A stretch of DNA of 64,000 bases from Pseudomonas sp. FP2335. GTDB taxonomy: Bacteria > Pseudomonadota > Gammaproteobacteria > Pseudomonadales > Pseudomonadaceae. Position 1 is the first letter of the stretch. Every line of letters starts with the position of its first letter. Both the position numbers and the translations under genes were made by a program. The DNA lies in NCBI RefSeq assembly GCF_030687535.1, contig NZ_CP117437.1:3617501-3681500 (forward strand), given 5' to 3'. The notes below the pieces were generated by a model. It was not told the DNA's origin. It searched no databases and saw only the letters and a program-made list of their open reading frames with translations. Of this stretch, positions 1 to 64,000 are shown in pieces.

Positions 1-2
1 GT

Positions 3-272
3 TGTGTCAGCGGCACGTTGACGACGCCTACCGGGCGGGTCGAGGTATCCGGTTTTACTGACATCAACGCGAACTCGGGCGGGCTGTCACGGCAATCGGT
101 AAGCCTCGCCGCACCGCAAAAGAGCGGTGAAGCGGTACTGGCCCTGGCCGGTTCGCTGGATCTTCAAGTGGATGAATTGACCTTGCTGGCGCTGCTCACG
201 TCATCCACAACAGCGTCACAACGTTATGTGCAAACACAGGTCCAGTCGATCATGTTCAGGAGGACTCACTAA
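3..272 (+). CDS. C-terminal part of an unidentified protein, cut by the window start
   Basis: An open frame runs from the first bases of the window to a TAA at 270-272, giving about 89 residues, so the true start is probably to the left. It is Ser/Thr/Leu-rich, has no recognisable motif and no clear membrane segment. It converges on the histidine kinase gene and the two stop codons overlap by two bases, a tight end-to-end arrangement that favours a real gene. I do not recognise the family. The frame could also open at the TTG at 18, but no convincing ribosome binding site precedes it. Confidence 0.4.
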   Translation, partial: CVSGTLTTPTGRVEVSGFTDINANSGGLSRQSVSLAAPQKSGEAVLALAGSLDLQVDELTLLALLTSSTTASQRYVQTQVQSIMFRRTH

Positions 273-1645
273 ATAATCCGCTTGGATTCAACCTGGCTTG
301 CTAACGGGCCCATTGGAGGAAACTCCAAACGAAAGCTCGTTCCGGATGAATTGCTGTCTACGCTGACCCGACCACCATGCAACTGCATAATTGAGCGAAC
401 GATGGCTAAACCTAGCCCACCAGAGTCGTCCGGCTGACTACGTGACGGATCGCACCGGTAGAAGCGCTCAAACAGTCGAGGGAGATGCTGCGCTGAAATC
501 GGCTGGCCTTGGTTATGCACGATAATTTCAATCCTGTCCCCTAAAGCCATACTGCTAATGGTTACCGGCGTAGCAGGAGAGCCATAACGCAGTGCGTTGG
601 CCAGCAAGTTGGCCAGTGCTCTGCGGATCAAAGCAGGATCAGCATGCAGTTGATCATGGGCCTGATTGATCAGCGCGACATCACGTTCTTGTGCAACACC
701 TTCAAAATACTCACACAGTTGCTCCACCAGGTCGTGCAGGTTGATAAGCTCATCACTGACACATGCATGCGATTGCTCGGTGCGCGCGAGAAACAGCATG
801 CTATCGACCATTCGCGCTAGACGCTCATACTCTTCCTGATTCGAAACCAGCAAGTTTTGATAGTCTTCGATTGAACGACAATGCCTCAGGGCCTGCTGGG
901 TGTGCCCCATCAGATTGGTGAGCGGGGTGCGCATCTCATGGGCGAGATCCTCCGAGAATCGTGATAGCTGGGCGAACCCCTCTTCGAGGCGTGCAAGCAT
1001 CTGGTTAAGCGCTTGGCTGAGTGCTTGTAGTTCACTCAGTTCGTTGAACTCATCCAGCCGCAGATGCAGATGGTGTACATCAATTGCGGCAGCGCGCTTC
1101 GCCAGTAAGCGCACAGGTCGTAAACCTCGCTGACTTACCCACCCGCCGAGCACAAAAGCCAGCAGCGCACCGACCGACATCGCGAGCCAGAGCTTGAGTC
1201 GGTAAGCCCCCAGCATCTGCTCGCGCTCGCTCAACAACTTGCCAGCAATCAGGGTCAAGCCGCGATCACCTTGCATGACATGCTGCCAGGCAAAGCGCAC
1301 TGCCACCGAAGAGTTACCGTCACTCAACTGAGCCTGGGCTACAGCCGGTAACGCGGGCAAGCTCATGCCGACGGGGTTGATTTCGATCAGCACCTGACCT
1401 GTGTCATCGATGATCCACAGCAAGTTGTCGCGATTGCCCAGCATATTTTCGTATAGCTTGGGCCGCTTTCTGAGTTGCTCGACGCTGATACTGTCGTTGA
1501 TCAACGCATGCATGCGCTCCAGGCGCCCAAGCAGGGCCTGGTCATCGCGCCAAGCGATTTCTCGCTGTAACGACTGATAAAGATAAAAACCAATGGACCC
1601 CAGCAGCAGCGCACTGACTAACGCGAACATGAGCGCCAGGCGCAA
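269..1645 (-). CDS. Heavy-metal/oxidative-stress sensor histidine kinase (CusS/CopS/HprS family)
   Basis: Inner-membrane sensor kinase of about 458 residues. A first membrane segment lies near residues 2-24, a periplasmic sensor region near 25-150, and a second membrane segment near 153-172, followed by HAMP. The H-box has its phospho-acceptor at about His236 (LAHEMRTPLTNL). The N-box is near LLANALRYG and the ATP lid reads GGLGLAIV. This is the order of CusS/CopS/HprS-type kinases. The start is uncertain: TTG at 1645 is the first conventional codon, but the frame stays open upstream into the end of the regulator gene, so a non-ATG start nearer 1672 is possible. It is transcribed behind its response regulator. 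The neighbouring hiuH homologue suggests an HprS-like signal (peroxide, HOCl or copper) rather than classical copper efflux. Confidence 0.88.
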   Translation of the reverse strand: MRLALMFALVSALLLGSIGFYLYQSLQREIAWRDDQALLGRLERMHALINDSISVEQLRKRPKLYENMLGNRDNLLWIIDDTGQVLIEINPVGMSLPALPAVAQAQLSDGNSSVAVRFAWQHVMQGDRGLTLIAGKLLSEREQMLGAYRLKLWLAMSVGALLAFVLGGWVSQRGLRPVRLLAKRAAAIDVHHLHLRLDEFNELSELQALSQALNQMLARLEEGFAQLSRFSEDLAHEMRTPLTNLMGHTQQALRHCRSIEDYQNLLVSNQEEYERLARMVDSMLFLARTEQSHACVSDELINLHDLVEQLCEYFEGVAQERDVALINQAHDQLHADPALIRRALANLLANALRYGSPATPVTISSMALGDRIEIIVHNQGQPISAQHLPRLFERFYRCDPSRSQPDDSGGLGLAIVRSIMQLHGGRVSVDSNSSGTSFRLEFPPMGPLASQVESKRII

Positions 1646-1668
1646 GCTCAGGTTACGCGCAAACAGTT

Positions 1669-2340
1669 TCAGGATTGCACCTCAAGCATGTAACCGATGC
1701 CACGCACTGTATGTATCAACTTTAATGGGTAAGGATCGTCAACCTTGGCGCGCAGTCGTCGGATGGCAACATCGACCACATTGGTATCACTGTCAAAGTT
1801 CATCTGCCAGATTTGCGAAGCAATCGAGGAACGCGATAGCACCTCTCCTTCCCTACTGACTAACAGGTGCAACAGGGCAAACTCCTTGTTGGTCAGGGTC
1901 AGGCGTTCACCCTGGCGCGTGACCTTACGGCTCAACAGATCCACGCTCAGGTCTGCAACCAGGAACTGTTCGACCTCACGGGGCGGCCCCCTGCGCAGGA
2001 GAGTACGTACGCGTGCCAATAACTCGGCATAGGAAAAGGGTTTGACCAGGTAATCATCGGCCCCTGATTCAAGCCCCTTGACCCGATCCTCCACAGAGTC
2101 CCTAGCAGTTAGAAAAAGCACCGGGGTTTGCCACTTGCGTCGAATAATCTGAAGCAATTGCCAACCGTCCAGGCCCGGCAGCATGACATCCAGGATGATC
2201 AAGTCGAACTCACTTTCCTGTGCCAGATACTGGCCCTCCAGGCCATCTAAGGCGACCTCCACCACGTAGCCCGATTCAGTCAGGGCTTTGTGGAGGTAAT
2301 CCGCTGTTTTCGCTTCATCTTCAACGACCAGGATACGCAT
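1669..2340 (-). CDS. OmpR-family response regulator, CopR/CusR/HprR-like
   Basis: A 223-residue response regulator starting [11 protein letters not shown]. Acidic residues near 8-9, the phospho-acceptor Asp51 (ILDVMLPG) and Lys in DYLVKPFS mark a CheY-like receiver. A C-terminal OmpR winged helix (about 125-223) ends in [10 protein letters not shown] chose ATG 2340 over the in-frame start 51 bases upstream because GGAGG precedes it and the family begins at this Met. The kinase gene follows almost immediately. The regulator is divergent from the GlcG-like/hiuH pair, and a CATTAC-N6-GTAATc inverted repeat lies between them. In E. coli the closest layout is hprRS next to hiuH. CusR/CopR is the alternative assignment. 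Confidence 0.9.
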
Positions 2341-2390
2341 CTTTTCCTCCAGAATTGGAGCATAGGCTAGCGCGCTTGGTCGTTTTGGCA

Positions 2391-2408
2391 CATTACATCT
2401 TGGTAATC
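2391..2408. promoter_or_regulatory. Candidate HprR-type operator (inverted repeat)
   Basis: CATTAC-ATCTTG-GTAATC: the half sites are complementary at five of six positions around a 6-base spacer. The site lies in the 147-base divergent region between the response regulator and the GlcG-like gene, about 50 bases before the regulator start and 80 before the other. From memory, the E. coli HprR box is CATTAC-N6-GTAATG, which this matches at all but the last base. Binding is inferred from position and sequence only. Confidence 0.55.
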
Positions 2409-2487
2409 ATGAGGCAATCATTCTGACGGTGTGCACGGGGCATCATGCCTGGCGATGACTCAGCCAGACAAAACAAAGGAAAAAAGC

Positions 2488-2991
2488 ATGCGTATACGCC
2501 TGTCAGCTTTATTGCTCAGCTCACTTGCAATGAGCTCTGCGCTCGCCGTTGCAGCCCCGGGTCAAGTTGTGCAGCGCAACGACGTTTCATTGGCAATGGC
2601 CAATGATTTGCTAAATACCGCGCTGGCAGCGTGTCACGCCGAAGGCCGCACAGGTGTTGCTGCAATTGTCGACAGTGGCGCAAATCTAGTCGCCTTGCAG
2701 CGTGACGATAACGTGGGCCCACACAATACATTAGCCGCCCAACGCAAAGCCTATACCGCCCTATCGACCAAGACGCCCACACGACTGTTGGCAGAGCGTG
2801 CTCGCAGTACCCCCGATGCGGAAAACCTCAACACCCTGCATGAGCTATTGCTGCTAGGCGGCGGCGTGCCGTTGCTGTTTGAAGGGCAAGTCATTGGCGC
2901 AATCGGAGTGGCCGGTGCCGGCGGAGCAGCAAACGATGAAGGTTGCGCATTGGCCGCTATCAACAAAATTTTACCTACCGTCAAAAACTAA
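2488..2991 (+). CDS. Periplasmic GlcG/HbpS-like (haem-degrading domain) protein
   Basis: 167 residues. A Sec signal peptide (MRIRLSALLLSSLAMSSALA, cleavage near AVAAP) is followed by a single GlcG/HbpS (PF03928-type) domain with the family's LAMANDLLNTALAACHAEG opening and the glycine-rich GAIGVAGAGGAANDEGCA end. Members of the family bind haem or small ligands, and the biochemical role here is unknown. ATG 2488 was chosen because AAAGGA precedes it and the signal peptide begins there. An upstream in-frame ATG at 2431 would bury the signal. The hiuH homologue starts 10 bases after its stop, so the two are probably co-transcribed, divergent from the two-component system. Confidence 0.82.
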   Translation: MRIRLSALLLSSLAMSSALAVAAPGQVVQRNDVSLAMANDLLNTALAACHAEGRTGVAAIVDSGANLVALQRDDNVGPHNTLAAQRKAYTALSTKTPTRLLAERARSTPDAENLNTLHELLLLGGGVPLLFEGQVIGAIGVAGAGGAANDEGCALAAINKILPTVKN

Positions 2992-3001
2992 GGACATCAT
3001 C

Positions 3002-3412
3002 ATGACTGGATTGAAAACATTCTTCGCTGGCGTTGTATTGAGTGTCGTATCGTCACTGGCATCAGCGGCAGGAAACCCGCTGAGCGTGCATGTCCTCAAC
3101 TTACAAGATGGCCTGCCCTCCCCTGGTATCAATGTCACATTGGAAAAACAAGACGGTAAGAACTGGGACATGCTCAACAGCGCTTCGACAAATGAACAAG
3201 GTCGTATTCCCGGGCTATACCCCGAAGGTCAAGCTCTGGAGAAAGGTATCTACCGTGTAACCTTCAAGACAGGCGAGTGGTTCAAAGCGCATAAGATTCC
3301 AAGTTTCTTCCCTGAGGTACCGGTAATCTTTGAGGTAGACGGTGCCGTTGCGCACTACCACATTCCATTACTGCTCAGCCCCTATGGTTTCTCTACCTAC
3401 AGAGGTAACTGA
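3002..3412 (+). CDS. hiuH: Transthyretin-like 5-hydroxyisourate hydrolase, exported (HiuH)
   Basis: 136 residues: a signal peptide (about 1-22, ending SLASAA) and a transthyretin-like domain. The family hydrolyses 5-hydroxyisourate, the product of urate oxidation. Recognition points are LSVHVLNLQDGLPSPG near the start (conserved His), GRIPGL (conserved Arg region) and HYHIPLLLSPYGFSTYRG at the end (second His). The hallmark C-terminal tetrapeptide of true hydrolases is YRGS, and here it is YRGN, so the last Ser is replaced by Asn. It is the second gene after the GlcG-like gene. The signal peptide points to a periplasmic enzyme, as for E. coli YedX/HiuH, which is also linked to a two-component system. 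Confidence 0.85.
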   Translation: MTGLKTFFAGVVLSVVSSLASAAGNPLSVHVLNLQDGLPSPGINVTLEKQDGKNWDMLNSASTNEQGRIPGLYPEGQALEKGIYRVTFKTGEWFKAHKIPSFFPEVPVIFEVDGAVAHYHIPLLLSPYGFSTYRGN

Positions 3413-3469
3413 GCCTCTAACGGGGGCAGTCCAATGAGCTTGCAAGGTGTCTAGAGAATACGGGGTGAT

Positions 3470-4630
3470 TCATTGCTGAGTTTCCCGATCACGATAAAAA
3501 TGAGGTATGCGACCATTAAGGGAGGGCAAATAACTCCACCGATAAGGACGCGCAGAGGAGGCTGGTTGTCGATGCAGCCATGCCAAAATCGCCTCAGCGG
3601 CGATAGTCAATGCAAGTTGCTGGCCTGGACATTCATGTCGTCCTGATCCGAAGCTGAAGGTTCGTCGTTGCGTTCGTTTGACCAAGAGTCTATCGGGGTC
3701 TGGGTTCGCGTAGGGATCCCTATTGGCTGAAGCGAGTAACACTAGAACGGTATCGCCCGCCTCCAAGACGCTGCCCACGATAGTGCATCGCTTAGCAACG
3801 AATCGCCGGGTGTTTTGCACGGGCGAGTCGTAGCGCGCTACCTCTTCCACCAAGTCTGCAGCGAGCATCTGCGTAGGTAGCATGTCTTTAATCAGATCAG
3901 GGTTACGATGGAGCGCTACAAGGGTATTGCCGATCAGGCCTGCGGTGGCTTCGCAGGTCTGTGACAACAGGCCGATCAGGTTAGCGATCAATTCATCATG
4001 ATCTCTCCAGGCGGTGGCTTCGCATCCACTCCAGATATGGCTCAAGAAGCGGCTACTTTCATCGTCGTTGCTCAGCAGCGCGCTGACTAATTGACTAAGT
4101 CGGGTGGCCCCGGAATCAGCTTCACCGAGTTGAATTTCGTCGCTTAACGGCGACAGGCAGGCGACGAAATCCCGCGTCAGCCTCGCTACTTCCTGTAGCC
4201 GGCTGGATGGAAAGCCTATCAAAGCGGCAATAACGGAAACCGGTAACGTGAACATCAACTCATCTAGGTTGTCGACCGGGTTATCGAGGGTCTCGACCAC
4301 ACGTGACACGATGTCTGCGATGCTATCTGTTTGGACAGAGGCCAAGGCAGGTTCGATAACCATCCTGGGGCACAGGTGCTGTGGGCCTTCGTTCATGCGC
4401 ATCAAACGACCGAAAATCATTCCTGCCACGCCTTGCGCAATGGCAGGAGGTATCGGCTCGTTTAGCGGACGCACCCGACAGTCTGGATGCCCCAGAATGG
4501 CTTCGACAGCTTCGGCACTACTTGCAATCCATAAACGAAGATCTGCATCGAATAGCAGGCCGTTTTGTCGCCTGAGACCTGAGTAATAAACGTAGGGATC
4601 AGTATGGGTAGCGGCTTCAAAAGGCGTCAT
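3470..4630 (-). CDS. Cytochrome P450
   Basis: A soluble bacterial P450 of about 386 residues. The haem-binding loop FSFGSGRHECPGQQLA near the C-terminus supplies the Cys thiolate ligand. The ExxR pair is in EEVARYDSP, and the I-helix region reads SQTCEATAGLI rather than the usual AGxxT, though it keeps a Thr. ATG 4630 is preferred to an in-frame GTG at 4648 because AGGA lies 8 bases upstream. No ferredoxin or ferredoxin reductase lies nearby, so redox partners must come from elsewhere. It is divergent from an ArsR-type regulator 74 bases away, its likely controller. The substrate cannot be inferred. Composition is lower in GC than the core genes. Confidence 0.9.
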   Translation of the reverse strand: MTPFEAATHTDPYVYYSGLRRQNGLLFDADLRLWIASSAEAVEAILGHPDCRVRPLNEPIPPAIAQGVAGMIFGRLMRMNEGPQHLCPRMVIEPALASVQTDSIADIVSRVVETLDNPVDNLDELMFTLPVSVIAALIGFPSSRLQEVARLTRDFVACLSPLSDEIQLGEADSGATRLSQLVSALLSNDDESSRFLSHIWSGCEATAWRDHDELIANLIGLLSQTCEATAGLIGNTLVALHRNPDLIKDMLPTQMLAADLVEEVARYDSPVQNTRRFVAKRCTIVGSVLEAGDTVLVLLASANRDPYANPDPDRLLVKRTQRRTFSFGSGRHECPGQQLALTIAAEAILAWLHRQPASSARPYRWSYLPSLNGRIPHFYRDRETQQ

Positions 4631-4704
4631 TGCGTAAGTCCTGTTCACAAAGAACGGCTACTATCGAGCATCCCTCATGGTGACGATTCGCTCAGGAACG
4701 AAAT

Positions 4705-5472
4705 ATGGACGCTCGAAGCAATGACACCGCGATTTCTCGGGTAGCCGGCGCTATTGCCGAACCAGCGAGGACGAAAATGCTGTGTTCGCTGATGGACGGC
4801 CACGCCCGTACCAGTACCGAAATGGCCGTCATCGCCGACGTCAGTGCGTCCACGGCGAGCGCGCATTTGGCAAGACTAAAAGAGGACGGGTTGGTAAAGT
4901 TGCACACGCAAGGCAGGCATCGTTACTACAGTCTGGCTGACGCGCAAGTGGCCCAGGCTATTGAGGCCCTCATGGTGATCAGCCAAAACGCACCTACACG
5001 ATATGTGTCCACGACCCCAACCCGACTGCAGTTCGCGCGTACCTGTTATGACCACATGGCAGGAACACTGGCTGTACAACTGCACGATCATTTCGTGGAG
5101 TCAGGCTGGTTAACCGTGCCAGTTTCCGGAGAGTTGTATCAGCTTACGATAAGCGGCGAAAAAGCCATGACCGGGCTCGGTATCGAGATAGAAAAGGTAA
5201 GGGCACAGCGGCGTCGTTTCGCGTGCTCCTGCTTGGACTGGAGCATGCGGCGCCCTCATCTTGCCGGAGCACTCGGAGCGGCTTTTCTACAGACGGTCAT
5301 AAGCCGCAAGTGGGTTATCCAAGACCTTGATAGTCGGGCACTCGCATTGACATCCAAGGGACGAAAGGAGCTGTCTGGCCTATTCGGGATCATTCTGGAA
5401 AACAATGAGAGGGAGAGATCAGTCGTGCGGAATGCGGCACGACCCGCCGAACCGGCTTTGCCGGCACGATAA
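4705..5472 (+). CDS. ArsR-family transcriptional regulator with long C-terminal domain
   Basis: 255 residues. An N-terminal ArsR winged helix (about 10-95) has the recognition region ADVSASTASAHLARLKEDGLV and wing GRHRYYSLA. No Cys metal site (CxC) is seen in the helix. The C-terminal half carries LTISGEKAM and LTSKGRKEL repeats and an ACSCLDWSMRRPHLAGALGA stretch, typical of a long-form ArsR subgroup that senses ligands other than classical metals. AGGAA precedes ATG 4705. It is divergent from the P450 gene and presumably represses it and itself. The last 20 residues (ARPAEPALPAR) look like non-conserved read-through. Confidence 0.85.
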   Translation: MDARSNDTAISRVAGAIAEPARTKMLCSLMDGHARTSTEMAVIADVSASTASAHLARLKEDGLVKLHTQGRHRYYSLADAQVAQAIEALMVISQNAPTRYVSTTPTRLQFARTCYDHMAGTLAVQLHDHFVESGWLTVPVSGELYQLTISGEKAMTGLGIEIEKVRAQRRRFACSCLDWSMRRPHLAGALGAAFLQTVISRKWVIQDLDSRALALTSKGRKELSGLFGIILENNERERSVVRNAARPAEPALPAR

Positions 5473-5614
5473 TTACTTATTCCTTCAACTAAGCATCTAT
5501 CAAGAAGCAGGCATTGCTTCGCGTGCCATATCGAAAATCAAGGTGTCTTGGCGGGACGCTTACCTTTTTCTGGATTTAAGCACCACCGGAGCTTCAACAT
5601 CGAAGGATAGGGAC

Positions 5615-6155
5615 ATGAATCACATCTACAAAACGCTTTCTACTACCTACGGGTATCGGTATTGCGGTGTTGTGCTCGATGAATGTCGAAGCTATAACGC
5701 GGGAAGAAATGCTCAAGCTCAATGCCGCGTACCCGCCCGGTAGTGTTGTTAGCTGTGAGACGCGGCTTGAAGGAAACGGGGAAAATTTATTGCCAACGCT
5801 CCTGAAAACTCGCGCGCACATCGAAGAAAGAACGGGGAACCTGACCCGTACTGATGTGAGCGTAACGTTTGTCCCACAGGGATCATCAACCACCACAATG
5901 ACCGTGAATTACCAGTCGCGAGCAACCATGGAAGATGACGGTGAGTTAGTTGATATTGACCCAGATAGCCTAACTGTCTCATTCAGCCCTTCAAATCCAG
6001 CCAGCGAGTCCATTGTGGCGAACAAAATGCGCAGTACTCTCCCCCCTACTGGAAGCGATCTAAGGCTATACAAGACGGTAACAATCACCGATTTCCCTTC
6101 CTTCATAATCACTCCCCAAGATCAGCCTCCGATCTACTGTTTTAAGGAAGAATAA
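5615..6155 (+). pseudogene. Secreted hypothetical protein with a +1 frameshift in the signal peptide
   Basis: The body of the protein (about 160 residues, ending PPIYCFKEE, stop at 6153-6155) reads from about 5634 without an ATG of its own until 5679. The well-placed ATG at 5615 (GGATAGGGAC upstream) is in another frame. If one A of the AAAA run at 5630-5633 is skipped, the ATG joins the body and yields MNHIYKRFLLPTGIGIAVLC followed by SMNVEA, a textbook Sec signal with cleavage near VEA. So this is a one-base insertion (recent mutation or sequencing error) or a slippage-controlled gene. Translation from GTG 5667 or ATG 5679 would give a leaderless protein. I do not recognise the mature domain, which is beta-rich, Thr/Ser-rich and has two Cys. 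Confidence 0.6.
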
Positions 6156-6220
6156 GCAGTGACACTTTGCATCATCGATGCCGTGTCAGACTTGGAATAC
6201 GCTAGCCCTTGGTCGATCTG

Positions 6221-6364
6221 ATGGAGTGGTCTGGCATTACTGAGCAGAGCGAGGCGATGACGCTGATTATTGGCGACGCGAACCTGCTGCTGGGGCACAG
6301 CGGACAGGAAATTACCAAGCGGGTTTACAGGAGGATCGGCGCGACCGCGAAGCCATCAAAATAG
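6221..6364 (+). pseudogene. C-terminal remnant of a tyrosine-type phage integrase
   Basis: A short open frame ends ...LLLGHSGQEITKRVYRRIG... with stop TAG at 6362-6364. LLGHs followed by a T/KRVY tyrosine is the C-terminal box of tyrosine recombinases (the histidine of box III and the nucleophilic Tyr). The upstream catalytic HxxR box and all of the N-terminal domains are missing, and a stop lies in frame at 6203, so only about 50 residues survive. It points toward, and ends about 115 bases from, the 3' end of tRNA-Ser, where such integrases normally sit. It is the decayed end of an integrated element. Confidence 0.65.
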
Positions 6365-6444
6365 GAAAGTTCTGGGACACTTCCACAATAGTTATGGAAT
6401 ACCTATGAAAAGACGCCTCCCGCTTCCCGAATGCCAGAAACACA

Positions 6445-6467
6445 AAAGCCCCGCATTGCGGGGCTTT
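6445..6467 (-). terminator. Rho-independent terminator of tRNA-Ser
   Basis: AAAGCCCCGC-ATT-GCGGGGCTTT is a perfect 10-base-pair stem placed 11 bases past the tRNA 3' end on the minus strand, with a short T run at the foot. Confidence 0.75.
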
Positions 6468-6478
6468 CGTATGAATCT

Positions 6479-6569
6479 TGGCGGGAAACCAGGGATTCGA
6501 ACCCTGGGAACGCTATTAACGTTCGCCGGTTTTCAAGACCGGTGCATTCAACCACTCTGCCAATTTCCC
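6479..6569 (-). tRNA. tRNA-Ser(UGA)
   Basis: The minus strand starts GGGAAATTGGCAGAGTGG. The anticodon stem-loop is CCGG-TCTTGAAAA-CCGG, with anticodon TGA (plus-strand 6533-6535). A long class II variable arm follows (GAACGTTAATAGCGTTC), then the T arm CAGGG-TTCGAAT-CCCTG, the acceptor GTTTCCC, discriminator G and encoded CCA. The seven acceptor pairs close with one G-T at the base. In other Pseudomonas a tRNA-Ser also sits just upstream of the yccA-like gene. Its 3' end faces the integrase remnant, so it is probably the attachment site of the element to the left. Confidence 0.95.
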
Positions 6570-6721
6570 TTTTGCATCACAGGATTAGAATAGACCATCC
6601 CGTCTCAGCGGGCGCCATAATACCCGAATGAAACACACTGTCAAACTCTCGCCATCGCTTGTTACAGAGCGTCTGTTATGATCTTTGCGACTGAACGTTT
6701 CAAAACTCAAGGAGTGTCGCC

Positions 6722-7393
6722 ATGCGCGAACAGAATTACGCAGTGAATGGCAATGCGCAGGCTGAGCAGCTTGAAGTCAGCCGCGTATTGCGCAACACGT
6801 ACGGCTTGCTCGCCCTTACCCTCGCATTCAGCGGCGTGATGGCGTTCGTGGCGCAGCAGATGCGTGTTGGTTATCCGAACATTTTTGTCGTGCTGATCGG
6901 CTTCTATGGTCTGTTTTTCCTGACCAACAAACTGCGCGATTCGGCCTGGGGCCTGGTGTCGGCGTTTGCCTTGACCGGTTTCATGGGCTTTATCCTCGGC
7001 CCGATCCTTAACCGCTACCTCGGCATGGCCGGCGGTGCGCAAGTGGTCAGTTCGGCGTTTGCCATGACCGCGCTGGTGTTTGGTGGCCTGTCGGCCTACG
7101 TGCTGGTCACCCGTAAGGACATGAGTTTCCTGGGCGGTTTCATCACCGCAGGCTTCTTCGTGCTGCTGGCAGCGGTGGTAGCTGGGATGTTCTTCCAGAT
7201 CAGCGGCCTGCAGTTGGCGATCAGCGCGGGTTTTGTGCTGTTCTCCTCGGTGTGCATCCTGTTCCAGACCAGTGCGATCATCCACGGCGGTGAGCGTAAC
7301 TACATCATGGCGACCATCAGCCTGTATGTGTCGATCTACAACCTGTTTATCAGCCTGTTGCAGATCTTCGGCATCATGAGCCGCGACGACTGA
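6722..7393 (+). CDS. yccA: Bax inhibitor-1/YccA family membrane protein
   Basis: 223 residues with seven predicted membrane helices, the first near residues 29-49, and the conserved final helix carrying an Asp pair (MSRDD end). In E. coli YccA interacts with the FtsH protease and protects SecY from degradation. The wider TMBIM family are calcium or pH-sensitive channels. AAGGAG precedes ATG 6722. The gene stands alone between tRNA-Ser and a bidirectional terminator at 7411-7440. In P. aeruginosa the same gene neighbours tus genes, which here lie 21 kb away, indicating rearrangement between lineages. Confidence 0.88.
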   Translation: MREQNYAVNGNAQAEQLEVSRVLRNTYGLLALTLAFSGVMAFVAQQMRVGYPNIFVVLIGFYGLFFLTNKLRDSAWGLVSAFALTGFMGFILGPILNRYLGMAGGAQVVSSAFAMTALVFGGLSAYVLVTRKDMSFLGGFITAGFFVLLAAVVAGMFFQISGLQLAISAGFVLFSSVCILFQTSAIIHGGERNYIMATISLYVSIYNLFISLLQIFGIMSRDD

Positions 7394-7410
7394 TTTCAGC
7401 CGACACAAAA

Positions 7411-7440
7411 AAAGCCCCGTATCGAAAGATGCGGGGCTTT
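7411..7440. terminator. Bidirectional terminator between yccA and murB
   Basis: AAAGCCCCGTATC-GAAA-GATGCGGGGCTTT: a 13-base-pair stem with a single G-T wobble and a GAAA tetraloop, A-rich on the left and T-rich on the right, so it can serve both convergent genes. Confidence 0.9.
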
Positions 7441-7455
7441 CTTGTTTTCAAGGGA

Positions 7456-8475
7456 TCAGTACTGGTTGGGCTCCATCTCCAGGTCCACCTTGAAGCGTTC
7501 GGCAATGTCGCGCTGGATACGTAGCGCCAGGTCGGCAATATCGTGCCCGGTGGCGGCACCATAGTTGACCAGCACCAGCGCCTGCAGCTTGTGCACGCCC
7601 GCATCGCCATCCCGAAAGCCCTTCCAGCCAGCCTTGTCGATCAGCCAACCGGCAGCGAGTTTCATCTGCCCATCTGCCTGCGGGTAGGCCACAAGATCGG
7701 GGTATAAGGCTTGCAGTTCAGCCGCAAGGGCTTGGGAGACCAACGGGTTCTTGAAGAAGCTGCCAGCATTGCCCAGCTCTGCCGGGTCTGGCAGTTTTTC
7801 ACGGCGGATGCTGCAAATGGCGCGGCTCACATCGCTCGGTGTCGCCTCGGTGATCCCTTGCCCGGCCAGGCGCTGCTGCACCGGGCCGTAGTCGAGTTTC
7901 AGGTGGCTGACGCGGCTCAGGGCGAAACGCACGCGCAGGATCAGCCAGCGCCCGACTTCGTGTTTGAACAGGCTGTCACGATAGGCGAAGTTGCATTCCT
8001 CCAGGCTGAAATCCCGCAGTTCGCCGGTTTGGCGATCCAGGGCGGTCAGGCCGGCGAATACGTCTTTGATTTCTACGCCATAGGCGCCGATATTCTGCAT
8101 CGGCGCGGCACCGACGGTGCCGGGGATCAGGCTGAGGTTTTCCAGGCCACAAAAGCCTTGCTCCAGGGTCCAGAGCACAAAGGGGTGCCAGGCCTCGCCT
8201 GCTTCGGCTTCAACGATCACCTGCTGGCCATCGTCCTGCAACACCCGAATACCTTGGGTGGCCATGCGCAACACCAGCGCTGGTATGTCCTGGGTCAGCA
8301 GCAAATTGCTGCCGCCGCCAATCACCAGCAGTGGCAGCGCCTGCGCGGCGGCGTAGGCCAGGGCCTCACGAACATCGGCGTCACTGCGGGCTTCGGCGAA
8401 CAGTCGCGCGCGCACATCGATGCCAAAGCTGTTGAAGGGCTTGAGCGATACCTGCGCAAGCACGTGCAAGGTCAT
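7456..8475 (-). CDS. murB: UDP-N-acetylenolpyruvoylglucosamine reductase MurB
   Basis: 339 residues, type I MurB. It uses FAD and NADPH to reduce UDP-GlcNAc-enolpyruvate to UDP-MurNAc in the cytoplasmic stage of peptidoglycan synthesis. Visible features are the N-terminal NSFGIDVRARLFAEA opening, the FAD-binding GGGSNLLLT loop, the NIGAYGVEIKDVF segment and the proton-donor region GNAGSFFKNP with its catalytic Ser. Length fits the family. It is the last gene of the comEC-to-murB run on this strand and overlaps the phosphatase gene by 4 bases (translational coupling). Confidence 0.95.
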   Translation of the reverse strand: MTLHVLAQVSLKPFNSFGIDVRARLFAEARSDADVREALAYAAAQALPLLVIGGGSNLLLTQDIPALVLRMATQGIRVLQDDGQQVIVEAEAGEAWHPFVLWTLEQGFCGLENLSLIPGTVGAAPMQNIGAYGVEIKDVFAGLTALDRQTGELRDFSLEECNFAYRDSLFKHEVGRWLILRVRFALSRVSHLKLDYGPVQQRLAGQGITEATPSDVSRAICSIRREKLPDPAELGNAGSFFKNPLVSQALAAELQALYPDLVAYPQADGQMKLAAGWLIDKAGWKGFRDGDAGVHKLQALVLVNYGAATGHDIADLALRIQRDIAERFKVDLEMEPNQY

Positions 8476-8936
8476 AACCGCCCCTTAATTTCGATCACCA
8501 ATAGGTCACAGGCTTGCTCGATCAGGTCAAGGACCCGCTCAAAGCCTTGTTCGCCTTCGTAGTATGGGTCTGGCACCTCGTCGACCTCAGCGTCATAGCG
8601 GCGCAGGAACAAGTCCAGCTCTGCCTTGCCCTGCCCCGGCTGCAGCGCCTTGAGGTTGCGCAGGTTGCTGTGATCCATGGCCAGGATCAGGTCGTAGCGC
8701 GCGAAGTCGGCTCGACCGACCTGCTGCGCACGCTGTGCCGACAGGTCGTAGCCGCGCGCTAGCGCCGCACGCTGGCTGCGCTGGTCCGGCGGGTTGCCGA
8801 CATGCCAGTCACCAGTGCCGGCGGACGCGACTTCAACCTGCCCGGCCAGCCCCGCATCGCGCAACTTCTGGCGCAACACGCCCTCGGCCGTTGGCGAGCG
8901 GCAGATGTTGCCCAGGCAGACGAACAGGACTTCCAT
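8472..8936 (-). CDS. Low-molecular-weight protein-tyrosine phosphatase
   Basis: 154 residues. The CX5R active-site loop CLGNICRS is at residues 7-14 (Cys7 nucleophile, Arg13), and the general acid Asp lies in VPDPYYEG near residue 126. Such cytosolic phosphatases reverse tyrosine phosphorylation, often by exopolysaccharide BY-kinases, but no such kinase is in the window. It is translationally coupled to kdsB upstream and murB downstream. This placement inside the envelope operon is conserved in Pseudomonas. Confidence 0.93.
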   Translation of the reverse strand: MEVLFVCLGNICRSPTAEGVLRQKLRDAGLAGQVEVASAGTGDWHVGNPPDQRSQRAALARGYDLSAQRAQQVGRADFARYDLILAMDHSNLRNLKALQPGQGKAELDLFLRRYDAEVDEVPDPYYEGEQGFERVLDLIEQACDLLVIEIKGRL

Positions 8937-9700
8937 CAGGCCCCCAACAGGCGACGGACGCGCTCAAGGTCTTCCGGCGTGTCAACACCGGCGGGCGGCG
9001 CTTCCAGGGCGTCGCCGACGTGGATGCGCACGCCGTGCCACAAGGCACGCAGTTGTTCCAGGGATTCGGTGTTTTCCAGCCAGCAGGGGCCCCAGCTGAC
9101 GAAGTCATGCAGGAATCCGGCGCGGTAGGCGTAGATGCCGATGTGGCGGCGATACGGCACACCCTCCGGCAACGCGTCAGGATGCTTGGCGAAGGCGTCG
9201 CGCGCCCAAGGCAAGGTCGAGCGGCTGAAGGTCAGTGCCAGGCCGTTGATGTCGCTGACCACTTTCACCACGTTCGGGTTGAACAGCGTAGCGATGTCTT
9301 CAATCGGCTCAGCCAGCGTCGCCATGCGTGCTTCGCCGTGGGCAGCGAGGTTGGCAGCCACCTGGTCGATGACGCTTGGCGGGATCAGCGGCTCGTCGCC
9401 TTGTACGTTGACCACGATGGCATCGGGCGCCAGGCCCAGCTGCGTGGCCACTTCGGCCAAACGGTCGGTGCCGGAGTTGTGGTCTTCACGGGTCAGCACT
9501 GCTTCGGCGCCGAAGCCTTGGCAGGCTTCGATGATGCGTGGGTCATCAGTGGCCACTACGACCCGCTCGGCGCTGCTCTTGCAGGCCTGCTCCCACACCA
9601 GCTGGATCATCGGCTTGTTGCCGATCAGTTGCAGCGGTTTGCCCGGCAAGCGGGTTGAGGCAAAGCGCGAAGGAATGACAACGGTAAAGGCGGTGGTCAT
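8936..9700 (-). CDS. kdsB: 3-deoxy-manno-octulosonate cytidylyltransferase KdsB
   Basis: 254 residues. It activates Kdo to CMP-Kdo for lipopolysaccharide core synthesis. The start [17 protein letters not shown] is the nucleotide-sugar transferase signature, and [13 protein letters not shown] carries the metal-binding Asp. The full expected length is present. It overlaps the Trm112-like gene by 4 bases and abuts the phosphatase gene. Together with lpxK further up, it makes this an LPS-supply operon. Confidence 0.96.
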
Positions 9701-9882
9701 TTATCCAGGCGCTCATCGGAGGTCAGGGTACGGGCTTCGCTTTCCAGCATGACCGGAATGCCATCACGGATCGGGAAAGCCAGGCCGGCGCCTTTGCTGA
9801 TCAGCTCGGTTTTGTCGGCGCTGAGCTTGAGCGGGCCTTTGCAGATAGGGCAAGCGAGGATGTCGAGCAGTTTGGTGTCCAT
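9697..9882 (-). CDS. Trm112-family zinc-ribbon-like small protein (YcaR type)
   Basis: 61 residues, beginning [18 protein letters not shown], with a CPxCKG pair but no second Cys pair, so the fold is Trm112-like and probably does not hold zinc in the full four-Cys manner. In proteobacteria this gene lies constantly between lpxK and kdsB. Its function is unclear, and the eukaryotic relatives activate methyltransferases. It has a good ribosome site (GGAAAC region) and a 24-base gap to lpxK. Confidence 0.9.
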
Positions 9883-9906
9883 GAGTGTTTCCTGGAAAGA
9901 AGCGTT

Positions 9907-10917
9907 TTAAGGCAAGAGACGGGCGGGCAACAGACGCATCAGTTGCGTGTCGAACCAGGCGACGAACGCCGGCGACGGCACCGCATCCACCGCAAGATAC
10001 CACCAGTCGGGCTGGGCAAAGGCGCGGCACTTGACCGCGTCCTTCTCGGTCATGACCAGCGGCAATGATGGCGTGAAATTCAAGACTTCTGCGCTGTAGG
10101 GCGCATGGTCGGCAAAAGCATGGGGGATCGGCTGCCAGTGTAGCGATTCAAGCGTGTTGAAGAAACGTTGCGGGTTGCCGATGCCGGCAACCGCGTGAAC
10201 CTGCTGGCCAGACGAAAAATACTCGACCGATTGACGCTCACCGGTCTTCAAGTTGATCAACGCCGTGGGCTGTAGACGGAAGGCAAAGCCATCTTCGCGA
10301 TCAGCGGTGGCACCGTTATAGAGCAGCGCATCCACGCTCTCAAGACGCTCCACCGGCTCGCGCAACGGCCCGGCAGGCAGGCAGCGGCGGTTGCCAAGGC
10401 CGCGCGCGGCGTCGATCAGCACCAGTTCCAGGTCGCGGGCCAGGCGATAGTGTTGCAGGCCGTCATCGGACAGGATCAAGTCCAGGGTTTCACTGGCCAG
10501 CAGCGCCTTGACTGCACGGCTGCGGTCGGGATCGATCATCAGCGGCACGCCACAACGCTGCACGATCAGCAGTGGCTCATCGCCAGCCACTGCAGCACTG
10601 TGACTGGCCTCGACCCGCCACGGCAACTGCGGTGGCTTGGCGCCATAACCCCGGCTGACCACCCCCACACGCAACCCGCTGCGACGGCAGTGCTCGATCA
10701 ACCACAGGATCAACGGCGTCTTGCCGGTGCCGCCCACCGTGATATTGCCGACCACCACCACCGGCACCGGCGATTGATAGATCTCGCCCTCGCCCGCCAG
10801 GAAGCGCGCGCGCTTGCCCTGCACGACGCGGCGATACAGCGACTCCAGCGGGCGCAACAGCGACAGCGCCGGGTGCCCTTCATACCAGGCCTTGAGTAAA
10901 CGATCGGACATGGCCAT
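9907..10917 (-). CDS. lpxK: Tetraacyldisaccharide 4'-kinase LpxK
   Basis: 336 residues. This membrane-associated kinase phosphorylates the lipid A disaccharide precursor at the 4' position. The P-loop is [14 protein letters not shown] near residues 57-70, and the [12 protein letters not shown] motif with catalytic Asp lies near 150-160. The start ATG at 10917 overlaps the exbD stop, and a second Met two codons in is an equally possible start. Members of the Raetz pathway other than LpxK are not in this window. Confidence 0.95.
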
Positions 10918-11345
10918 CAGGGTTGGCTCGCCGCCTCGACGGTACTCATGCGCAGATGGCTGAAACCGAGCTTGCCAGCAGCGTCCATCGCCGTGATCAC
11001 CGCCTGATGCTGGGTCTTGCCATCGGCACTGATCGACAGCGGCATCTTGGTATCGCCGCCGGATTCTCGCTGCAAGGCATCCATCAGGCTGGCCAGGTCG
11101 TTTTTCTCCAGCACCTGGTTATTCACCGAAAACACCCCCTCGGCACTGATGGCGATGTCCAGTTGCTTGACCTGCTGGTCTTCTGCCGGCGAGCCGCTGA
11201 CCGCTTCGGGCAAATCGACGCGCAGCTCGGTCTGCCGGGTGAAGGTGGTGGTGACGACAAAAAACAGCAGCAGGATAAACACTACGTCGATCAACGACGC
11301 GAGGTTGATGTCGACGTTTTCCCGTTGCTTGCGGCGAAATTTCAC
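10917..11345 (-). CDS. exbD: ExbD/TolR-family biopolymer transport protein
   Basis: 142 residues: a short cytoplasmic start ([23 protein letters not shown]), one membrane helix near 15-38 with the proton-path Asp at about 20, and a periplasmic domain. It works with the ExbB-like gene just upstream in transcription, the two overlapping by 4 bases, as a proton-driven motor. No TonB lies beside it, and the fixed linkage to lpxK in Pseudomonas suggests an envelope task distinct from the main TonB complex. Confidence 0.9.
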
Positions 11346-12007
11346 GCTCGACCCTCGACCAGATCCACATCACGGTCGCCCTGTACCACTTCCACCAGCT
11401 TGATCGCCTCCTGCTCCATGCCCACCACCAATTCATCGATGCGCCGTTGCAGGAAACGGTGGAAGAACACCGAAGGAATCCCGACCATCAGGCCGGCGGC
11501 CGTGGTTATCAGTGCCTTGGAAATACCACCGGCCAGTACGGCAGCGTTGGTGGTCATGCCCGAGCCCATGAACGAACTGAAGATGTCGATCATGCCCAGA
11601 ACGGTGCCCAGCAAACCGAGCAACGGGGCCATGGCGGCAATGGTGCCGAGGGCATTGATATAGCGCTCCAGCTCATGAATGACCCGGGCGGCGGCCTCCT
11701 CGATGCACTCCTTCATGATCTCGCGACCATGCTTGGAATTGGCCAGGCCGGCGGCGAGGATTTCACCTAGAGGTGAGTTGGCGCGCAGTTCCTTGAGTTT
11801 TTCCTTGTCGAGCTGCTTGTTCTTGATCCAGCCCCACACCTGCCCCAGCAGATGTTCGGGGGTGACGCGACTGGCGCGCAGGGTCCACAGGCGTTCGGCG
11901 ACGATGCCGAGTGCGGCGATGGAGCTCATGATGATCGGCAACATCATCCAACCACCGGATTTGACCAATTCCCACACAGTGAATGTCCCCTCGAAAAAGT
12001 GCGCCAC
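11342..12007 (-). CDS. exbB: ExbB/TolQ/MotA-family proton channel protein
   Basis: 221 residues with three membrane helices (near 14-36, 120-145 and 160-185). The conserved PLLGLLGTVLGMIDIF and the AGGISKALITTAAGLMVGIPS pore helices are clear. It forms the pentameric stator around the ExbD dimer encoded next. Translation is coupled (4-base overlap). It is the second gene after comEC. Confidence 0.92.
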   Translation of the reverse strand: MAHFFEGTFTVWELVKSGGWMMLPIIMSSIAALGIVAERLWTLRASRVTPEHLLGQVWGWIKNKQLDKEKLKELRANSPLGEILAAGLANSKHGREIMKECIEEAAARVIHELERYINALGTIAAMAPLLGLLGTVLGMIDIFSSFMGSGMTTNAAVLAGGISKALITTAAGLMVGIPSVFFHRFLQRRIDELVVGMEQEAIKLVEVVQGDRDVDLVEGRA

Positions 12008-12024
12008 TTTACCATATCGGTTCG

Positions 12025-14277
12025 TCAGCGGGGTTCGCCGACCTTAGGCTCAAAGGGTAATGCATCACGCCAGAAACGACGTTGACTGCGCGCAACAATC
12101 GGCGGTGCGAAGGCGCCCAGTCGCAGACGCACGGCCCCTTGCTCGGCGCTGTCGTAGATCCGGCTACCCAGCGCCTGGTAGCGCTCCAGCACTTGCGGAT
12201 GAGGATGGCCAAACGCATTGCCACGGCCGCGGGAGATCAACACCGAGTGGGGCGAAAGCCTTTGTACAAAGGGCCAGGACGAAGAACTGCGACTGCCATG
12301 GTGGGGTGCCTGCAGCCAGTCGGTCGCCACCGCCAGGGGTGACTCAAGCAAGGCCCGCTCGGCGGCGCGGTCAATATCGCCGGTCAGCAACAGGCGCTCG
12401 CCATTGGCCTGGACCTGCAACACACAGGACTTCGCGTTGCCTTCAACCGCGTCCGACCATTGCCACAACTCAAACGCCACGCCGTCCCACTCCCAACGCT
12501 CGCCGCTCACGCATGGCTGGGTCCCGAGGAATGTCGGCAACCTTTCGGTCTCGCCGCCCACTACCCGGCGGATGGCCAACCCACGGGCAACCGCGGCCGC
12601 ACCACCGGCGTGGTCGACGTCGGCATGGCTCAGCAGCAGCATGTCCAACCGCCCTACCCCGAGCTTTTTCAACGCTGGCAACACCACGCTGGCGCCCAGA
12701 TCGGACGCACCCGAACGCGGCCCCGCATCGTAAAGCAGGGTGTGCCGACGGGTGCGCAGGATCAATGCCTGACCCTGCCCGACATCCAACTGCAGCACCT
12801 CGACCTGCCCATGGGGCACTGATTCCCTGGGTGGAAACACCGCCAGCAACAGCATCGGCCAGCCCAGCAGCCGCAACGGCACGCCCTTGGGCAACAGCAA
12901 CAACACCGCGCCCGACAGGCTGATCAGCCAGCAGCCCAGCGGCACCTCGGCCGGAGTCCAGGCCGGCAGTTGTTCCGCCAGCAACGCGAGGCCGCGAAAC
13001 AGTCCGTCCAACGCAGCACCGGCCAGCCACAATAGTTGCTCGCCCACCCATGGCAGCGGCAAGAGCGCAGTCCCGAGCAGCGCCAACGGCAACACCACCA
13101 GGCTGATCCAAGGCACCGCGAACAGGTTGGCCAACGGCGCGCTCAGGCTGATCGGCAGCCCCAGCGCCAGCAATACCGGAAACAAACCGAGTGCAATCAG
13201 CCACTGCGCACGGGTCCACGCCTGCCACACACTCCAAGCGCCCAAACGCCCGCTGAACGCCAGCACCAACACGGCAACGGCCGCGAACGACAACCAGAAT
13301 CCAGGCTGCAAACTGGCCAACGGCTCCAGCACCAATACCCCATTGAGCGCGAGCAGCAGCGGCCACCAGGCACCCAGATGGCGAAACCGCAAGCGCCACA
13401 GCAGCACCAGCCCGACCATCACGCAGGCACGCTGCACGGGCACACCGAACCCTGCCAGCAAGCCGTAGCCCAGCGCAGCGGCAAACGCCAAGCCACACGC
13501 CCACGGCAGCCAAGGCAGGGCCCGCGGCCAATAGCCGTAGCGCGCCAACCCGGCGACCAGCGCGTAAATCAACCCCGAGAGCAAACCAATGTGTTGACCG
13601 GAAATCACCAGCAGGTGCACCGTGCCGGTGGCTTGCAACACCTGCCAATCCTGCGGCGCCAGTGCCGAACCGTCCCCCAGCACCAACGCCGCCAACCCAG
13701 CCTCGCGCCCCTGGGCATCCACGCTCGACAGGCGTTGGCGCACGCTGTCGCGCCAAGCGTTACGCGCAGGCGACAGGCGCATGCCATCCTTTACCGAGCC
13801 CGTGGCGCCAATACGATGGGCAAGCAACCAGGCCTCGCGGTCAAAGCCATGAAAATTAAGCAACCCCGCCGGCCGCTTGAGCGTGACCGCCACGCGCCAG
13901 CGTTCACCGCTGTGCACCGCCGGCCCAGCGTGCCAGGACACTTGGATACGCTTGGGCAACCGGGCATTGCGCGAGCGACTGTCGGCCAGCTCGAACCGTA
14001 CACCGCTGCCAGTCTGCTGCGGCAACCCGACGACACGCCCTTCCAGCCAGCGTGTCTGCCCATCCAGTGCTGGCCTAAGGCGATCATCCAGCGCCCACTG
14101 CGCACTCAGGCACGCCCAACTCAAGCCGAATAGAAAGAACGCCAGGCAATAGGTGCGAAATGGCAACAACATCAACGCCACCACTGGCATGGCCAGCAGC
14201 AGGCCGACAGGCGGCAACACCGGTAAAAAGCGCAGGGTCAACAACCCCAGTGCAAACGCGAACATCCCTGCTCTCAT
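12025..14277 (-). CDS. comEC: ComEC/Rec2 DNA-internalisation channel
   Basis: 750 residues. The N-terminal OB-like region (about 60-180) is followed by the multi-helix competence domain (HLLVISGQHIGLLSGL near 220) and a C-terminal metallo-beta-lactamase domain with QGQALILRTRRHTLLYDAG and LLSHADVDHAGG (metal ligands). Full-length ComEC carries single-stranded DNA across the inner membrane during natural transformation. The gene looks intact. Only 17 bases separate it from exbB. Antisense open frames over this gene are composition artefacts. Confidence 0.93.
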   Translation of the reverse strand: MRAGMFAFALGLLTLRFLPVLPPVGLLLAMPVVALMLLPFRTYCLAFFLFGLSWACLSAQWALDDRLRPALDGQTRWLEGRVVGLPQQTGSGVRFELADSRSRNARLPKRIQVSWHAGPAVHSGERWRVAVTLKRPAGLLNFHGFDREAWLLAHRIGATGSVKDGMRLSPARNAWRDSVRQRLSSVDAQGREAGLAALVLGDGSALAPQDWQVLQATGTVHLLVISGQHIGLLSGLIYALVAGLARYGYWPRALPWLPWACGLAFAAALGYGLLAGFGVPVQRACVMVGLVLLWRLRFRHLGAWWPLLLALNGVLVLEPLASLQPGFWLSFAAVAVLVLAFSGRLGAWSVWQAWTRAQWLIALGLFPVLLALGLPISLSAPLANLFAVPWISLVVLPLALLGTALLPLPWVGEQLLWLAGAALDGLFRGLALLAEQLPAWTPAEVPLGCWLISLSGAVLLLLPKGVPLRLLGWPMLLLAVFPPRESVPHGQVEVLQLDVGQGQALILRTRRHTLLYDAGPRSGASDLGASVVLPALKKLGVGRLDMLLLSHADVDHAGGAAAVARGLAIRRVVGGETERLPTFLGTQPCVSGERWEWDGVAFELWQWSDAVEGNAKSCVLQVQANGERLLLTGDIDRAAERALLESPLAVATDWLQAPHHGSRSSSSWPFVQRLSPHSVLISRGRGNAFGHPHPQVLERYQALGSRIYDSAEQGAVRLRLGAFAPPIVARSQRRFWRDALPFEPKVGEPR

Positions 14278-14412
14278 GGATCATCCCTTTCAAGTGATCC
14301 ATTCAGTCTTAGCCGAGCGCCCGGTACTGCCTTTGATGTTTTGTCACAAAGTCTGAATTTTCTGTTTATAGAATGTGGGCATACTTGCCCCTCGATCTGA
14401 CCTGGAAGCCTT

Positions 14413-14928
14413 ATGCCTCGGCGCTTATTCAAACGGTACATGCCCGACCCCAGCAGTATCAGGGAACACAAGTCCTTACGATTCCTCGGCACGTTGCTGC
14501 ATGACCCCAACCTCTGGCACCTCAACCGGCACTCGGTGGCACGGGCCATGGCCGTGGGTTTATTCGCGGCGTTTATCCCGATTCCGTTGCAGATGTTGTT
14601 GGCGGCGGTCCTGTCGATCACGGTGCGCGGCAACATGCCCATCGCCGTCAGCCTTGTGTGGCTGACCAATCCGATCACCATGCCGGTGGTGTTCTTTTGC
14701 ACCTATTTGACCGGCGCCTGGCTGATGAATGTGCCGCCACGCAGCCTGCCCGACGACCTGACCTGGGAGTGGATCAGCGGCCAGCTGAGCACCCTGTGGC
14801 AGCCGTTCCTGCTGGGTTCAGTGGTATTGGGGTTGGTGTTGGGCGCGCTGGCCTATTGCCTGACCATGGGCTACTGGCGCTGGTGGGTGGCCCACCAATG
14901 GAAGAAGCGCAGACTACGTCGCGCTTGA
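14413..14928 (+). CDS. DUF2062 membrane protein
   Basis: 171 residues. The DUF2062 core has the GLFAAFIPIPLQMLLA helix and the SLVWLTNPITMPVVFF helix, with a third helix near 135-158 and a basic tail (WKKRRLRRA). Function is unknown; the family often sits near glycosyltransferases or comEC. It is divergent from comEC (135 bases between). Its last 15 bases overlap the end of the convergent kinase gene. Confidence 0.9.
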   Translation: MPRRLFKRYMPDPSSIREHKSLRFLGTLLHDPNLWHLNRHSVARAMAVGLFAAFIPIPLQMLLAAVLSITVRGNMPIAVSLVWLTNPITMPVVFFCTYLTGAWLMNVPPRSLPDDLTWEWISGQLSTLWQPFLLGSVVLGLVLGALAYCLTMGYWRWWVAHQWKKRRLRRA

Positions 14929-16308
14929 GGCCTGGCGCGCCTGCAGGCGCAGGTGAATGCGCAGGCCTTGTCCGGTGTTTTGCGCCCACAGGCTGCCGTC
15001 CTGACGCTGCACGGCGTTGCGTGCGATGCTCAGGCCCAGGCCAAAGCCGCCGTCGCCGGGCCGCGAGCCATCCAGGCGGGTGAACGGCGCAAAGATACGC
15101 TCCAGATCGCGCTCATCGATACCACCGCCCTGATCCTCCAGCCACAAGTGCCAGTAATCCCCCTCGCGCCGCCCATCCAGGCTGACTGCACCCTCGGCGG
15201 GCGAATGGCGTATGGCATTGCGCAGGATATTCTCCAGGGCCTGGGCCAACGCGTTGAGGTTGCCGCGCACCCAGCAATCGGCGCCCAGCAGGCACGGCAG
15301 GCGCGATGCCGGCCAATCACTTTCAAAACAGGCGTTCTCACGCAACATGTCCCACAACGCCTGCACCTGAATGTCTTCCCGGGGCAGCGGCGCACGCTCG
15401 GTATCCAGCCAGGCGAGTTGCAGACTGTCCTCCACCAGGCGCTGCATTGCGTCGATCTCCCGGCTCAAGCGCTCACGCAGCTGCGTCAGATCCTGTTCGC
15501 TGTCGCACGCCACCCGCAGCCGGCTCAGCGGGGTGCGCAGTTCGTGGGACATGTCCCGCAGCAGTTGTTGCTGCAAGACCACCGTGCCCTGCAGGCGTTC
15601 GGACATGTGATCAAACGCACGCCCCAATTCGCCCAGCTCATCCTGGCGACTGATGGCCGCCTGGGACAACCGTGTATTCAACTGGTCGGCGCGCCAGGCA
15701 TTGGCCTGCTCACGCAGTTGATTGAGGGGCATGATCAGCAGGCGATAGAGCCCGATGCACAGCAGCAACGTGAATAAACCGGGGATGACCCCATTGGTCA
15801 CCACTCGCCAGAACACCTGGTAGCGCCCCGGCATAAAACGTTGCGGCAACTCGATCACCAGCGAACCCGCCTCCGGGTTCACCGGGAAGGGAATTTTCAA
15901 CCACGGCAAGCCTTTCACATGCCGGCTGACCGGCCAGTCCAGCCCACGCAGGAACGTCAGGCGTTGACTTTCCTTGTCGCTCAACGGGTAGCTGCTCAAG
16001 GACTGCAAGTCATTGCCAATCACCCCGATCCAGGTGCGCTCACGCGTGCCCATCTGCTGCAGCCACGCATCAACCCCGGCGTGCCCACCGCGGTTCCAGG
16101 CCTGTTCGGCACCGACCGCGTAACCACTCAAGGTGATCCTCGCTTCGTCGGACAGGTACTGGTTCTTCTGCTCCATGTACCGACCCCAGGACCAACTGAG
16201 CCAGATCATCAACAAACAGAAGGCGATCAACAGGCACGCCAGTTTCCAGAATAGCGAGTGCTTGCCCGGCAACCGCTGCAACGGACGTTCAAAGGCTGTC
16301 ATCGGCAC
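14914..16308 (-). CDS. Two-component sensor histidine kinase (unassigned, RstB-like layout)
   Basis: 464 residues: membrane helix 1 near 19-41, a periplasmic sensor of about 130 residues, helix 2 near 173-194, HAMP (about 195-247), the H-box RDMSHELRTPLSRL with His255, the N-box LENILRNAIRHS and the G-box GGFGLGLSIARN. Signal and regulon are unknown. The gene overlaps its response regulator by 20 bases and converges with the DUF2062 gene. The pair lies directly upstream of gacS, but nothing in the sequence ties the two functionally. Confidence 0.9.
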   Translation of the reverse strand: MPMTAFERPLQRLPGKHSLFWKLACLLIAFCLLMIWLSWSWGRYMEQKNQYLSDEARITLSGYAVGAEQAWNRGGHAGVDAWLQQMGTRERTWIGVIGNDLQSLSSYPLSDKESQRLTFLRGLDWPVSRHVKGLPWLKIPFPVNPEAGSLVIELPQRFMPGRYQVFWRVVTNGVIPGLFTLLLCIGLYRLLIMPLNQLREQANAWRADQLNTRLSQAAISRQDELGELGRAFDHMSERLQGTVVLQQQLLRDMSHELRTPLSRLRVACDSEQDLTQLRERLSREIDAMQRLVEDSLQLAWLDTERAPLPREDIQVQALWDMLRENACFESDWPASRLPCLLGADCWVRGNLNALAQALENILRNAIRHSPAEGAVSLDGRREGDYWHLWLEDQGGGIDERDLERIFAPFTRLDGSRPGDGGFGLGLSIARNAVQRQDGSLWAQNTGQGLRIHLRLQARQASSAT

Positions 16309-17017
16309 CGCTCAGCACATAGCCCTTGCCCCACACCGTGCGTACTTCGCGCTCGCCGTAGCCAACGGCCTTGAGCTTGCGGCGGATCTGGCTGATGTGC
16401 ATGTCGAGGCTGCGATCATGGGGCGCATAGCCGCGCTGCAACACATGCTGATAAAGGAAGGCTTTACTGAGGACTTCTTCACTGCTGCGGTGCAGGGTTT
16501 CCAACAAGCGGTATTCGCTGCGCGTCAGCCCGGCCCACTGCTCCTGATAGAGAACGTCGCACAGCTCGTCGTCAAAACGCAGGGTGGGCGCATCGTCGCG
16601 CGGCGGTGAAAGGCTCGGCAACGGGCGGCGGTCGAGGGCCACCCGGCGCAGGATGGCTTCGATGCGCACGCGCAATTCGACCATACTGAACGGCTTGGGC
16701 AGGTAGTCGTCCGCCCCCAGGCGAAAGCCACTGATACGATCGGCCTCGGCGCCCAGGGCCGACATCAGGATGACCGGGATCGAGTGGCTCTGGCGCAAAT
16801 GCGTGAGGATCGACAAGCCATCCATCCCCGGCAGCAGAATATCCATCAGCACCACGTCGAACGCCTGGTCACGGGCCATTTGCAAGCCCTGCTGACCGTT
16901 CTGGCACCACGTCACCTGGAAACCACAGCGCCCCAAATGCTCGTGGACATAGGCGCCGAGCACAGGGTCATCTTCAATGGTCAGGATACTGGGTAGGCCA
17001 ACTGCTGCGGGATTCAT
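16289..17017 (-). CDS. OmpR-family response regulator paired with the preceding kinase
   Basis: About 242 residues. The receiver has acidic residues at 15-17 (IEDDP), the phospho-acceptor Asp59 (VLMDILLPG) and Lys in DYLPKPFS. A proline-rich linker (LPSLSPPRDDAP) leads to a winged-helix domain ending VRTVWGKGYVLSG. ATG 17017 is preferred over an in-frame TTG at 17029, though the ribosome site is weak for both. The gene is divergent from gacS, with 206 bases between. No target operator could be recognised. Confidence 0.9.
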   Translation of the reverse strand: MNPAAVGLPSILTIEDDPVLGAYVHEHLGRCGFQVTWCQNGQQGLQMARDQAFDVVLMDILLPGMDGLSILTHLRQSHSIPVILMSALGAEADRISGFRLGADDYLPKPFSMVELRVRIEAILRRVALDRRPLPSLSPPRDDAPTLRFDDELCDVLYQEQWAGLTRSEYRLLETLHRSSEEVLSKAFLYQHVLQRGYAPHDRSLDMHISQIRRKLKAVGYGEREVRTVWGKGYVLSGADDSL

Positions 17018-17223
17018 TAGCGTCTGCAAGTCATTCTCAATGGCCGATTATTCAAGATTAACCCGCCGCAGGCAATCGCCATCCGCCCCCCCAATGGCCC
17101 GAAGATTGCCTCATATCATTAATTTGCAAGATCCGACGCCGCGCAAATGGCTACACTGCGCAGGTGGCGCGGCCCGGATGCTGGCGTGGTTTATCGATAA
17201 CAATGTGGTAGCAGGAGAGTGGC

Positions 17224-19977
17224 GTGCTTAGAAGAATGGGGATAAAAGGCCGCGTACTGTTGCTGACCTTATTACCGACCAGTCTGATGGCCCTGTTGTT
17301 GGGGGGCTATTTCACCTGGATGCAACTGTCGGAATTGCAGACCCAATTGCTGCAACGCGGCGAAATGATCGCCGAGCAACTGGCGCCGCTGGTCGCCCCG
17401 GCCCTGAGCGCGAAGAATACCGAGCTGCTGGAGCGCATCGCCACCCAGTCACTGGAGCAGCCGGACGTGCGCGCCGTGTCGTTCCTCAGCCCGGACCGCA
17501 CGCCCCAAGCCCACGCCGGCCCGACCATGCTCAACCAGCCGCCCATCGGCAACAGTTCGCACCTGCTGCAACGCACCGGCAACGATGCAACGCGTTACCT
17601 GCTGCCAGTATTTGGCCGTCATCGCAACCTCGCGGGCGAGTTGATCCCCGACGAAGCCGACCGCCTGCTGGGCTGGGTCGAAGTCGAACTGTCCCACAAC
17701 GGCATGTTGCTGCGTGGCTATCGCAGCCTGTTCGCCAGCCTGCTGTTGATCGCCATCGGGCTGATCTGCACCGCAGCCCTGGCCCTGCGCATCAGCCGCA
17801 CCATCAACTCGCCGATTGGCCTGATCAAGCAAGCCGTAGCCCAGCTCAAGGACGGCAACCTGGAAACCCGCCTGCCGCCGCTGGGCAGCCAGGAGTTGGA
17901 CCAGCTCGCCTCGGGCATCAACCGCATGGCCGAAACCCTGCAAAACGCCAGGGAAGAACTGCAGCACAGCATTGACCAGGCCACCGAAGACGTGCGCCAG
18001 AACCTGGAAACCATCGAGATCCAGAACATCGAGCTGGACCTGGCGCGCAAGGAGGCCCTGGAGGCCAGCCGCATCAAGTCCGAGTTCCTGGCCAACATGA
18101 GCCATGAAATCCGCACTCCGCTCAACGGCATCCTTGGTTTCACCCATCTGCTGCAAAAAAGCGAATTGTCGCCGCGCCAGCTGGACTACCTGGGCACCAT
18201 CGAAAAATCCGCCGACAACCTGCTGGGCATCATCAACGAAATCCTCGATTTCTCGAAGATCGAGGCCGGCAAACTGGTGCTCGACAGCGTGCCCTTCAAC
18301 CTGCGGGATCTGCTGCAGGACACCCTGACCATCCTCGCCCCTGCGGCCCATGCCAAACAGTTGGAGCTGGTCAGCCTGGTCTACCGCGACACCCCACTGG
18401 CGTTGGTGGGCGACCCGCTGCGCCTCAAACAGATCCTGACCAACCTGATCAGCAACGCGATCAAGTTCACTCGCGAAGGCACCATCGTCGCCCGGGCAAT
18501 GATCGAAGACGAACAGGAAGACAGCGTGCAACTGCGCATCAGCGTGCAGGACACCGGCATCGGCCTGTCCAGCCAGGATGTGCGCGCGTTGTTCCAGGCC
18601 TTCAGCCAGGCCGATAACTCGCTGTCGCGCCAGCCGGGCGGCACCGGCCTGGGCCTGGTGATTTCCAAGCGTTTGATTGAACAGATGGGCGGTGAAATCG
18701 GTGTCGACAGCACGCCTGGGGAAGGCTCGGAATTCTGGATCAGCCTGAACCTGCCCAAAACCCGCGACGACCTCGAAGACCTGCCGTCTGCGCCATTGCT
18801 CGGGCGCCGCGTGGCGGTGCTGGAGAACCACGAACTGGCGCGCCAGGCCCTGCAGCATCAGCTGGAAGACTGCGGCCTGGAAGTCACGCCGTTCAACAGC
18901 CTGGAAAGCCTGACCAACGGCATCACCAGCGCCCATCAGACCGAGCAGGCCATCGACCTCGCCGTGCTTGGCATCACCGCCAATGACATCCCACCGGAGC
19001 GCCTCAACCAGCACCTGTGGGACCTTGAGCACCTGGGTTGCAAGGTTCTGGTGCTGTGCCCGACCACCGAACAGATGCTGTTCACCCAGTCGGTACCCAA
19101 CCCCAACAGCCAGTTGCAGGCCAAGCCTGCCTGCACCCGCAAACTGCGCCGCGCCCTGGCCGACCTGATCAGCCCGCGGCCCTCGCGCAGCGAGCCCGGC
19201 GAGCCGCTGTCCAGCCGCGCGCCACGGGTGCTGTGCGTGGACGACAACCCGGCCAACCTGCTGCTGGTGCAGACCCTGCTGGAAGACATGGGCGCCAAGG
19301 TCCAAGCGGTAGAAAGCGGGTTCGCCGCCATTGACGCGGTCAAACGGGAAACCTTCGACCTGGTGCTGATGGACGTGCAGATGCCTGGCATGGACGGACG
19401 CCAGAGCACCGAGGCGATTCGCCAGTGGGAAAGCGAGCGCCACGGTACGCCGCTGCCGGTGGTCGCCCTCACCGCCCACGCCATGGCCAACGAAAAACGT
19501 GCCCTGCTGCAAAGCGGCATGGATGACTACCTGACCAAACCGATCAGCGAGCGGCAGTTGGCCCAGGTGGTGCTCAAGTGGACCGGCCTGGCCCTGCGCA
19601 ACCAGGTACCGGAGCGTGCCACCGACGGCCTCGCCCCAGCCGTGAAGCTGCTGGTGCTGGATCATGAAGAAGGCCTGCGCCTGGCCGCCGGCAAGACCGA
19701 CCTGGCCGCCGACATGCTGGCCATGTTGCTGGCCTCACTGGAAGCCGACCGCCTGGCCATCACCGTGGCCCGCGAAGCCAAGGACCACAACGCGCTGATC
19801 GAACGCGTCCACCGCCTGCACGGCGCCACCCGTTATTGCGGCGTGCCGCAACTGCGCGCCGCCTGCCAACGAGCCGAGACCTTGCTTAAACAGGACGATG
19901 CAAAGGCCTTGCATGCCTTGGACGAACTGGACATGGCGATTGCGCGGTTGGCGAGCGAAGCGCGGGTCAGCGCCTGA
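17224..19977 (+). CDS. gacS: Hybrid sensor kinase GacS
   Basis: 917 residues, tripartite BarA/GacS kinase: membrane helix near 9-30, periplasmic sensor, second helix near 165-188, HAMP, H-box His294 (ANMSHEIRTPLNG), ATPase domain (DTGIGLS, GGTGLGL), a degenerate middle receiver, a full receiver with Asp717 (LMDVQMPG) and an HPt domain with His863 (VHRLHGATRYCG). It phosphorylates GacA, which drives the RsmX/Y/Z RNAs and secondary metabolism, biofilm and stress traits. The start is GTG 17224 after GCAGGAGAG. All phosphorelay residues are present, so it appears functional. ldhA follows, as in other pseudomonads. Confidence 0.97.
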   Translation: MLRRMGIKGRVLLLTLLPTSLMALLLGGYFTWMQLSELQTQLLQRGEMIAEQLAPLVAPALSAKNTELLERIATQSLEQPDVRAVSFLSPDRTPQAHAGPTMLNQPPIGNSSHLLQRTGNDATRYLLPVFGRHRNLAGELIPDEADRLLGWVEVELSHNGMLLRGYRSLFASLLLIAIGLICTAALALRISRTINSPIGLIKQAVAQLKDGNLETRLPPLGSQELDQLASGINRMAETLQNAREELQHSIDQATEDVRQNLETIEIQNIELDLARKEALEASRIKSEFLANMSHEIRTPLNGILGFTHLLQKSELSPRQLDYLGTIEKSADNLLGIINEILDFSKIEAGKLVLDSVPFNLRDLLQDTLTILAPAAHAKQLELVSLVYRDTPLALVGDPLRLKQILTNLISNAIKFTREGTIVARAMIEDEQEDSVQLRISVQDTGIGLSSQDVRALFQAFSQADNSLSRQPGGTGLGLVISKRLIEQMGGEIGVDSTPGEGSEFWISLNLPKTRDDLEDLPSAPLLGRRVAVLENHELARQALQHQLEDCGLEVTPFNSLESLTNGITSAHQTEQAIDLAVLGITANDIPPERLNQHLWDLEHLGCKVLVLCPTTEQMLFTQSVPNPNSQLQAKPACTRKLRRALADLISPRPSRSEPGEPLSSRAPRVLCVDDNPANLLLVQTLLEDMGAKVQAVESGFAAIDAVKRETFDLVLMDVQMPGMDGRQSTEAIRQWESERHGTPLPVVALTAHAMANEKRALLQSGMDDYLTKPISERQLAQVVLKWTGLALRNQVPERATDGLAPAVKLLVLDHEEGLRLAAGKTDLAADMLAMLLASLEADRLAITVAREAKDHNALIERVHRLHGATRYCGVPQLRAACQRAETLLKQDDAKALHALDELDMAIARLASEARVSA

Positions 19978-20002
19978 AGCAACGCTTCAGGAAACCGCCT
20001 TA

Positions 20003-20022
20003 TGTGGGAGCCCGCTCCCACA
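20003..20022. repeat. REP palindrome between gacS and ldhA
   Basis: TGTGGGAG-CCCG-CTCCCACA, an 8-base-pair stem of the REP family. It is a compact version lacking the long GGGCTTGC arm. Confidence 0.75.
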
Positions 20023-20066
20023 AGGGTCATGTGTTTTCAAATGATTAATCGCAGGGAGCATTTTTT

Positions 20067-21056
20067 ATGCGCGTCATACTTTTCAGCAGCCAGACCTACG
20101 ACCGCGACAGCTTCCTCGGCGAGGCGCTACCGTCCGGCGTGGAGCTGCAATTCCAACCCGCCCGCCTCAACCTCGACACCGTGGCACTGGCCGAACACCA
20201 CGAAGTGGTTTGCCCGTTTATCAACGATGACCTCAGCGCCCCGGTGCTGGAACACCTGGCCAAAGGCGGCACCCGCCTGATCGCGCTGCGCTCGGCCGGT
20301 TACAACCATGTCGACCTGGCCGCCGCCAAGCGCCTGGGCCTGACTATCGTGCGCGTGCCCGCCTATTCGCCGCACGCCGTCGCCGAACATGCGGTGGCGC
20401 TGATCCTCGCCCTCAACCGCCGCCTGCACCGCGCCTACAACCGCACCCGTGACGGCGATTTCAGCCTGCACGGCCTGACCGGCTTCGATCTGGTCGGCAA
20501 GACCGTCGGAGTGGTCGGCACCGGGCAGATCGGTGCGACGTTCGCCAAGATCATGGCCGGTTTCGGCTGCCAGTTGCTCGCCTACGATCCGTACCCCAAC
20601 CCGCAGGTGCTGGCCCTCGGCGCCCGCTACGTGAGCCTGCCCGAACTGCTGGCCCAAGCGCAGATCATCAGCCTGCATTGCCCGCTGACGGCCGACAGCA
20701 AACACCTGATCAACGCCGACTCCCTGGCGCACATGCAGCCAGGCGCGATGCTGATCAACACCGGGCGCGGCGGCCTGGTCGACACCCCAGCACTGATCGA
20801 AGCGCTCAAGGATGGCCAGCTCGGTTACCTGGGGCTGGATGTGTACGAGGAAGAGGCGCAATTGTTCTTCGAGGACCGCTCCGACCTGCCCCTGCAAGAC
20901 GACGTACTTGCGCGCCTGTTGACTTTCCCCAATGTGATCATCACCGCACACCAGGCGTTTCTTACCCGCGAGGCGCTGTCGGCGATTGCATGCACGACCC
21001 TCGCCAACATCGCCGCGTGGGCCGAGGGCCGCACGCAGAACCTCGTTGAAGGATGA
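20067..21056 (+). CDS. ldhA: D-lactate dehydrogenase (NAD-dependent 2-hydroxyacid dehydrogenase)
   Basis: 329 residues. The NAD-binding GVVGTGQIG loop is near 149-157, with catalytic Arg in INTGRGGLVDT, Glu in LDVYEEEA and His in ITAHQAFLT. The family reduces pyruvate to D-lactate in the cytoplasm. GCAGGGAGC precedes the ATG. The gene is conserved after gacS in Pseudomonas, where it serves anaerobic survival. It is probably transcribed separately, since a REP palindrome and 89 bases intervene. Confidence 0.93.
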   Translation: MRVILFSSQTYDRDSFLGEALPSGVELQFQPARLNLDTVALAEHHEVVCPFINDDLSAPVLEHLAKGGTRLIALRSAGYNHVDLAAAKRLGLTIVRVPAYSPHAVAEHAVALILALNRRLHRAYNRTRDGDFSLHGLTGFDLVGKTVGVVGTGQIGATFAKIMAGFGCQLLAYDPYPNPQVLALGARYVSLPELLAQAQIISLHCPLTADSKHLINADSLAHMQPGAMLINTGRGGLVDTPALIEALKDGQLGYLGLDVYEEEAQLFFEDRSDLPLQDDVLARLLTFPNVIITAHQAFLTREALSAIACTTLANIAAWAEGRTQNLVEG

Positions 21057-21127
21057 TCAGCGGTCACATACCAGGCTCATGATGGGCCAGCACCCGTGAT
21101 AGGATGCCGCGCCTATTTGGAGGATCC

Positions 21128-21568
21128 ATGGCCGAACACGATTTCCGCTTCAGCTTGCTGAGCCCGCAACACACCCTGATCGAATGCCGCGCCCTGGTGC
21201 CGGGCCGTTACCAGATCACCGGCAACGGTGGTTCGATCAAGCACGGCGACGTGCTGATCGTCACCCTGCGCGGCAGCAAAACCCTGTCGATGCGCCTCAC
21301 CGTCGAAGGCGACGCGCGCTACTCCATCCGCCCGGCGGGTCAATGGGTCGCCATGGCCCACGGGCCGAAATTCGGCGAATTGGAAATTCACACCTGGAAG
21401 GTCAACTGCGACAGCTGCGACACCGTGCTGGAGTTTGAATTCGCGGTGGAAACCAAGCTGAGCAAAGAGCCGCTGCAACCGGCCGCCAACGCGCGCATCA
21501 AGGAGCTGGGCTGGGCCAGCCAGGGCGACAAGCACCGCTGCCCGAAATGCCAGCAGGCCGCACAATGA
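21128..21568 (+). CDS. Conserved hypothetical protein with C-terminal zinc-ribbon-like Cys pairs
   Basis: 146 residues. It is beta-rich, with four cysteines in two CxxC groups: CDSC near 98-101 and CPKC near 139-142. That could form a zinc site. No named domain is recognised. ATG 21128 has GGAGG five bases upstream; an upstream in-frame start is less likely. Its stop overlaps the start of the META-domain lipoprotein (ATGA), so the two are translationally coupled and probably act in the same process, which is unknown. Confidence 0.8.
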   Translation: MAEHDFRFSLLSPQHTLIECRALVPGRYQITGNGGSIKHGDVLIVTLRGSKTLSMRLTVEGDARYSIRPAGQWVAMAHGPKFGELEIHTWKVNCDSCDTVLEFEFAVETKLSKEPLQPAANARIKELGWASQGDKHRCPKCQQAAQ

Positions 21569-21969
21569 AAGGCCTGCTTCTGCTCGCCGCCGCAGGTGCG
21601 GCCCTCACGGGTTGCGCCGCTGATACGGCCAAGCTCAAGCGGGATCACAGCTACGTGGTGGAATGGATCGGTGAGCGGCCACTGATGGACTACGCGCACC
21701 TGACGGTCACCCTCGGCGAGGACGGTCGTGCCTATGGCAACGGCGGCTGCAACCATTGGTTCGCGCCGTACACCCTCGAGGGCGACAAGCTCAGCTTCGG
21801 CCAGATCGGCAGCACCCGCAAACTCTGCGCAGAGGCCTTGATGGAGCAGGAACACCGCTTCTTCCAGGCCCTGCAAGGCGTGCAGCGCTGGGACATCTCG
21901 CCGATCGAGCAGACGCGTTTCTGGCCGGCAGAAGGCAAGCCGATTCGCCTGTGGCTTGAAGAGGGCTGA
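21565..21969 (+). CDS. META-domain (HslJ-like) lipoprotein
   Basis: 134 residues. The signal peptide has lipobox LTGC (Cys at about 20). The following domain resembles META/HslJ, with DYAHLTVTLGEDGRAYGNGGCNHWFAPY, where the N-G-C-N core is diagnostic, and STRKLCAEALMEQEHRFFQAL. Such proteins are outer-membrane or periplasmic, and HslJ is linked to heat and novobiocin tolerance in E. coli. The start overlaps the preceding stop by 4 bases. It is followed by a long REP pair that probably ends the transcript. Confidence 0.85.
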   Translation: MKGLLLLAAAGAALTGCAADTAKLKRDHSYVVEWIGERPLMDYAHLTVTLGEDGRAYGNGGCNHWFAPYTLEGDKLSFGQIGSTRKLCAEALMEQEHRFFQALQGVQRWDISPIEQTRFWPAEGKPIRLWLEEG

Positions 21970-22002
21970 CAGCAACCATTTCAGGATTGAACGAGGTCAA
22001 AA

Positions 22003-22091
22003 TGTGGGAGCGGGCTTGCTCGCGAAAGCGGTGGATCAGTCACAGATGTGTTGTCTGATCCGCCGCTTTCGCGAGCAAGCCCGCTCCCACA
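22003..22091. repeat. Paired REP (BIME-like) with long inverted arms
   Basis: TGTGGGAGCGGGCTTGCTCG at 22003 is mirrored by its complement ending at 22091. The arms extend through CGAAAGCGG and a partly matched centre (GGATCAG / CTGATCC). It lies between two convergent genes and may act as a terminator or mRNA stabiliser. Confidence 0.9.
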
Positions 22092-22110
22092 TTGGTTTGG
22101 TGTTGTTGCT

Positions 22111-22572
22111 TTAACCGCGTAGTGCCTTCAGCTTTGCAATCACGCCTTCCGCCGTTTGCTCCCCCATCAACTGTTCACGCACCTTGCCCTTGTCATCAAT
22201 GATGTAGGTTACCGGCAGCGCCTCGCTGCGCGGTATATCAAAGATCCCTTCCGGGTTCTGCGCCAGCACCGTGAACTTGATCCCCAGCTTCTCGCTGGCG
22301 GCCTTCAACTCCTCACCCTGCACATTGTCGAAGTTGACCCCGAACACCCCGACGTTCTGCCCTTTCAACTGATCCGCCAGGGCGTTCAGTTCAGGGATCT
22401 CGGTACGGCACGGGCCACACCATTCGGCCCAGTAATTGACCACGACCCATTGTTTATCCAGGCGTTCAGCCGCGACTTTCTTGCCGTACTGGTCAACGCC
22501 GTAGTCATTACCGCAGCCGCTGAGCAGCAGGGTTGTGATGATCGCCAATGCACCGATCAGTCGACTTGTCAT
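22111..22572 (-). CDS. TlpA/ResA-like thioredoxin-fold lipoprotein
   Basis: 153 residues. The lipobox is LLSGC (Cys20), followed by a thioredoxin fold with the redox centre WCGPC (Cys52, Cys55) and the cis-Pro loop EALPVTYIID. It is anchored on the periplasmic side, where TlpA-family proteins reduce disulfides, for example for cytochrome c maturation or copper-site assembly. The substrate is unknown here. It is divergent from arsC, with 115 bases between. Confidence 0.92.
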   Translation of the reverse strand: MTSRLIGALAIITTLLLSGCGNDYGVDQYGKKVAAERLDKQWVVVNYWAEWCGPCRTEIPELNALADQLKGQNVGVFGVNFDNVQGEELKAASEKLGIKFTVLAQNPEGIFDIPRSEALPVTYIIDDKGKVREQLMGEQTAEGVIAKLKALRG

Positions 22573-22687
22573 GGGGTAATCCTTCGTAAAAATGAACGTT
22601 GGCTGCGACCTATCGCCTCTTACGGTTTAAGGACGGGACGCTGCGCAGGTAGAATACCTGCCACCTTACGCAAGATGCGACCCGCAC

Positions 22688-24040
<1,353 letters not shown>

Positions 24041-24178
24041 CCTGTAGTGAGCGGGCTTGCCCCGCGCTGGGGGGCGAAGCCGCCCTAAATCCAGACACCG
24101 CGGTCTTGCTGATACACCGCGGTGTACCGTTTGGGGCGGCTTCGCCCCCCGGCGCGGGGCAAGCCCGCTCACTACAGG
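24041..24178. repeat. Long REP-derived inverted repeat (138 bases)
   Basis: CCTGTAGTGAGCGGGCTTGC at the left is the exact complement of the right end. The arms continue through CCCGCGC, GGGGGGCGAAGCCGCCC and a centre with ACCGCGGT. It is a nested hairpin between two convergent genes, of the second REP sequence type (TGTAGTGAGCGGGCTTG). Confidence 0.9.
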
Positions 24179-24850
24179 CTAGTGATTGACGGTGTAAGCC
24201 AGCATCATCGACAACTGGCACATCGGCCGCCCACTCTCGGCATGCCACTCGTTGAACGCCGCCTGCACCGTCGCCAGGTCCCGCAGGCTGGTGGGTGCCT
24301 TGTCGACGATCTTCTGTGCGTTCAACGCCGCCACCACGTCAAAACTCGGCACGAACGTATCCTTGCCGACCATGCGCAAAAAGCGCGGTGCCGATAGCCC
24401 GCCCAACTGGTGGCCGTGCTTGCTCAGGTACTTCCACAGCCCAACGATGTCGGTCACCGGCCAATCGGCGATAAACGCGCCGAAGCTGCCGTGTTCATGG
24501 GCGATGTCCAGGATCATCTGCGCATTGCGCGGCACACTCTTGAGCTTGCCCAGGTGGCGGATGATGCTGGTGTCCTGCATCAGCCGCTCCAGGTGCTCGG
24601 CGCCCATCAGCACAACTTTTTCCGGGTCGAAGCCGAAGAACACTTTCTCGAACGCCGGCCACTTGGCATCCACCACGCTGTGTTTCAAGCCCGCACGGAA
24701 CACCCGCAGGGCCAGGGTCGACAGGTAGCGGTCGTCGCTGATCTGGCGCAACTGCGCCGCAGTATTCGGTACGGGTAGGTGGGCTTCCAGCTCGGCCGCC
24801 GAACCGAAGCGGTTCAGACAGTATTCGTGCAGCCACTTGTAATCGCGCAT
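24179..24850 (-). CDS. DNA-3-methyladenine glycosylase I family protein
   Basis: 223 residues. It starts MRDYKWLHEYCLNRFG and matches the Tag-related family from overall layout: helical, with RHLGKLKSVPRNAQMILDI and a final HAESGRPMCQLS stretch carrying His and Cys. Classical Tag excises 3-methyladenine. This subgroup lacks the exact zinc-binding N-terminus of E. coli Tag, so the substrate is uncertain. It lies 67 bases after ttcA on the same strand and could be read through from it. Confidence 0.7.
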   Translation of the reverse strand: MRDYKWLHEYCLNRFGSAAELEAHLPVPNTAAQLRQISDDRYLSTLALRVFRAGLKHSVVDAKWPAFEKVFFGFDPEKVVLMGAEHLERLMQDTSIIRHLGKLKSVPRNAQMILDIAHEHGSFGAFIADWPVTDIVGLWKYLSKHGHQLGGLSAPRFLRMVGKDTFVPSFDVVAALNAQKIVDKAPTSLRDLATVQAAFNEWHAESGRPMCQLSMMLAYTVNH

Positions 24851-24917
24851 GCCCTCTCCCGGGATTCGAATTGAAAACGGCGCCCGCGAGCGCCGTGTGT
24901 CAGAGCATTGAAGTCGC

Positions 24918-25742
24918 TTAGAGGTTCACTATATTGACGAAACGCGAAGCGGCGCTTTCGTCGATCTTGAGACTGGTGAAATCGAACAGGTTGCGGTCGG
25001 CCAACTGCGACGGCTGCACGTTCTGCAGGCTGCGGAAGATGCTCTCGGTGCGGCCCGGTGTCTTGCGCTCCCACTCCACCAGCATTTCCTTGACCACCTG
25101 GCGTTGCAGGTTTTCCTGGGAGCCGCAGAGGTTGCACGGGATGATCGGGAATTGCTTGAGGTCGGAGTAGGCCTGGATGTCCTTCTCGTTGCAATACGCC
25201 AGCGGGCGAATCACCACGTTGCGCCCGTCATCCGCGCGCAGCTTGGGCGGCATGGCCTTGAGCGAACCGTTGAAGAACATATTGAGGAAGAAGGTCTCGA
25301 CGATGTCGTCGCGGTGATGGCCCAGGGCCATTTTGGTCGCACCGATTTCATCGGCAAAGGTGTAGAGCGTGCCCCGACGCAGGCGCGAGCACAGCGAGCA
25401 GGTGGTCTTGCCTTCCGGAACCAATTCCTTGACCACCGAATAAGTGTCTTTTTCGACGATGTGATACTCGACACCCAGCTCTTTGAGGTAGGCCGGCAGC
25501 ACATGCTCGGGGAAGCCCGGTTGTTTCTGGTCCATGTTGACGGCAACGATCTCGAACTTGATCGGCGCGACCTTTTGCAGGTGCAGCAGCACGTCGAGCA
25601 TGGTGTAGCTGTCTTTGCCGCCGGAGAGGCAGACCATGACCTTGTCGCCGTCCTCGATCATGTTGAAATCGGCGACCGCTTCACCGGCCAGGCGACGCAG
25701 GCGTTTCTGCAGTTTGTTCTGGTTGACTGTAAGAGTGCCCAT
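24918..25742 (-). CDS. ttcA: tRNA 2-thiocytidine synthetase TtcA
   Basis: 274 residues. The PP-loop is [11 protein letters not shown] near 38-48. CSLCSR and the later CNLCGSQ pair supply the conserved CxxC iron-sulfur ligands. TtcA makes 2-thiocytidine at position 32 of some tRNAs. ATG 25742 was chosen because the family begins [15 protein letters not shown], whereas the longer open frame upstream runs through a REP. The gene is intact. Confidence 0.95.
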
Positions 25743-26055
25743 GGCGCTTGAATCCGCAAAAGGTGTGTGACGAAAAGCGCAGCATTTTACGCAAAAATGC
25801 TTCAATGGGCGACGCCGATCCAATGTGGGGGCTGGCTTGCCTGCTCCCACACCGACCATGGCAGTCCCGACAGACTTCACCGCGATTAGGGCCAATGTTT
25901 ACAGCGCGATTTGCTCTAAAGGCCCTACAGTCATTCCGGTCATCCCTTCCTATACTGCGACTTGAGGTCGCACGTATATATCCAGACCTTTCAGGCCAAT
26001 TGGCCCGTGGGCGCTCCGATGGGGGGCGATGGTAATAACAACAGGAGTGACTGGC
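25743..26055. other. Intergenic region between ttcA and the Yip1-like gene
   Basis: 313 bases without a supportable gene. It carries one imperfect REP half (GTGGGGGCTGGCTTGCCTGC near 25825-25853), and an A/T-richer stretch with CTATACTGCGACTT near 25950 that could include the promoter of the Yip1-like gene. Confidence 0.6.
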
Positions 26056-26658
26056 ATGATCCATCACGTCGTGGGGCTGTTTACCCATCCTGACCAGGAA
26101 TGGCGGGAAATCCGTGGCGATAAAGAAGAAAGCATCGGCCACATGTACCTCACTCACACGCTGATTCTCGCGGCGATCCCCGCCGTATCAGCCTTTATCG
26201 GCACCACCCAGGTCGGCTGGGTCATCGGCAACCGCTCGCCCGTGATGTTGACTCAGGAAAGCGCCCTGTGGATGACCATCATGTCGTACGCGGCCATGCT
26301 CGCCGGCGTGGCGGTGATGGGCGCCTTCATCCATTGGATGGCCCGAACCTACGACGCCAACCCCAGCATGTCGCGCTGCGTCGCGTTTGCCACCTATACC
26401 GCGACACCGCTGTTTATCGGCGGGCTGGCGGCGCTGTACCCACATATGTGGCTGGGCATGGTCGTGGGCACGGCGGCGATCTGCTACACGGTGTACCTGC
26501 TGTATGTGGGGCTGCCGACGTTCATGAGCATCGATCCGGACGAGGGCTTCCTGTTTTCCAGCTCGGTGCTGGCCGTGGGCCTGGTGGTGCTGGTGGCAAT
26601 CATGGCGTTTACCGTGATCGTCTGGGGCTTGGGCGTTGGGCCTATCTATACCAATTGA
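26056..26658 (+). CDS. Yip1-family membrane protein
   Basis: 200 residues, with five predicted membrane helices after an amphipathic start (MIHHVVGLFTHPDQEWREIR, typical of bacterial Yip1-domain proteins). ATG 26056 follows AGGAGTGACTGGC; an earlier in-frame GTG at 26029 is less likely. Eukaryotic Yip1 acts in vesicle traffic, and bacterial function is unknown. It is monocistronic. Confidence 0.85.
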   Translation: MIHHVVGLFTHPDQEWREIRGDKEESIGHMYLTHTLILAAIPAVSAFIGTTQVGWVIGNRSPVMLTQESALWMTIMSYAAMLAGVAVMGAFIHWMARTYDANPSMSRCVAFATYTATPLFIGGLAALYPHMWLGMVVGTAAICYTVYLLYVGLPTFMSIDPDEGFLFSSSVLAVGLVVLVAIMAFTVIVWGLGVGPIYTN

Positions 26659-26786
26659 GCGTTTCAGACCGTGAGCAAGGCCACCGCAAGGTGGCTTTGT
26701 GCGTTATGCATGACCATTCGGCGCCTGAACCATTCGGAAACACTCGGCGTTGCGGCATACTGGGCGCCTCTGGAGATAGGTACAGC

Positions 26787-27281
26787 ATGCCCGAGCAACT
26801 CAATACCCGCGTCGAAGATTGTTTCCTGCAAGCCGAATCCTTTTTCAAACGAAGCTTCAAACGCCCCCAGGTCAGCCTCAAGCTGCGGGGCCAGAAGGCC
26901 GGTGTCGCGCATTTGCACGAGAACCTGCTGCGCTTCAACCCCCAGCTGTACCGTGAAAACAGCCAGCATTTCCTGAAACAGACGGTGGCCCATGAAGTGG
27001 CGCACCTGATTGCCCACCAATTGTTTGGCGAACGCATTCAGCCCCATGGCGAAGAATGGCAATTGATCATGCGCGGGGTGTACGAACTGCCGCCGGACCG
27101 TTGCCATACGTATGCGGTAAAGCGGCGTCAGGTGACGCGGTATATCTACCGTTGCCCGTGTGCGGACAGTGACTTTCCCTTTTCGTCGCAGCGCCATGGG
27201 TTGGTGGCTCAGGGGCGGCGGTATTTGTGTCGGCGGTGTCGGCAGACTTTGGTGTTTACTGGAGAGACCCGGGTGGAGTGA
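26787..27281 (+). CDS. sprT: SprT-like zinc metalloprotein
   Basis: 164 residues. The zincin motif HEVAHLIAHQLFGE (HExxH) is near 71-75, and a C-terminal zinc ribbon has YRCPCADSDF and YLCRRCRQTL. Eukaryotic SPRTN is a protease for DNA-protein crosslinks; bacterial SprT is less studied. GGAGATAGG precedes ATG 26787. It is followed by a REP pair. Confidence 0.92.
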   Translation: MPEQLNTRVEDCFLQAESFFKRSFKRPQVSLKLRGQKAGVAHLHENLLRFNPQLYRENSQHFLKQTVAHEVAHLIAHQLFGERIQPHGEEWQLIMRGVYELPPDRCHTYAVKRRQVTRYIYRCPCADSDFPFSSQRHGLVAQGRRYLCRRCRQTLVFTGETRVE

Positions 27282-27287
27282 CGGCCT

Positions 27288-27372
27288 CTTCGCAGGCAAG
27301 CCAGCTCCCACATTGGATCGGTGATCGACATGACAACCCGGTCAAATGTGGGAACGGGCTTGCCCGCGAAGG
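27288..27372. repeat. REP pair after sprT
   Basis: CTTCGCAGGCAAGCCAGCTC at the left and its diverged complement ending CTTGCCCGCGAAGG at the right, around a non-repetitive centre. It separates convergent sprT and the CoA-transferase gene. Confidence 0.8.
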
Positions 27373-27383
27373 CGCCGGATCAG

Positions 27384-28565
27384 TCAACCAATAACCCTGG
27401 CCTGCCGCAAAGCCTCAATACGCTGATTACTGAAGCCCAATTCAGCCAACACTTCATCACTGTGCGCGCCCACCGCCCCGCCAATATGCCGAGGCGCTGG
27501 CAACCCCTCAGAGAACTTCAACGGACACGCCAACTGCAGCTGGGTCGAACCATCGCCCCGGGGCACCTGGCTCAACAATTCCCGCGCCTTCAACTGGGGA
27601 TGCTCAAGCGCCTCACTCAAACTCAACACAGGTTCGACGCAGGCATCCACCTCGGCAAATAACGCGCACAGCTCCTCAAAACTGCGTTTCTCAAACTCAA
27701 CCTGCAAAGCCTGCTTGAGCACTTTTTGCCGCTCCGGCTCCGGCGACAAGCCTTGCGCCGCCAACTCCGGCCGTCCCAGCGCCGCACACAGCGACTGCAT
27801 GAAAGCCGGCTCCAGACTGCCCACCGACATCCATCGTCCATCCCGGGTCCGATAGTAATCGTAGAAACTGCCACCGTTGAGCACGTGGTTTTCCCACGCC
27901 GGCTCCACCCCGCACGCCAGGTAGCCCGCTGCCGCCATGGCGTTAAGGCTGAAGGAGCAATCGGTCATGCTCACGTCCAGATATTGCCCCACCCCGCTTT
28001 GCTGCCGCGCAATCACTGCCGCGAGCAACCCCACCACCGCATGCAACGAGCCACCGCCCACATCCGCCAACTGCACGCCCAACGGCAGCGGCCCACTGTC
28101 CTGGCGCCCGGTGTAGCTGGCCACACCGGACAACGCCAGGTAGTTGATGTCGTGCCCGGCGCGGTCCTTGTAGGGGCCGGTTTGACCGTAGCCGGTGATC
28201 GACACATAAATCAGCCGGGGGTTGATCGCCTTCAGCGCTTCATACCCCAGGCCCAGGCGCTCCATGACCCCGGGGCGGAACTGTTCGAGAACAATGTCGT
28301 AGTCCTTGACCAGCGCCCGCACGATCTCCAGCGCCTCGGCTTGCTTGAGGTCCAGGGCCAGGCTGCGCTTATTGCGATTGAGGTAGGCGTGGCTCGCCGA
28401 AGTCCCCCGGTCATGGGGCGGCAGCACCCGCAGCAGGTCCATGCGCGTTGGCGATTCGATGCGCAGCACTTCGGCGCCCATGTCCGCGAGCATCAAGGAT
28501 GCAAACGGGCCAGGCAGCAAGGTGGAGAAATCCAACACTTTGAGGGACGCCAAGGGACCTGACAT
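27384..28565 (-). CDS. CaiB/BaiF-family (class III) CoA-transferase, racemase-like
   Basis: 393 residues. It starts SGPLASLKVLDFSTLLPGPFASLMLADMGAEV. The catalytic Asp lies in GHDINYLALSG, and the RFDxxCxN-like nucleotide site is replaced by LNRNKRSLALDLK. This is the alpha-methylacyl-CoA racemase/formyl-CoA transferase family, and the substrate is not predictable. ATG 28565 fits the family start; a GTG 30 bases upstream is less likely. It is divergent from the tus operon. No acyl-CoA dehydrogenase or ligase lies beside it. Confidence 0.88.
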   Translation of the reverse strand: MSGPLASLKVLDFSTLLPGPFASLMLADMGAEVLRIESPTRMDLLRVLPPHDRGTSASHAYLNRNKRSLALDLKQAEALEIVRALVKDYDIVLEQFRPGVMERLGLGYEALKAINPRLIYVSITGYGQTGPYKDRAGHDINYLALSGVASYTGRQDSGPLPLGVQLADVGGGSLHAVVGLLAAVIARQQSGVGQYLDVSMTDCSFSLNAMAAAGYLACGVEPAWENHVLNGGSFYDYYRTRDGRWMSVGSLEPAFMQSLCAALGRPELAAQGLSPEPERQKVLKQALQVEFEKRSFEELCALFAEVDACVEPVLSLSEALEHPQLKARELLSQVPRGDGSTQLQLACPLKFSEGLPAPRHIGGAVGAHSDEVLAELGFSNQRIEALRQARVIG

Positions 28566-28722
28566 GGGCACTCCAATTCCGTTTCGATTGCCCACAGACT
28601 AGGCAGCCTTGGTCCTACGGGCAATCGTCAGAACGATCAGCAACAGTGACCGTTTTGATCACGGCGGGCTTTTTCCTGGCGGCGGCTTTATCATTGGCCC
28701 ACGTTTGCTTGCCGAGTGTGCC

Positions 28723-29115
28723 ATGAAGTTTGCGATAGCCCTGTTTTCCGCGGCCCACGCGCCCTCCTCGCGCCGCGCCTTGCTGTTCGCCCAGGCGGCG
28801 TTGGCCGGCGGGCATGAGATTGTGCGGCTGTTTTTCTACCAGGACGGCGTGTACAGCGCGTCCAATAACATCGTCACCCCGCAGGATGAGCAGGACATCG
28901 CCCGCCAATGGCGTGAGTTTGTCAGCCAGCACCAGCTTGACGGCGTGGTATGCATCGCCGCCGCCCTGCGTCGCGGGGTGCTCAACACCGAGGAGGCCAC
29001 GCGTTATCAGCGCAGCGCGGTCAACCTCGATGCACCGTGGGCGTTGTCTGGCCTGGGGCAACTGCACGACGCCGCACAAACCGCCGACCGCCTGATCTGC
29101 TTTGGAGGGCCGTGA
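28723..29115 (+). CDS. tusD: Sulfur relay protein TusD
   Basis: 130 residues, DsrE fold. The sulfur-carrying Cys is at 77 in LDGVVCIAAALRRG. TusBCD accepts persulfide sulfur from TusA and passes it to TusE and then MnmA for 2-thiolation of tRNA wobble uridine. It is the first gene of tusDCBE, with 157 bases to the divergent CoA-transferase gene. The start at 28723 agrees with the family N-terminus (MKFAIALFS). Confidence 0.95.
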   Translation: MKFAIALFSAAHAPSSRRALLFAQAALAGGHEIVRLFFYQDGVYSASNNIVTPQDEQDIARQWREFVSQHQLDGVVCIAAALRRGVLNTEEATRYQRSAVNLDAPWALSGLGQLHDAAQTADRLICFGGP

Positions 29116-29116
29116 G

Positions 29117-29467
29117 ATGTCCAAATCCCTGTTGGTGATCAGCCGCCAGGCACCTTGGTCCGGCCCGAGTGCACGGGAAGCGCTGGATATCGTGCTGGCC
29201 GGTGGCGCGTTCGATTTGCCCATCGGTTTGTTGTTCATGGATGACGGCGTGTTCCAGCTCGCACCGCACCAGAACGCCAAGGCCGTGCAACAAAAGGACC
29301 TCAGTGCCAACCTGCAGGCCTTGGGGCTGTTCGGTATCGACGATGTATTTGTCTGCCGCCACAGCATGGCTGTGCGTGGCCTGACGCCGCCCACCGAGGC
29401 ACAACCATTGAGCAACGACGCTATTTCCCAATTGATTGACCGTTACGACCAGGTGATTACCCTCTGA
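29117..29467 (+). CDS. tusC: Sulfur relay protein TusC
   Basis: 116 residues, DsrF-like. SLLVISRQAPWSGPSAREALDIVL and LPIGLLFMDDGVFQL are typical. It forms the TusBCD heterohexamer. ATG 29117 lies one base after the tusD stop, with GGAGGG upstream, and its stop overlaps the tusB start. Confidence 0.95.
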   Translation: MSKSLLVISRQAPWSGPSAREALDIVLAGGAFDLPIGLLFMDDGVFQLAPHQNAKAVQQKDLSANLQALGLFGIDDVFVCRHSMAVRGLTPPTEAQPLSNDAISQLIDRYDQVITL

Positions 29468-29745
29468 TGTCGACTTTACATGTGGTGTCTCACTCGCCGT
29501 TTTCCGACAGTCGCCTCGACAGCTGCCTGCGCATCTGCGGCGCCGAGGACGCGATCTTGCTGTGCGGCGATGGCGCCTACGGGCTGCACGCCCCCGCCCT
29601 GCACACCAAGGGTGTGAGGGTGTTTGTGCTGGCCGAAGACATGCAGGCGCGCAACCTGCCATTACCCGACTGGGCCGACAGCGTGGACTATCCCGGCTTC
29701 GTGCAACTGTCTATCGTCTATGACAAGGTCAACAGCTGGCTATGA
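29467..29745 (+). CDS. tusB: Sulfur relay protein TusB
   Basis: 92 residues, DsrH-like. It begins MSTLHVVSHSPFSDSRLDSC, with DAILLCGDGAYGL. It is the small structural subunit of TusBCD. It shares a base with the tusC stop and overlaps tusE by 4 bases. Confidence 0.93.
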   Translation: MSTLHVVSHSPFSDSRLDSCLRICGAEDAILLCGDGAYGLHAPALHTKGVRVFVLAEDMQARNLPLPDWADSVDYPGFVQLSIVYDKVNSWL

Positions 29746-30077
29746 ACACCTTGACCGTAGGCGAACGCACCTATGAGTTGGACAAGGACGGCTACCTCGT
29801 CGACTTGAACGACTGGTCCACAGAAGTCGCCAGCGCCCTGGCTGCCGCCGAAGCGCTCGATCTGACGCCCGACCACTGGGAAGTCCTCGAACTGCTGCGC
29901 GGCTTCTACGCCGAGTTCCAACTGTCCCCGGCCACGCGCCCGCTGATCAAGTACACCGCCTTGAAGCTGGGCCCGGAAAAGGGCAACAGCCTGCACCTCA
30001 ACAAACTGTTCAACGGCACTCCCGCCAAACTCGCCGCCAAGCTGGCGGGCCTGCCCAGGCCGACGAATTGCTTATGA
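29742..30077 (+). CDS. tusE: Sulfur carrier TusE (DsrC-like)
   Basis: 111 residues. It has the DsrC fold with VDLNDWSTEVASALAAAE and the flexible C-terminal arm ending PRPTNCL, whose penultimate Cys carries the persulfide to MnmA. The mnmA gene itself lies in the same window at 55.8 kb. The stop overlaps the next gene's ATG. Confidence 0.95.
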   Translation: MNTLTVGERTYELDKDGYLVDLNDWSTEVASALAAAEALDLTPDHWEVLELLRGFYAEFQLSPATRPLIKYTALKLGPEKGNSLHLNKLFNGTPAKLAAKLAGLPRPTNCL

Positions 30078-31075
30078 CCGACTTTGCCCCGCTGACCCTC
30101 GAAACTCCCGCCGAACATCCGTTTGCGCCATTCGTGCGCATCCTGGGCAAAGGCAAGCGCGGCGCGCGCAATCTCACCCGTGAGGAAGCCCGCGAAGCCA
30201 TGGGCATGCTGCTCGACGAAAAAGTCGAAGACACCCAGCTCGGCGCGTTCCTGATGTTGCTGCGCCACAAGGAAGAAAGCCCGGAAGAACTCGCCGGTTT
30301 CACCGAAGCCGTACGCGAACGCCTCAACGCCCCGGCGCTGAACGTCGACGTGGACTGGCCGACCTACGCCGGCAAGAAGCGCCACCTGCCGTGGTTTCTG
30401 CTGGCGGCCAAGTGCCTCGCGCAAAATGGCGTACGCATCCTCATGCACGGCGGCGGCGCGCATACCGAGGGCCGGTTGTACACCGAGCAACTGCTGGCAA
30501 CCTTGCAGATCCCGCTTTGCCGCAACTGGCAGCAGGTCGAAAGCGCTTACCAACACGGGAACCTGGCATTTATCCCGCTGGGCGACTGGGCGCCACAACT
30601 GCAACGCATGATCGACCTGCGCAACACCCTCGGCCTGCGTTCGCCGATCCACTCCCTGGCACGTCTGCTCAACCCGCTGAATGCACGCCTGGGCCTGCAA
30701 AGCATTTTCCACCCCGGCTACCAGGGCGTGCACCGCGATGCCAGCGGCCTGCTCGGCGACAATGTGATCGTGGTGAAGGGCGACGGCGGCGAGATCGAGA
30801 TCAACCCCGACAGCGCCAGCCACCTCTACGGCACCACCGGCGGCGAGAGCTGGGACGAGGAGTGGCCCGCCCTCTCCGCCCAACGCCACGTCAAACCGGC
30901 GACCCTGGAGCCCGAGCATTTGAAAGCGTTGTGGCGCGGTGAAGTCGAGGACAGCTACCCGCAACTGGCGCTGATCGCCACCATGGCGCTGGCCTTGCGC
31001 GGTCTTGGCCATTCGCGGGAGCAGGCTTTCGTGTTGGCCCAGCAATACTGGGACGCACGGAACAAATCGATTTAA
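30074..31075 (+). CDS. TrpD2/YbiB-like glycosyltransferase-family protein
   Basis: 333 residues. It has the anthranilate phosphoribosyltransferase-like fold: an N-terminal helical domain (NLTREEAREAMGMLLDEKVEDTQLGAFLMLLRHK) and a glycine-rich HGGGAHTEGR loop in place of the PRPP-binding site of TrpD. The E. coli relative YbiB binds nucleic acid rather than acting in tryptophan synthesis. ATG 30074 overlaps the tusE stop, so it is coupled to the tRNA thiolation operon. That suggests, but does not prove, an RNA-related role. Confidence 0.82.
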   Translation: MTDFAPLTLETPAEHPFAPFVRILGKGKRGARNLTREEAREAMGMLLDEKVEDTQLGAFLMLLRHKEESPEELAGFTEAVRERLNAPALNVDVDWPTYAGKKRHLPWFLLAAKCLAQNGVRILMHGGGAHTEGRLYTEQLLATLQIPLCRNWQQVESAYQHGNLAFIPLGDWAPQLQRMIDLRNTLGLRSPIHSLARLLNPLNARLGLQSIFHPGYQGVHRDASGLLGDNVIVVKGDGGEIEINPDSASHLYGTTGGESWDEEWPALSAQRHVKPATLEPEHLKALWRGEVEDSYPQLALIATMALALRGLGHSREQAFVLAQQYWDARNKSI

Positions 31076-31163
31076 TCGATAATTCACCCGCAGTCTTTGC
31101 GCTTTTAAATCGAACCCATCCCTTTAGACTGGGCTCCAACGCTTATTAGTTGAGGAGCCAGTC

Positions 31164-32159
31164 ATGGGTTTGCTGATCGAAGGACGCTGGAAAGACCAGT
31201 GGTACGAAAGTAGCGCAGATGGCGCTTTCCAGCGTGAACAGGCGCAGCGCCGCCACTGGGTGACTGCCGACGGTTCGCCCGGCCCGAGTGGCGAGGGTGG
31301 ATTCAAGGCCGAAGCCGGTCGCTACCACCTCTACGTGTCCCTCGCCTGCCCTTGGGCCCATCGCACCCTGATCATGCGCAAGCTCAAGGGCCTGGAAAGC
31401 CTGATCGATGTGTCCGTGGTCAGCTGGTTGATGCTGGAAAACGGCTGGACCTTCGACAAGGCCCACGGCTCCAGCGGCGACGCCCTCGACGGTTTTGCCT
31501 TCATGCATCAGCGCTACACCGCCGATACCGCCGACTACACCGGCCGGGTGACGGTGCCCGTTCTGTGGGACAAGAAGCTCAAGCGTATCGTCAGTAATGA
31601 ATCGGCGGAAATCATCCGCATGTTCAACAGCGCGTTCAATGGGCTGACCGGCAACACCCTGGACTTCTACCCCGAGGCGCTACGCCCGAGCATCGACGCA
31701 CTGAACGAACGCATCTACCCGGCCGTGAACAACGGCGTGTATCGCGCAGGCTTTGCCACTTCGCAGCAGGCATACGAAAGTGCGTTTGATGATGTGTTTG
31801 CCGAATTGGATCATCTGGAGCAGCACCTGAGCGACCATCGCTACCTGGCCGGCGAGTTCCTGACCGAAGCGGATGTGCGCCTGTTTACTACGCTGATCCG
31901 TTTTGATGCGGTGTATTACGGGCACTTCAAATGCAATCTGCGGCGGATTGCGGATTATCCGAACTTGTCGAACTGGCTGCGGGAGCTGTATCAGTGGCCG
32001 GGAGTGGCCGAGACGGTGGATTTTGCGCATATCAAGGGGCATTACTACGCCAGTCACCGCACGATCAATCCGACGGGAATTGTGCCCAAAGGTCCGTTGC
32101 AAGCATTTGATACCCCGCATGATCGCTTGAAATTGAAGGGCAACGCAGTTTGGAGCTGA
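31164..32159 (+). CDS. yqjG: Glutathionyl-hydroquinone reductase (YqjG/Xi-class GST)
   Basis: 331 residues. The thioredoxin-like N-domain has the active site LACPWAHR with Cys62, and the C-terminal GST helical domain is clear (AGEFLTEADVRLFTTLIRFD). The class reduces glutathionyl-hydroquinones and lipoate-type mixed disulfides in the cytoplasm. TTGAGGAG precedes the ATG. It is single, followed by a REP pair. Confidence 0.92.
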   Translation: MGLLIEGRWKDQWYESSADGAFQREQAQRRHWVTADGSPGPSGEGGFKAEAGRYHLYVSLACPWAHRTLIMRKLKGLESLIDVSVVSWLMLENGWTFDKAHGSSGDALDGFAFMHQRYTADTADYTGRVTVPVLWDKKLKRIVSNESAEIIRMFNSAFNGLTGNTLDFYPEALRPSIDALNERIYPAVNNGVYRAGFATSQQAYESAFDDVFAELDHLEQHLSDHRYLAGEFLTEADVRLFTTLIRFDAVYYGHFKCNLRRIADYPNLSNWLRELYQWPGVAETVDFAHIKGHYYASHRTINPTGIVPKGPLQAFDTPHDRLKLKGNAVWS

Positions 32160-32188
32160 TCCGGGCTGCTCGCTGAACTTGAAGGCCT

Positions 32189-32252
32189 CATCGCGGGCAA
32201 GCCCGCTCCCACATGGAATGCGATCCCCTGTGGGAGCGGGCTTGCCCGCGAT
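32189..32252. repeat. REP pair between yqjG and cysG
   Basis: CATCGCGGGCAAGCCCGCTC and its complement ending GCTTGCCCGCGATG are nearly perfect arms, with the ACATGGAATGCGATCCCCTGT centre. It lies between convergent genes. Confidence 0.92.
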
Positions 32253-32263
32253 GCTTTTAGTTT

Positions 32264-33658
32264 TCAGACCTGGGACTGGGCGCCTTCAAACCACTTGAGC
32301 TTCTCGCGCAACACCACCACTTCACCGACGATCACCAGTGTCGGCGCATGCACTTCATGCTCCGCCACCATGCGCGGCAAGTCGGCCAGGGTGCCGGTAA
32401 ACACGCGCTGGTTGGACGTTGTGCCTTGCTGGATCAATGCCGCCGGGGTATCGGCTGCGCGTCCATGCTTGATCAGCTGTTCGCAGATGATCGGCAAGCC
32501 GATCAAGCCCATGTAGAACACCAGGGTCTGCGACGGCCCCACCAGGTCATGCCAGGGCAGGTCCGAAGTCCCGTCCTTCAAATGCCCGGTGATGAAGCGT
32601 ACCGATTGCGCATAGTCGCGGTGAGTCAGCGGAATCCCGGCATACGCCGCGCAACCGCTGGCCGCCGTGATGCCCGGTACCACTTGGAACGGGATGCCGT
32701 GGGCCGCCAACTCTTCGATTTCTTCGCCACCACGGCCAAAGATGAACGGATCGCCACCTTTAAGGCGCAACACCCGCTTGCCTTGCTTGGCCAAGTCCAC
32801 CAATTGCTGGTTGATCTGGTCCTGGGGCACGGCGTGGTCGGCGCGACGCTTGCCGACGTATACGCGCTCGGCATCACGGCGGCATAGTTCGAGAATCGCT
32901 GGCGCGACGAGGCGGTCGTACAGCACCACATCGGCTTGCTGCATCAGGCGCAGTGCGCGGAAGGTCAACAGGTCCGGGTCACCAGGACCGGCGCCCACCA
33001 GGTAAACCTCACCCGGCGCATGGGGCGGCTTGCCGTTGACTTTCTCCACCAACAAACGCTCGGCTTCAGCACCCTGCCCGGCCAATTGGCGATCGGCAAT
33101 CGGGCCCTGGAACACCTCTTCCCAGAACGCGCGACGTTGCTGTACATCCGGGTACAAACCTTTGACCTGGGCACGAAAGCGCGCCGCCAACCCGGCCAAT
33201 TGGCCGTAGGTGGACGGAATCCAGGTTTCCAGCTTGGCCCGGATCAGCCGCGCCAGTACCGGCGCATCGCCGCCACTGGACACCGCGATCACCAAGGGCG
33301 AGCGGTCGACAATCGCCGGGAAGATCACGCTGCACAAGGCCGGCGCGTCCACCACATTGACCGGCACGCAACGGCGCTTGGCGTCGCTGGACACTTGCGC
33401 ATTCAGTGGCTCGTCGTCCGTTGCCGCGATGATCAGGGTGCAACCGTCGAGGTCGGCCTCCTGATAACCGCGCAAAATCAGTTCCCCGCCACTGCCCAGT
33501 ACCAACTCGCGGAGTTGGTCTTCGATCTGGGGAGCAACCACCCGCAGCAACGCACCGGCGTCGGCCAGCAGCCGGGATTTGCGCAAGGCAATCTCCCCGC
33601 CACCGACGACCAACACACGACTGCCGCGCAGGTTATGAAACAGCGGCAGAAATTCCAT
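32264..33658 (-). CDS. cysG: Sirohaem synthase CysG
   Basis: 464 residues, fused. The N-terminal half is precorrin-2 dehydrogenase/ferrochelatase ([15 protein letters not shown] near 18-32). The C-terminal half is uroporphyrinogen-III methyltransferase ([20 protein letters not shown] near 222-241 and [13 protein letters not shown]). It makes sirohaem for sulfite and nitrite reductase. It is adjacent to serS with no gap, stop to start. Confidence 0.96.
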
Positions 33659-35329
<1,671 letters not shown>

Positions 35330-35330
<1 letters not shown>

Positions 35331-36652
35331 TACTTTCTCCGCTGTTTGGGGCTGAGTCGATCAAGTTGGGCGAGGTGATTGAGCTTTTCCCCGATCTTCA
35401 GCTCCAGGCCACGGGGCACCGGCTGATAGAGCGCCAGCGGTTCAAGCGCGTCGGGGAAGTAATCTTCGCCGGCCGCATAGGCGTCTGGCTCATCATGGGC
35501 GTAGCGGTATTCATCACCGTAGCCCAATTGTTTCATCAGCTTGGTCGGCGCGTTGCGCAGGTGCAGCGGCACTTCCAGGGAGCCGTATTCGGCAGCGGCG
35601 CGCAGGGCGGACTTGAAGCCCATATACACCGCGTTGCTTTTTGGCGCACAGGCCAGGTAGGTGATGGCCTGGGCCACCGCCAGCTCGCCTTCCGGGCTGC
35701 CGAGGCGCTCCTGCACCTCCCACGCCGCCAGACACAAGCTCAGCGCCCGCGGGTCGGCGTTGCCGATGTCTTCACTGGCCATGCGCACTACGCGACGCGC
35801 GAGGTACAACGGGTCGCAACCACCGTCGATCATGCGCGCGAACCAGTACAGCGCACCGTCCGGGTTGGAACCGCGTACGGATTTGTGCAGCGCGGAAATC
35901 TGGTCGTAGAACGCTTCACCGCCCTTATCGAAGCGTCGGCGCGTGTCGCCGAGCAGGCTTTGCAGCAGGTCGACGCCAATCTCGCTGCCGTCTTCGGCCA
36001 GGTCGGAGGCGTTTTCCAGCAGGTTGAGGAAACGGCGCCCATCACCATCGGCGGCGGTGAGCAGGATCTTGAAGCCTTCGTCGCTGAGACTCAGCCGGCG
36101 CTTGCCCAGGCCCTTGTCTTCGCTCAAGGCACGGTGCAGCAGCTTTTGCATCGCCGCTTCGTCCAGGCTCTTGAGCACATAGACCCGCGCCCGCGACAGC
36201 AAGGCATTGTTCAATTCGAATGAAGGGTTCTCGGTGGTGGCGCCGATAAAGATCAGCGTGCCGTCTTCCACATATGGCAGGAACGCGTCCTGCTGCGACT
36301 TGTTGAAGCGATGCACTTCGTCGACGAACAGGATGGTGCGCTTGCCGTATTGCCCGGCCTGCTGTTTGGCGACGTCGACGGCCTGGCGGATCTCCTTGAC
36401 CCCGGCGAGTACCGCCGAGACCGTTTCGAAATGCGCATCCGAGACCTTCGCCAGCAACCGCGCCAGGGTGGTCTTACCCACCCCTGGCGGGCCCCAGAAG
36501 ATCATCGAATGCAGCGCACCTTGCTCCAGGGCTTCGCGCAGGGGCTTGCCACGAGCGAGCAGGTGTTCCTGGCCGACGTACTCATCCAGGTTGGTCGAGC
36601 GCAAGCGCGCGGCCAGGGGTTGAGCAATCGGGTCACTTCGAAACAAGTCCAT
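35330..36652 (-). CDS. rarA: Replication-associated recombination protein RarA (MgsA)
   Basis: 440 residues, AAA+ clamp-loader-like. Walker A is [14 protein letters not shown] near 54-67, Walker [11 protein letters not shown], with a sensor region [11 protein letters not shown]. It acts at stalled forks on DNA ends and gaps. It is located between lolA and crcB, as in P. aeruginosa. Confidence 0.96.
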
Positions 36653-36679
36653 GGGCAGCGTTTGAAACCTCTGGGCAGA

Positions 36680-37303
36680 TTATTCCTGGATCACGTCGGC
36701 ACCCTTGGGGATGTCGAACTTGAACTTGGATGCGGCGACCGGCTCGTTGGCCTTGACCCCGGAGAACAGGATGTCGGTGCGCTGGCCGACGCTGTCGATC
36801 AGGCGCATGTTGTTGATCACGCCGTTGCCGAACGACAGGTGCAGGCTGTCGAACAGCGTGTCCTTGGATTTTGGCTTGAGGGTGAACTCGATCACGTTGC
36901 TGGTCTGCTTGGAGGTAATCTCGAAGCTGTCGCTGATCTTAGACACATCGCCCGACAACAGCAGCGCCGGGGTCTGGTTCAGGCGCGGGTCGAGCTTCTT
37001 GATGGTTACCTGCTCCAGGTCCGGGTCCCACAGGGTGACTTTCTGGCCGTCGGAGACAATGGTCTGCTCGTTCGGCGCGTCGGTTTTCCAGAAAAACAGG
37101 CCAGGACGCTGCACGGCCATTTCGCCAGCGGTTTCCTGCAATTGGGTGCCGCCGCCGTCCAGGGTCAGTTGGGAGAAACGCGCGGTCAGGGTCTTGGATT
37201 TGTCCAACAGGTTGGTCAGGCTGGCGACCGAGGCCGGATCAGCGTGCGCCGAAACAGCAGTCAGGGCCAGTGCCGGCAACAACAGCATGCGGATAAGACG
37301 CAT
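36680..37303 (-). CDS. lolA: Outer-membrane lipoprotein carrier LolA
   Basis: 207 residues. The signal peptide is [21 protein letters not shown]. The half-barrel domain has the conserved TARFSQL start and [10 protein letters not shown]. It shuttles lipoproteins across the periplasm from LolCDE to LolB. ATG 37303 was chosen for the signal peptide; a second in-frame ATG 12 bases upstream is possible. It follows ftsK by 54 bases. Confidence 0.95.
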
Positions 37304-37357
37304 GGGAGTCCTCATTGAGTAGTCAGGGCGCGCCGTGTGCTGCCACACGGCGCGGGA

Positions 37358-39766
37358 TCAGTCGCGCATCTGCCCGGGGGCGATGATTTCACGCGAGCCG
37401 TTGGTGTTCATCGCGGTCACGACGCCGGCCATTTCCATGGCTTCGATCATGCGGGCGGCGCGGTTGTAGCCGATTTTCAATTTACGCTGCACGGCAGAAA
37501 TGGAGGCGCGGCGGCTTTCCAGTACAAAGGCCACGGCTTCGTCGTAGAGGGCGTCGGTTTCCGCATCGTCGTCACCGCCACCGCCGCCGCTCTCGAAGCC
37601 GCTGCCGGCTTCTTCGACGCCGTTGAGGATGTCGTCGTTGTATTCCGGGGCGCCACGCAGTTTCCAGGCTTCCACCACACGGTGCACTTCATCATCGGAG
37701 ACAAAGGCGCCGTGTACACGGATAGGCAGACTGGTGCCCGGTGGCATGTAGAGCATGTCACCGTGGCCCAGCAGTTGTTCGGCGCCACCCTGGTCGATGA
37801 TGGTCCGCGAGTCGATCTTGCTCGATACCTGGAACGCCATGCGCGTCGGGATGTTGGCCTTGATCAGACCGGTGATCACATCCACCGACGGACGCTGGGT
37901 TGCAAGGATCAAGTGAATACCGGCCGCACGGGCTTTCTGGGCGATACGGGCGATGAGCTCTTCAACTTTCTTGCCGACGATCATCATCATGTCGGCAAAT
38001 TCGTCGACCACCACCACGATGGTCGGCAGCTTGGTCAGCAGCGGTGCTTCGTCGTGGATGCTTTCGCGCTTGTACAGCGGGTCGGCCAGCGGAGTGCCGG
38101 CGTCCTGGGCTTCCTTGACCTTGGCGTTGAAGCCCGACAGGTTACGCACGCCCATCTTCGCCATCAGCTTGTAGCGGCGCTCCATCTCGGCGACGCTCCA
38201 GCGCAGGGCATTGGCGGCGTCCTTCATGTCGGTGACAACCGGGCACAGCAGGTGCGGGATACCCTCGTAGATCGACAACTCCAACATCTTCGGGTCGATC
38301 ATGATCAGCTTGGCGTCATCCGGGCCGGACTTGAACAGGATCGACAGGATCATCGCGTTCACACCCACCGACTTACCCGAGCCGGTAGTACCGGCGACCA
38401 GCAGGTGCGGCATCTTCGCCAGGTCGGTGATCACCGGCTTGCCGCCGATGTCGTGGCCCAGGGCCAGGGTGACCGGCGACTTGAAGTTGTCGTATTCCGG
38501 CGTCGACAGCACTTCGGAGAAGCGCACGATCTGGCGGTCTTCGTTGGGAATCTCGATACCCACGGTGGTCTTGCCGGGAATCACCTCCACCACGCGGACG
38601 CTGGTCACGGCCAGGGAACGGGCCAGGTCTTTCGCCAGGTTGGAGATGCGGCTGACCTTGACGCCTGCGGCCGGCTGAATTTCGTAACGGGTAATGACGG
38701 GGCCGGGGTGGATCGAATCCACCGTCACTTCGACGCCGAATTCCTTCAGTTTGATTTCCAGCAGATGGCCGACAGCAGCCAGCGACTCCGGGGAATAGTT
38801 GAGCTGTTTCTTTTCGGCCGGGTCGAGGATCGAGATCGGCGGCAAGGTGCCTTCGACGGCGCTGTCGACAAACAGCGGCGCCTGTTTCTCTTTCTGCACA
38901 CGGGCGCTCGGCTCGGGGGCCTTGGTCGGCACTGGAGCGATCACCGGCGGCACCTGCTTCTCGCGGTCCGACATGTGCTTGCTCAGGGCCTGTTCGCGCT
39001 CGATCAGGCGCTCCTTGACCTTGGCCTGCTCGCGGCGGTCAGGCGTGCTTGGTGCCACCACTTCGTTGACGCGTGTGTCCACCTCACGCAACTGGGCCAC
39101 CATGCGCTTGCGCTCGACCCGGGCAGCCCACCAGCGATTGGCGGCGCCCTGGAACAGCTCCAGCAGGTCGAGGGTGATCTTGCCGGTCACATCCATCACC
39201 TTGAACCACGACAGGTCGGTGAACACCGTGAGGCCGAACAGAAACAGTGCGATAAACATCAGGGTGCTGCCCTGGATATTCAGGGTCTTGCGCGCCAGGT
39301 CACCGAGGCTTTCGCCCAGCGCCCCGCCCGCACCCGCCGGCAGGCCGGTAGGCGCATGGAAATGGATATGCGCCAGCGCCGCGCCGGACAGCACCAGGAA
39401 CACCAGGCCGATCAGGCGCCAGGAGAACAGCCAGCCGCTCCACTGCCACGGCTCGTGGCGCTGGCGGAAGATCTGCCAGGTCTTGATCGCCAGCAGCAAT
39501 GGGAAGATATACGCGAAGTAACCCAGCACCATGAACAGGATGTCGGCGCTGTAGGAGCCGGCAGGTCCGCCGAAGTTCTGCACGTCGTCGATCTTGCTGT
39601 TGTGGCTCCAGCCCGGATCGTCCTTGCCATAGGTGAGCAAGGCCATCATCAGGAACAGGCACAGCGCGCCGATAGCGATCAGCGCGCCTTCCTTGAGGCG
39701 GTAATGCAGGTGCTGGCGCCAGGCCGGCACGACTGCTGCTTTGGGTGTTGCGGCGGATTTCTTCAA
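37358..39766 (-). CDS. ftsK: DNA translocase FtsK
   Basis: 802 residues from the TTG at 39766 (GGAAAAG upstream; the family start is [12 protein letters not shown]). Four N-terminal membrane helices lie within about 25-180. A shorter linker than in E. coli (about 190-340) follows, then the RecA-like motor with Walker [15 protein letters not shown] and [11 protein letters not shown], and the DNA-reading gamma domain at the C-terminus ([25 protein letters not shown]). It pumps DNA and activates XerCD at dif during division. An extended start at 39817 is possible but unsupported. Confidence 0.95.
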
Positions 39767-40264
39767 AACGGGTCTTTTCCTGCGCCTTTGGCGCGTCCAT
39801 CTATTGAATGACTGCAACTACTGCCCAATCCGAGCAGCTGAAAAATGAACGAACGTCGTTGATTCTACGTTTAACACTGGGTGATGGAGCGATGAAACGG
39901 CGATAACGCCACAATGGCCGCATTGTACGGGTTTGTGTCCCCGATGCCACGCCCTTGCCCTTCCCCCAGCAGCATAGACAATTGAAGTGTCACATCAGGG
40001 TCAATTTGAGCATGCATTGTCTTTGCTGACAAAGGCTTATGGGTTGTTTTTACCAATCAGCGCAAGCTTGGCAAATGGCCTGCATGGCGCCGACCCGATT
40101 ACGACCACATCCCCGGCAGAGAGTTGCAGACACACCTGCTCACGCTAATCCCGACCGCCACCCGATTCGGGCTGGCCCTGAGGCGCTGCGTCGACAATAA
40201 TCACCGCCACGTGCGGCAGGTGTCATACCTGCCACTCCCCTCCCCTTCCATAAGCCTGGATGCC
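39767..40264. other. Intergenic region between ftsK and aat (no gene seen)
   Basis: 498 bases between divergent genes. I see no coding sequence and no remnant of trxB, which occupies this slot in P. aeruginosa. It contains an imperfect inverted pair (CAATTGA near 39980 and TCAATTTG near 40004), which might be an operator. Confidence 0.6.
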
Positions 40265-40948
40265 ATGCTGACCTGGTTGCAACGTGATTCCCTGACTTTC
40301 CCGCCATTGGCCAAGGCCATGCGCGAACCCAATGGCCTGCTGGCCGCCGGTGGTGACTTGTCGGCCGAACGGCTGGTGCAGGCCTATCGGCACGGTTGTT
40401 TTCCGTGGTTTTCGGATGGCCAGCCGATTCTCTGGTGGTCGCCGGACCCGCGCACGGTGATTTTCCCTGAAGAGCTGCATGTATCCCGCAGCCTGGGCAA
40501 ACTGCTGCGCCAACAACGTTACACAGTGACCTTCGACCAGGACTTCGCCGCCGTGATCCAGGCCTGCGCGGCGCCGCGCGCCTATGCCGATGGCACCTGG
40601 ATCACCCAAGGCATCCAGAGCGCCTACCTGGAGCTGCACAGGCGCGGCTACGCGCACTCCGTCGAGGTGTGGGACGCTGGCGAACTGGTGGGCGGCCTGT
40701 ACGGCCTGGCGATGGGGCAACTGTTCTTTGGCGAGTCCATGTTCAGTCGTGCCGACAATGCATCGAAGTTCGGCTTTGCCACGCTTACCCGGCAATTGCA
40801 GGCTTGGGGCTTTGTACTGATCGACTGCCAGATGCCCAACGATCACCTGCACAGCCTGGGCGCCCGCGCCATACCGCGCAGTGAGTTCGCAGATTTCCTG
40901 CGCAACCACTTGGATCAACCCAACAGCGGACCCTGGGTGGTTTCCTAG
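40265..40948 (+). CDS. aat: Leucyl/phenylalanyl-tRNA-protein transferase Aat
   Basis: 227 residues. [38 protein letters not shown] is the family signature, followed by WWSPDPR and [19 protein letters not shown]. It attaches Leu or Phe to proteins with N-terminal Lys or Arg, making N-degrons for ClpS/ClpA, both encoded 2-4 kb downstream. ATG 40265 fits the family. The bpt gene follows in the same direction. Confidence 0.96.
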
Positions 40949-41004
40949 GCGACTTTCGCGCACGTGGCTTACACTTGTTTCAAAGGCTATCCCGAGGGTT
41001 GATC

Positions 41005-41712
41005 ATGACCGAGCTGGCACGCTTGAAGTTCTATGCCACTCAAGCCCACTCTTGCAGCTACCTGCCCGACGAGCAGGCTACCACTCTGTTCCTCGACCCC
41101 AGCCAGCCGATGGACGTGCACGTGTACGCCGACCTTTCGGAAATGGGGTTTCGCCGCAGCGGTGATCATCTGTACCGCCCCCATTGCCAGAACTGCAATG
41201 CCTGCGTACCTGCACGCATTCCTGTGGGGCAGTTTTTGCCGGATCGCAATCAGAAGCGCATCCTCAAGCGCAATGCCGACCTGACGGTCACAGCTACCAA
41301 GCCGCGCTTCAGTGAAGAGTATTTTGATCTTTACCAACGCTACATCGAACAACGCCATGCCGACGGCGACATGTTTCCGCCCAGCCGCGACCAGTTTTCC
41401 ACGTTCCTGGTGCGCGACCTGCCGTTTTCGCGTTTCTACGAGTTCCGCCTCGACGGCCGGCTGCTGGCTGTCGCCGTGACCGACCTGCTGCCTAACGGCC
41501 TCTCGGCGGTCTACACCTTCTACGAGCCGGCAGAAGAGCGCCGCAGCCTGGGGCGCTTTGCAATCCTGTGGCAAATCGGCGAAGCCCTGCGCCTGGAACT
41601 GGAGGCGATGTACCTCGGTTACTGGATCAAAAACTGCAAAAAGATGAACTACAAGACCCAATATCGCCCCATAGAACTGCTGATTAATCAAAGATGGGTC
41701 ACGCTTAACTAG
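41005..41712 (+). CDS. bpt: Aspartate/glutamate leucyltransferase Bpt (Ate family)
   Basis: 235 residues. The N-terminal region with CSYLPDEQA and [13 protein letters not shown] is the Ate Cys cluster, and [19 protein letters not shown] is at the C-terminus. Bacterial Bpt adds Leu to N-terminal Asp/Glu, complementing Aat. ATG 41005 was chosen over an in-frame ATG 30 bases upstream on the family start MTELARL. It probably shares a transcript with aat. Confidence 0.94.
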
Positions 41713-41718
41713 AACCCC

Positions 41719-41748
41719 TTGGCTTAAACACCCTTTTTCGGGCACAAT
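41719..41748 (+). promoter_or_regulatory. Candidate sigma-70 promoter of infA
   Basis: TTGGCT (41719-41724), an 18-base spacer and CACAAT (41743-41748) lie 65 bases before the infA start. Fit to the consensus is moderate. Confidence 0.45.
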
Positions 41749-41812
41749 GCACGCCGCTTTTGCCTGGCGCAGTTGCACCGGGCCATTCACTGGATACCGA
41801 GGGCTTTACTGC

Positions 41813-42031
41813 ATGTCGAAAGAAGACAGCTTCGAAATGGAAGGCACTGTCGTCGACACCCTGCCCAACACCATGTTTCGTGTGGAGTTGGAAAATGGGC
41901 ACGTCGTAACCGCGCATATCTCCGGCAAGATGCGCAAGAACTACATTCGTATTCTTACCGGTGACAAAGTGCGCGTCGAGCTGACGCCCTATGACTTGAG
42001 CAAAGGGCGCATCACTTACCGCGCTCGCTAA
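41813..42031 (+). CDS. infA: Translation initiation factor IF-1
   Basis: 72 residues, S1/OB fold: [29 protein letters not shown] to the end GRITYRAR. It occupies the ribosomal A site during initiation. ATG 41813 gives the standard length. It has its own likely promoter at 41719-41748 and a strong terminator at 42044-42070. Confidence 0.97.
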
Positions 42032-42043
42032 GCAAGTCAATAC

Positions 42044-42070
42044 AAAACGCCCGGTTATGCCGGGCGTTTT
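42044..42070 (+). terminator. infA terminator
   Basis: AAAACGCCCGG-TTATG-CCGGGCGTTTT, an 11-base-pair perfect stem followed by T. Confidence 0.9.
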
Positions 42071-42072
42071 TG

Positions 42073-42162
42073 TGTGGGAGCGGGCTTGCTCGCGAATGCG
42101 GTGGATCAGCCAATGAATCTATTGACTGACACTGCGCATTCGCGAGCAAGCCCGCCCCCACA
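42073..42162. repeat. REP pair between infA and clpA
   Basis: TGTGGGAGCGGGCTTGCTCG and its complement, with GCGAATGCG arms and an unmatched centre, between convergent genes. Confidence 0.9.
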
Positions 42163-42190
42163 TTTGCTCCTCATGGTTTTCAAGACAGCA

Positions 42191-42214
42191 AAAAGGCGCC
42201 TTTCGGCGCCTTTT
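42191..42214 (-). terminator. clpA terminator
   Basis: AAAAGGCGCC-TTTC-GGCGCCTTTT, a perfect 10-base-pair stem. On the minus strand it is followed by TTTTTGC. Confidence 0.85.
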
Positions 42215-42234
42215 CGTTTTGTTGCAGCTATCGA

Positions 42235-44505
42235 TCAGGCCATTTCAGCCGTGGTTTCGAACTCGAAGGTCAGCTCGCCATCCTTCAAGTCGATGTGCAC
42301 CACACCGCCATGGTCGGACAGTTCGCCGAACAGGATCTCTTCGGCCAACGGCCGTTTGATCTTGTCCTGGATCAGGCGCGCCATCGGGCGTGCGCCCATT
42401 GCCGCGTCGTAGCCACCTTCGGCCAGCCAACTGCGTGCCGCATCGGTCACTTCCAACTGCACGCGCTTGTCTTCCAACTGCGCCTGCAACTCGGTAAGGA
42501 ACTTGTCCACCACGCTTTTGATGACCTCGTGACTGAGGCGACCAAACTGGATAATGGTGTCCAGGCGGTTGCGGAACTCCGGCGTGAAGCTCTTCTTGAT
42601 CACTTCCATCGCATCGGAAGAGTGATCCTGATGGCTGAAGCCGATCGAAGCCCGCGCGGCCGTTTCAGCACCGGCGTTGGTGGTCATGATCACGATCACG
42701 TTGCGGAAATCCGCCTTGCGCCCGTTGTTGTCGGTCAGGGTCCCGTGGTCCATGACCTGCAACAGCAGGTTGAAGACTTCCGGGTGGGCCTTTTCGATTT
42801 CATCGAGCAGCAATACGCAATGCGGTTGTTTAGTGATCGCTTCGGTCAGCAGGCCGCCCTGATCGAACCCGACATAACCCGGAGGTGCACCGATCAAGCG
42901 CGACACGGTGTGACGCTCCATGTATTCGGACATGTCGAAACGCACCAGCTCGATCCCCATGGCCTTGGCCAACTGCCGCGCCGCTTCGGTCTTGCCGACG
43001 CCGGTAGGGCCGGCGAACAGGAACGAGCCAACCGGCTTGTCCGGCGACTTGAGGCCCGCACGGGACAACTTGATCGCCGTGGACAGCGCGTCAATGGCAG
43101 CATCCTGGCCAAACACAGTGAGCTTGAGGTCGCGCTCCAGGTTACGCAGCAGCTCCTTGTCGGAGCTGTTGACGTGCTTAGGCGGAATACGCGCGATTTT
43201 CGCGACGATGTCCTCAACCTGAGCCACATCAATGCGCTTCACACGCTTCTCGACCGGTTGCAGGCGCTGATAGGCACCCGCCTCGTCGATCACATCGATA
43301 GCCTTGTCCGGCATGTGCCGATCGTTGATGTAGCGCGACGCCAGTTCGGCCGCCGCACGCAGCGCCTCATCGGTGTATTCGATGCCGTGGTGCGCCTCGA
43401 AACGCCCCTTGAGCCCGCGCAGGATGCCAATGGTGTCTTCAACCGAAGGCTCGGACACGTCGACTTTCTGGAAGCGACGCGCCAGGGCGCGATCTTTTTC
43501 GAAGATGCCGCGGAATTCCTGGAAGGTGGTCGAGCCGATGCAACGGATATCACCCGAGGACAGCAGCGGCTTGAGCAGGTTGGAAGCATCCATCACGCCA
43601 CCCGACGCCGCACCGGCACCAATGATGGTGTGGATCTCATCGATGAACAGGATCGCTTGCGGGCGTTTTTTCAGTTCGCCGAGCAATGCCTTGAAACGCT
43701 TCTCGAAATCGCCACGGTACTTGGTCCCGGCGAGCAATGCGCCCAGGTCCAGGGAGTAAACGACGCTATTGGCCAGCAGGTCCGGCACCTGGTTATCGAC
43801 GATACGCTTGGCCAGGCCCTCGGCAATCGCGGTTTTACCCACGCCCGCCTCGCCCACCAGCAACGGATTGTTCTTGCGACGACGCGCGAGGATCTGCGCT
43901 ACGCGCTCGACTTCAAGCTCACGCCCCACCAGCGGATCGATCCGCCCCTGGCGCGCCAGTTCGTTGAGATTGCTGGCATAGGCATCCAGTGGATTGCCCG
44001 AAGAAGAAGACTCACCGCCCTCGTCGTCCTGCATATCCTGCTCACCCTCGGAATGATCGCCGTGCCCAGGCACCTTGGAGATACCGTGGGCGATGTAGTT
44101 GACGACATCAATACGGGCAACGCTCTGCTGCTTGAGCAGGAACACTGCCTGGCTTTCCTGTTCGCTGAAGATCGCCACAAGCACATTGGCGCCCGTGACC
44201 TCACGCTTACCGGAGCTCTGCACGTGGAAAACCGCACGCTGAAGCACCCGCTGGAAGCCCAGGGTCGGCTGGGTTTCACGGTCTTCATCGTGGACTGGAA
44301 TAAGTGGCGTTGTGGAGTCGATAAACTCCTGCAGGTCATGCTTGAGTTTGTCGAGGTTGGCGCCGCACGCACGCAAGACGGTGGCGGCAGCTTCGTTATC
44401 CAAAAGTGCCAGCAGCAGGTGTTCAACGGTCATGAATTCATGACGTTTCGAACGAGCCTCCTTGAAGGCAAGATTGAGGGTGACTTCGAGCTCGCGGTTT
44501 AACAT
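42235..44505 (-). CDS. clpA: ATP-dependent Clp protease ATP-binding subunit ClpA
   Basis: 756 residues, two AAA+ modules: Walker [14 protein letters not shown] (about 214) and [13 protein letters not shown] (about 495), Walker [13 protein letters not shown] and [13 protein letters not shown]. The N-domain (1-145) starts [14 protein letters not shown] and binds ClpS. The IGL-type ClpP loop occurs in the second module. It unfolds N-degron substrates for ClpP. It is translated behind clpS, with a 29-base gap. Confidence 0.97.
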
Positions 44506-44534
44506 AGCTTCACCTCATACCCAAGTGGTCGGCG

Positions 44535-44903
44535 TTAACCGTCCTTCTCGATTTCACAGAGTAGCGGATGCTGGCTTTCCCTGGCGTACTGGTTGACCTG
44601 CATGGCCTTTGTCTCGGCGATGTCGCGGGTAAACACTCCACATACTGCCCGTCCTTCTGTATGAACGGCCAGCATTACCTTGGTCGCCAACTCGCGGTTC
44701 AGGTTAAAAAACACCTCGAGCACTTCGACGACGAAATCCATCGGTGTGTAGTCATCATTGAACAAAACCACCTTGTACATCGGCGGCGCCTGTAGAGCAG
44801 GCTTGGCCTCCTGAACAGCAATGCCTGCAGAACCGTCGTCGTCATGTTCCTGATCCGGGCGATCCTGATTGAATGTTAGTCGAATCTGGCTGTTTGCATG
44901 CAT
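44535..44903 (-). CDS. clpS: ATP-dependent Clp protease adaptor ClpS
   Basis: 122 residues. [22 protein letters not shown] is the N-degron-binding pocket (Asn-Asp-Asp) and the later [20 protein letters not shown] carries the conserved His. It hands N-terminal Leu/Phe/Trp/Tyr substrates to ClpA. It is divergent from cspD (224 bases). Confidence 0.96.
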
Positions 44904-45127
44904 GGAAAGAAAGGTTCGTCAGTGGTTCAAATACAGTGGTGGGGGCGACCTGTCAGAATTTCAACTCTGACCGACTGGTCGCCTTGACTATCGGCAAATC
45001 GGTGTTACAACCAATAGAACCCACAGTGGGTAAAAAAGGTCCGCGCAGTCAACCTTATTTATTCGGGTTAGGACGGATAAACTGGATGATACTCCAGTGA
45101 TGGAGTCTGGTGCAGAGGGATATGGAG

Positions 45128-45394
45128 ATGGCAAGCGGTAAGGTCAAGTGGTTCAACAATGCCAAGGGATACGGCTTCGTCAACGAAGAGGGCAAGAGTG
45201 ACGATCTTTTTGCCCATTACTCAGCAATCACCATGGAAGGTTATAAAACGCTGAAAGCCGGCCAACCTGTGAGTTTTGACATAATTCAAGGACCTAAAGG
45301 GCTGCATGCCGTAAACATCTCTGCGGTTACGGCGGACACCCCTGCAAAACCTGCAACAACCACGGCTCACAAAGAAAAGAAATTAACGGCTTAA
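45128..45394 (+). CDS. cspD: Cold-shock-domain protein CspD
   Basis: 88 residues. RNP1 is KGYGFVNEEG and RNP2 is DLFAHYS; the Lys/Thr-rich tail is not conserved. CspD-type proteins bind single-stranded nucleic acid and inhibit replication in stationary phase. ATG 45128 is 7 bases after GAGGGA; ATG 45122 would be too close. It is divergent from clpS, as in P. aeruginosa. Confidence 0.95.
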   Translation: MASGKVKWFNNAKGYGFVNEEGKSDDLFAHYSAITMEGYKTLKAGQPVSFDIIQGPKGLHAVNISAVTADTPAKPATTTAHKEKKLTA

Positions 45395-45423
45395 CCGCCA
45401 CTGAGCCTGGGGGTTGCAGTAAA

Positions 45424-45462
45424 AAAAACGGCCATCCCACTCAAACCGGGATGGCCGTTTTT
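45424..45462. terminator. Bidirectional terminator between cspD and icd
   Basis: AAAAACGGCCATCCC and its complement GGGATGGCCGTTTTT around a 9-base loop, a 15-base-pair perfect stem between convergent genes. Confidence 0.92.
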
Positions 45463-45475
45463 GTGTGCCCGTCTT

Positions 45476-46732
45476 TTACATATGCGAAATCAACGCATCG
45501 CCAAAGCCCGACGACGACACCAACTTCGCCCCTTCCATCAAGCGCTCGAAATCATAGGTCACAGTCTTGGCCGAAATCGCACCATTGGTCCCCTTGATGA
45601 TCAGGTCTGCCGCTTCCGTCCAGCCCATGTGGCGCAACATCATTTCCGCCGACAGGATCAGCGACCCCGGGTTGACCTGATCCTTGCCCGCGTACTTGGG
45701 CGCGGTGCCGTGGGTGGCTTCGAACATCGCCACGGTATCGGACAGGTTGGCGCCCGGCGCAATACCGATACCGCCCACCTCTGCCGCCAGGGCGTCGGAC
45801 AAGTAATCGCCGTTCAGGTTAAGCGTGGCAATCACATCGTACTCAGCCGGGCGCAGCAGGATCTGCTGAAGCATGGCGTCAGCAATGGCATCTTTAACCA
45901 CGACATTCTTGCCAGTCTTTGGATTCTTGAACTGCATCCACGGGCCGCCATCGAGCAGCGTGGCACCAAACTCCTCAGCTGCCACTTCATAGGCCCACTC
46001 CTTGAAGGCCCCCTCGGTGAACTTCATGATGTTGCCTTTATGCACGATGGTCAGGGAGTCGCGGTCGTTATCCACGACATACTGAAGCGCTTTACGCGCC
46101 AGACGCTTGGTCCCCTCTTTGGACACCGGCTTCACACCGATCCCGCAATCCTGGTCGAAACGGATCTTGGTAACGCCCATTTCCTCCTTGAGGAACTTGA
46201 TGACCTTGATCGCTTCCGCAGACCCGGCCTTCCACTCGATACCGGCGTAAATGTCCTCGGAGTTCTCGCGGAAGATGGTCATGTCCACATCTCCCGGCTT
46301 CTTGACCGGGCTCGGCACGCCTTCGAACCAGCGCACCGGACGCAGGCACACATACAGGTCGAGCTGTTGGCGCAAGGCCACGTTCAGCGAACGGATGCCA
46401 CCGCCGACCGGCGTGGTCAACGGCCCCTTAATGGAAACCACGTAATCCTTGACCGCATCCAGGGTCTCCTGGGGCAGCCAGGTGTCCTGGTCGTAGACTT
46501 GAGTCGCCTTCTCGCCGGCATAAACCTCCATCCACGAGATCTTGCGCTTGCCGCCGTAGGCCTTTTCAACAGCTGCGTCGACCACCTTGATCATCACCGG
46601 GCTGATGTCGACGCCGATACCATCACCCTCGATAAAAGGGATGATCGGGTTATTAGGAACATTGAGAGAATGGTCTGCATTGACGGTGATTTTGTCGCCG
46701 ACGGCTGGAACCTGAATCTTCTTGTATCCCAT
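45476..46732 (-). CDS. icd: NADP isocitrate dehydrogenase (dimeric type)
   Basis: 418 residues. Its regulatory Ser is in [13 protein letters not shown] (the AceK phosphorylation site, as in E. coli), metal Asp residues are in [14 protein letters not shown], and NADP specificity is shown by [11 protein letters not shown]. It oxidises isocitrate to 2-oxoglutarate. ATG 46732 fits the family start [10 protein letters not shown]. It is divergent from the monomeric idh. Phosphorylation of this Ser would divert isocitrate to AceA (62.1 kb). No aceK is in the window. Confidence 0.97.
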
Positions 46733-49451
<2,719 letters not shown>

Positions 49452-49467
49452 GGTTGTGAGGTGACAT

Positions 49468-49498
49468 CACAAACCCCGGCCTGGTGCCGGGGTTTGTG
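49468..49498. terminator. idh terminator
   Basis: CACAAACCCCGGC-CTGGT-GCCGGGGTTTGTG, a perfect 13-base-pair stem followed by TTTT. It also faces the convergent LysR gene. Confidence 0.92.
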
Positions 49499-49520
49499 TT
49501 TTCAGCGAATTCAAGTTTAT

Positions 49521-50399
49521 TCACAGGGAAGCATTGACGTACTCTGAAGTCCAAACGGAGCGAATCAACTCAAGCACCTCACACCTGTAAACAGGATTCC
49601 AACCGTCCCGCTCTTTAGACACCACAGCAAATTGAGGCAGTACCGGCAAACTGGAAATGCCTTCAAGACTCCTTAAACCCGAAACCTGCGCGACAAAAGG
49701 CAGTAATGTAATGCCAACTCCTGCTTGCACTGCAGACCGCAGCGACATCAAGTCTTCCGACTCGTAAACGCAATGCCATTTTATACCGCACTCCTCTAGA
49801 CTCCGGATCGCTAGACTGCGAAACCCACAGGGTGGCTTGAACAAAGCGAGCGGGACATCGTGTGGCTTATCGACCACGTCAGCGCTATCGCCAGCAAACC
49901 ATCTGACCGATAATGTGTGCCAAGGACGCTCGTGCATCTTTTCCAGTTCATCTATCACAAGACATAGGTCGATCCTACCCTCACTTACCGCGTCCAATAG
50001 CAAACCAGACCTAGCGACCTTCACCACCATCTGTATGGTTGGAAAGTGAGTAGCCATGCTGGAAATAATCTTTGGGAGCACCCTCTCACAAAAATGCTCT
50101 GGCATACCCACTATGATCGTTTCTCTTCTTTCAACTCTCTCAAACAGCCTGCCAACTTTATCGTTACAAATGACTATATCTTTGGCATAACCCAAAAGCT
50201 TTTCTCCCTCCAATGTCAGCAATACCTGTCGATTTTCCCTTGCAAACAGCACCACACCCAATAAATCCTCTAACCTTTTAATCTGCTGACTGATAGCAGG
50301 CTGAGTCAAACTTAGAGCTTCAGCCGCTCGCGTAAAACTTTTGGTCTCACCTACTTTGATAAAGCTCCGCAACGACTGAACATCAAGATTGACTCTCAT
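49521..50399 (-). CDS. LysR-family transcriptional regulator (island)
   Basis: 292 residues. The N-terminal winged helix (about 5-63) reads FTRAAEALSLTQPAISQQIKRLEDLLGVVLFAR, and the co-inducer domain follows to the end. ATG 50399 follows AGGTGG; the open frame extends upstream but without a better start. Composition is clearly richer in AT than the neighbouring core genes. It lies 140 bases downstream of the flavoprotein gene, on the same strand, at the distal end of the cluster, so it may be co-transcribed or have its own promoter. Inducer unknown. Confidence 0.92.
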   Translation of the reverse strand: MRVNLDVQSLRSFIKVGETKSFTRAAEALSLTQPAISQQIKRLEDLLGVVLFARENRQVLLTLEGEKLLGYAKDIVICNDKVGRLFERVERRETIIVGMPEHFCERVLPKIISSMATHFPTIQMVVKVARSGLLLDAVSEGRIDLCLVIDELEKMHERPWHTLSVRWFAGDSADVVDKPHDVPLALFKPPCGFRSLAIRSLEECGIKWHCVYESEDLMSLRSAVQAGVGITLLPFVAQVSGLRSLEGISSLPVLPQFAVVSKERDGWNPVYRCEVLELIRSVWTSEYVNASL

Positions 50400-50539
50400 A
50401 ACACGCCACCTATCGAAATTAATATTCTGATTGTGGCAAATCAACACTTCATCCACCACTGACCATTCGGATAGGTAAGGGGCAAAATTACGTATGAAAA
50501 CATGCAACAAAATGTTTAATTAGAGATTTTCCTGTCATC

Positions 50540-52096
50540 CTAAGCTGATAGGCGAGCCTTAGAGGCATTAAAGTACATACCGGAGGTTAATGCCAACCTC
50601 GCCAAAACAGACTCTGCACGCATAGTCGAATGTCGAGCGTTGATTTCTAAAGCACTAGTAAAAAAGAACGCACCGCTTGTCAGCTCCCCCAAAACAGTGA
50701 TTCTGTCATCTACATGCCCCAGATGATTTATCAAACCACCCGTTTCAGTAGACACCTTCACTCCGCCAAATGGGTCGACGCACCCAATTCCTCGCTGGAG
50801 AATATTCTGCACCAAAGGGTTATCAAACTTACTCGCATCCCGAGGAGTACCCGTGGCCAGTACAACGGAGTCATAATTGTGGCAACTCTTAAGCGATCGA
50901 TTAACTACCTTTAAGCAAAACCGCTTATTGTATTCAATCGCCTCAAGCCCACCCTTTATAATTGATAGCTGCCCAGACTCGAGTAATGATCTAATTTTCA
51001 ATGCATTCTCCATCGGAATAGAAACACGGTAGGCCATCCACCAGCTTGAGTAACCCAGAAATATATGCTTATCCTCATCCGGCATTGCAGGCCAAATCAA
51101 ATCAAGTACAGCATTTGTCGAGTAGAGAACGGATTGCCAAAACCGAGGGTGTTGGGCAGCCGCTATTTCAGCCTCAAGAAATTCCGCTGCCGGTCTCTGG
51201 GAACACATTGCAGTCCAATCAGCCATGCCAATCCGCTTACCCTCCAAGGCCAATTCTTGCGTCATCCAACGAATAACGTCGTCAAGTCGGACTACGCCAG
51301 ATCGAGAAATACAAGACCTGACTGTTTCCGGCGTCAATATCGTGGGTTGATAGCGCCCCTGACTCCCCCTGACACTAGGCAGAGCTCCCGTGCGGGAATG
51401 CAATGTAATGGGCCCTTCATGGCCATTAGCAGTCAGCCCTATAACTGCATCGATCGCACTCAATCTTGAACCGACAATTGCAACACTCGCCTGCTTTTGA
51501 ATCAGCCGGCTTGTGCGCTTTATAGGATAAGGACTGGAGAAGAAACCCTGCGTACCCTCCAGGTGCTGGTATTCGAGACTGCGTGCATTACCACAACTCA
51601 AAACCACATGATCACTGGGGAACGATAGATTCCCTTTTGTTGAAACCACGACCCTTCCGTCATGGGAGAAGCTTATATTTACAACCTCGTCATGGACTGG
51701 AATCAATTGACAACCGAGCTCTACAGCTTTTTTGACTAGAGATTGAATCATGTGCGCAAGATATAACCCGAACAGGGGCCGAGGCAAAAATGCATGTGGG
51801 CACAGTTCAATGTCAGGGAAGTCATCTTCCCAAACCCCACGATTAGCCACCAACCATCCGTAAAAATGTCCAGGCTGATCAGGAAAAGGCGAAATAAATT
51901 CCGCTCGTGTATTTAAAATATTTGTGGAGCAGTCTTCCGAGTAGGCAAACCCTCGACCACATTGAGATTGTTTGTCCACCAAAAATATCGACACATCCGA
52001 ATGGCAGCCATATCGCCCTAAACCATTCAAAATCGCGTAGATAAAAGAGACACTTGAGGCTCCACCACCAATTATCGTGATTACGCTGCCAGACAT
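50540..52096 (-). CDS. FAD/NAD(P)-binding protein (PF13454-like flavoprotein), island
   Basis: 518 residues. The N-terminal Rossmann loop is ITIIGGGASSVSFIYAIL (GxGxxS). A second dinucleotide motif, VAIVGSRLSAIDAVIGL, lies near residue 206, and VVLATGTPRDASKF is the late FAD segment. The layout resembles the NAD_binding_9 family, which includes enzymes of unknown reaction as well as lysine/ornithine monooxygenase-like proteins. I cannot name a substrate. AT-rich. It follows the CoA-transferase gene by 65 bases (GGAGG precedes the ATG). The cluster context suggests oxidation or hydroxylation of a carboxylic acid or its CoA ester (inference). Confidence 0.85.
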   Translation of the reverse strand: MSGSVITIIGGGASSVSFIYAILNGLGRYGCHSDVSIFLVDKQSQCGRGFAYSEDCSTNILNTRAEFISPFPDQPGHFYGWLVANRGVWEDDFPDIELCPHAFLPRPLFGLYLAHMIQSLVKKAVELGCQLIPVHDEVVNISFSHDGRVVVSTKGNLSFPSDHVVLSCGNARSLEYQHLEGTQGFFSSPYPIKRTSRLIQKQASVAIVGSRLSAIDAVIGLTANGHEGPITLHSRTGALPSVRGSQGRYQPTILTPETVRSCISRSGVVRLDDVIRWMTQELALEGKRIGMADWTAMCSQRPAAEFLEAEIAAAQHPRFWQSVLYSTNAVLDLIWPAMPDEDKHIFLGYSSWWMAYRVSIPMENALKIRSLLESGQLSIIKGGLEAIEYNKRFCLKVVNRSLKSCHNYDSVVLATGTPRDASKFDNPLVQNILQRGIGCVDPFGGVKVSTETGGLINHLGHVDDRITVLGELTSGAFFFTSALEINARHSTMRAESVLARLALTSGMYFNASKARLSA

Positions 52097-52161
52097 AACA
52101 ACCTCCCACTATTTTTTCTGCATGAAACATGCTTATTTTTTAAAAGCTTCAAACAACATAC

Positions 52162-53685
52162 TTACAATACAAATATGTGCTCCGACATAGGCCTGCAGTT
52201 TCCAGACACGACAAAACCACCCTCTATGAATGGGATAATATCCTGCTCGATACTTATACCCGGAGCGATCTCCTCCAAATAGACCACTCCATTTTTCAGT
52301 GCAAAAACTGCACGCTCCGTAACAAAAATAACTCGTTGGCCCAACAATTGAGAATAGCCACCGTTAAATGTCAATTGCGAGACCTGGCGAACAAATTTAT
52401 TTACTCGACCTTCCCGAACTATATGAACCTCCCCTTCACTTACACTCACAACCAACCCTGCAGCTGTAAAAGTCCCACAAAATACAATGCATCGCGCCGA
52501 CTGTGAGATGTTTATGAAGCCACCCGCGCCTTGCAACTTACGACCAAACTGCGACACATTGACATTGCCAAAACTATCCATTTCGGCAAAACCCAAGCAC
52601 GCCACATCAATCCCACCACCTTCGTAAAAATCAAACAAAGCTGCCTGCTCAATGATACTAACCGGACGATAGCTAGCCCCAAATGACAATCCAGTTGCTG
52701 GCCGACCACCTATAACGCCGGATTCAACAGTAAAGTTCATCGACTCCGCACAACCTAACTCTTCAGCCACCTGAGCAACGACGACCGGTATACCAATACC
52801 AAGATTGATAATCCTCGCATTTTCACGTCGAATTTCCTGCAAAGCTCTTTTAGCAATAATTCTCTCCGCGCACGAAATCGGCCTCTCACTAGGCGTGAGA
52901 ACTCCCGGACGCGTAAATGCTGAATTACTTGCCACGCCATACGTTTGAGGATGTTCATGAGGGCGCGACACCGTCACATAATCCACCAACAACCCAGGCA
53001 CTATTACATGCTGCGGTTCAATATCGTGTAGTCCCACCAAACTTTCAACCTGCACAATCACTATTCCACCGGAGTTCTTGACTGCCATGGCCTGCGCAAG
53101 CACATCACTATTAGACACTTCCCGTTCAATCGAAATATTGCCCGAAGGATCACAAGATGTCCCTCTTAGTAACGCGCAATCCACCTTAAGTGCAGGATAA
53201 AATAGCGTCCACTCTCCATTAATAATAATTTTCTGAACCAGTGTGCCTGCGCCCCTGCTATTCAAGCACGCCCCCTCATAATCAGGATCAACGAAAGTGT
53301 TAAGGCCAACATTTGAGATCACACCAGGCTTCTTCGCCGCGATTGCACGGAATAGCTGGCTGATAACCCCCTGCGGCCAGTTATGCGCCTCTATCTCTCC
53401 TAAACGCGCCATATTTCCCAATCGCGGCACGAGTCCCCAGAACCCTCCAATTGCCTTGGCCACCAGCCCACTCTGGGCCAAAACGTCCACCCCCCTTTTG
53501 TCAAGATCTCCAGAGGCAGAAGTGAATAGCAAACCCAGCTCACGAGGCCGTCCCTCCCGCTTGAAACGCTCACTGATTGCTCGAGTAAGTCCATCAGGAT
53601 GCCCGCAACTTCCAAACCCTCCCGGAACGATTGTCCATCCGTCTTCAATCAATTCTGCCGCTTGCTGTTCGCTGATAACTTTCAT
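52162..53685 (-). CDS. Fused alpha/beta class I CoA-transferase (YdiF/propionate-CoA-transferase type), island
   Basis: 507 residues. The alpha half begins WTIVPGGFGSCGHPDGLTRAI. The beta half has the catalytic Glu in FTVESGVIGGRP and the oxyanion/CoA motif GAGGFINISQSARCIVFCGTFTAAG, both typical of single-chain acetate/propionate CoA-transferases. It moves CoA between short acyl groups. ATG 53685 overlaps the cupin stop (ATGA), so the two are coupled. AT-rich and without close core homologues nearby, it is part of the inserted cluster. Substrate unknown. Confidence 0.9.
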   Translation of the reverse strand: MKVISEQQAAELIEDGWTIVPGGFGSCGHPDGLTRAISERFKREGRPRELGLLFTSASGDLDKRGVDVLAQSGLVAKAIGGFWGLVPRLGNMARLGEIEAHNWPQGVISQLFRAIAAKKPGVISNVGLNTFVDPDYEGACLNSRGAGTLVQKIIINGEWTLFYPALKVDCALLRGTSCDPSGNISIEREVSNSDVLAQAMAVKNSGGIVIVQVESLVGLHDIEPQHVIVPGLLVDYVTVSRPHEHPQTYGVASNSAFTRPGVLTPSERPISCAERIIAKRALQEIRRENARIINLGIGIPVVVAQVAEELGCAESMNFTVESGVIGGRPATGLSFGASYRPVSIIEQAALFDFYEGGGIDVACLGFAEMDSFGNVNVSQFGRKLQGAGGFINISQSARCIVFCGTFTAAGLVVSVSEGEVHIVREGRVNKFVRQVSQLTFNGGYSQLLGQRVIFVTERAVFALKNGVVYLEEIAPGISIEQDIIPFIEGGFVVSGNCRPMSEHIFVL

Positions 53686-54113
53686 GCTGCGGCCTCGGAA
53701 TCCTGAGGTGGAGCGGGCTGAACGGGTTGCTCCCAAACGACTAGAAACGTACAACCCGTAGCAGAAGAAAGTTGGTGAGTAGAGCCCGGCGGGTAAATTT
53801 GCAGCGCACCTGCAGTATGTCGCCCCCTGTCATCGACTAGTTCACCATCGACCACCAACACTAATTCCCATCCCTGATGCCTGTGTCTCGGCGTTAAAGC
53901 TCCGACAGCATAACGGACCAATGCGGCAACTGGCCCTTGCGCATTATCCCGCGCATCATAAAGGTAAAATATTGAAATCCCTTTGCGCCCTTCCACTTCA
54001 TAAGGTTCAAAATTCAGATAATCAATATCGTCAACGTGCAGTCCACCTCCAGACCGGCAAATGTCATCGCTATATAATTTCTCATCAGCTATTTCGTGCT
54101 TAAACATTAGCAT
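53682..54113 (-). CDS. Cupin-domain protein, island
   Basis: 143 residues. Cupin motif 1 has the metal ligands in LTPRHRHQGWELVLVVDGEL (His-x-His-x-x-x-Glu-like), and motif 2 is LQIYPPGSTHQLSSATGCTFLVVW (His). The protein could be a dioxygenase, an isomerase or a ligand sensor. ATG 54113 or 54107 are both possible starts, with AGGAGAATGCTA ahead. It is coupled to the CoA-transferase and 32 bases from the transporter gene, so it belongs to the same transcript. Confidence 0.85.
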   Translation of the reverse strand: MLMFKHEIADEKLYSDDICRSGGGLHVDDIDYLNFEPYEVEGRKGISIFYLYDARDNAQGPVAALVRYAVGALTPRHRHQGWELVLVVDGELVDDRGRHTAGALQIYPPGSTHQLSSATGCTFLVVWEQPVQPAPPQDSEAAA

Positions 54114-54145
54114 TCTCCTGATAAGCAGCCTTCAATATTCGACGC

Positions 54146-55042
54146 TTACTTTGCTCTCGAATGATTCATCAAATAAACTCCCACCCCCGACACAATGAAA
54201 CCTACAATCACCACCACACTCGGTACTTCACCCAACATCAACGACGCCATGATCTGAGTGACAGCCGGAATAACATGAAACAAGTTAGTCGCCTTACTCG
54301 CCTCCCCCCGCCGAATCATCAGGTAAAGCAGGGTCAGCGCGCCGACCGAGTTCATTACAGTGATCCACGCCACAGAGGCAGCGAAGGGCCCCCACTGCGT
54401 CACCTGCATGGTCTCGGTGGCATAGGCCAGCAGCAACATGACCAGCGACGCGGTGACCATCTGAACAAAACAGCCCACCCACAGGTTGACGCCGCCGAGA
54501 AAACGCTTCTGATAAAGCGTGCCAAGGGTGATGCCTAGCAGCGCCAGCCCTACCGCGCCATAACCGCCGATTGACGCCTCGGTACCAAAAAAACTGCTGC
54601 CTACCACAATAGCCACGCCGCCTACGCCCAGGATCGAGCCTGGCAAGTCGCGCCAACTCAATTGCTCGCCTAAACAGAAATAGGCGCCTATCACCACAAA
54701 TACCGGCATCAGCCCAACAATCAGCGCAGCTTGCCCAGCCGGGACGCCCTGACTTATCCCGGTGTAGAGGCCGCCAAACTGCAGAGCCTGCAAGAGCAAC
54801 CCCACGGCAGCCGCGTGAAGGTAGGGTGTAAGCCGCCTAGGCCACTCGGCCTTGATCGCGAGCGCCACGCCCAGGAAAACCAAGGCAGCCAGGGCAAATC
54901 GGTAGAACGTCATGGTGAAGGGCTCGCCATAGCGCACACCGAACGCACCACCGATATAACCGGAACTCCACAACAGGATGAAGGCAATCGGCAACGGCGA
55001 TGTAAGGCGCACTTCGTAGCTTTTGTGGGCAATCGGATTCAT
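54146..55042 (-). CDS. EamA/DMT-family transporter, first gene of the island strand
   Basis: 298 residues with ten membrane helices in two EamA repeats (LPIAFILLWSSGYIGGAFG, and the second half starting IGGYGAVGLALLGITLGTLYQKRF). DMT transporters export amino acids, metabolites or drugs. ATG 55042 (GGAGAAATCTC upstream) fits the family; the longer open frame does not. Its composition is closer to the Pseudomonas core than that of the following four genes. It may have been present before the insertion, or it may serve as the cluster's exporter. Confidence 0.88.
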   Translation of the reverse strand: MNPIAHKSYEVRLTSPLPIAFILLWSSGYIGGAFGVRYGEPFTMTFYRFALAALVFLGVALAIKAEWPRRLTPYLHAAAVGLLLQALQFGGLYTGISQGVPAGQAALIVGLMPVFVVIGAYFCLGEQLSWRDLPGSILGVGGVAIVVGSSFFGTEASIGGYGAVGLALLGITLGTLYQKRFLGGVNLWVGCFVQMVTASLVMLLLAYATETMQVTQWGPFAASVAWITVMNSVGALTLLYLMIRRGEASKATNLFHVIPAVTQIMASLMLGEVPSVVVIVGFIVSGVGVYLMNHSRAK

Positions 55043-55262
55043 GAGATTTCTCCAGTGAAGGTTCTGGAGAGGTAAACTGCGCCGCTGGCACATCGGGGTA
55101 AAATCATAAAATGTCGGGCGTGTCATGCAGATTGCTTATGCCCCCCCTGAGGAAACCCGATCCACATGCGGGAGCGGCGGTGCGCCGATCGCACTTGCCC
55201 ACTCCCACATTGACTACGATCCTGCCGGTAGACCGCGTCGCACATTCAAATCGAGGCATTCC

Positions 55263-55709
55263 ATGACCTGGCAACCCCACATCACCGTCGCCACCATCGT
55301 CGAAGACAACGGCCGCTTTCTTATGGTCGAAGAACTCAAAAACGGCCGCGCCGTGCTCAACCAACCCGCCGGCCATCTCGACCCGCACGAAACCCTCACC
55401 GAAGCCGCTGTGCGCGAAACCCTCGAAGAAACCGGGTGGGACGTCGAAGCCACCGGCATCGTCGGCATCTACCTGTACACCGCGCCGAGCAACGGCGTGA
55501 CCTATCAGCGGGTTTGCTTCATCGCCAAGGCACTCAAACACCACCCCGACTACCCACTCGACGAAGGCATCCTGCGTGCCCGCTGGCTGAGCCGTGAGGA
55601 ACTGCTGGCCGTGCGTGACGACTGGCGCAGCGAGCTGATCATCCGCTGTATTGATGATTATCTGGCCGGCCAGCATCACAGTCTCGAATTGATCCGCCCT
55701 TCTCTTTAG
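55263..55709 (+). CDS. nudJ: NUDIX hydrolase (NudJ-like phosphatase)
   Basis: 148 residues. The Nudix box is GHLDPHETLTEAAVRETLEETGW near 41-63 (Gly, Glu and the REUxEE set present). It hydrolyses nucleoside di/triphosphates or thiamine pyrophosphate-like substrates. ATG 55263 gives the usual length. It stands before mnmA, as in other pseudomonads, with 59 bases between. Confidence 0.9.
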   Translation: MTWQPHITVATIVEDNGRFLMVEELKNGRAVLNQPAGHLDPHETLTEAAVRETLEETGWDVEATGIVGIYLYTAPSNGVTYQRVCFIAKALKHHPDYPLDEGILRARWLSREELLAVRDDWRSELIIRCIDDYLAGQHHSLELIRPSL

Positions 55710-55768
55710 CCTTGAAGGCCCGAGCCTGATAGAATCGCGTCCTTTTTCAAGACACCCGTTGAAACCCT

Positions 55769-56893
55769 ATGCGTGATCCAGCCCCTTCTGACACACAAAA
55801 GAAGCGCGTCATCGTCGGCATGTCCGGCGGCGTGGATTCTTCCGTTTCCGCCGTTCTGCTCATGGAGCAGGGTTATGAGGTGGAAGGCCTGTTCATGAAG
55901 AACTGGGAAGAAGACGATGGAACGGAATATTGCACCGCCATGGACGACCTGGCGGACGCCCAGGCCGTGTGCGACAAGATCGGCATCAAGCTGCACACCG
56001 CCAACTTCGCCGCCGAGTACTGGGACAACGTGTTCGAGCACTTCCTGGCCGAATACAAGGCCGGTCGCACGCCGAACCCGGACATCCTGTGCAACCGCGA
56101 AATCAAGTTCAAGGCGTTCCTCGACTACGCCATGATGCTTGGCGCCGACCTGATTGCCACTGGCCACTACGTGCGCCGCCGCGATGTCGACGGCCGCACC
56201 GAACTGCTCAAGGGCCTGGACCCAAACAAGGACCAGAGCTACTTCCTGCACGCCGTCGGCGGCGAACAGATCGCCAAGACCCTGTTCCCGGTGGGTGAGC
56301 TGGAAAAGCCCGAAGTGCGCAAGATCGCCGAGCAACACGGCCTGGCCACCGCCAAGAAGAAGGATTCCACCGGGATCTGCTTTATCGGCGAGCGCCGCTT
56401 CAGCGACTTCCTCAAGCAATACCTGCCAGCACAACCTGGCGAAATCAAAACCACCGACGGTGAAGTGATCGGCCGCCACCACGGCCTGATGTACCACACC
56501 ATCGGCCAGCGCCAGGGCCTGGGCATCGGCGGCCTGAAAGACGCCGGCGAAGAGCCGTGGTACGTGCTGATCAAAGACCTGGAGCACAACGAGCTGATCG
56601 TGGGCCAGGGCAATGAACATCCATTGCTGTTCTCCGGCGCCCTGCTCGCTTCGGAAATCTACTGGGTCAACCCGATCGACCTGAGCACCCCACGCCGCCT
56701 GACCGCCAAAGTGCGCTATCGCCAGAGCGACCAGGCATGCACCCTGGAAAAAACCGCTACAGGCTACCGCGCAACCTTCGATGACCCACAGCGTGCGGTC
56801 ACTCCGGGCCAATCCGTGGTGTTCTATGACGGCGAAATCTGCCTGGGCGGCGGCGTGATTGAAATCGCCGAAGCCTGGAGCCAAAAGGCATGA
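55769..56893 (+). CDS. mnmA: tRNA 2-thiouridylase MnmA
   Basis: 374 residues. The PP-loop is [15 protein letters not shown] near 18-32. The catalytic Cys pair lies in [11 protein letters not shown] and [12 protein letters not shown]. It 2-thiolates the wobble U of Lys, Glu and Gln tRNAs, taking sulfur from TusE (encoded at 29.7 kb). Full length, overlapping hflD by 4 bases. Confidence 0.97.
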
Positions 56894-57513
56894 GCCCGAC
56901 CCAGGAGCAATTGACGGCACTGGGCGGGGTTTTCCTCGCCGCTGTATTGGTGGACAAGATCGCCAAGACCGGCCAGGTCACCGAGGCCGGCCTGACCTGC
57001 ATGCTCGGCAGCCTGCTGATCCGCGACCCCAAGGACACCCTGGAAGTCTACGGTGGCGACGACCTGGCACTGCGCGAAGGTTATCGCGCGCTGATCGGCG
57101 CCCTGGAACGCGACCCCAGCACCCTGCAGCGCGAACCGTTGCGCTACGCCCTGTCGATGCTCGGGCTGGAGCGTCAACTGGCCAAGCGCGAGGATATGCT
57201 GGAGATCATCGGCAAGCGCCTGCCGCAAATACAGTCCCAGGTGGAACACTTCGGCCCCGCCCACGAAAACGTGATCGCGGCCTGTGGTGCGCTGTACCAG
57301 GACACCTTGAGCACCTTGCGCCAGCGGATCCAGGTGCACGGCGACATGCGCAACCTGCAACAACCGAACAACGCCTCGAAAATCCGCGCCCTGCTCCTGG
57401 CCGGTATTCGTTCGGCGCGGCTGTGGCGCCAGTTGGGCGGTCATCGTTGGCAGTTGGTCATCAGCCGTCGCAAATTGCTCAAAGAGCTTTACCCGTTGAT
57501 GCGCAACGAATAA
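56890..57513 (+). CDS. hflD: HflD (YcfC) membrane-associated protein
   Basis: 207 residues, all-helical. [24 protein letters not shown] and [37 protein letters not shown] signature pieces are present. HflD affects lambda lysogenisation through CII in E. coli, and its host role is unclear. It starts inside the mnmA stop, a conserved mnmA-hflD-purB order. Confidence 0.92.
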
Positions 57514-57551
57514 GTCGCAGCAACAAGCGTTTTTCAAGCCGTTACGCGTAA

Positions 57552-59009
<1,458 letters not shown>

Positions 59010-59029
59010 TCATCGCAAGACCCTTTGAG

Positions 59030-59050
59030 ACGCCCGGCCGCGCCGGGCGT
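59030..59050 (+). terminator. purB terminator
   Basis: ACGCCCGGC-CGC-GCCGGGCGT followed by five T, a 9-base-pair stem. Confidence 0.88.
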
Positions 59051-59093
59051 TTTTATTCCAGTCTGAAAAGTGCTTTATTTCAATAGGTTACAC

Positions 59094-60260
59094 ATGAATC
59101 CTGACATCCCTCTTCAACTTCTGGGCGGCATCACGGCACGGGAATTCCTGCGCGACTACTGGCAGAAAAAACCGCTGCTGATCCGCCAGGCCATTCCTGA
59201 TTTCGAAAGCCCGATCGACGCCGACGAACTGGCCGGCCTGGCCCTTGAAGAAGAAGTCGAGTCGCGCCTGGTGATCGAACACGGCGAGCGTCCGTGGGAG
59301 CTGCGTCGCGGCCCGTTCGCCGAAGATGCCTTCAGCGCCCTGCCCGAGCGCGAGTGGACCCTGCTGGTGCAAGCGGTTGACCAGTTCGTACCGGAAGTCG
59401 CCGAGTTGCTGGAGCAGTTCCGTTTCCTGCCAAGCTGGCGCATCGACGACGTGATGATCAGCTTCGCCGCGCCGGGTGGCAGCGTCGGCCCGCACTTCGA
59501 CAACTACGACGTGTTCCTGCTGCAAGCCCAGGGCAAGCGCAACTGGAAGATCGGCCAGATGTGCAGCTCCGAAAGCCCGCTGCTGCAGCACGCCGACCTG
59601 CGCATCCTCGCCGAATTCGAAGAAAGCGCCGAGTGGGTACTGGAACCGGGCGATATGCTCTACCTGCCACCGCGCCTGGCGCACTTCGGCATCGCCGAAG
59701 ATGACTGCATGACCTACTCGGTCGGCTTCCGCGCACCAAGTGCCGCCGAAGTGCTGACCCACTTCACCGACTTCCTCGCCCAATACCTGACCGACGAAGA
59801 GCGCTACACCGACGCCGACGCCCAGCCGGTCAGCGATCCGCACCAGATCCAGAGCGACGCCCTCGACCGCCTGAAAAGCCTGCTGGCCGAGCACATGAGC
59901 GATGAGCGCATGCTGCTGACCTGGTTCGGCCAGTTCATGACCGAACCGCGCTACCCTGAACTGGTTGCCGGTGAGGAACTGGGTGAAGAAGACTTCATCA
60001 GCGCCCTGCAAGACGGTGCGATCCTGGTGCGCAACCCGAGCGCGCGCATGGCTTGGTCGGAAGTGGACGACGATGTACTGCTGTTCGCTAGCGGCCAGAG
60101 CCGTTACCTGCCGGGCAAACTGCGCGAGCTGCTGAAACTGGTGTGCTCCGCCGACGCCCTGCACGCCGAGAACCTCGGCCCATGGCTGGCCGACGAAGAC
60201 GGCCGCGATCTGCTGTGCGAACTGGTCAAGCAAGGGAGCCTGGGGTTTGCCGATGAATAA
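59094..60260 (+). CDS. roxA: RoxA-type (JmjC/cupin) ribosomal oxygenase
   Basis: 388 residues. The 2-oxoglutarate/Fe(II) site has His134 and Asp136 in VGPHFDNYDVFLLQ and a distal His197 in LPPRLAHFGIA, the HxD...H set, with an SLQGKRNW-like Lys (QAQGKRNWKIG) for the co-substrate. The E. coli homologue YcfD/RoxA hydroxylates an Arg of ribosomal protein L16. ATG 59094 fits the family. It overlaps the GNAT gene by 8 bases. Confidence 0.92.
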   Translation: MNPDIPLQLLGGITAREFLRDYWQKKPLLIRQAIPDFESPIDADELAGLALEEEVESRLVIEHGERPWELRRGPFAEDAFSALPEREWTLLVQAVDQFVPEVAELLEQFRFLPSWRIDDVMISFAAPGGSVGPHFDNYDVFLLQAQGKRNWKIGQMCSSESPLLQHADLRILAEFEESAEWVLEPGDMLYLPPRLAHFGIAEDDCMTYSVGFRAPSAAEVLTHFTDFLAQYLTDEERYTDADAQPVSDPHQIQSDALDRLKSLLAEHMSDERMLLTWFGQFMTEPRYPELVAGEELGEEDFISALQDGAILVRNPSARMAWSEVDDDVLLFASGQSRYLPGKLRELLKLVCSADALHAENLGPWLADEDGRDLLCELVKQGSLGFADE

Positions 60261-60675
60261 GATTCACGTAAGTGTCGCGGACTGGCAAAAGGACATCGCT
60301 GAGATACGGCGCATTCGTGAAGCGGTATTTATCGCTGAGCAATCGGTTCCACCTGAGCTGGAATGGGACGCGGACGACGCTGATGCGGTGCATTTCCTCG
60401 CATTTGAAGGCGACTTTCCGATTGGCACCGCTCGCCTGCTGCCCAGCGGCGAGATTGGCCGCGTCTCGGTACTCAAGGACTGGCGCGGGCTGAAAGTCGG
60501 CGACAAGCTGATGGAAGCGGTGATCGGCGAAGCCGAGAAACGTGGCCAGACCAAGCAGTTCCTCAGTGCGCAGGTGTATGCGGCGCCGTTTTACGAGCGG
60601 CTGGGCTTCAAGATCGTCAGTGACGAGTTTCTTGAAGTCGGGATTCCGCATGTGGATATGGTGCGCGAGGGCTGA
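60253..60675 (+). CDS. GNAT-family N-acetyltransferase
   Basis: 140 residues. IRRIREAVFIAEQSVPPELEWD is the family opening (ElaA/YjdJ-like) and the acetyl-CoA site is VLKDWRGLKVGDKLMEAVI (V-x-x-x-x-R-G-x-K). The substrate is unknown. It is coupled to roxA by overlap, so it may act on ribosomal or other proteins, but that is inference. Confidence 0.9.
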   Translation: MNKIHVSVADWQKDIAEIRRIREAVFIAEQSVPPELEWDADDADAVHFLAFEGDFPIGTARLLPSGEIGRVSVLKDWRGLKVGDKLMEAVIGEAEKRGQTKQFLSAQVYAAPFYERLGFKIVSDEFLEVGIPHVDMVREG

Positions 60676-60694
60676 CTCCAGACCGCGCCGCCTG

Positions 60695-60783
60695 CATCGC
60701 AGGCAAGCCAGCCCCCACATTTGACCGAGGCCTTCCCTTGGAATGCGGTCAAAATGTGGGAGCTGGCTTGCTCGCGAAAGCGA
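60695..60783. repeat. REP pair before the secretin-domain gene
   Basis: CATCGCAGGCAAGCCAGCCC at the left and a diverged complement ending GCTTGCTCGCGAAAGCG at the right, with ATTTGACC...GGTCAAAAT inner arms. Confidence 0.85.
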
Positions 60784-60906
60784 TATCAGCCGCACTACAA
60801 ATGCCCTGCACTGCCAGGGCATTTTGCCGTCTACGATTCAACAAGCACCCCATCCAGCCGACAAACTGGCACTATCCAGCCTAAATGACTCGCAGAGATA
60901 ACGGAC

Positions 60907-61641
60907 ATGTCCCTACGCACCCTGCTCACCGCCCTGCTCCTGACCGCCAGCGTCACGGCCATGGCCGACACCGAAGTCGTCAACCCGAGCAACCGTACCA
61001 GCGCCGACCTGCTGCCAGTGGCGCAGAATTTCATTGGCAAGGACGGCACCGTGAGCGCCTACGGTAACCAACTGATCGTCAAGGCAGACCCCGCCAAGAT
61101 CCAGGACCTGCGCGCCCTGCTCTCGCAGCTCGACACCCCGGCCAAGCGCCTACTGATCACTGTCGACACCAACGAGAACAACCAGCAGAGCGGCGACAAC
61201 CAGACCCGCATCATCAGCTACGGCACCGCCAGCCGTGAAGGCGGCGTGCAGCAGATCCAAGCCAGCGAAGGTGTACCCGCACTGATCCAGGTCGGCCAGA
61301 GCGTTCCGCTGACCACAACCCAGCCGGATGCCTACGGCCGCCCGCAAAACCAGACCCAATACCGCAACGTAACCCAGGGCTTCTACGTGACCGCCAGCGT
61401 CACCGGCGAGACCGTGCACCTGGCGATCAGTACCAACCGTGACCGCATGAGCCAGGAACGTCCCGATGTAGTGAACGTACAAAGTACCGACACAACTGTC
61501 AGCGGGCGCCTGGGTGAGTGGATCACCCTGGCCGGCATCAACCGCGAGACCCAGGCCGACAAATCCTCCACAACCCGCACCTACTCTACTCAGGGCCGCG
61601 ATGACCTGACTTTGCGGGTCAAGGTCGACACCCTGAACTGA
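60907..61641 (+). CDS. Exported secretin-domain protein (short, no pore)
   Basis: 244 residues. A signal peptide (about 1-20, ending TAMA) is followed by an N1-like secretin region (LIVKADPAKIQDLRALLSQLDTP near 58-80) and the beginning of a secretin beta domain (IQVGQSVPLTT, then GFYVTASVTGE and a final GEWITLAGINRETQ). It is much shorter than true secretins (about 600 residues) and lacks the multimerisation end, so it is probably a periplasmic relative. No secretion genes lie nearby. Role unknown. Confidence 0.78.
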   Translation: MSLRTLLTALLLTASVTAMADTEVVNPSNRTSADLLPVAQNFIGKDGTVSAYGNQLIVKADPAKIQDLRALLSQLDTPAKRLLITVDTNENNQQSGDNQTRIISYGTASREGGVQQIQASEGVPALIQVGQSVPLTTTQPDAYGRPQNQTQYRNVTQGFYVTASVTGETVHLAISTNRDRMSQERPDVVNVQSTDTTVSGRLGEWITLAGINRETQADKSSTTRTYSTQGRDDLTLRVKVDTLN

Positions 61642-61682
61642 AGCACCAAAAACTGACTGATGAGTCGTCTTAGACTAAAGAT

Positions 61683-61706
61683 GTAGTGCTTGAAAAATAG
61701 CACTAC
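61683..61706. other. Perfect hairpin after the secretin-domain gene
   Basis: GTAGTGCT-TGAAAAAT-AGCACTAC, an 8-base-pair stem 41 bases past the stop. It has no clean T run, so it may be an mRNA end structure or an operator half of the following region. Confidence 0.5.
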
Positions 61707-62131
61707 AAAACATTTGACGATCCAAAAAAGCATGGGCATGATGGCCTCGCTCCCGCTAATCAGGGGCCCTGGCAAGGGCCTTCGGATCGCGCTCCAAGCT
61801 ACCCACCCGAGCCGATTCGTGTCTGTACCGCCCACAAGGTGTGTTTGACGAGGTTGCGACTGGAACGAAGTTGTCCCGAGGGACGGAAGCCAACCAGGTA
61901 ACCCGGCAATACACTGATGGATCGTACAAAGGCCCACGACGCCCGAAGACCGCCCGCAGTTCGCCTCTACCTGCTCAACTCCTCCTTGAGTCTATCGTTC
62001 ATCCCGTCGCATTCCCCCGCCAGACCCGACATGACCGCCTAGGCTTCTGGTCAGCGAGCAGCCCTGCCCATGCATTGAATGCACGGCTGGAAAACGGATC
62101 TTCTAAACAAGACGCGACGAGGTTTACTCCC
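61707..62131 (+). other. aceA upstream region, possible structured leader
   Basis: No gene is supportable here (an open frame running into aceA starts well before the true ATG). The stretch carries a small hairpin (GTCC-CGAG-GGAC at 61873-61884) and several GGA motifs near 61861-61921. The aceA promoter presumably lies within it. Reading it as an untranslated leader is inference. Confidence 0.35.
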
Positions 62132-63457
62132 ATGGCACTGACACGCGAACAGCAAATTGCAGCCCTCGAAAAAGACTGGGCTGAAAACCCACGCTGGAAA
62201 GGCGTGACCCGCGCTTATTCCGCTGCTGACGTCGTCCGCCTGCGTGGCTCGGTTCAACCTGAGCACACCTTTGCAAAACTCGGCGCCGAGAAGCTGTGGA
62301 ACCTGGTCACCCAAGGGGCCAAGCCTTCCTTCCGTCCCGACAAAGATTTCGTCAACTGCATGGGCGCCCTTACTGGCGGCCAGGCAGTCCAACAGGTAAA
62401 AGCCGGTATCCAGGCGATCTACCTGTCCGGCTGGCAAGTGGCAGCGGACAACAACTCCGCTGAATCCATGTACCCCGACCAATCGCTGTACCCGGTGGAC
62501 TCGGTTCCAACCGTGGTCAAGCGCATCAACAACTCGTTCCGTCGTGCCGACCAGATCCAGTGGAAAGCCGGCAAGAACCCGGGCGACGCAGGCTACATCG
62601 ACTACTTCGCACCTATCGTGGCTGACGCAGAAGCCGGCTTCGGCGGCGTACTGAACGCCTACGAGCTGATGAAGAGCATGATCGAGGCTGGCGCTGCCGG
62701 CGTGCACTTCGAAGACCAACTGGCTTCGGTGAAGAAATGCGGCCACATGGGCGGCAAGGTACTGGTCCCAACCCAGGAAGCCGTACAGAAACTGACTGCT
62801 GCCCGTCTGGCGGCTGACGTTGCCGGCACGCCAACCATCATCCTGGCGCGTACCGACGCCAACGCGGCTGACTTGCTGACCTCGGATTGCGACCCGTACG
62901 ACAAGCCGTTCGTCACTGGCGAACGTACCCAGGAAGGCTTCTACAAAGTCCGCGCCGGCCTGGACCAAGCCATTGCCCGTGGCCTGGCCTACGCCCCGTA
63001 TGCCGACCTGATCTGGTGCGAAACCGCCAAGCCGGACCTGGACGAAGCCCGTCGCTTCGCTGAAGCGATCAAGAAGGAATACCCGGACCAACTGCTGTCC
63101 TACAACTGCTCGCCTTCTTTCAACTGGAAGAAGAACCTGGACGACGCGACCATCGCCAAGTTCCAGCGCGAACTGTCCGCCATGGGCTACAAGCACCAGT
63201 TCATCACCCTGGCCGGCATCCACAACATGTGGCACAGCATGTTCAACCTGGCGCATGACTACGCCCGCAACGACATGACTGCCTACGTGAAGCTGCAGGA
63301 GCAGGAATTCGCTGACGCCGCCAAGGGTTACACTTTCGTGGCGCACCAGCAGGAAGTGGGCACCGGCTACTTCGACGACATGACCACCGTGATCCAGGGC
63401 GGCACCTCGTCCGTGACCGCACTGACCGGCTCGACCGAAGAAGAGCAGTTCCACTAA
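62132..63457 (+). CDS. aceA: Isocitrate lyase AceA
   Basis: 441 residues. The catalytic Cys is in [15 protein letters not shown], and metal-binding pieces are in [14 protein letters not shown] [15 protein letters not shown]. It splits isocitrate to glyoxylate and succinate, the first step of the glyoxylate shunt, competing with Icd/Idh at 45.5-49.5 kb. ATG 62132 fits the family start [17 protein letters not shown] strong terminator follows. Confidence 0.97.
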
Positions 63458-63520
63458 GCACCGCCTACACGGCCACTGCAGCCCCAAGGAAGACCTAACC
63501 GCAGTGCCGCACAAAGATCA

Positions 63521-63541
63521 CGCCCCGACCTGTTCGGGGCG
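63521..63541 (+). terminator. aceA terminator
   Basis: CGCCCCGA-CCTGT-TCGGGGCG followed by seven T. Confidence 0.93.
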
Positions 63542-63588
63542 TTTTTTTGCACAGCTGAAAATCCGACTGACACAACACAGATCAAAAT

Positions 63589-63677
63589 GTGGGAGCTGGC
63601 TTGCCTGCGAGGGCAGTACACCAGCCACCGCATTCATTTGCTGACACACTGCCATCGCGGGCAAGCCCGCCCCCACA
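63589..63677. repeat. REP pair after aceA
   Basis: TGTGGGAGCTGGCTTGCCTG at the left and its diverged complement (GCGGGCAAGCCCGCCCCCACA) ending at 63677, around an unmatched centre. Confidence 0.88.
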
Positions 63678-64000
63678 AGGGAAATGCATTCAGCCCGGAG
63701 ATTTTCGGCAAAACATTGATCCAGAGCGGTATTTGCGCGCGAAAAAACGGTTAAAAGATCCCCGCCGACAACTAAGCGACAATCAAGCAAGTAACGCTAA
63801 CTTTCCGCGCCGCACGAGAAACATTCGCTTAAACCCCACGCAAACAATATTCATTATCATTTGGCGCATAAAAACTTCGTTACAGGCTAAACAAAACACA
63901 TTTGATAAAATGCCCGCTAATGCCCGCTACACAAGGGCTACAGCCCCATCGAGGTGCACTATGTCCTTATTCCATCGAATAATTTCGCCATAGGAATTTT
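63678..64000 (+). promoter_or_regulatory. AT-rich upstream region with Fur-box-like site at the window end
   Basis: No gene is complete here. At 63840-63858 GCAAACAATATTCATTATC matches the 19-base Fur consensus at 14 positions by my alignment. Further right are TTACAG (near 63882) and TGATAA 17 bases later, a possible promoter, then GAGGTGCACT before an ATG at 63961 that opens only 10 codons (MSLFHRIISP, stop at 63991). In P. aeruginosa the nuo operon follows a few genes after aceA, but no nuoA sequence is seen here. Confidence 0.4.

Follow-up and report, generated by a model that had tools for sequence, protein, structure and literature searches.

In Pseudomonas sp. FP2335, the island between idh and nudJ is an insertion; relatives have an empty site at this place. 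Its core, a trio of cupin, CoA-transferase and flavoprotein genes, is a real cassette with a well-supported architecture and a chemistry that we infer. The reading we favour, with a probability of roughly 40%, is a horizontally moved, self-contained cassette that would N-oxidise an amino acid, activate an acid as its CoA thioester, carry out a metal-cupin transformation and export the product. Positions refer to the window, the whole stretch of 64,000 nucleotides that was analysed. The island (49521-55042) consists of five codirectional genes on the minus strand, given here from first to last and followed by the extent of the insertion:

54146..55042, minus strand: EamA/DMT-family membrane transporter, first gene, 298 aa (PF00892, E 7e-30)
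53682..54113, minus strand: single-domain ChrR-like cupin (Cupin_7), 143 aa, pattern H77, H79, E83, H113
52162..53685, minus strand: fused (alpha+beta) YdiF/propionate-type CoA-transferase, 507 aa (PF01144)
50540..52096, minus strand: FAD/NADPH flavoprotein (NAD_binding_9) with an FzmM-like flavin N-hydroxylase fold, 518 aa (PF13454, E 9e-31)
49521..50399, minus strand: LysR-type regulator, last gene, 292 aa (PF00126 and PF03466)
49502..55146, no strand: insertion from the idh terminator to the stretch before nudJ, by comparison with nine empty sites, right edge within about 100 bases

All five reading frames of the original prediction were recovered with their exact spacing: 32 bases between EamA and cupin, a 4-base overlap of cupin and CoA-transferase, and gaps of 65 and 140 bases before the flavoprotein and LysR genes, respectively. 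The LysR frame counts 292 residues from its ATG; a longer frame starting at TTG would encode 329. Judged from this layout, the five genes likely form a putative operon. Consensus scans of promoter-like and terminator-like sites gave no clear excess over shuffled sequences (8 versus 6.5 and 8 versus 6.6, respectively). The expected AT-richness of four of the five genes was likewise found, with GC3 values of 0.41-0.50 as compared to 0.75-0.83 in seven named neighbour genes. In the rest of the window, 37 long non-overlapping reading frames, which were chosen by length and some of which are perhaps not genes, averaged 0.711 (sd 0.102), one of them being as low as 0.42. The EamA gene has a GC3 of 0.689.

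The prediction that about 5.5 kb had been inserted between idh and nudJ was borne out by 30 NudJ loci from Pseudomonas (118 of 119 genomes matched). In 25 of them idh is the upstream neighbour of nudJ, three carry the island, and two could not be judged (L120, and L121 at a contig end). At 24 of the 25 empty sites, no more than about 245 bases separate idh from nudJ; at the remaining one (L129) the distance is 752 bases. On the left, the break falls at 49501-49513, just past the idh terminator; on the right, homology returns between 55147 and 55252, varying with the empty site compared (n=9). Horizontal acquisition is the best reading of this insertion. The near-normal composition of EamA might mark it as an old resident, which is ruled out because all 25 empty sites lack an EamA match and because in distant loci, too, EamA stands ahead of the cupin. 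A phage origin and a defence system were also considered and rejected: PHROGs matches were confined to the transporter and the regulator, both in families of unknown function, and PADLOC returned no match for the three enzymes, the only proteins submitted.

A search for the trio as conserved neighbours across genomes, as the original prediction had proposed, found the order cupin-CoA-transferase-flavoprotein at 14 alpha-, beta- and gammaproteobacterial loci, from genera that include Pseudomonas, Aeromonas, Halomonas and Xenorhabdus. The genes are thus not scattered without co-occurrence, the outcome that would have spoken against the proposal; the counts rule this out. Two cassette types exist. 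The trio is accompanied by EamA at seven of the 14 loci, EamA lying before the cupin in the type A cassettes L004, L005, L072, L070, L006 and L105. The other seven loci pair it with genes for an HPP membrane protein and a TetR regulator, and a tautomerase-like protein is encoded at six of the seven; in one locus (L102) an aldehyde dehydrogenase gene follows about 2 kb past HPP. LysR is outside the conserved core, because other loci carry different regulators; at L105 a 31.6% identical LysR gene follows the flavoprotein gene on the opposite strand. Wider sampling contributed few further loci: a match at E <= 1e-50 occurred in one genome, that of the window itself, among 321 from the class, and matches occurred in the families of the Aeromonas, Oxalobacteraceae and Halomonas loci in 1 of 61 (the locus itself), 3 of 215 and 3 of 151 genomes, the latter two counts including the query locus. 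Close copies of the cassette are under purifying selection.

Some copies (L072, L105, L090) have transposase genes inside or nearby, as would be expected if genes with separate roles had merely travelled together on mobile DNA. Such chance co-travel, already unlikely from the co-occurrence counts, is very improbable given that the order is the same at 14 loci despite only about 30-55% identity of the proteins between groups, that two of the genes overlap in the window and that the CoA-transferases form one clade. At L072 and L105, two of the 14 loci, the flavoprotein gene is broken up by a transposase gene and is therefore dispensable there.

The chemistry of the cassette is suggested foremost by the flavoprotein. 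The closest fold match of its model (pLDDT 89) is FzmM (8cp2/8cp5), which like CreE is a nitrosuccinate-forming aspartate N-hydroxylase. The fold is shared over 485 residues at 18% identity, and hhalign gave a probability of 99.2% with profile homology over 467 columns. As in the FzmM/CreE type, two dinucleotide-binding domains enclose a helical substrate domain. The Asn over flavin C4a and the aromatic residue stacking on the isoalloxazine are present as well: N62 and Y52 are invariant in 31 sequences and align with the catalytic-site Asn62 and with Trp51 of FzmM. In contrast, the aspartate-binding Arg13 of FzmM is replaced by Ser14, which makes a strict aspartate N-hydroxylase doubtful. Arg276 of FzmM aligns with Arg248, which is common but not invariant, while the entry-chamber residues Asn413, Arg416 and Arg577 and the Arg409/412/416 cluster have no reliable alignment with the flavoprotein. 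The model points to a candidate N-oxygenase closest to FzmM, and therefore to nitrogen oxidation rather than generic carboxylic-acid handling. The fold leaves the reaction undecided: PvdA is about level with the reductase YpdA (25.3) and with small flavin monooxygenases (24.0-24.3), and both of these score higher than SidA (21.7).

One rival reading is a role in stress or detoxification: the flavoprotein would be an NADPH-dependent reductase or oxidase, a harmful acyl-CoA or acid would be removed by the CoA-transferase, and the cupin, being ChrR-like, would sense or quench a reactive compound. This role is improbable: the YpdA alignment covers only 316 residues as compared to 485 for FzmM, and the 143-residue cupin consists of one domain, Pfam showing none of another kind. 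The flavoprotein shares its N-terminal NAD_binding_9 region with PRK09897 (E. coli YdhS), but the match is restricted to residues 6-222 and its 42.5 bits fall short of the cut-off of 783. In the flavoprotein tree, the trio members do not form one group (5 changes). Sister flavoproteins adjoin genes for an aminotransferase, acetaldehyde dehydrogenase, HMGL-type aldolase and ATP-grasp protein, neighbourhoods for which the literature search yielded no known product; nor did it return a paper for the accession PF13454.

The partners of the flavoprotein differ from those of FzmM and CreE, which work with a lyase instead of a CoA-transferase and a cupin. The FzmM-FzmL and CreE-CreD cassettes are marked by a neighbouring lyase of the adenylosuccinate-lyase / carboxymuconate-cycloisomerase family, and one adjoins the gene in all five FzmM relatives examined. 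At the trio loci this mark was not found: tblastn with five FzmL/CreD-type lyases gave no match at E <= 1e-3 in positions 44000-57500 of the window and in 13 trio loci of 12.5-19.5 kb, whereas both control loci matched. The tblastn range did not extend to purB (57639-59009), the housekeeping adenylosuccinate lyase gene of the window.

The CoA-transferase aligns nearly full-length (residues 3-506) with E. coli YdiF (2ahu, E 3e-113) and shares the fused architecture of YdiF and propionate CoA-transferases (Pct, FadX-like). Glu321, which occupies the position of the catalytic Glu in YdiF-type enzymes, lies in a Glu-Ser-Gly motif at 14 of 14 trio loci. The protein differs from Pct/FadX-like enzymes in scoring below the FadX equivalog cut-off (319 versus 750 bits) and in its phylogeny. 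Trio CoA-transferases form one clade apart from 28 Pseudomonas relatives, an exclusiveness that holds against this set, since plasmid relatives at 45-50% identity were left out save the Thioclava trio copy. The single outsider within the clade (L007) comes from an Alteromonadales MAG without the trio, which carries a flavoprotein relative on another contig (L101).

The cupin shares the Cupin_7 fold and the HxH...H pattern of predicted metal ligands in a single barrel with Dke1-type acetylacetone dioxygenases and ChrR cupins; H77, H79 and H113 are kept in 14 of 14 trio loci and Glu83 in 13. Dioxygenases, lyases and other proteins came out almost level in its fold search, and the result does not discriminate between their reactions. 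A Dke1-like activity would fit a catabolic module whose transporter takes up a small oxo- or beta-dicarbonyl acid, in which the flavoprotein would be a carbon- or Baeyer-Villiger-type monooxygenase and the CoA-transferase would pass the fragment on to central metabolism. We consider this the less likely course, as the flavoprotein is clearly nearest an N-hydroxylase, a Baeyer-Villiger enzyme first appears at rank 49 of the Foldseek list, EamA proteins are mostly exporters, and no catabolic gene recurs among the annotated neighbours of the trio loci, where annotation is partial.

The small ham-type diazeniumdiolate cluster (fragin, valdiazen), as described in PMC5878181, also joins an N-oxygenase with a cupin (HamB) and with an aminotransferase (HamG). 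Its N-oxygenase is of the AurF type and an NRPS-like protein takes part; neither of these is encoded among the five island genes. Literature searches with cassette terms found no paper, and those on neighbouring subjects listed papers on other topics. The original prediction of an undescribed pathway for a small carboxylic acid thus stands as to the lack of a described equivalent within this literature, but was too vague and missed the FzmM likeness with its implied nitrogen oxidation.

Since the flavoprotein resembles amino-acid N-oxygenating enzymes, the trio probably forms or modifies a small acid that contains nitrogen. In the N-oxidising cassette that we favour, the flavoprotein would use FAD, NADPH and O2 to oxidise a small amino acid at its amino nitrogen, the product being a hydroxylamino, oxime, nitroso or nitro acid. 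The carboxylate of this product or of its carbon partner would be converted by the YdiF-type CoA-transferase into a CoA thioester, on which the metal cupin might then perform an isomerisation, oxidation or elimination. EamA, or the HPP protein in the other cassette type, would export the product, and LysR would switch on the operon in response to substrate or product. A more specific, rather improbable variant is a lyase-free nitro/nitrite pathway. Here, the FzmM-like flavoprotein would take a small amino acid, for instance a beta-amino acid, to a nitro acid; the CoA-transferase would form nitroacyl-CoA with an acidified alpha-hydrogen, and the metal cupin would eliminate nitrite. The DMSP lyase DddK is a cupin that performs a beta-elimination, and the HPP family includes a reported nitrite transporter. 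Nitrite or nitro acid would leave through HPP or EamA, and the tautomerase and a class V aminotransferase of the other cassette type might interconvert and re-aminate the carbon skeleton.

If the N-oxidising reading is true, proteobacteria would possess a compact way of making an N-oxidised small acid that is distinct from the known FzmM/CreE, siderophore and diazeniumdiolate systems, and a function could be assigned to this group of the PF13454 family. The two cassette types surround the same enzyme core with different transporters and regulators and offer a natural experiment for finding the product.

The five genes between idh and nudJ contain a real, mobile cassette whose enzymes belong to known families and centre on an N-hydroxylase-like flavoprotein. 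In order of transcription, they are:

54146-55042, minus strand, EamA transporter
53682-54113, minus strand, cupin
52162-53685, minus strand, fused CoA-transferase
50540-52096, minus strand, NAD_binding_9 flavoprotein
49521-50399, minus strand, LysR regulator

The spacings in the original prediction (32, −4, 65 and 140 bases, in the same order) were all reproduced. It had also suggested looking for the cupin, CoA-transferase and flavoprotein genes as conserved neighbours, and this trio indeed occurs codirectionally and in that order at 14 loci including the window. The cassette architecture is well supported. In type A loci, EamA precedes the cupin: the window, P. rhodesiae (L004, apparently the sampled genome G004), P. 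haemolytica (L005), the sampled genomes G032 (L072) and G236 (L070), an Oxalobacteraceae MAG (L006) and G986 (L105), which belongs to the same family as the Halomonas locus. Type B loci have a membrane protein of the HPP family together with a TetR regulator: Aeromonas bivalvium (L008), Halomonas (L009), Xenorhabdus koppenhoeferi (L010), G076 (L071), a Thioclava plasmid (L090), G927 (L104) and G790 (L102), whose flavoprotein is the one listed under Pseudoduganella plicata. The 14 loci belong to alpha-, beta- and gammaproteobacteria, the last two understood in NCBI's sense. Apart from L102, where none was seen, the type B loci (six in all) also encode a small tautomerase-like protein, with sub-threshold tautomerase matches in the four checked by Pfam. 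L008 and L010 additionally contain a class V aminotransferase. Regulators vary among the trio loci. The LysR gene of the window lies downstream of the flavoprotein gene on the same strand, that of L105 (31.6% identical) occupies the same place on the opposite strand, and L070 and L006 have a different LysR (26-28%) placed before EamA.

The five-gene stretch is an insertion, as originally predicted. A search for NudJ matched 118 of the 119 Pseudomonas genomes sampled, and among 30 of these loci that were read, idh precedes nudJ at 25, separated by up to about 245 bases at 24 loci and by 752 bases at L129. The island occurs at three (the window, G032 and G004), and two loci with an unreadable upstream gene (L120, L121) were counted neither way. 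Alignment of the window with nine empty sites, i.e. relatives' loci with idh before nudJ and no island, showed left homology running through the idh terminator to 49501-49513 and right homology starting again between 55147 and 55252. The empty sites gave no match to EamA, indicating that the five genes were gained or lost together there. The right edge (window:55147-55215) adjoins what we take to be a degenerate REP-like palindrome or REP element; in our reading of the alignment, the empty sites of relatives have longer REP-like palindromes at the corresponding edge.

Four of the five island genes have a GC3 of 0.41-0.50, compared to 0.75-0.83 in seven named neighbour genes and a mean of 0.711 (sd 0.102, one at 0.42) in 37 long ORFs from the rest of the window, which were picked by length and may include non-genes. 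The EamA gene (54146-55042) is nearly host-like (GC3 0.689), and its dS to P. haemolytica is 0.275 versus 0.55-0.69 for the CoA-transferase, flavoprotein and LysR genes. By these sequence measures, it looks as if EamA had a different history inside the island from that of the other genes.

Matches to the CoA-transferase (E ≤ 1e-40) and the flavoprotein (E ≤ 1e-20) occur in 31 and 42 of 298 Pseudomonas genomes, respectively. The flavoprotein and cupin genes accompany the five best-scoring of 30 Pseudomonas CoA-transferase loci read, and neither lies within the 1.5 kb flanks of the other 25. All 14 trio members fall into one clade (100/100) of the CoA-transferase tree (n=43), apart from 28 Pseudomonas relatives. 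This clade contains one outsider, L007. In the Alteromonadales MAG represented by L101 and L007, a flavoprotein relative and the trio-clade CoA-transferase reside on separate contigs with other neighbours, the sole exception to trio linkage observed. The flavoprotein tree, drawn from 32 rows (31 of them distinct) without the two interrupted copies, does not unite the trio members (five changes), and sister flavoproteins from Pseudomonas aminotransferase/ATP-grasp clusters branch beside the Thioclava trio flavoprotein. The cassette is rare: at E ≤ 1e-50, a flavoprotein match was found in one of 321 genomes of the class, the window's own.

Relatives of the flavoprotein also occur in other surroundings. 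In other Pseudomonas genomes (L073-L076), a sister flavoprotein (37-38% identical) belongs to a distinct conserved cluster, whose other members are an aminotransferase, an HMGL-like aldolase carrying a DmpG domain, a membrane protein of the AbrB family and an ATP-grasp ligase. It looks like an uncharacterised natural-product cluster. In L073-L075, though not in L076, it was also seen to include an acylating acetaldehyde dehydrogenase and a 276-aa protein that matches no Pfam family. On a Photobacterium plasmid (L091), a relative (35%) follows an ATP-grasp-like protein and an MFS transporter, with neither CoA-transferase nor cupin beside it. Outside the window, the same genome encodes a second NAD_binding_9-like protein (G000:C1:3715762-3717081; 30% in the N-terminal and 24% in a C-terminal portion), and similarly strong matches exist in other Pseudomonas.

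The N-hydroxylases FzmM and CreE are paired with the lyases FzmL and CreD, as described in PMC7347517. A lyase-family gene directly follows the FzmM relative on Streptomyces plasmids in all five records examined among 60 matches. In contrast, no relative of an FzmL-type lyase was found in the stretches searched at the 14 trio loci. The flavoprotein would likely oxidise an amino nitrogen, CoA activation together with a metal-dependent cupin may replace the lyase step, and transport would fall to EamA in type A and to HPP in type B. Nitrite transport has been reported for an HPP protein (cited in PMC7438415 and PMC4137279), so the cassette may export a nitrogen-oxidised product or nitrite. We give this proposed function, as a working hypothesis, a probability of about 0.4. 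The cassette is apparently undescribed: no paper on it or on the PF13454 accession was found in the open-licence literature, and the open-licence papers found for nitrosuccinate/CreE, the sister cluster, YdhS, HPP/nitrite transport and diazeniumdiolates concern other subjects as far as their available text goes.

At two of the 14 trio loci, L072 and L105, a transposase gene (L072:6332-7309 and L105:6831-7658; DDE_Tnp_1 and rve integrase core) splits the flavoprotein gene into two pieces, indicating that the flavoprotein is not needed in every carrier. Twelve gene comparisons of the window island with L004, L005 and L072 gave dN/dS values of 0.05-0.22, and such purifying selection implies that the cassette proteins matter in these carriers.
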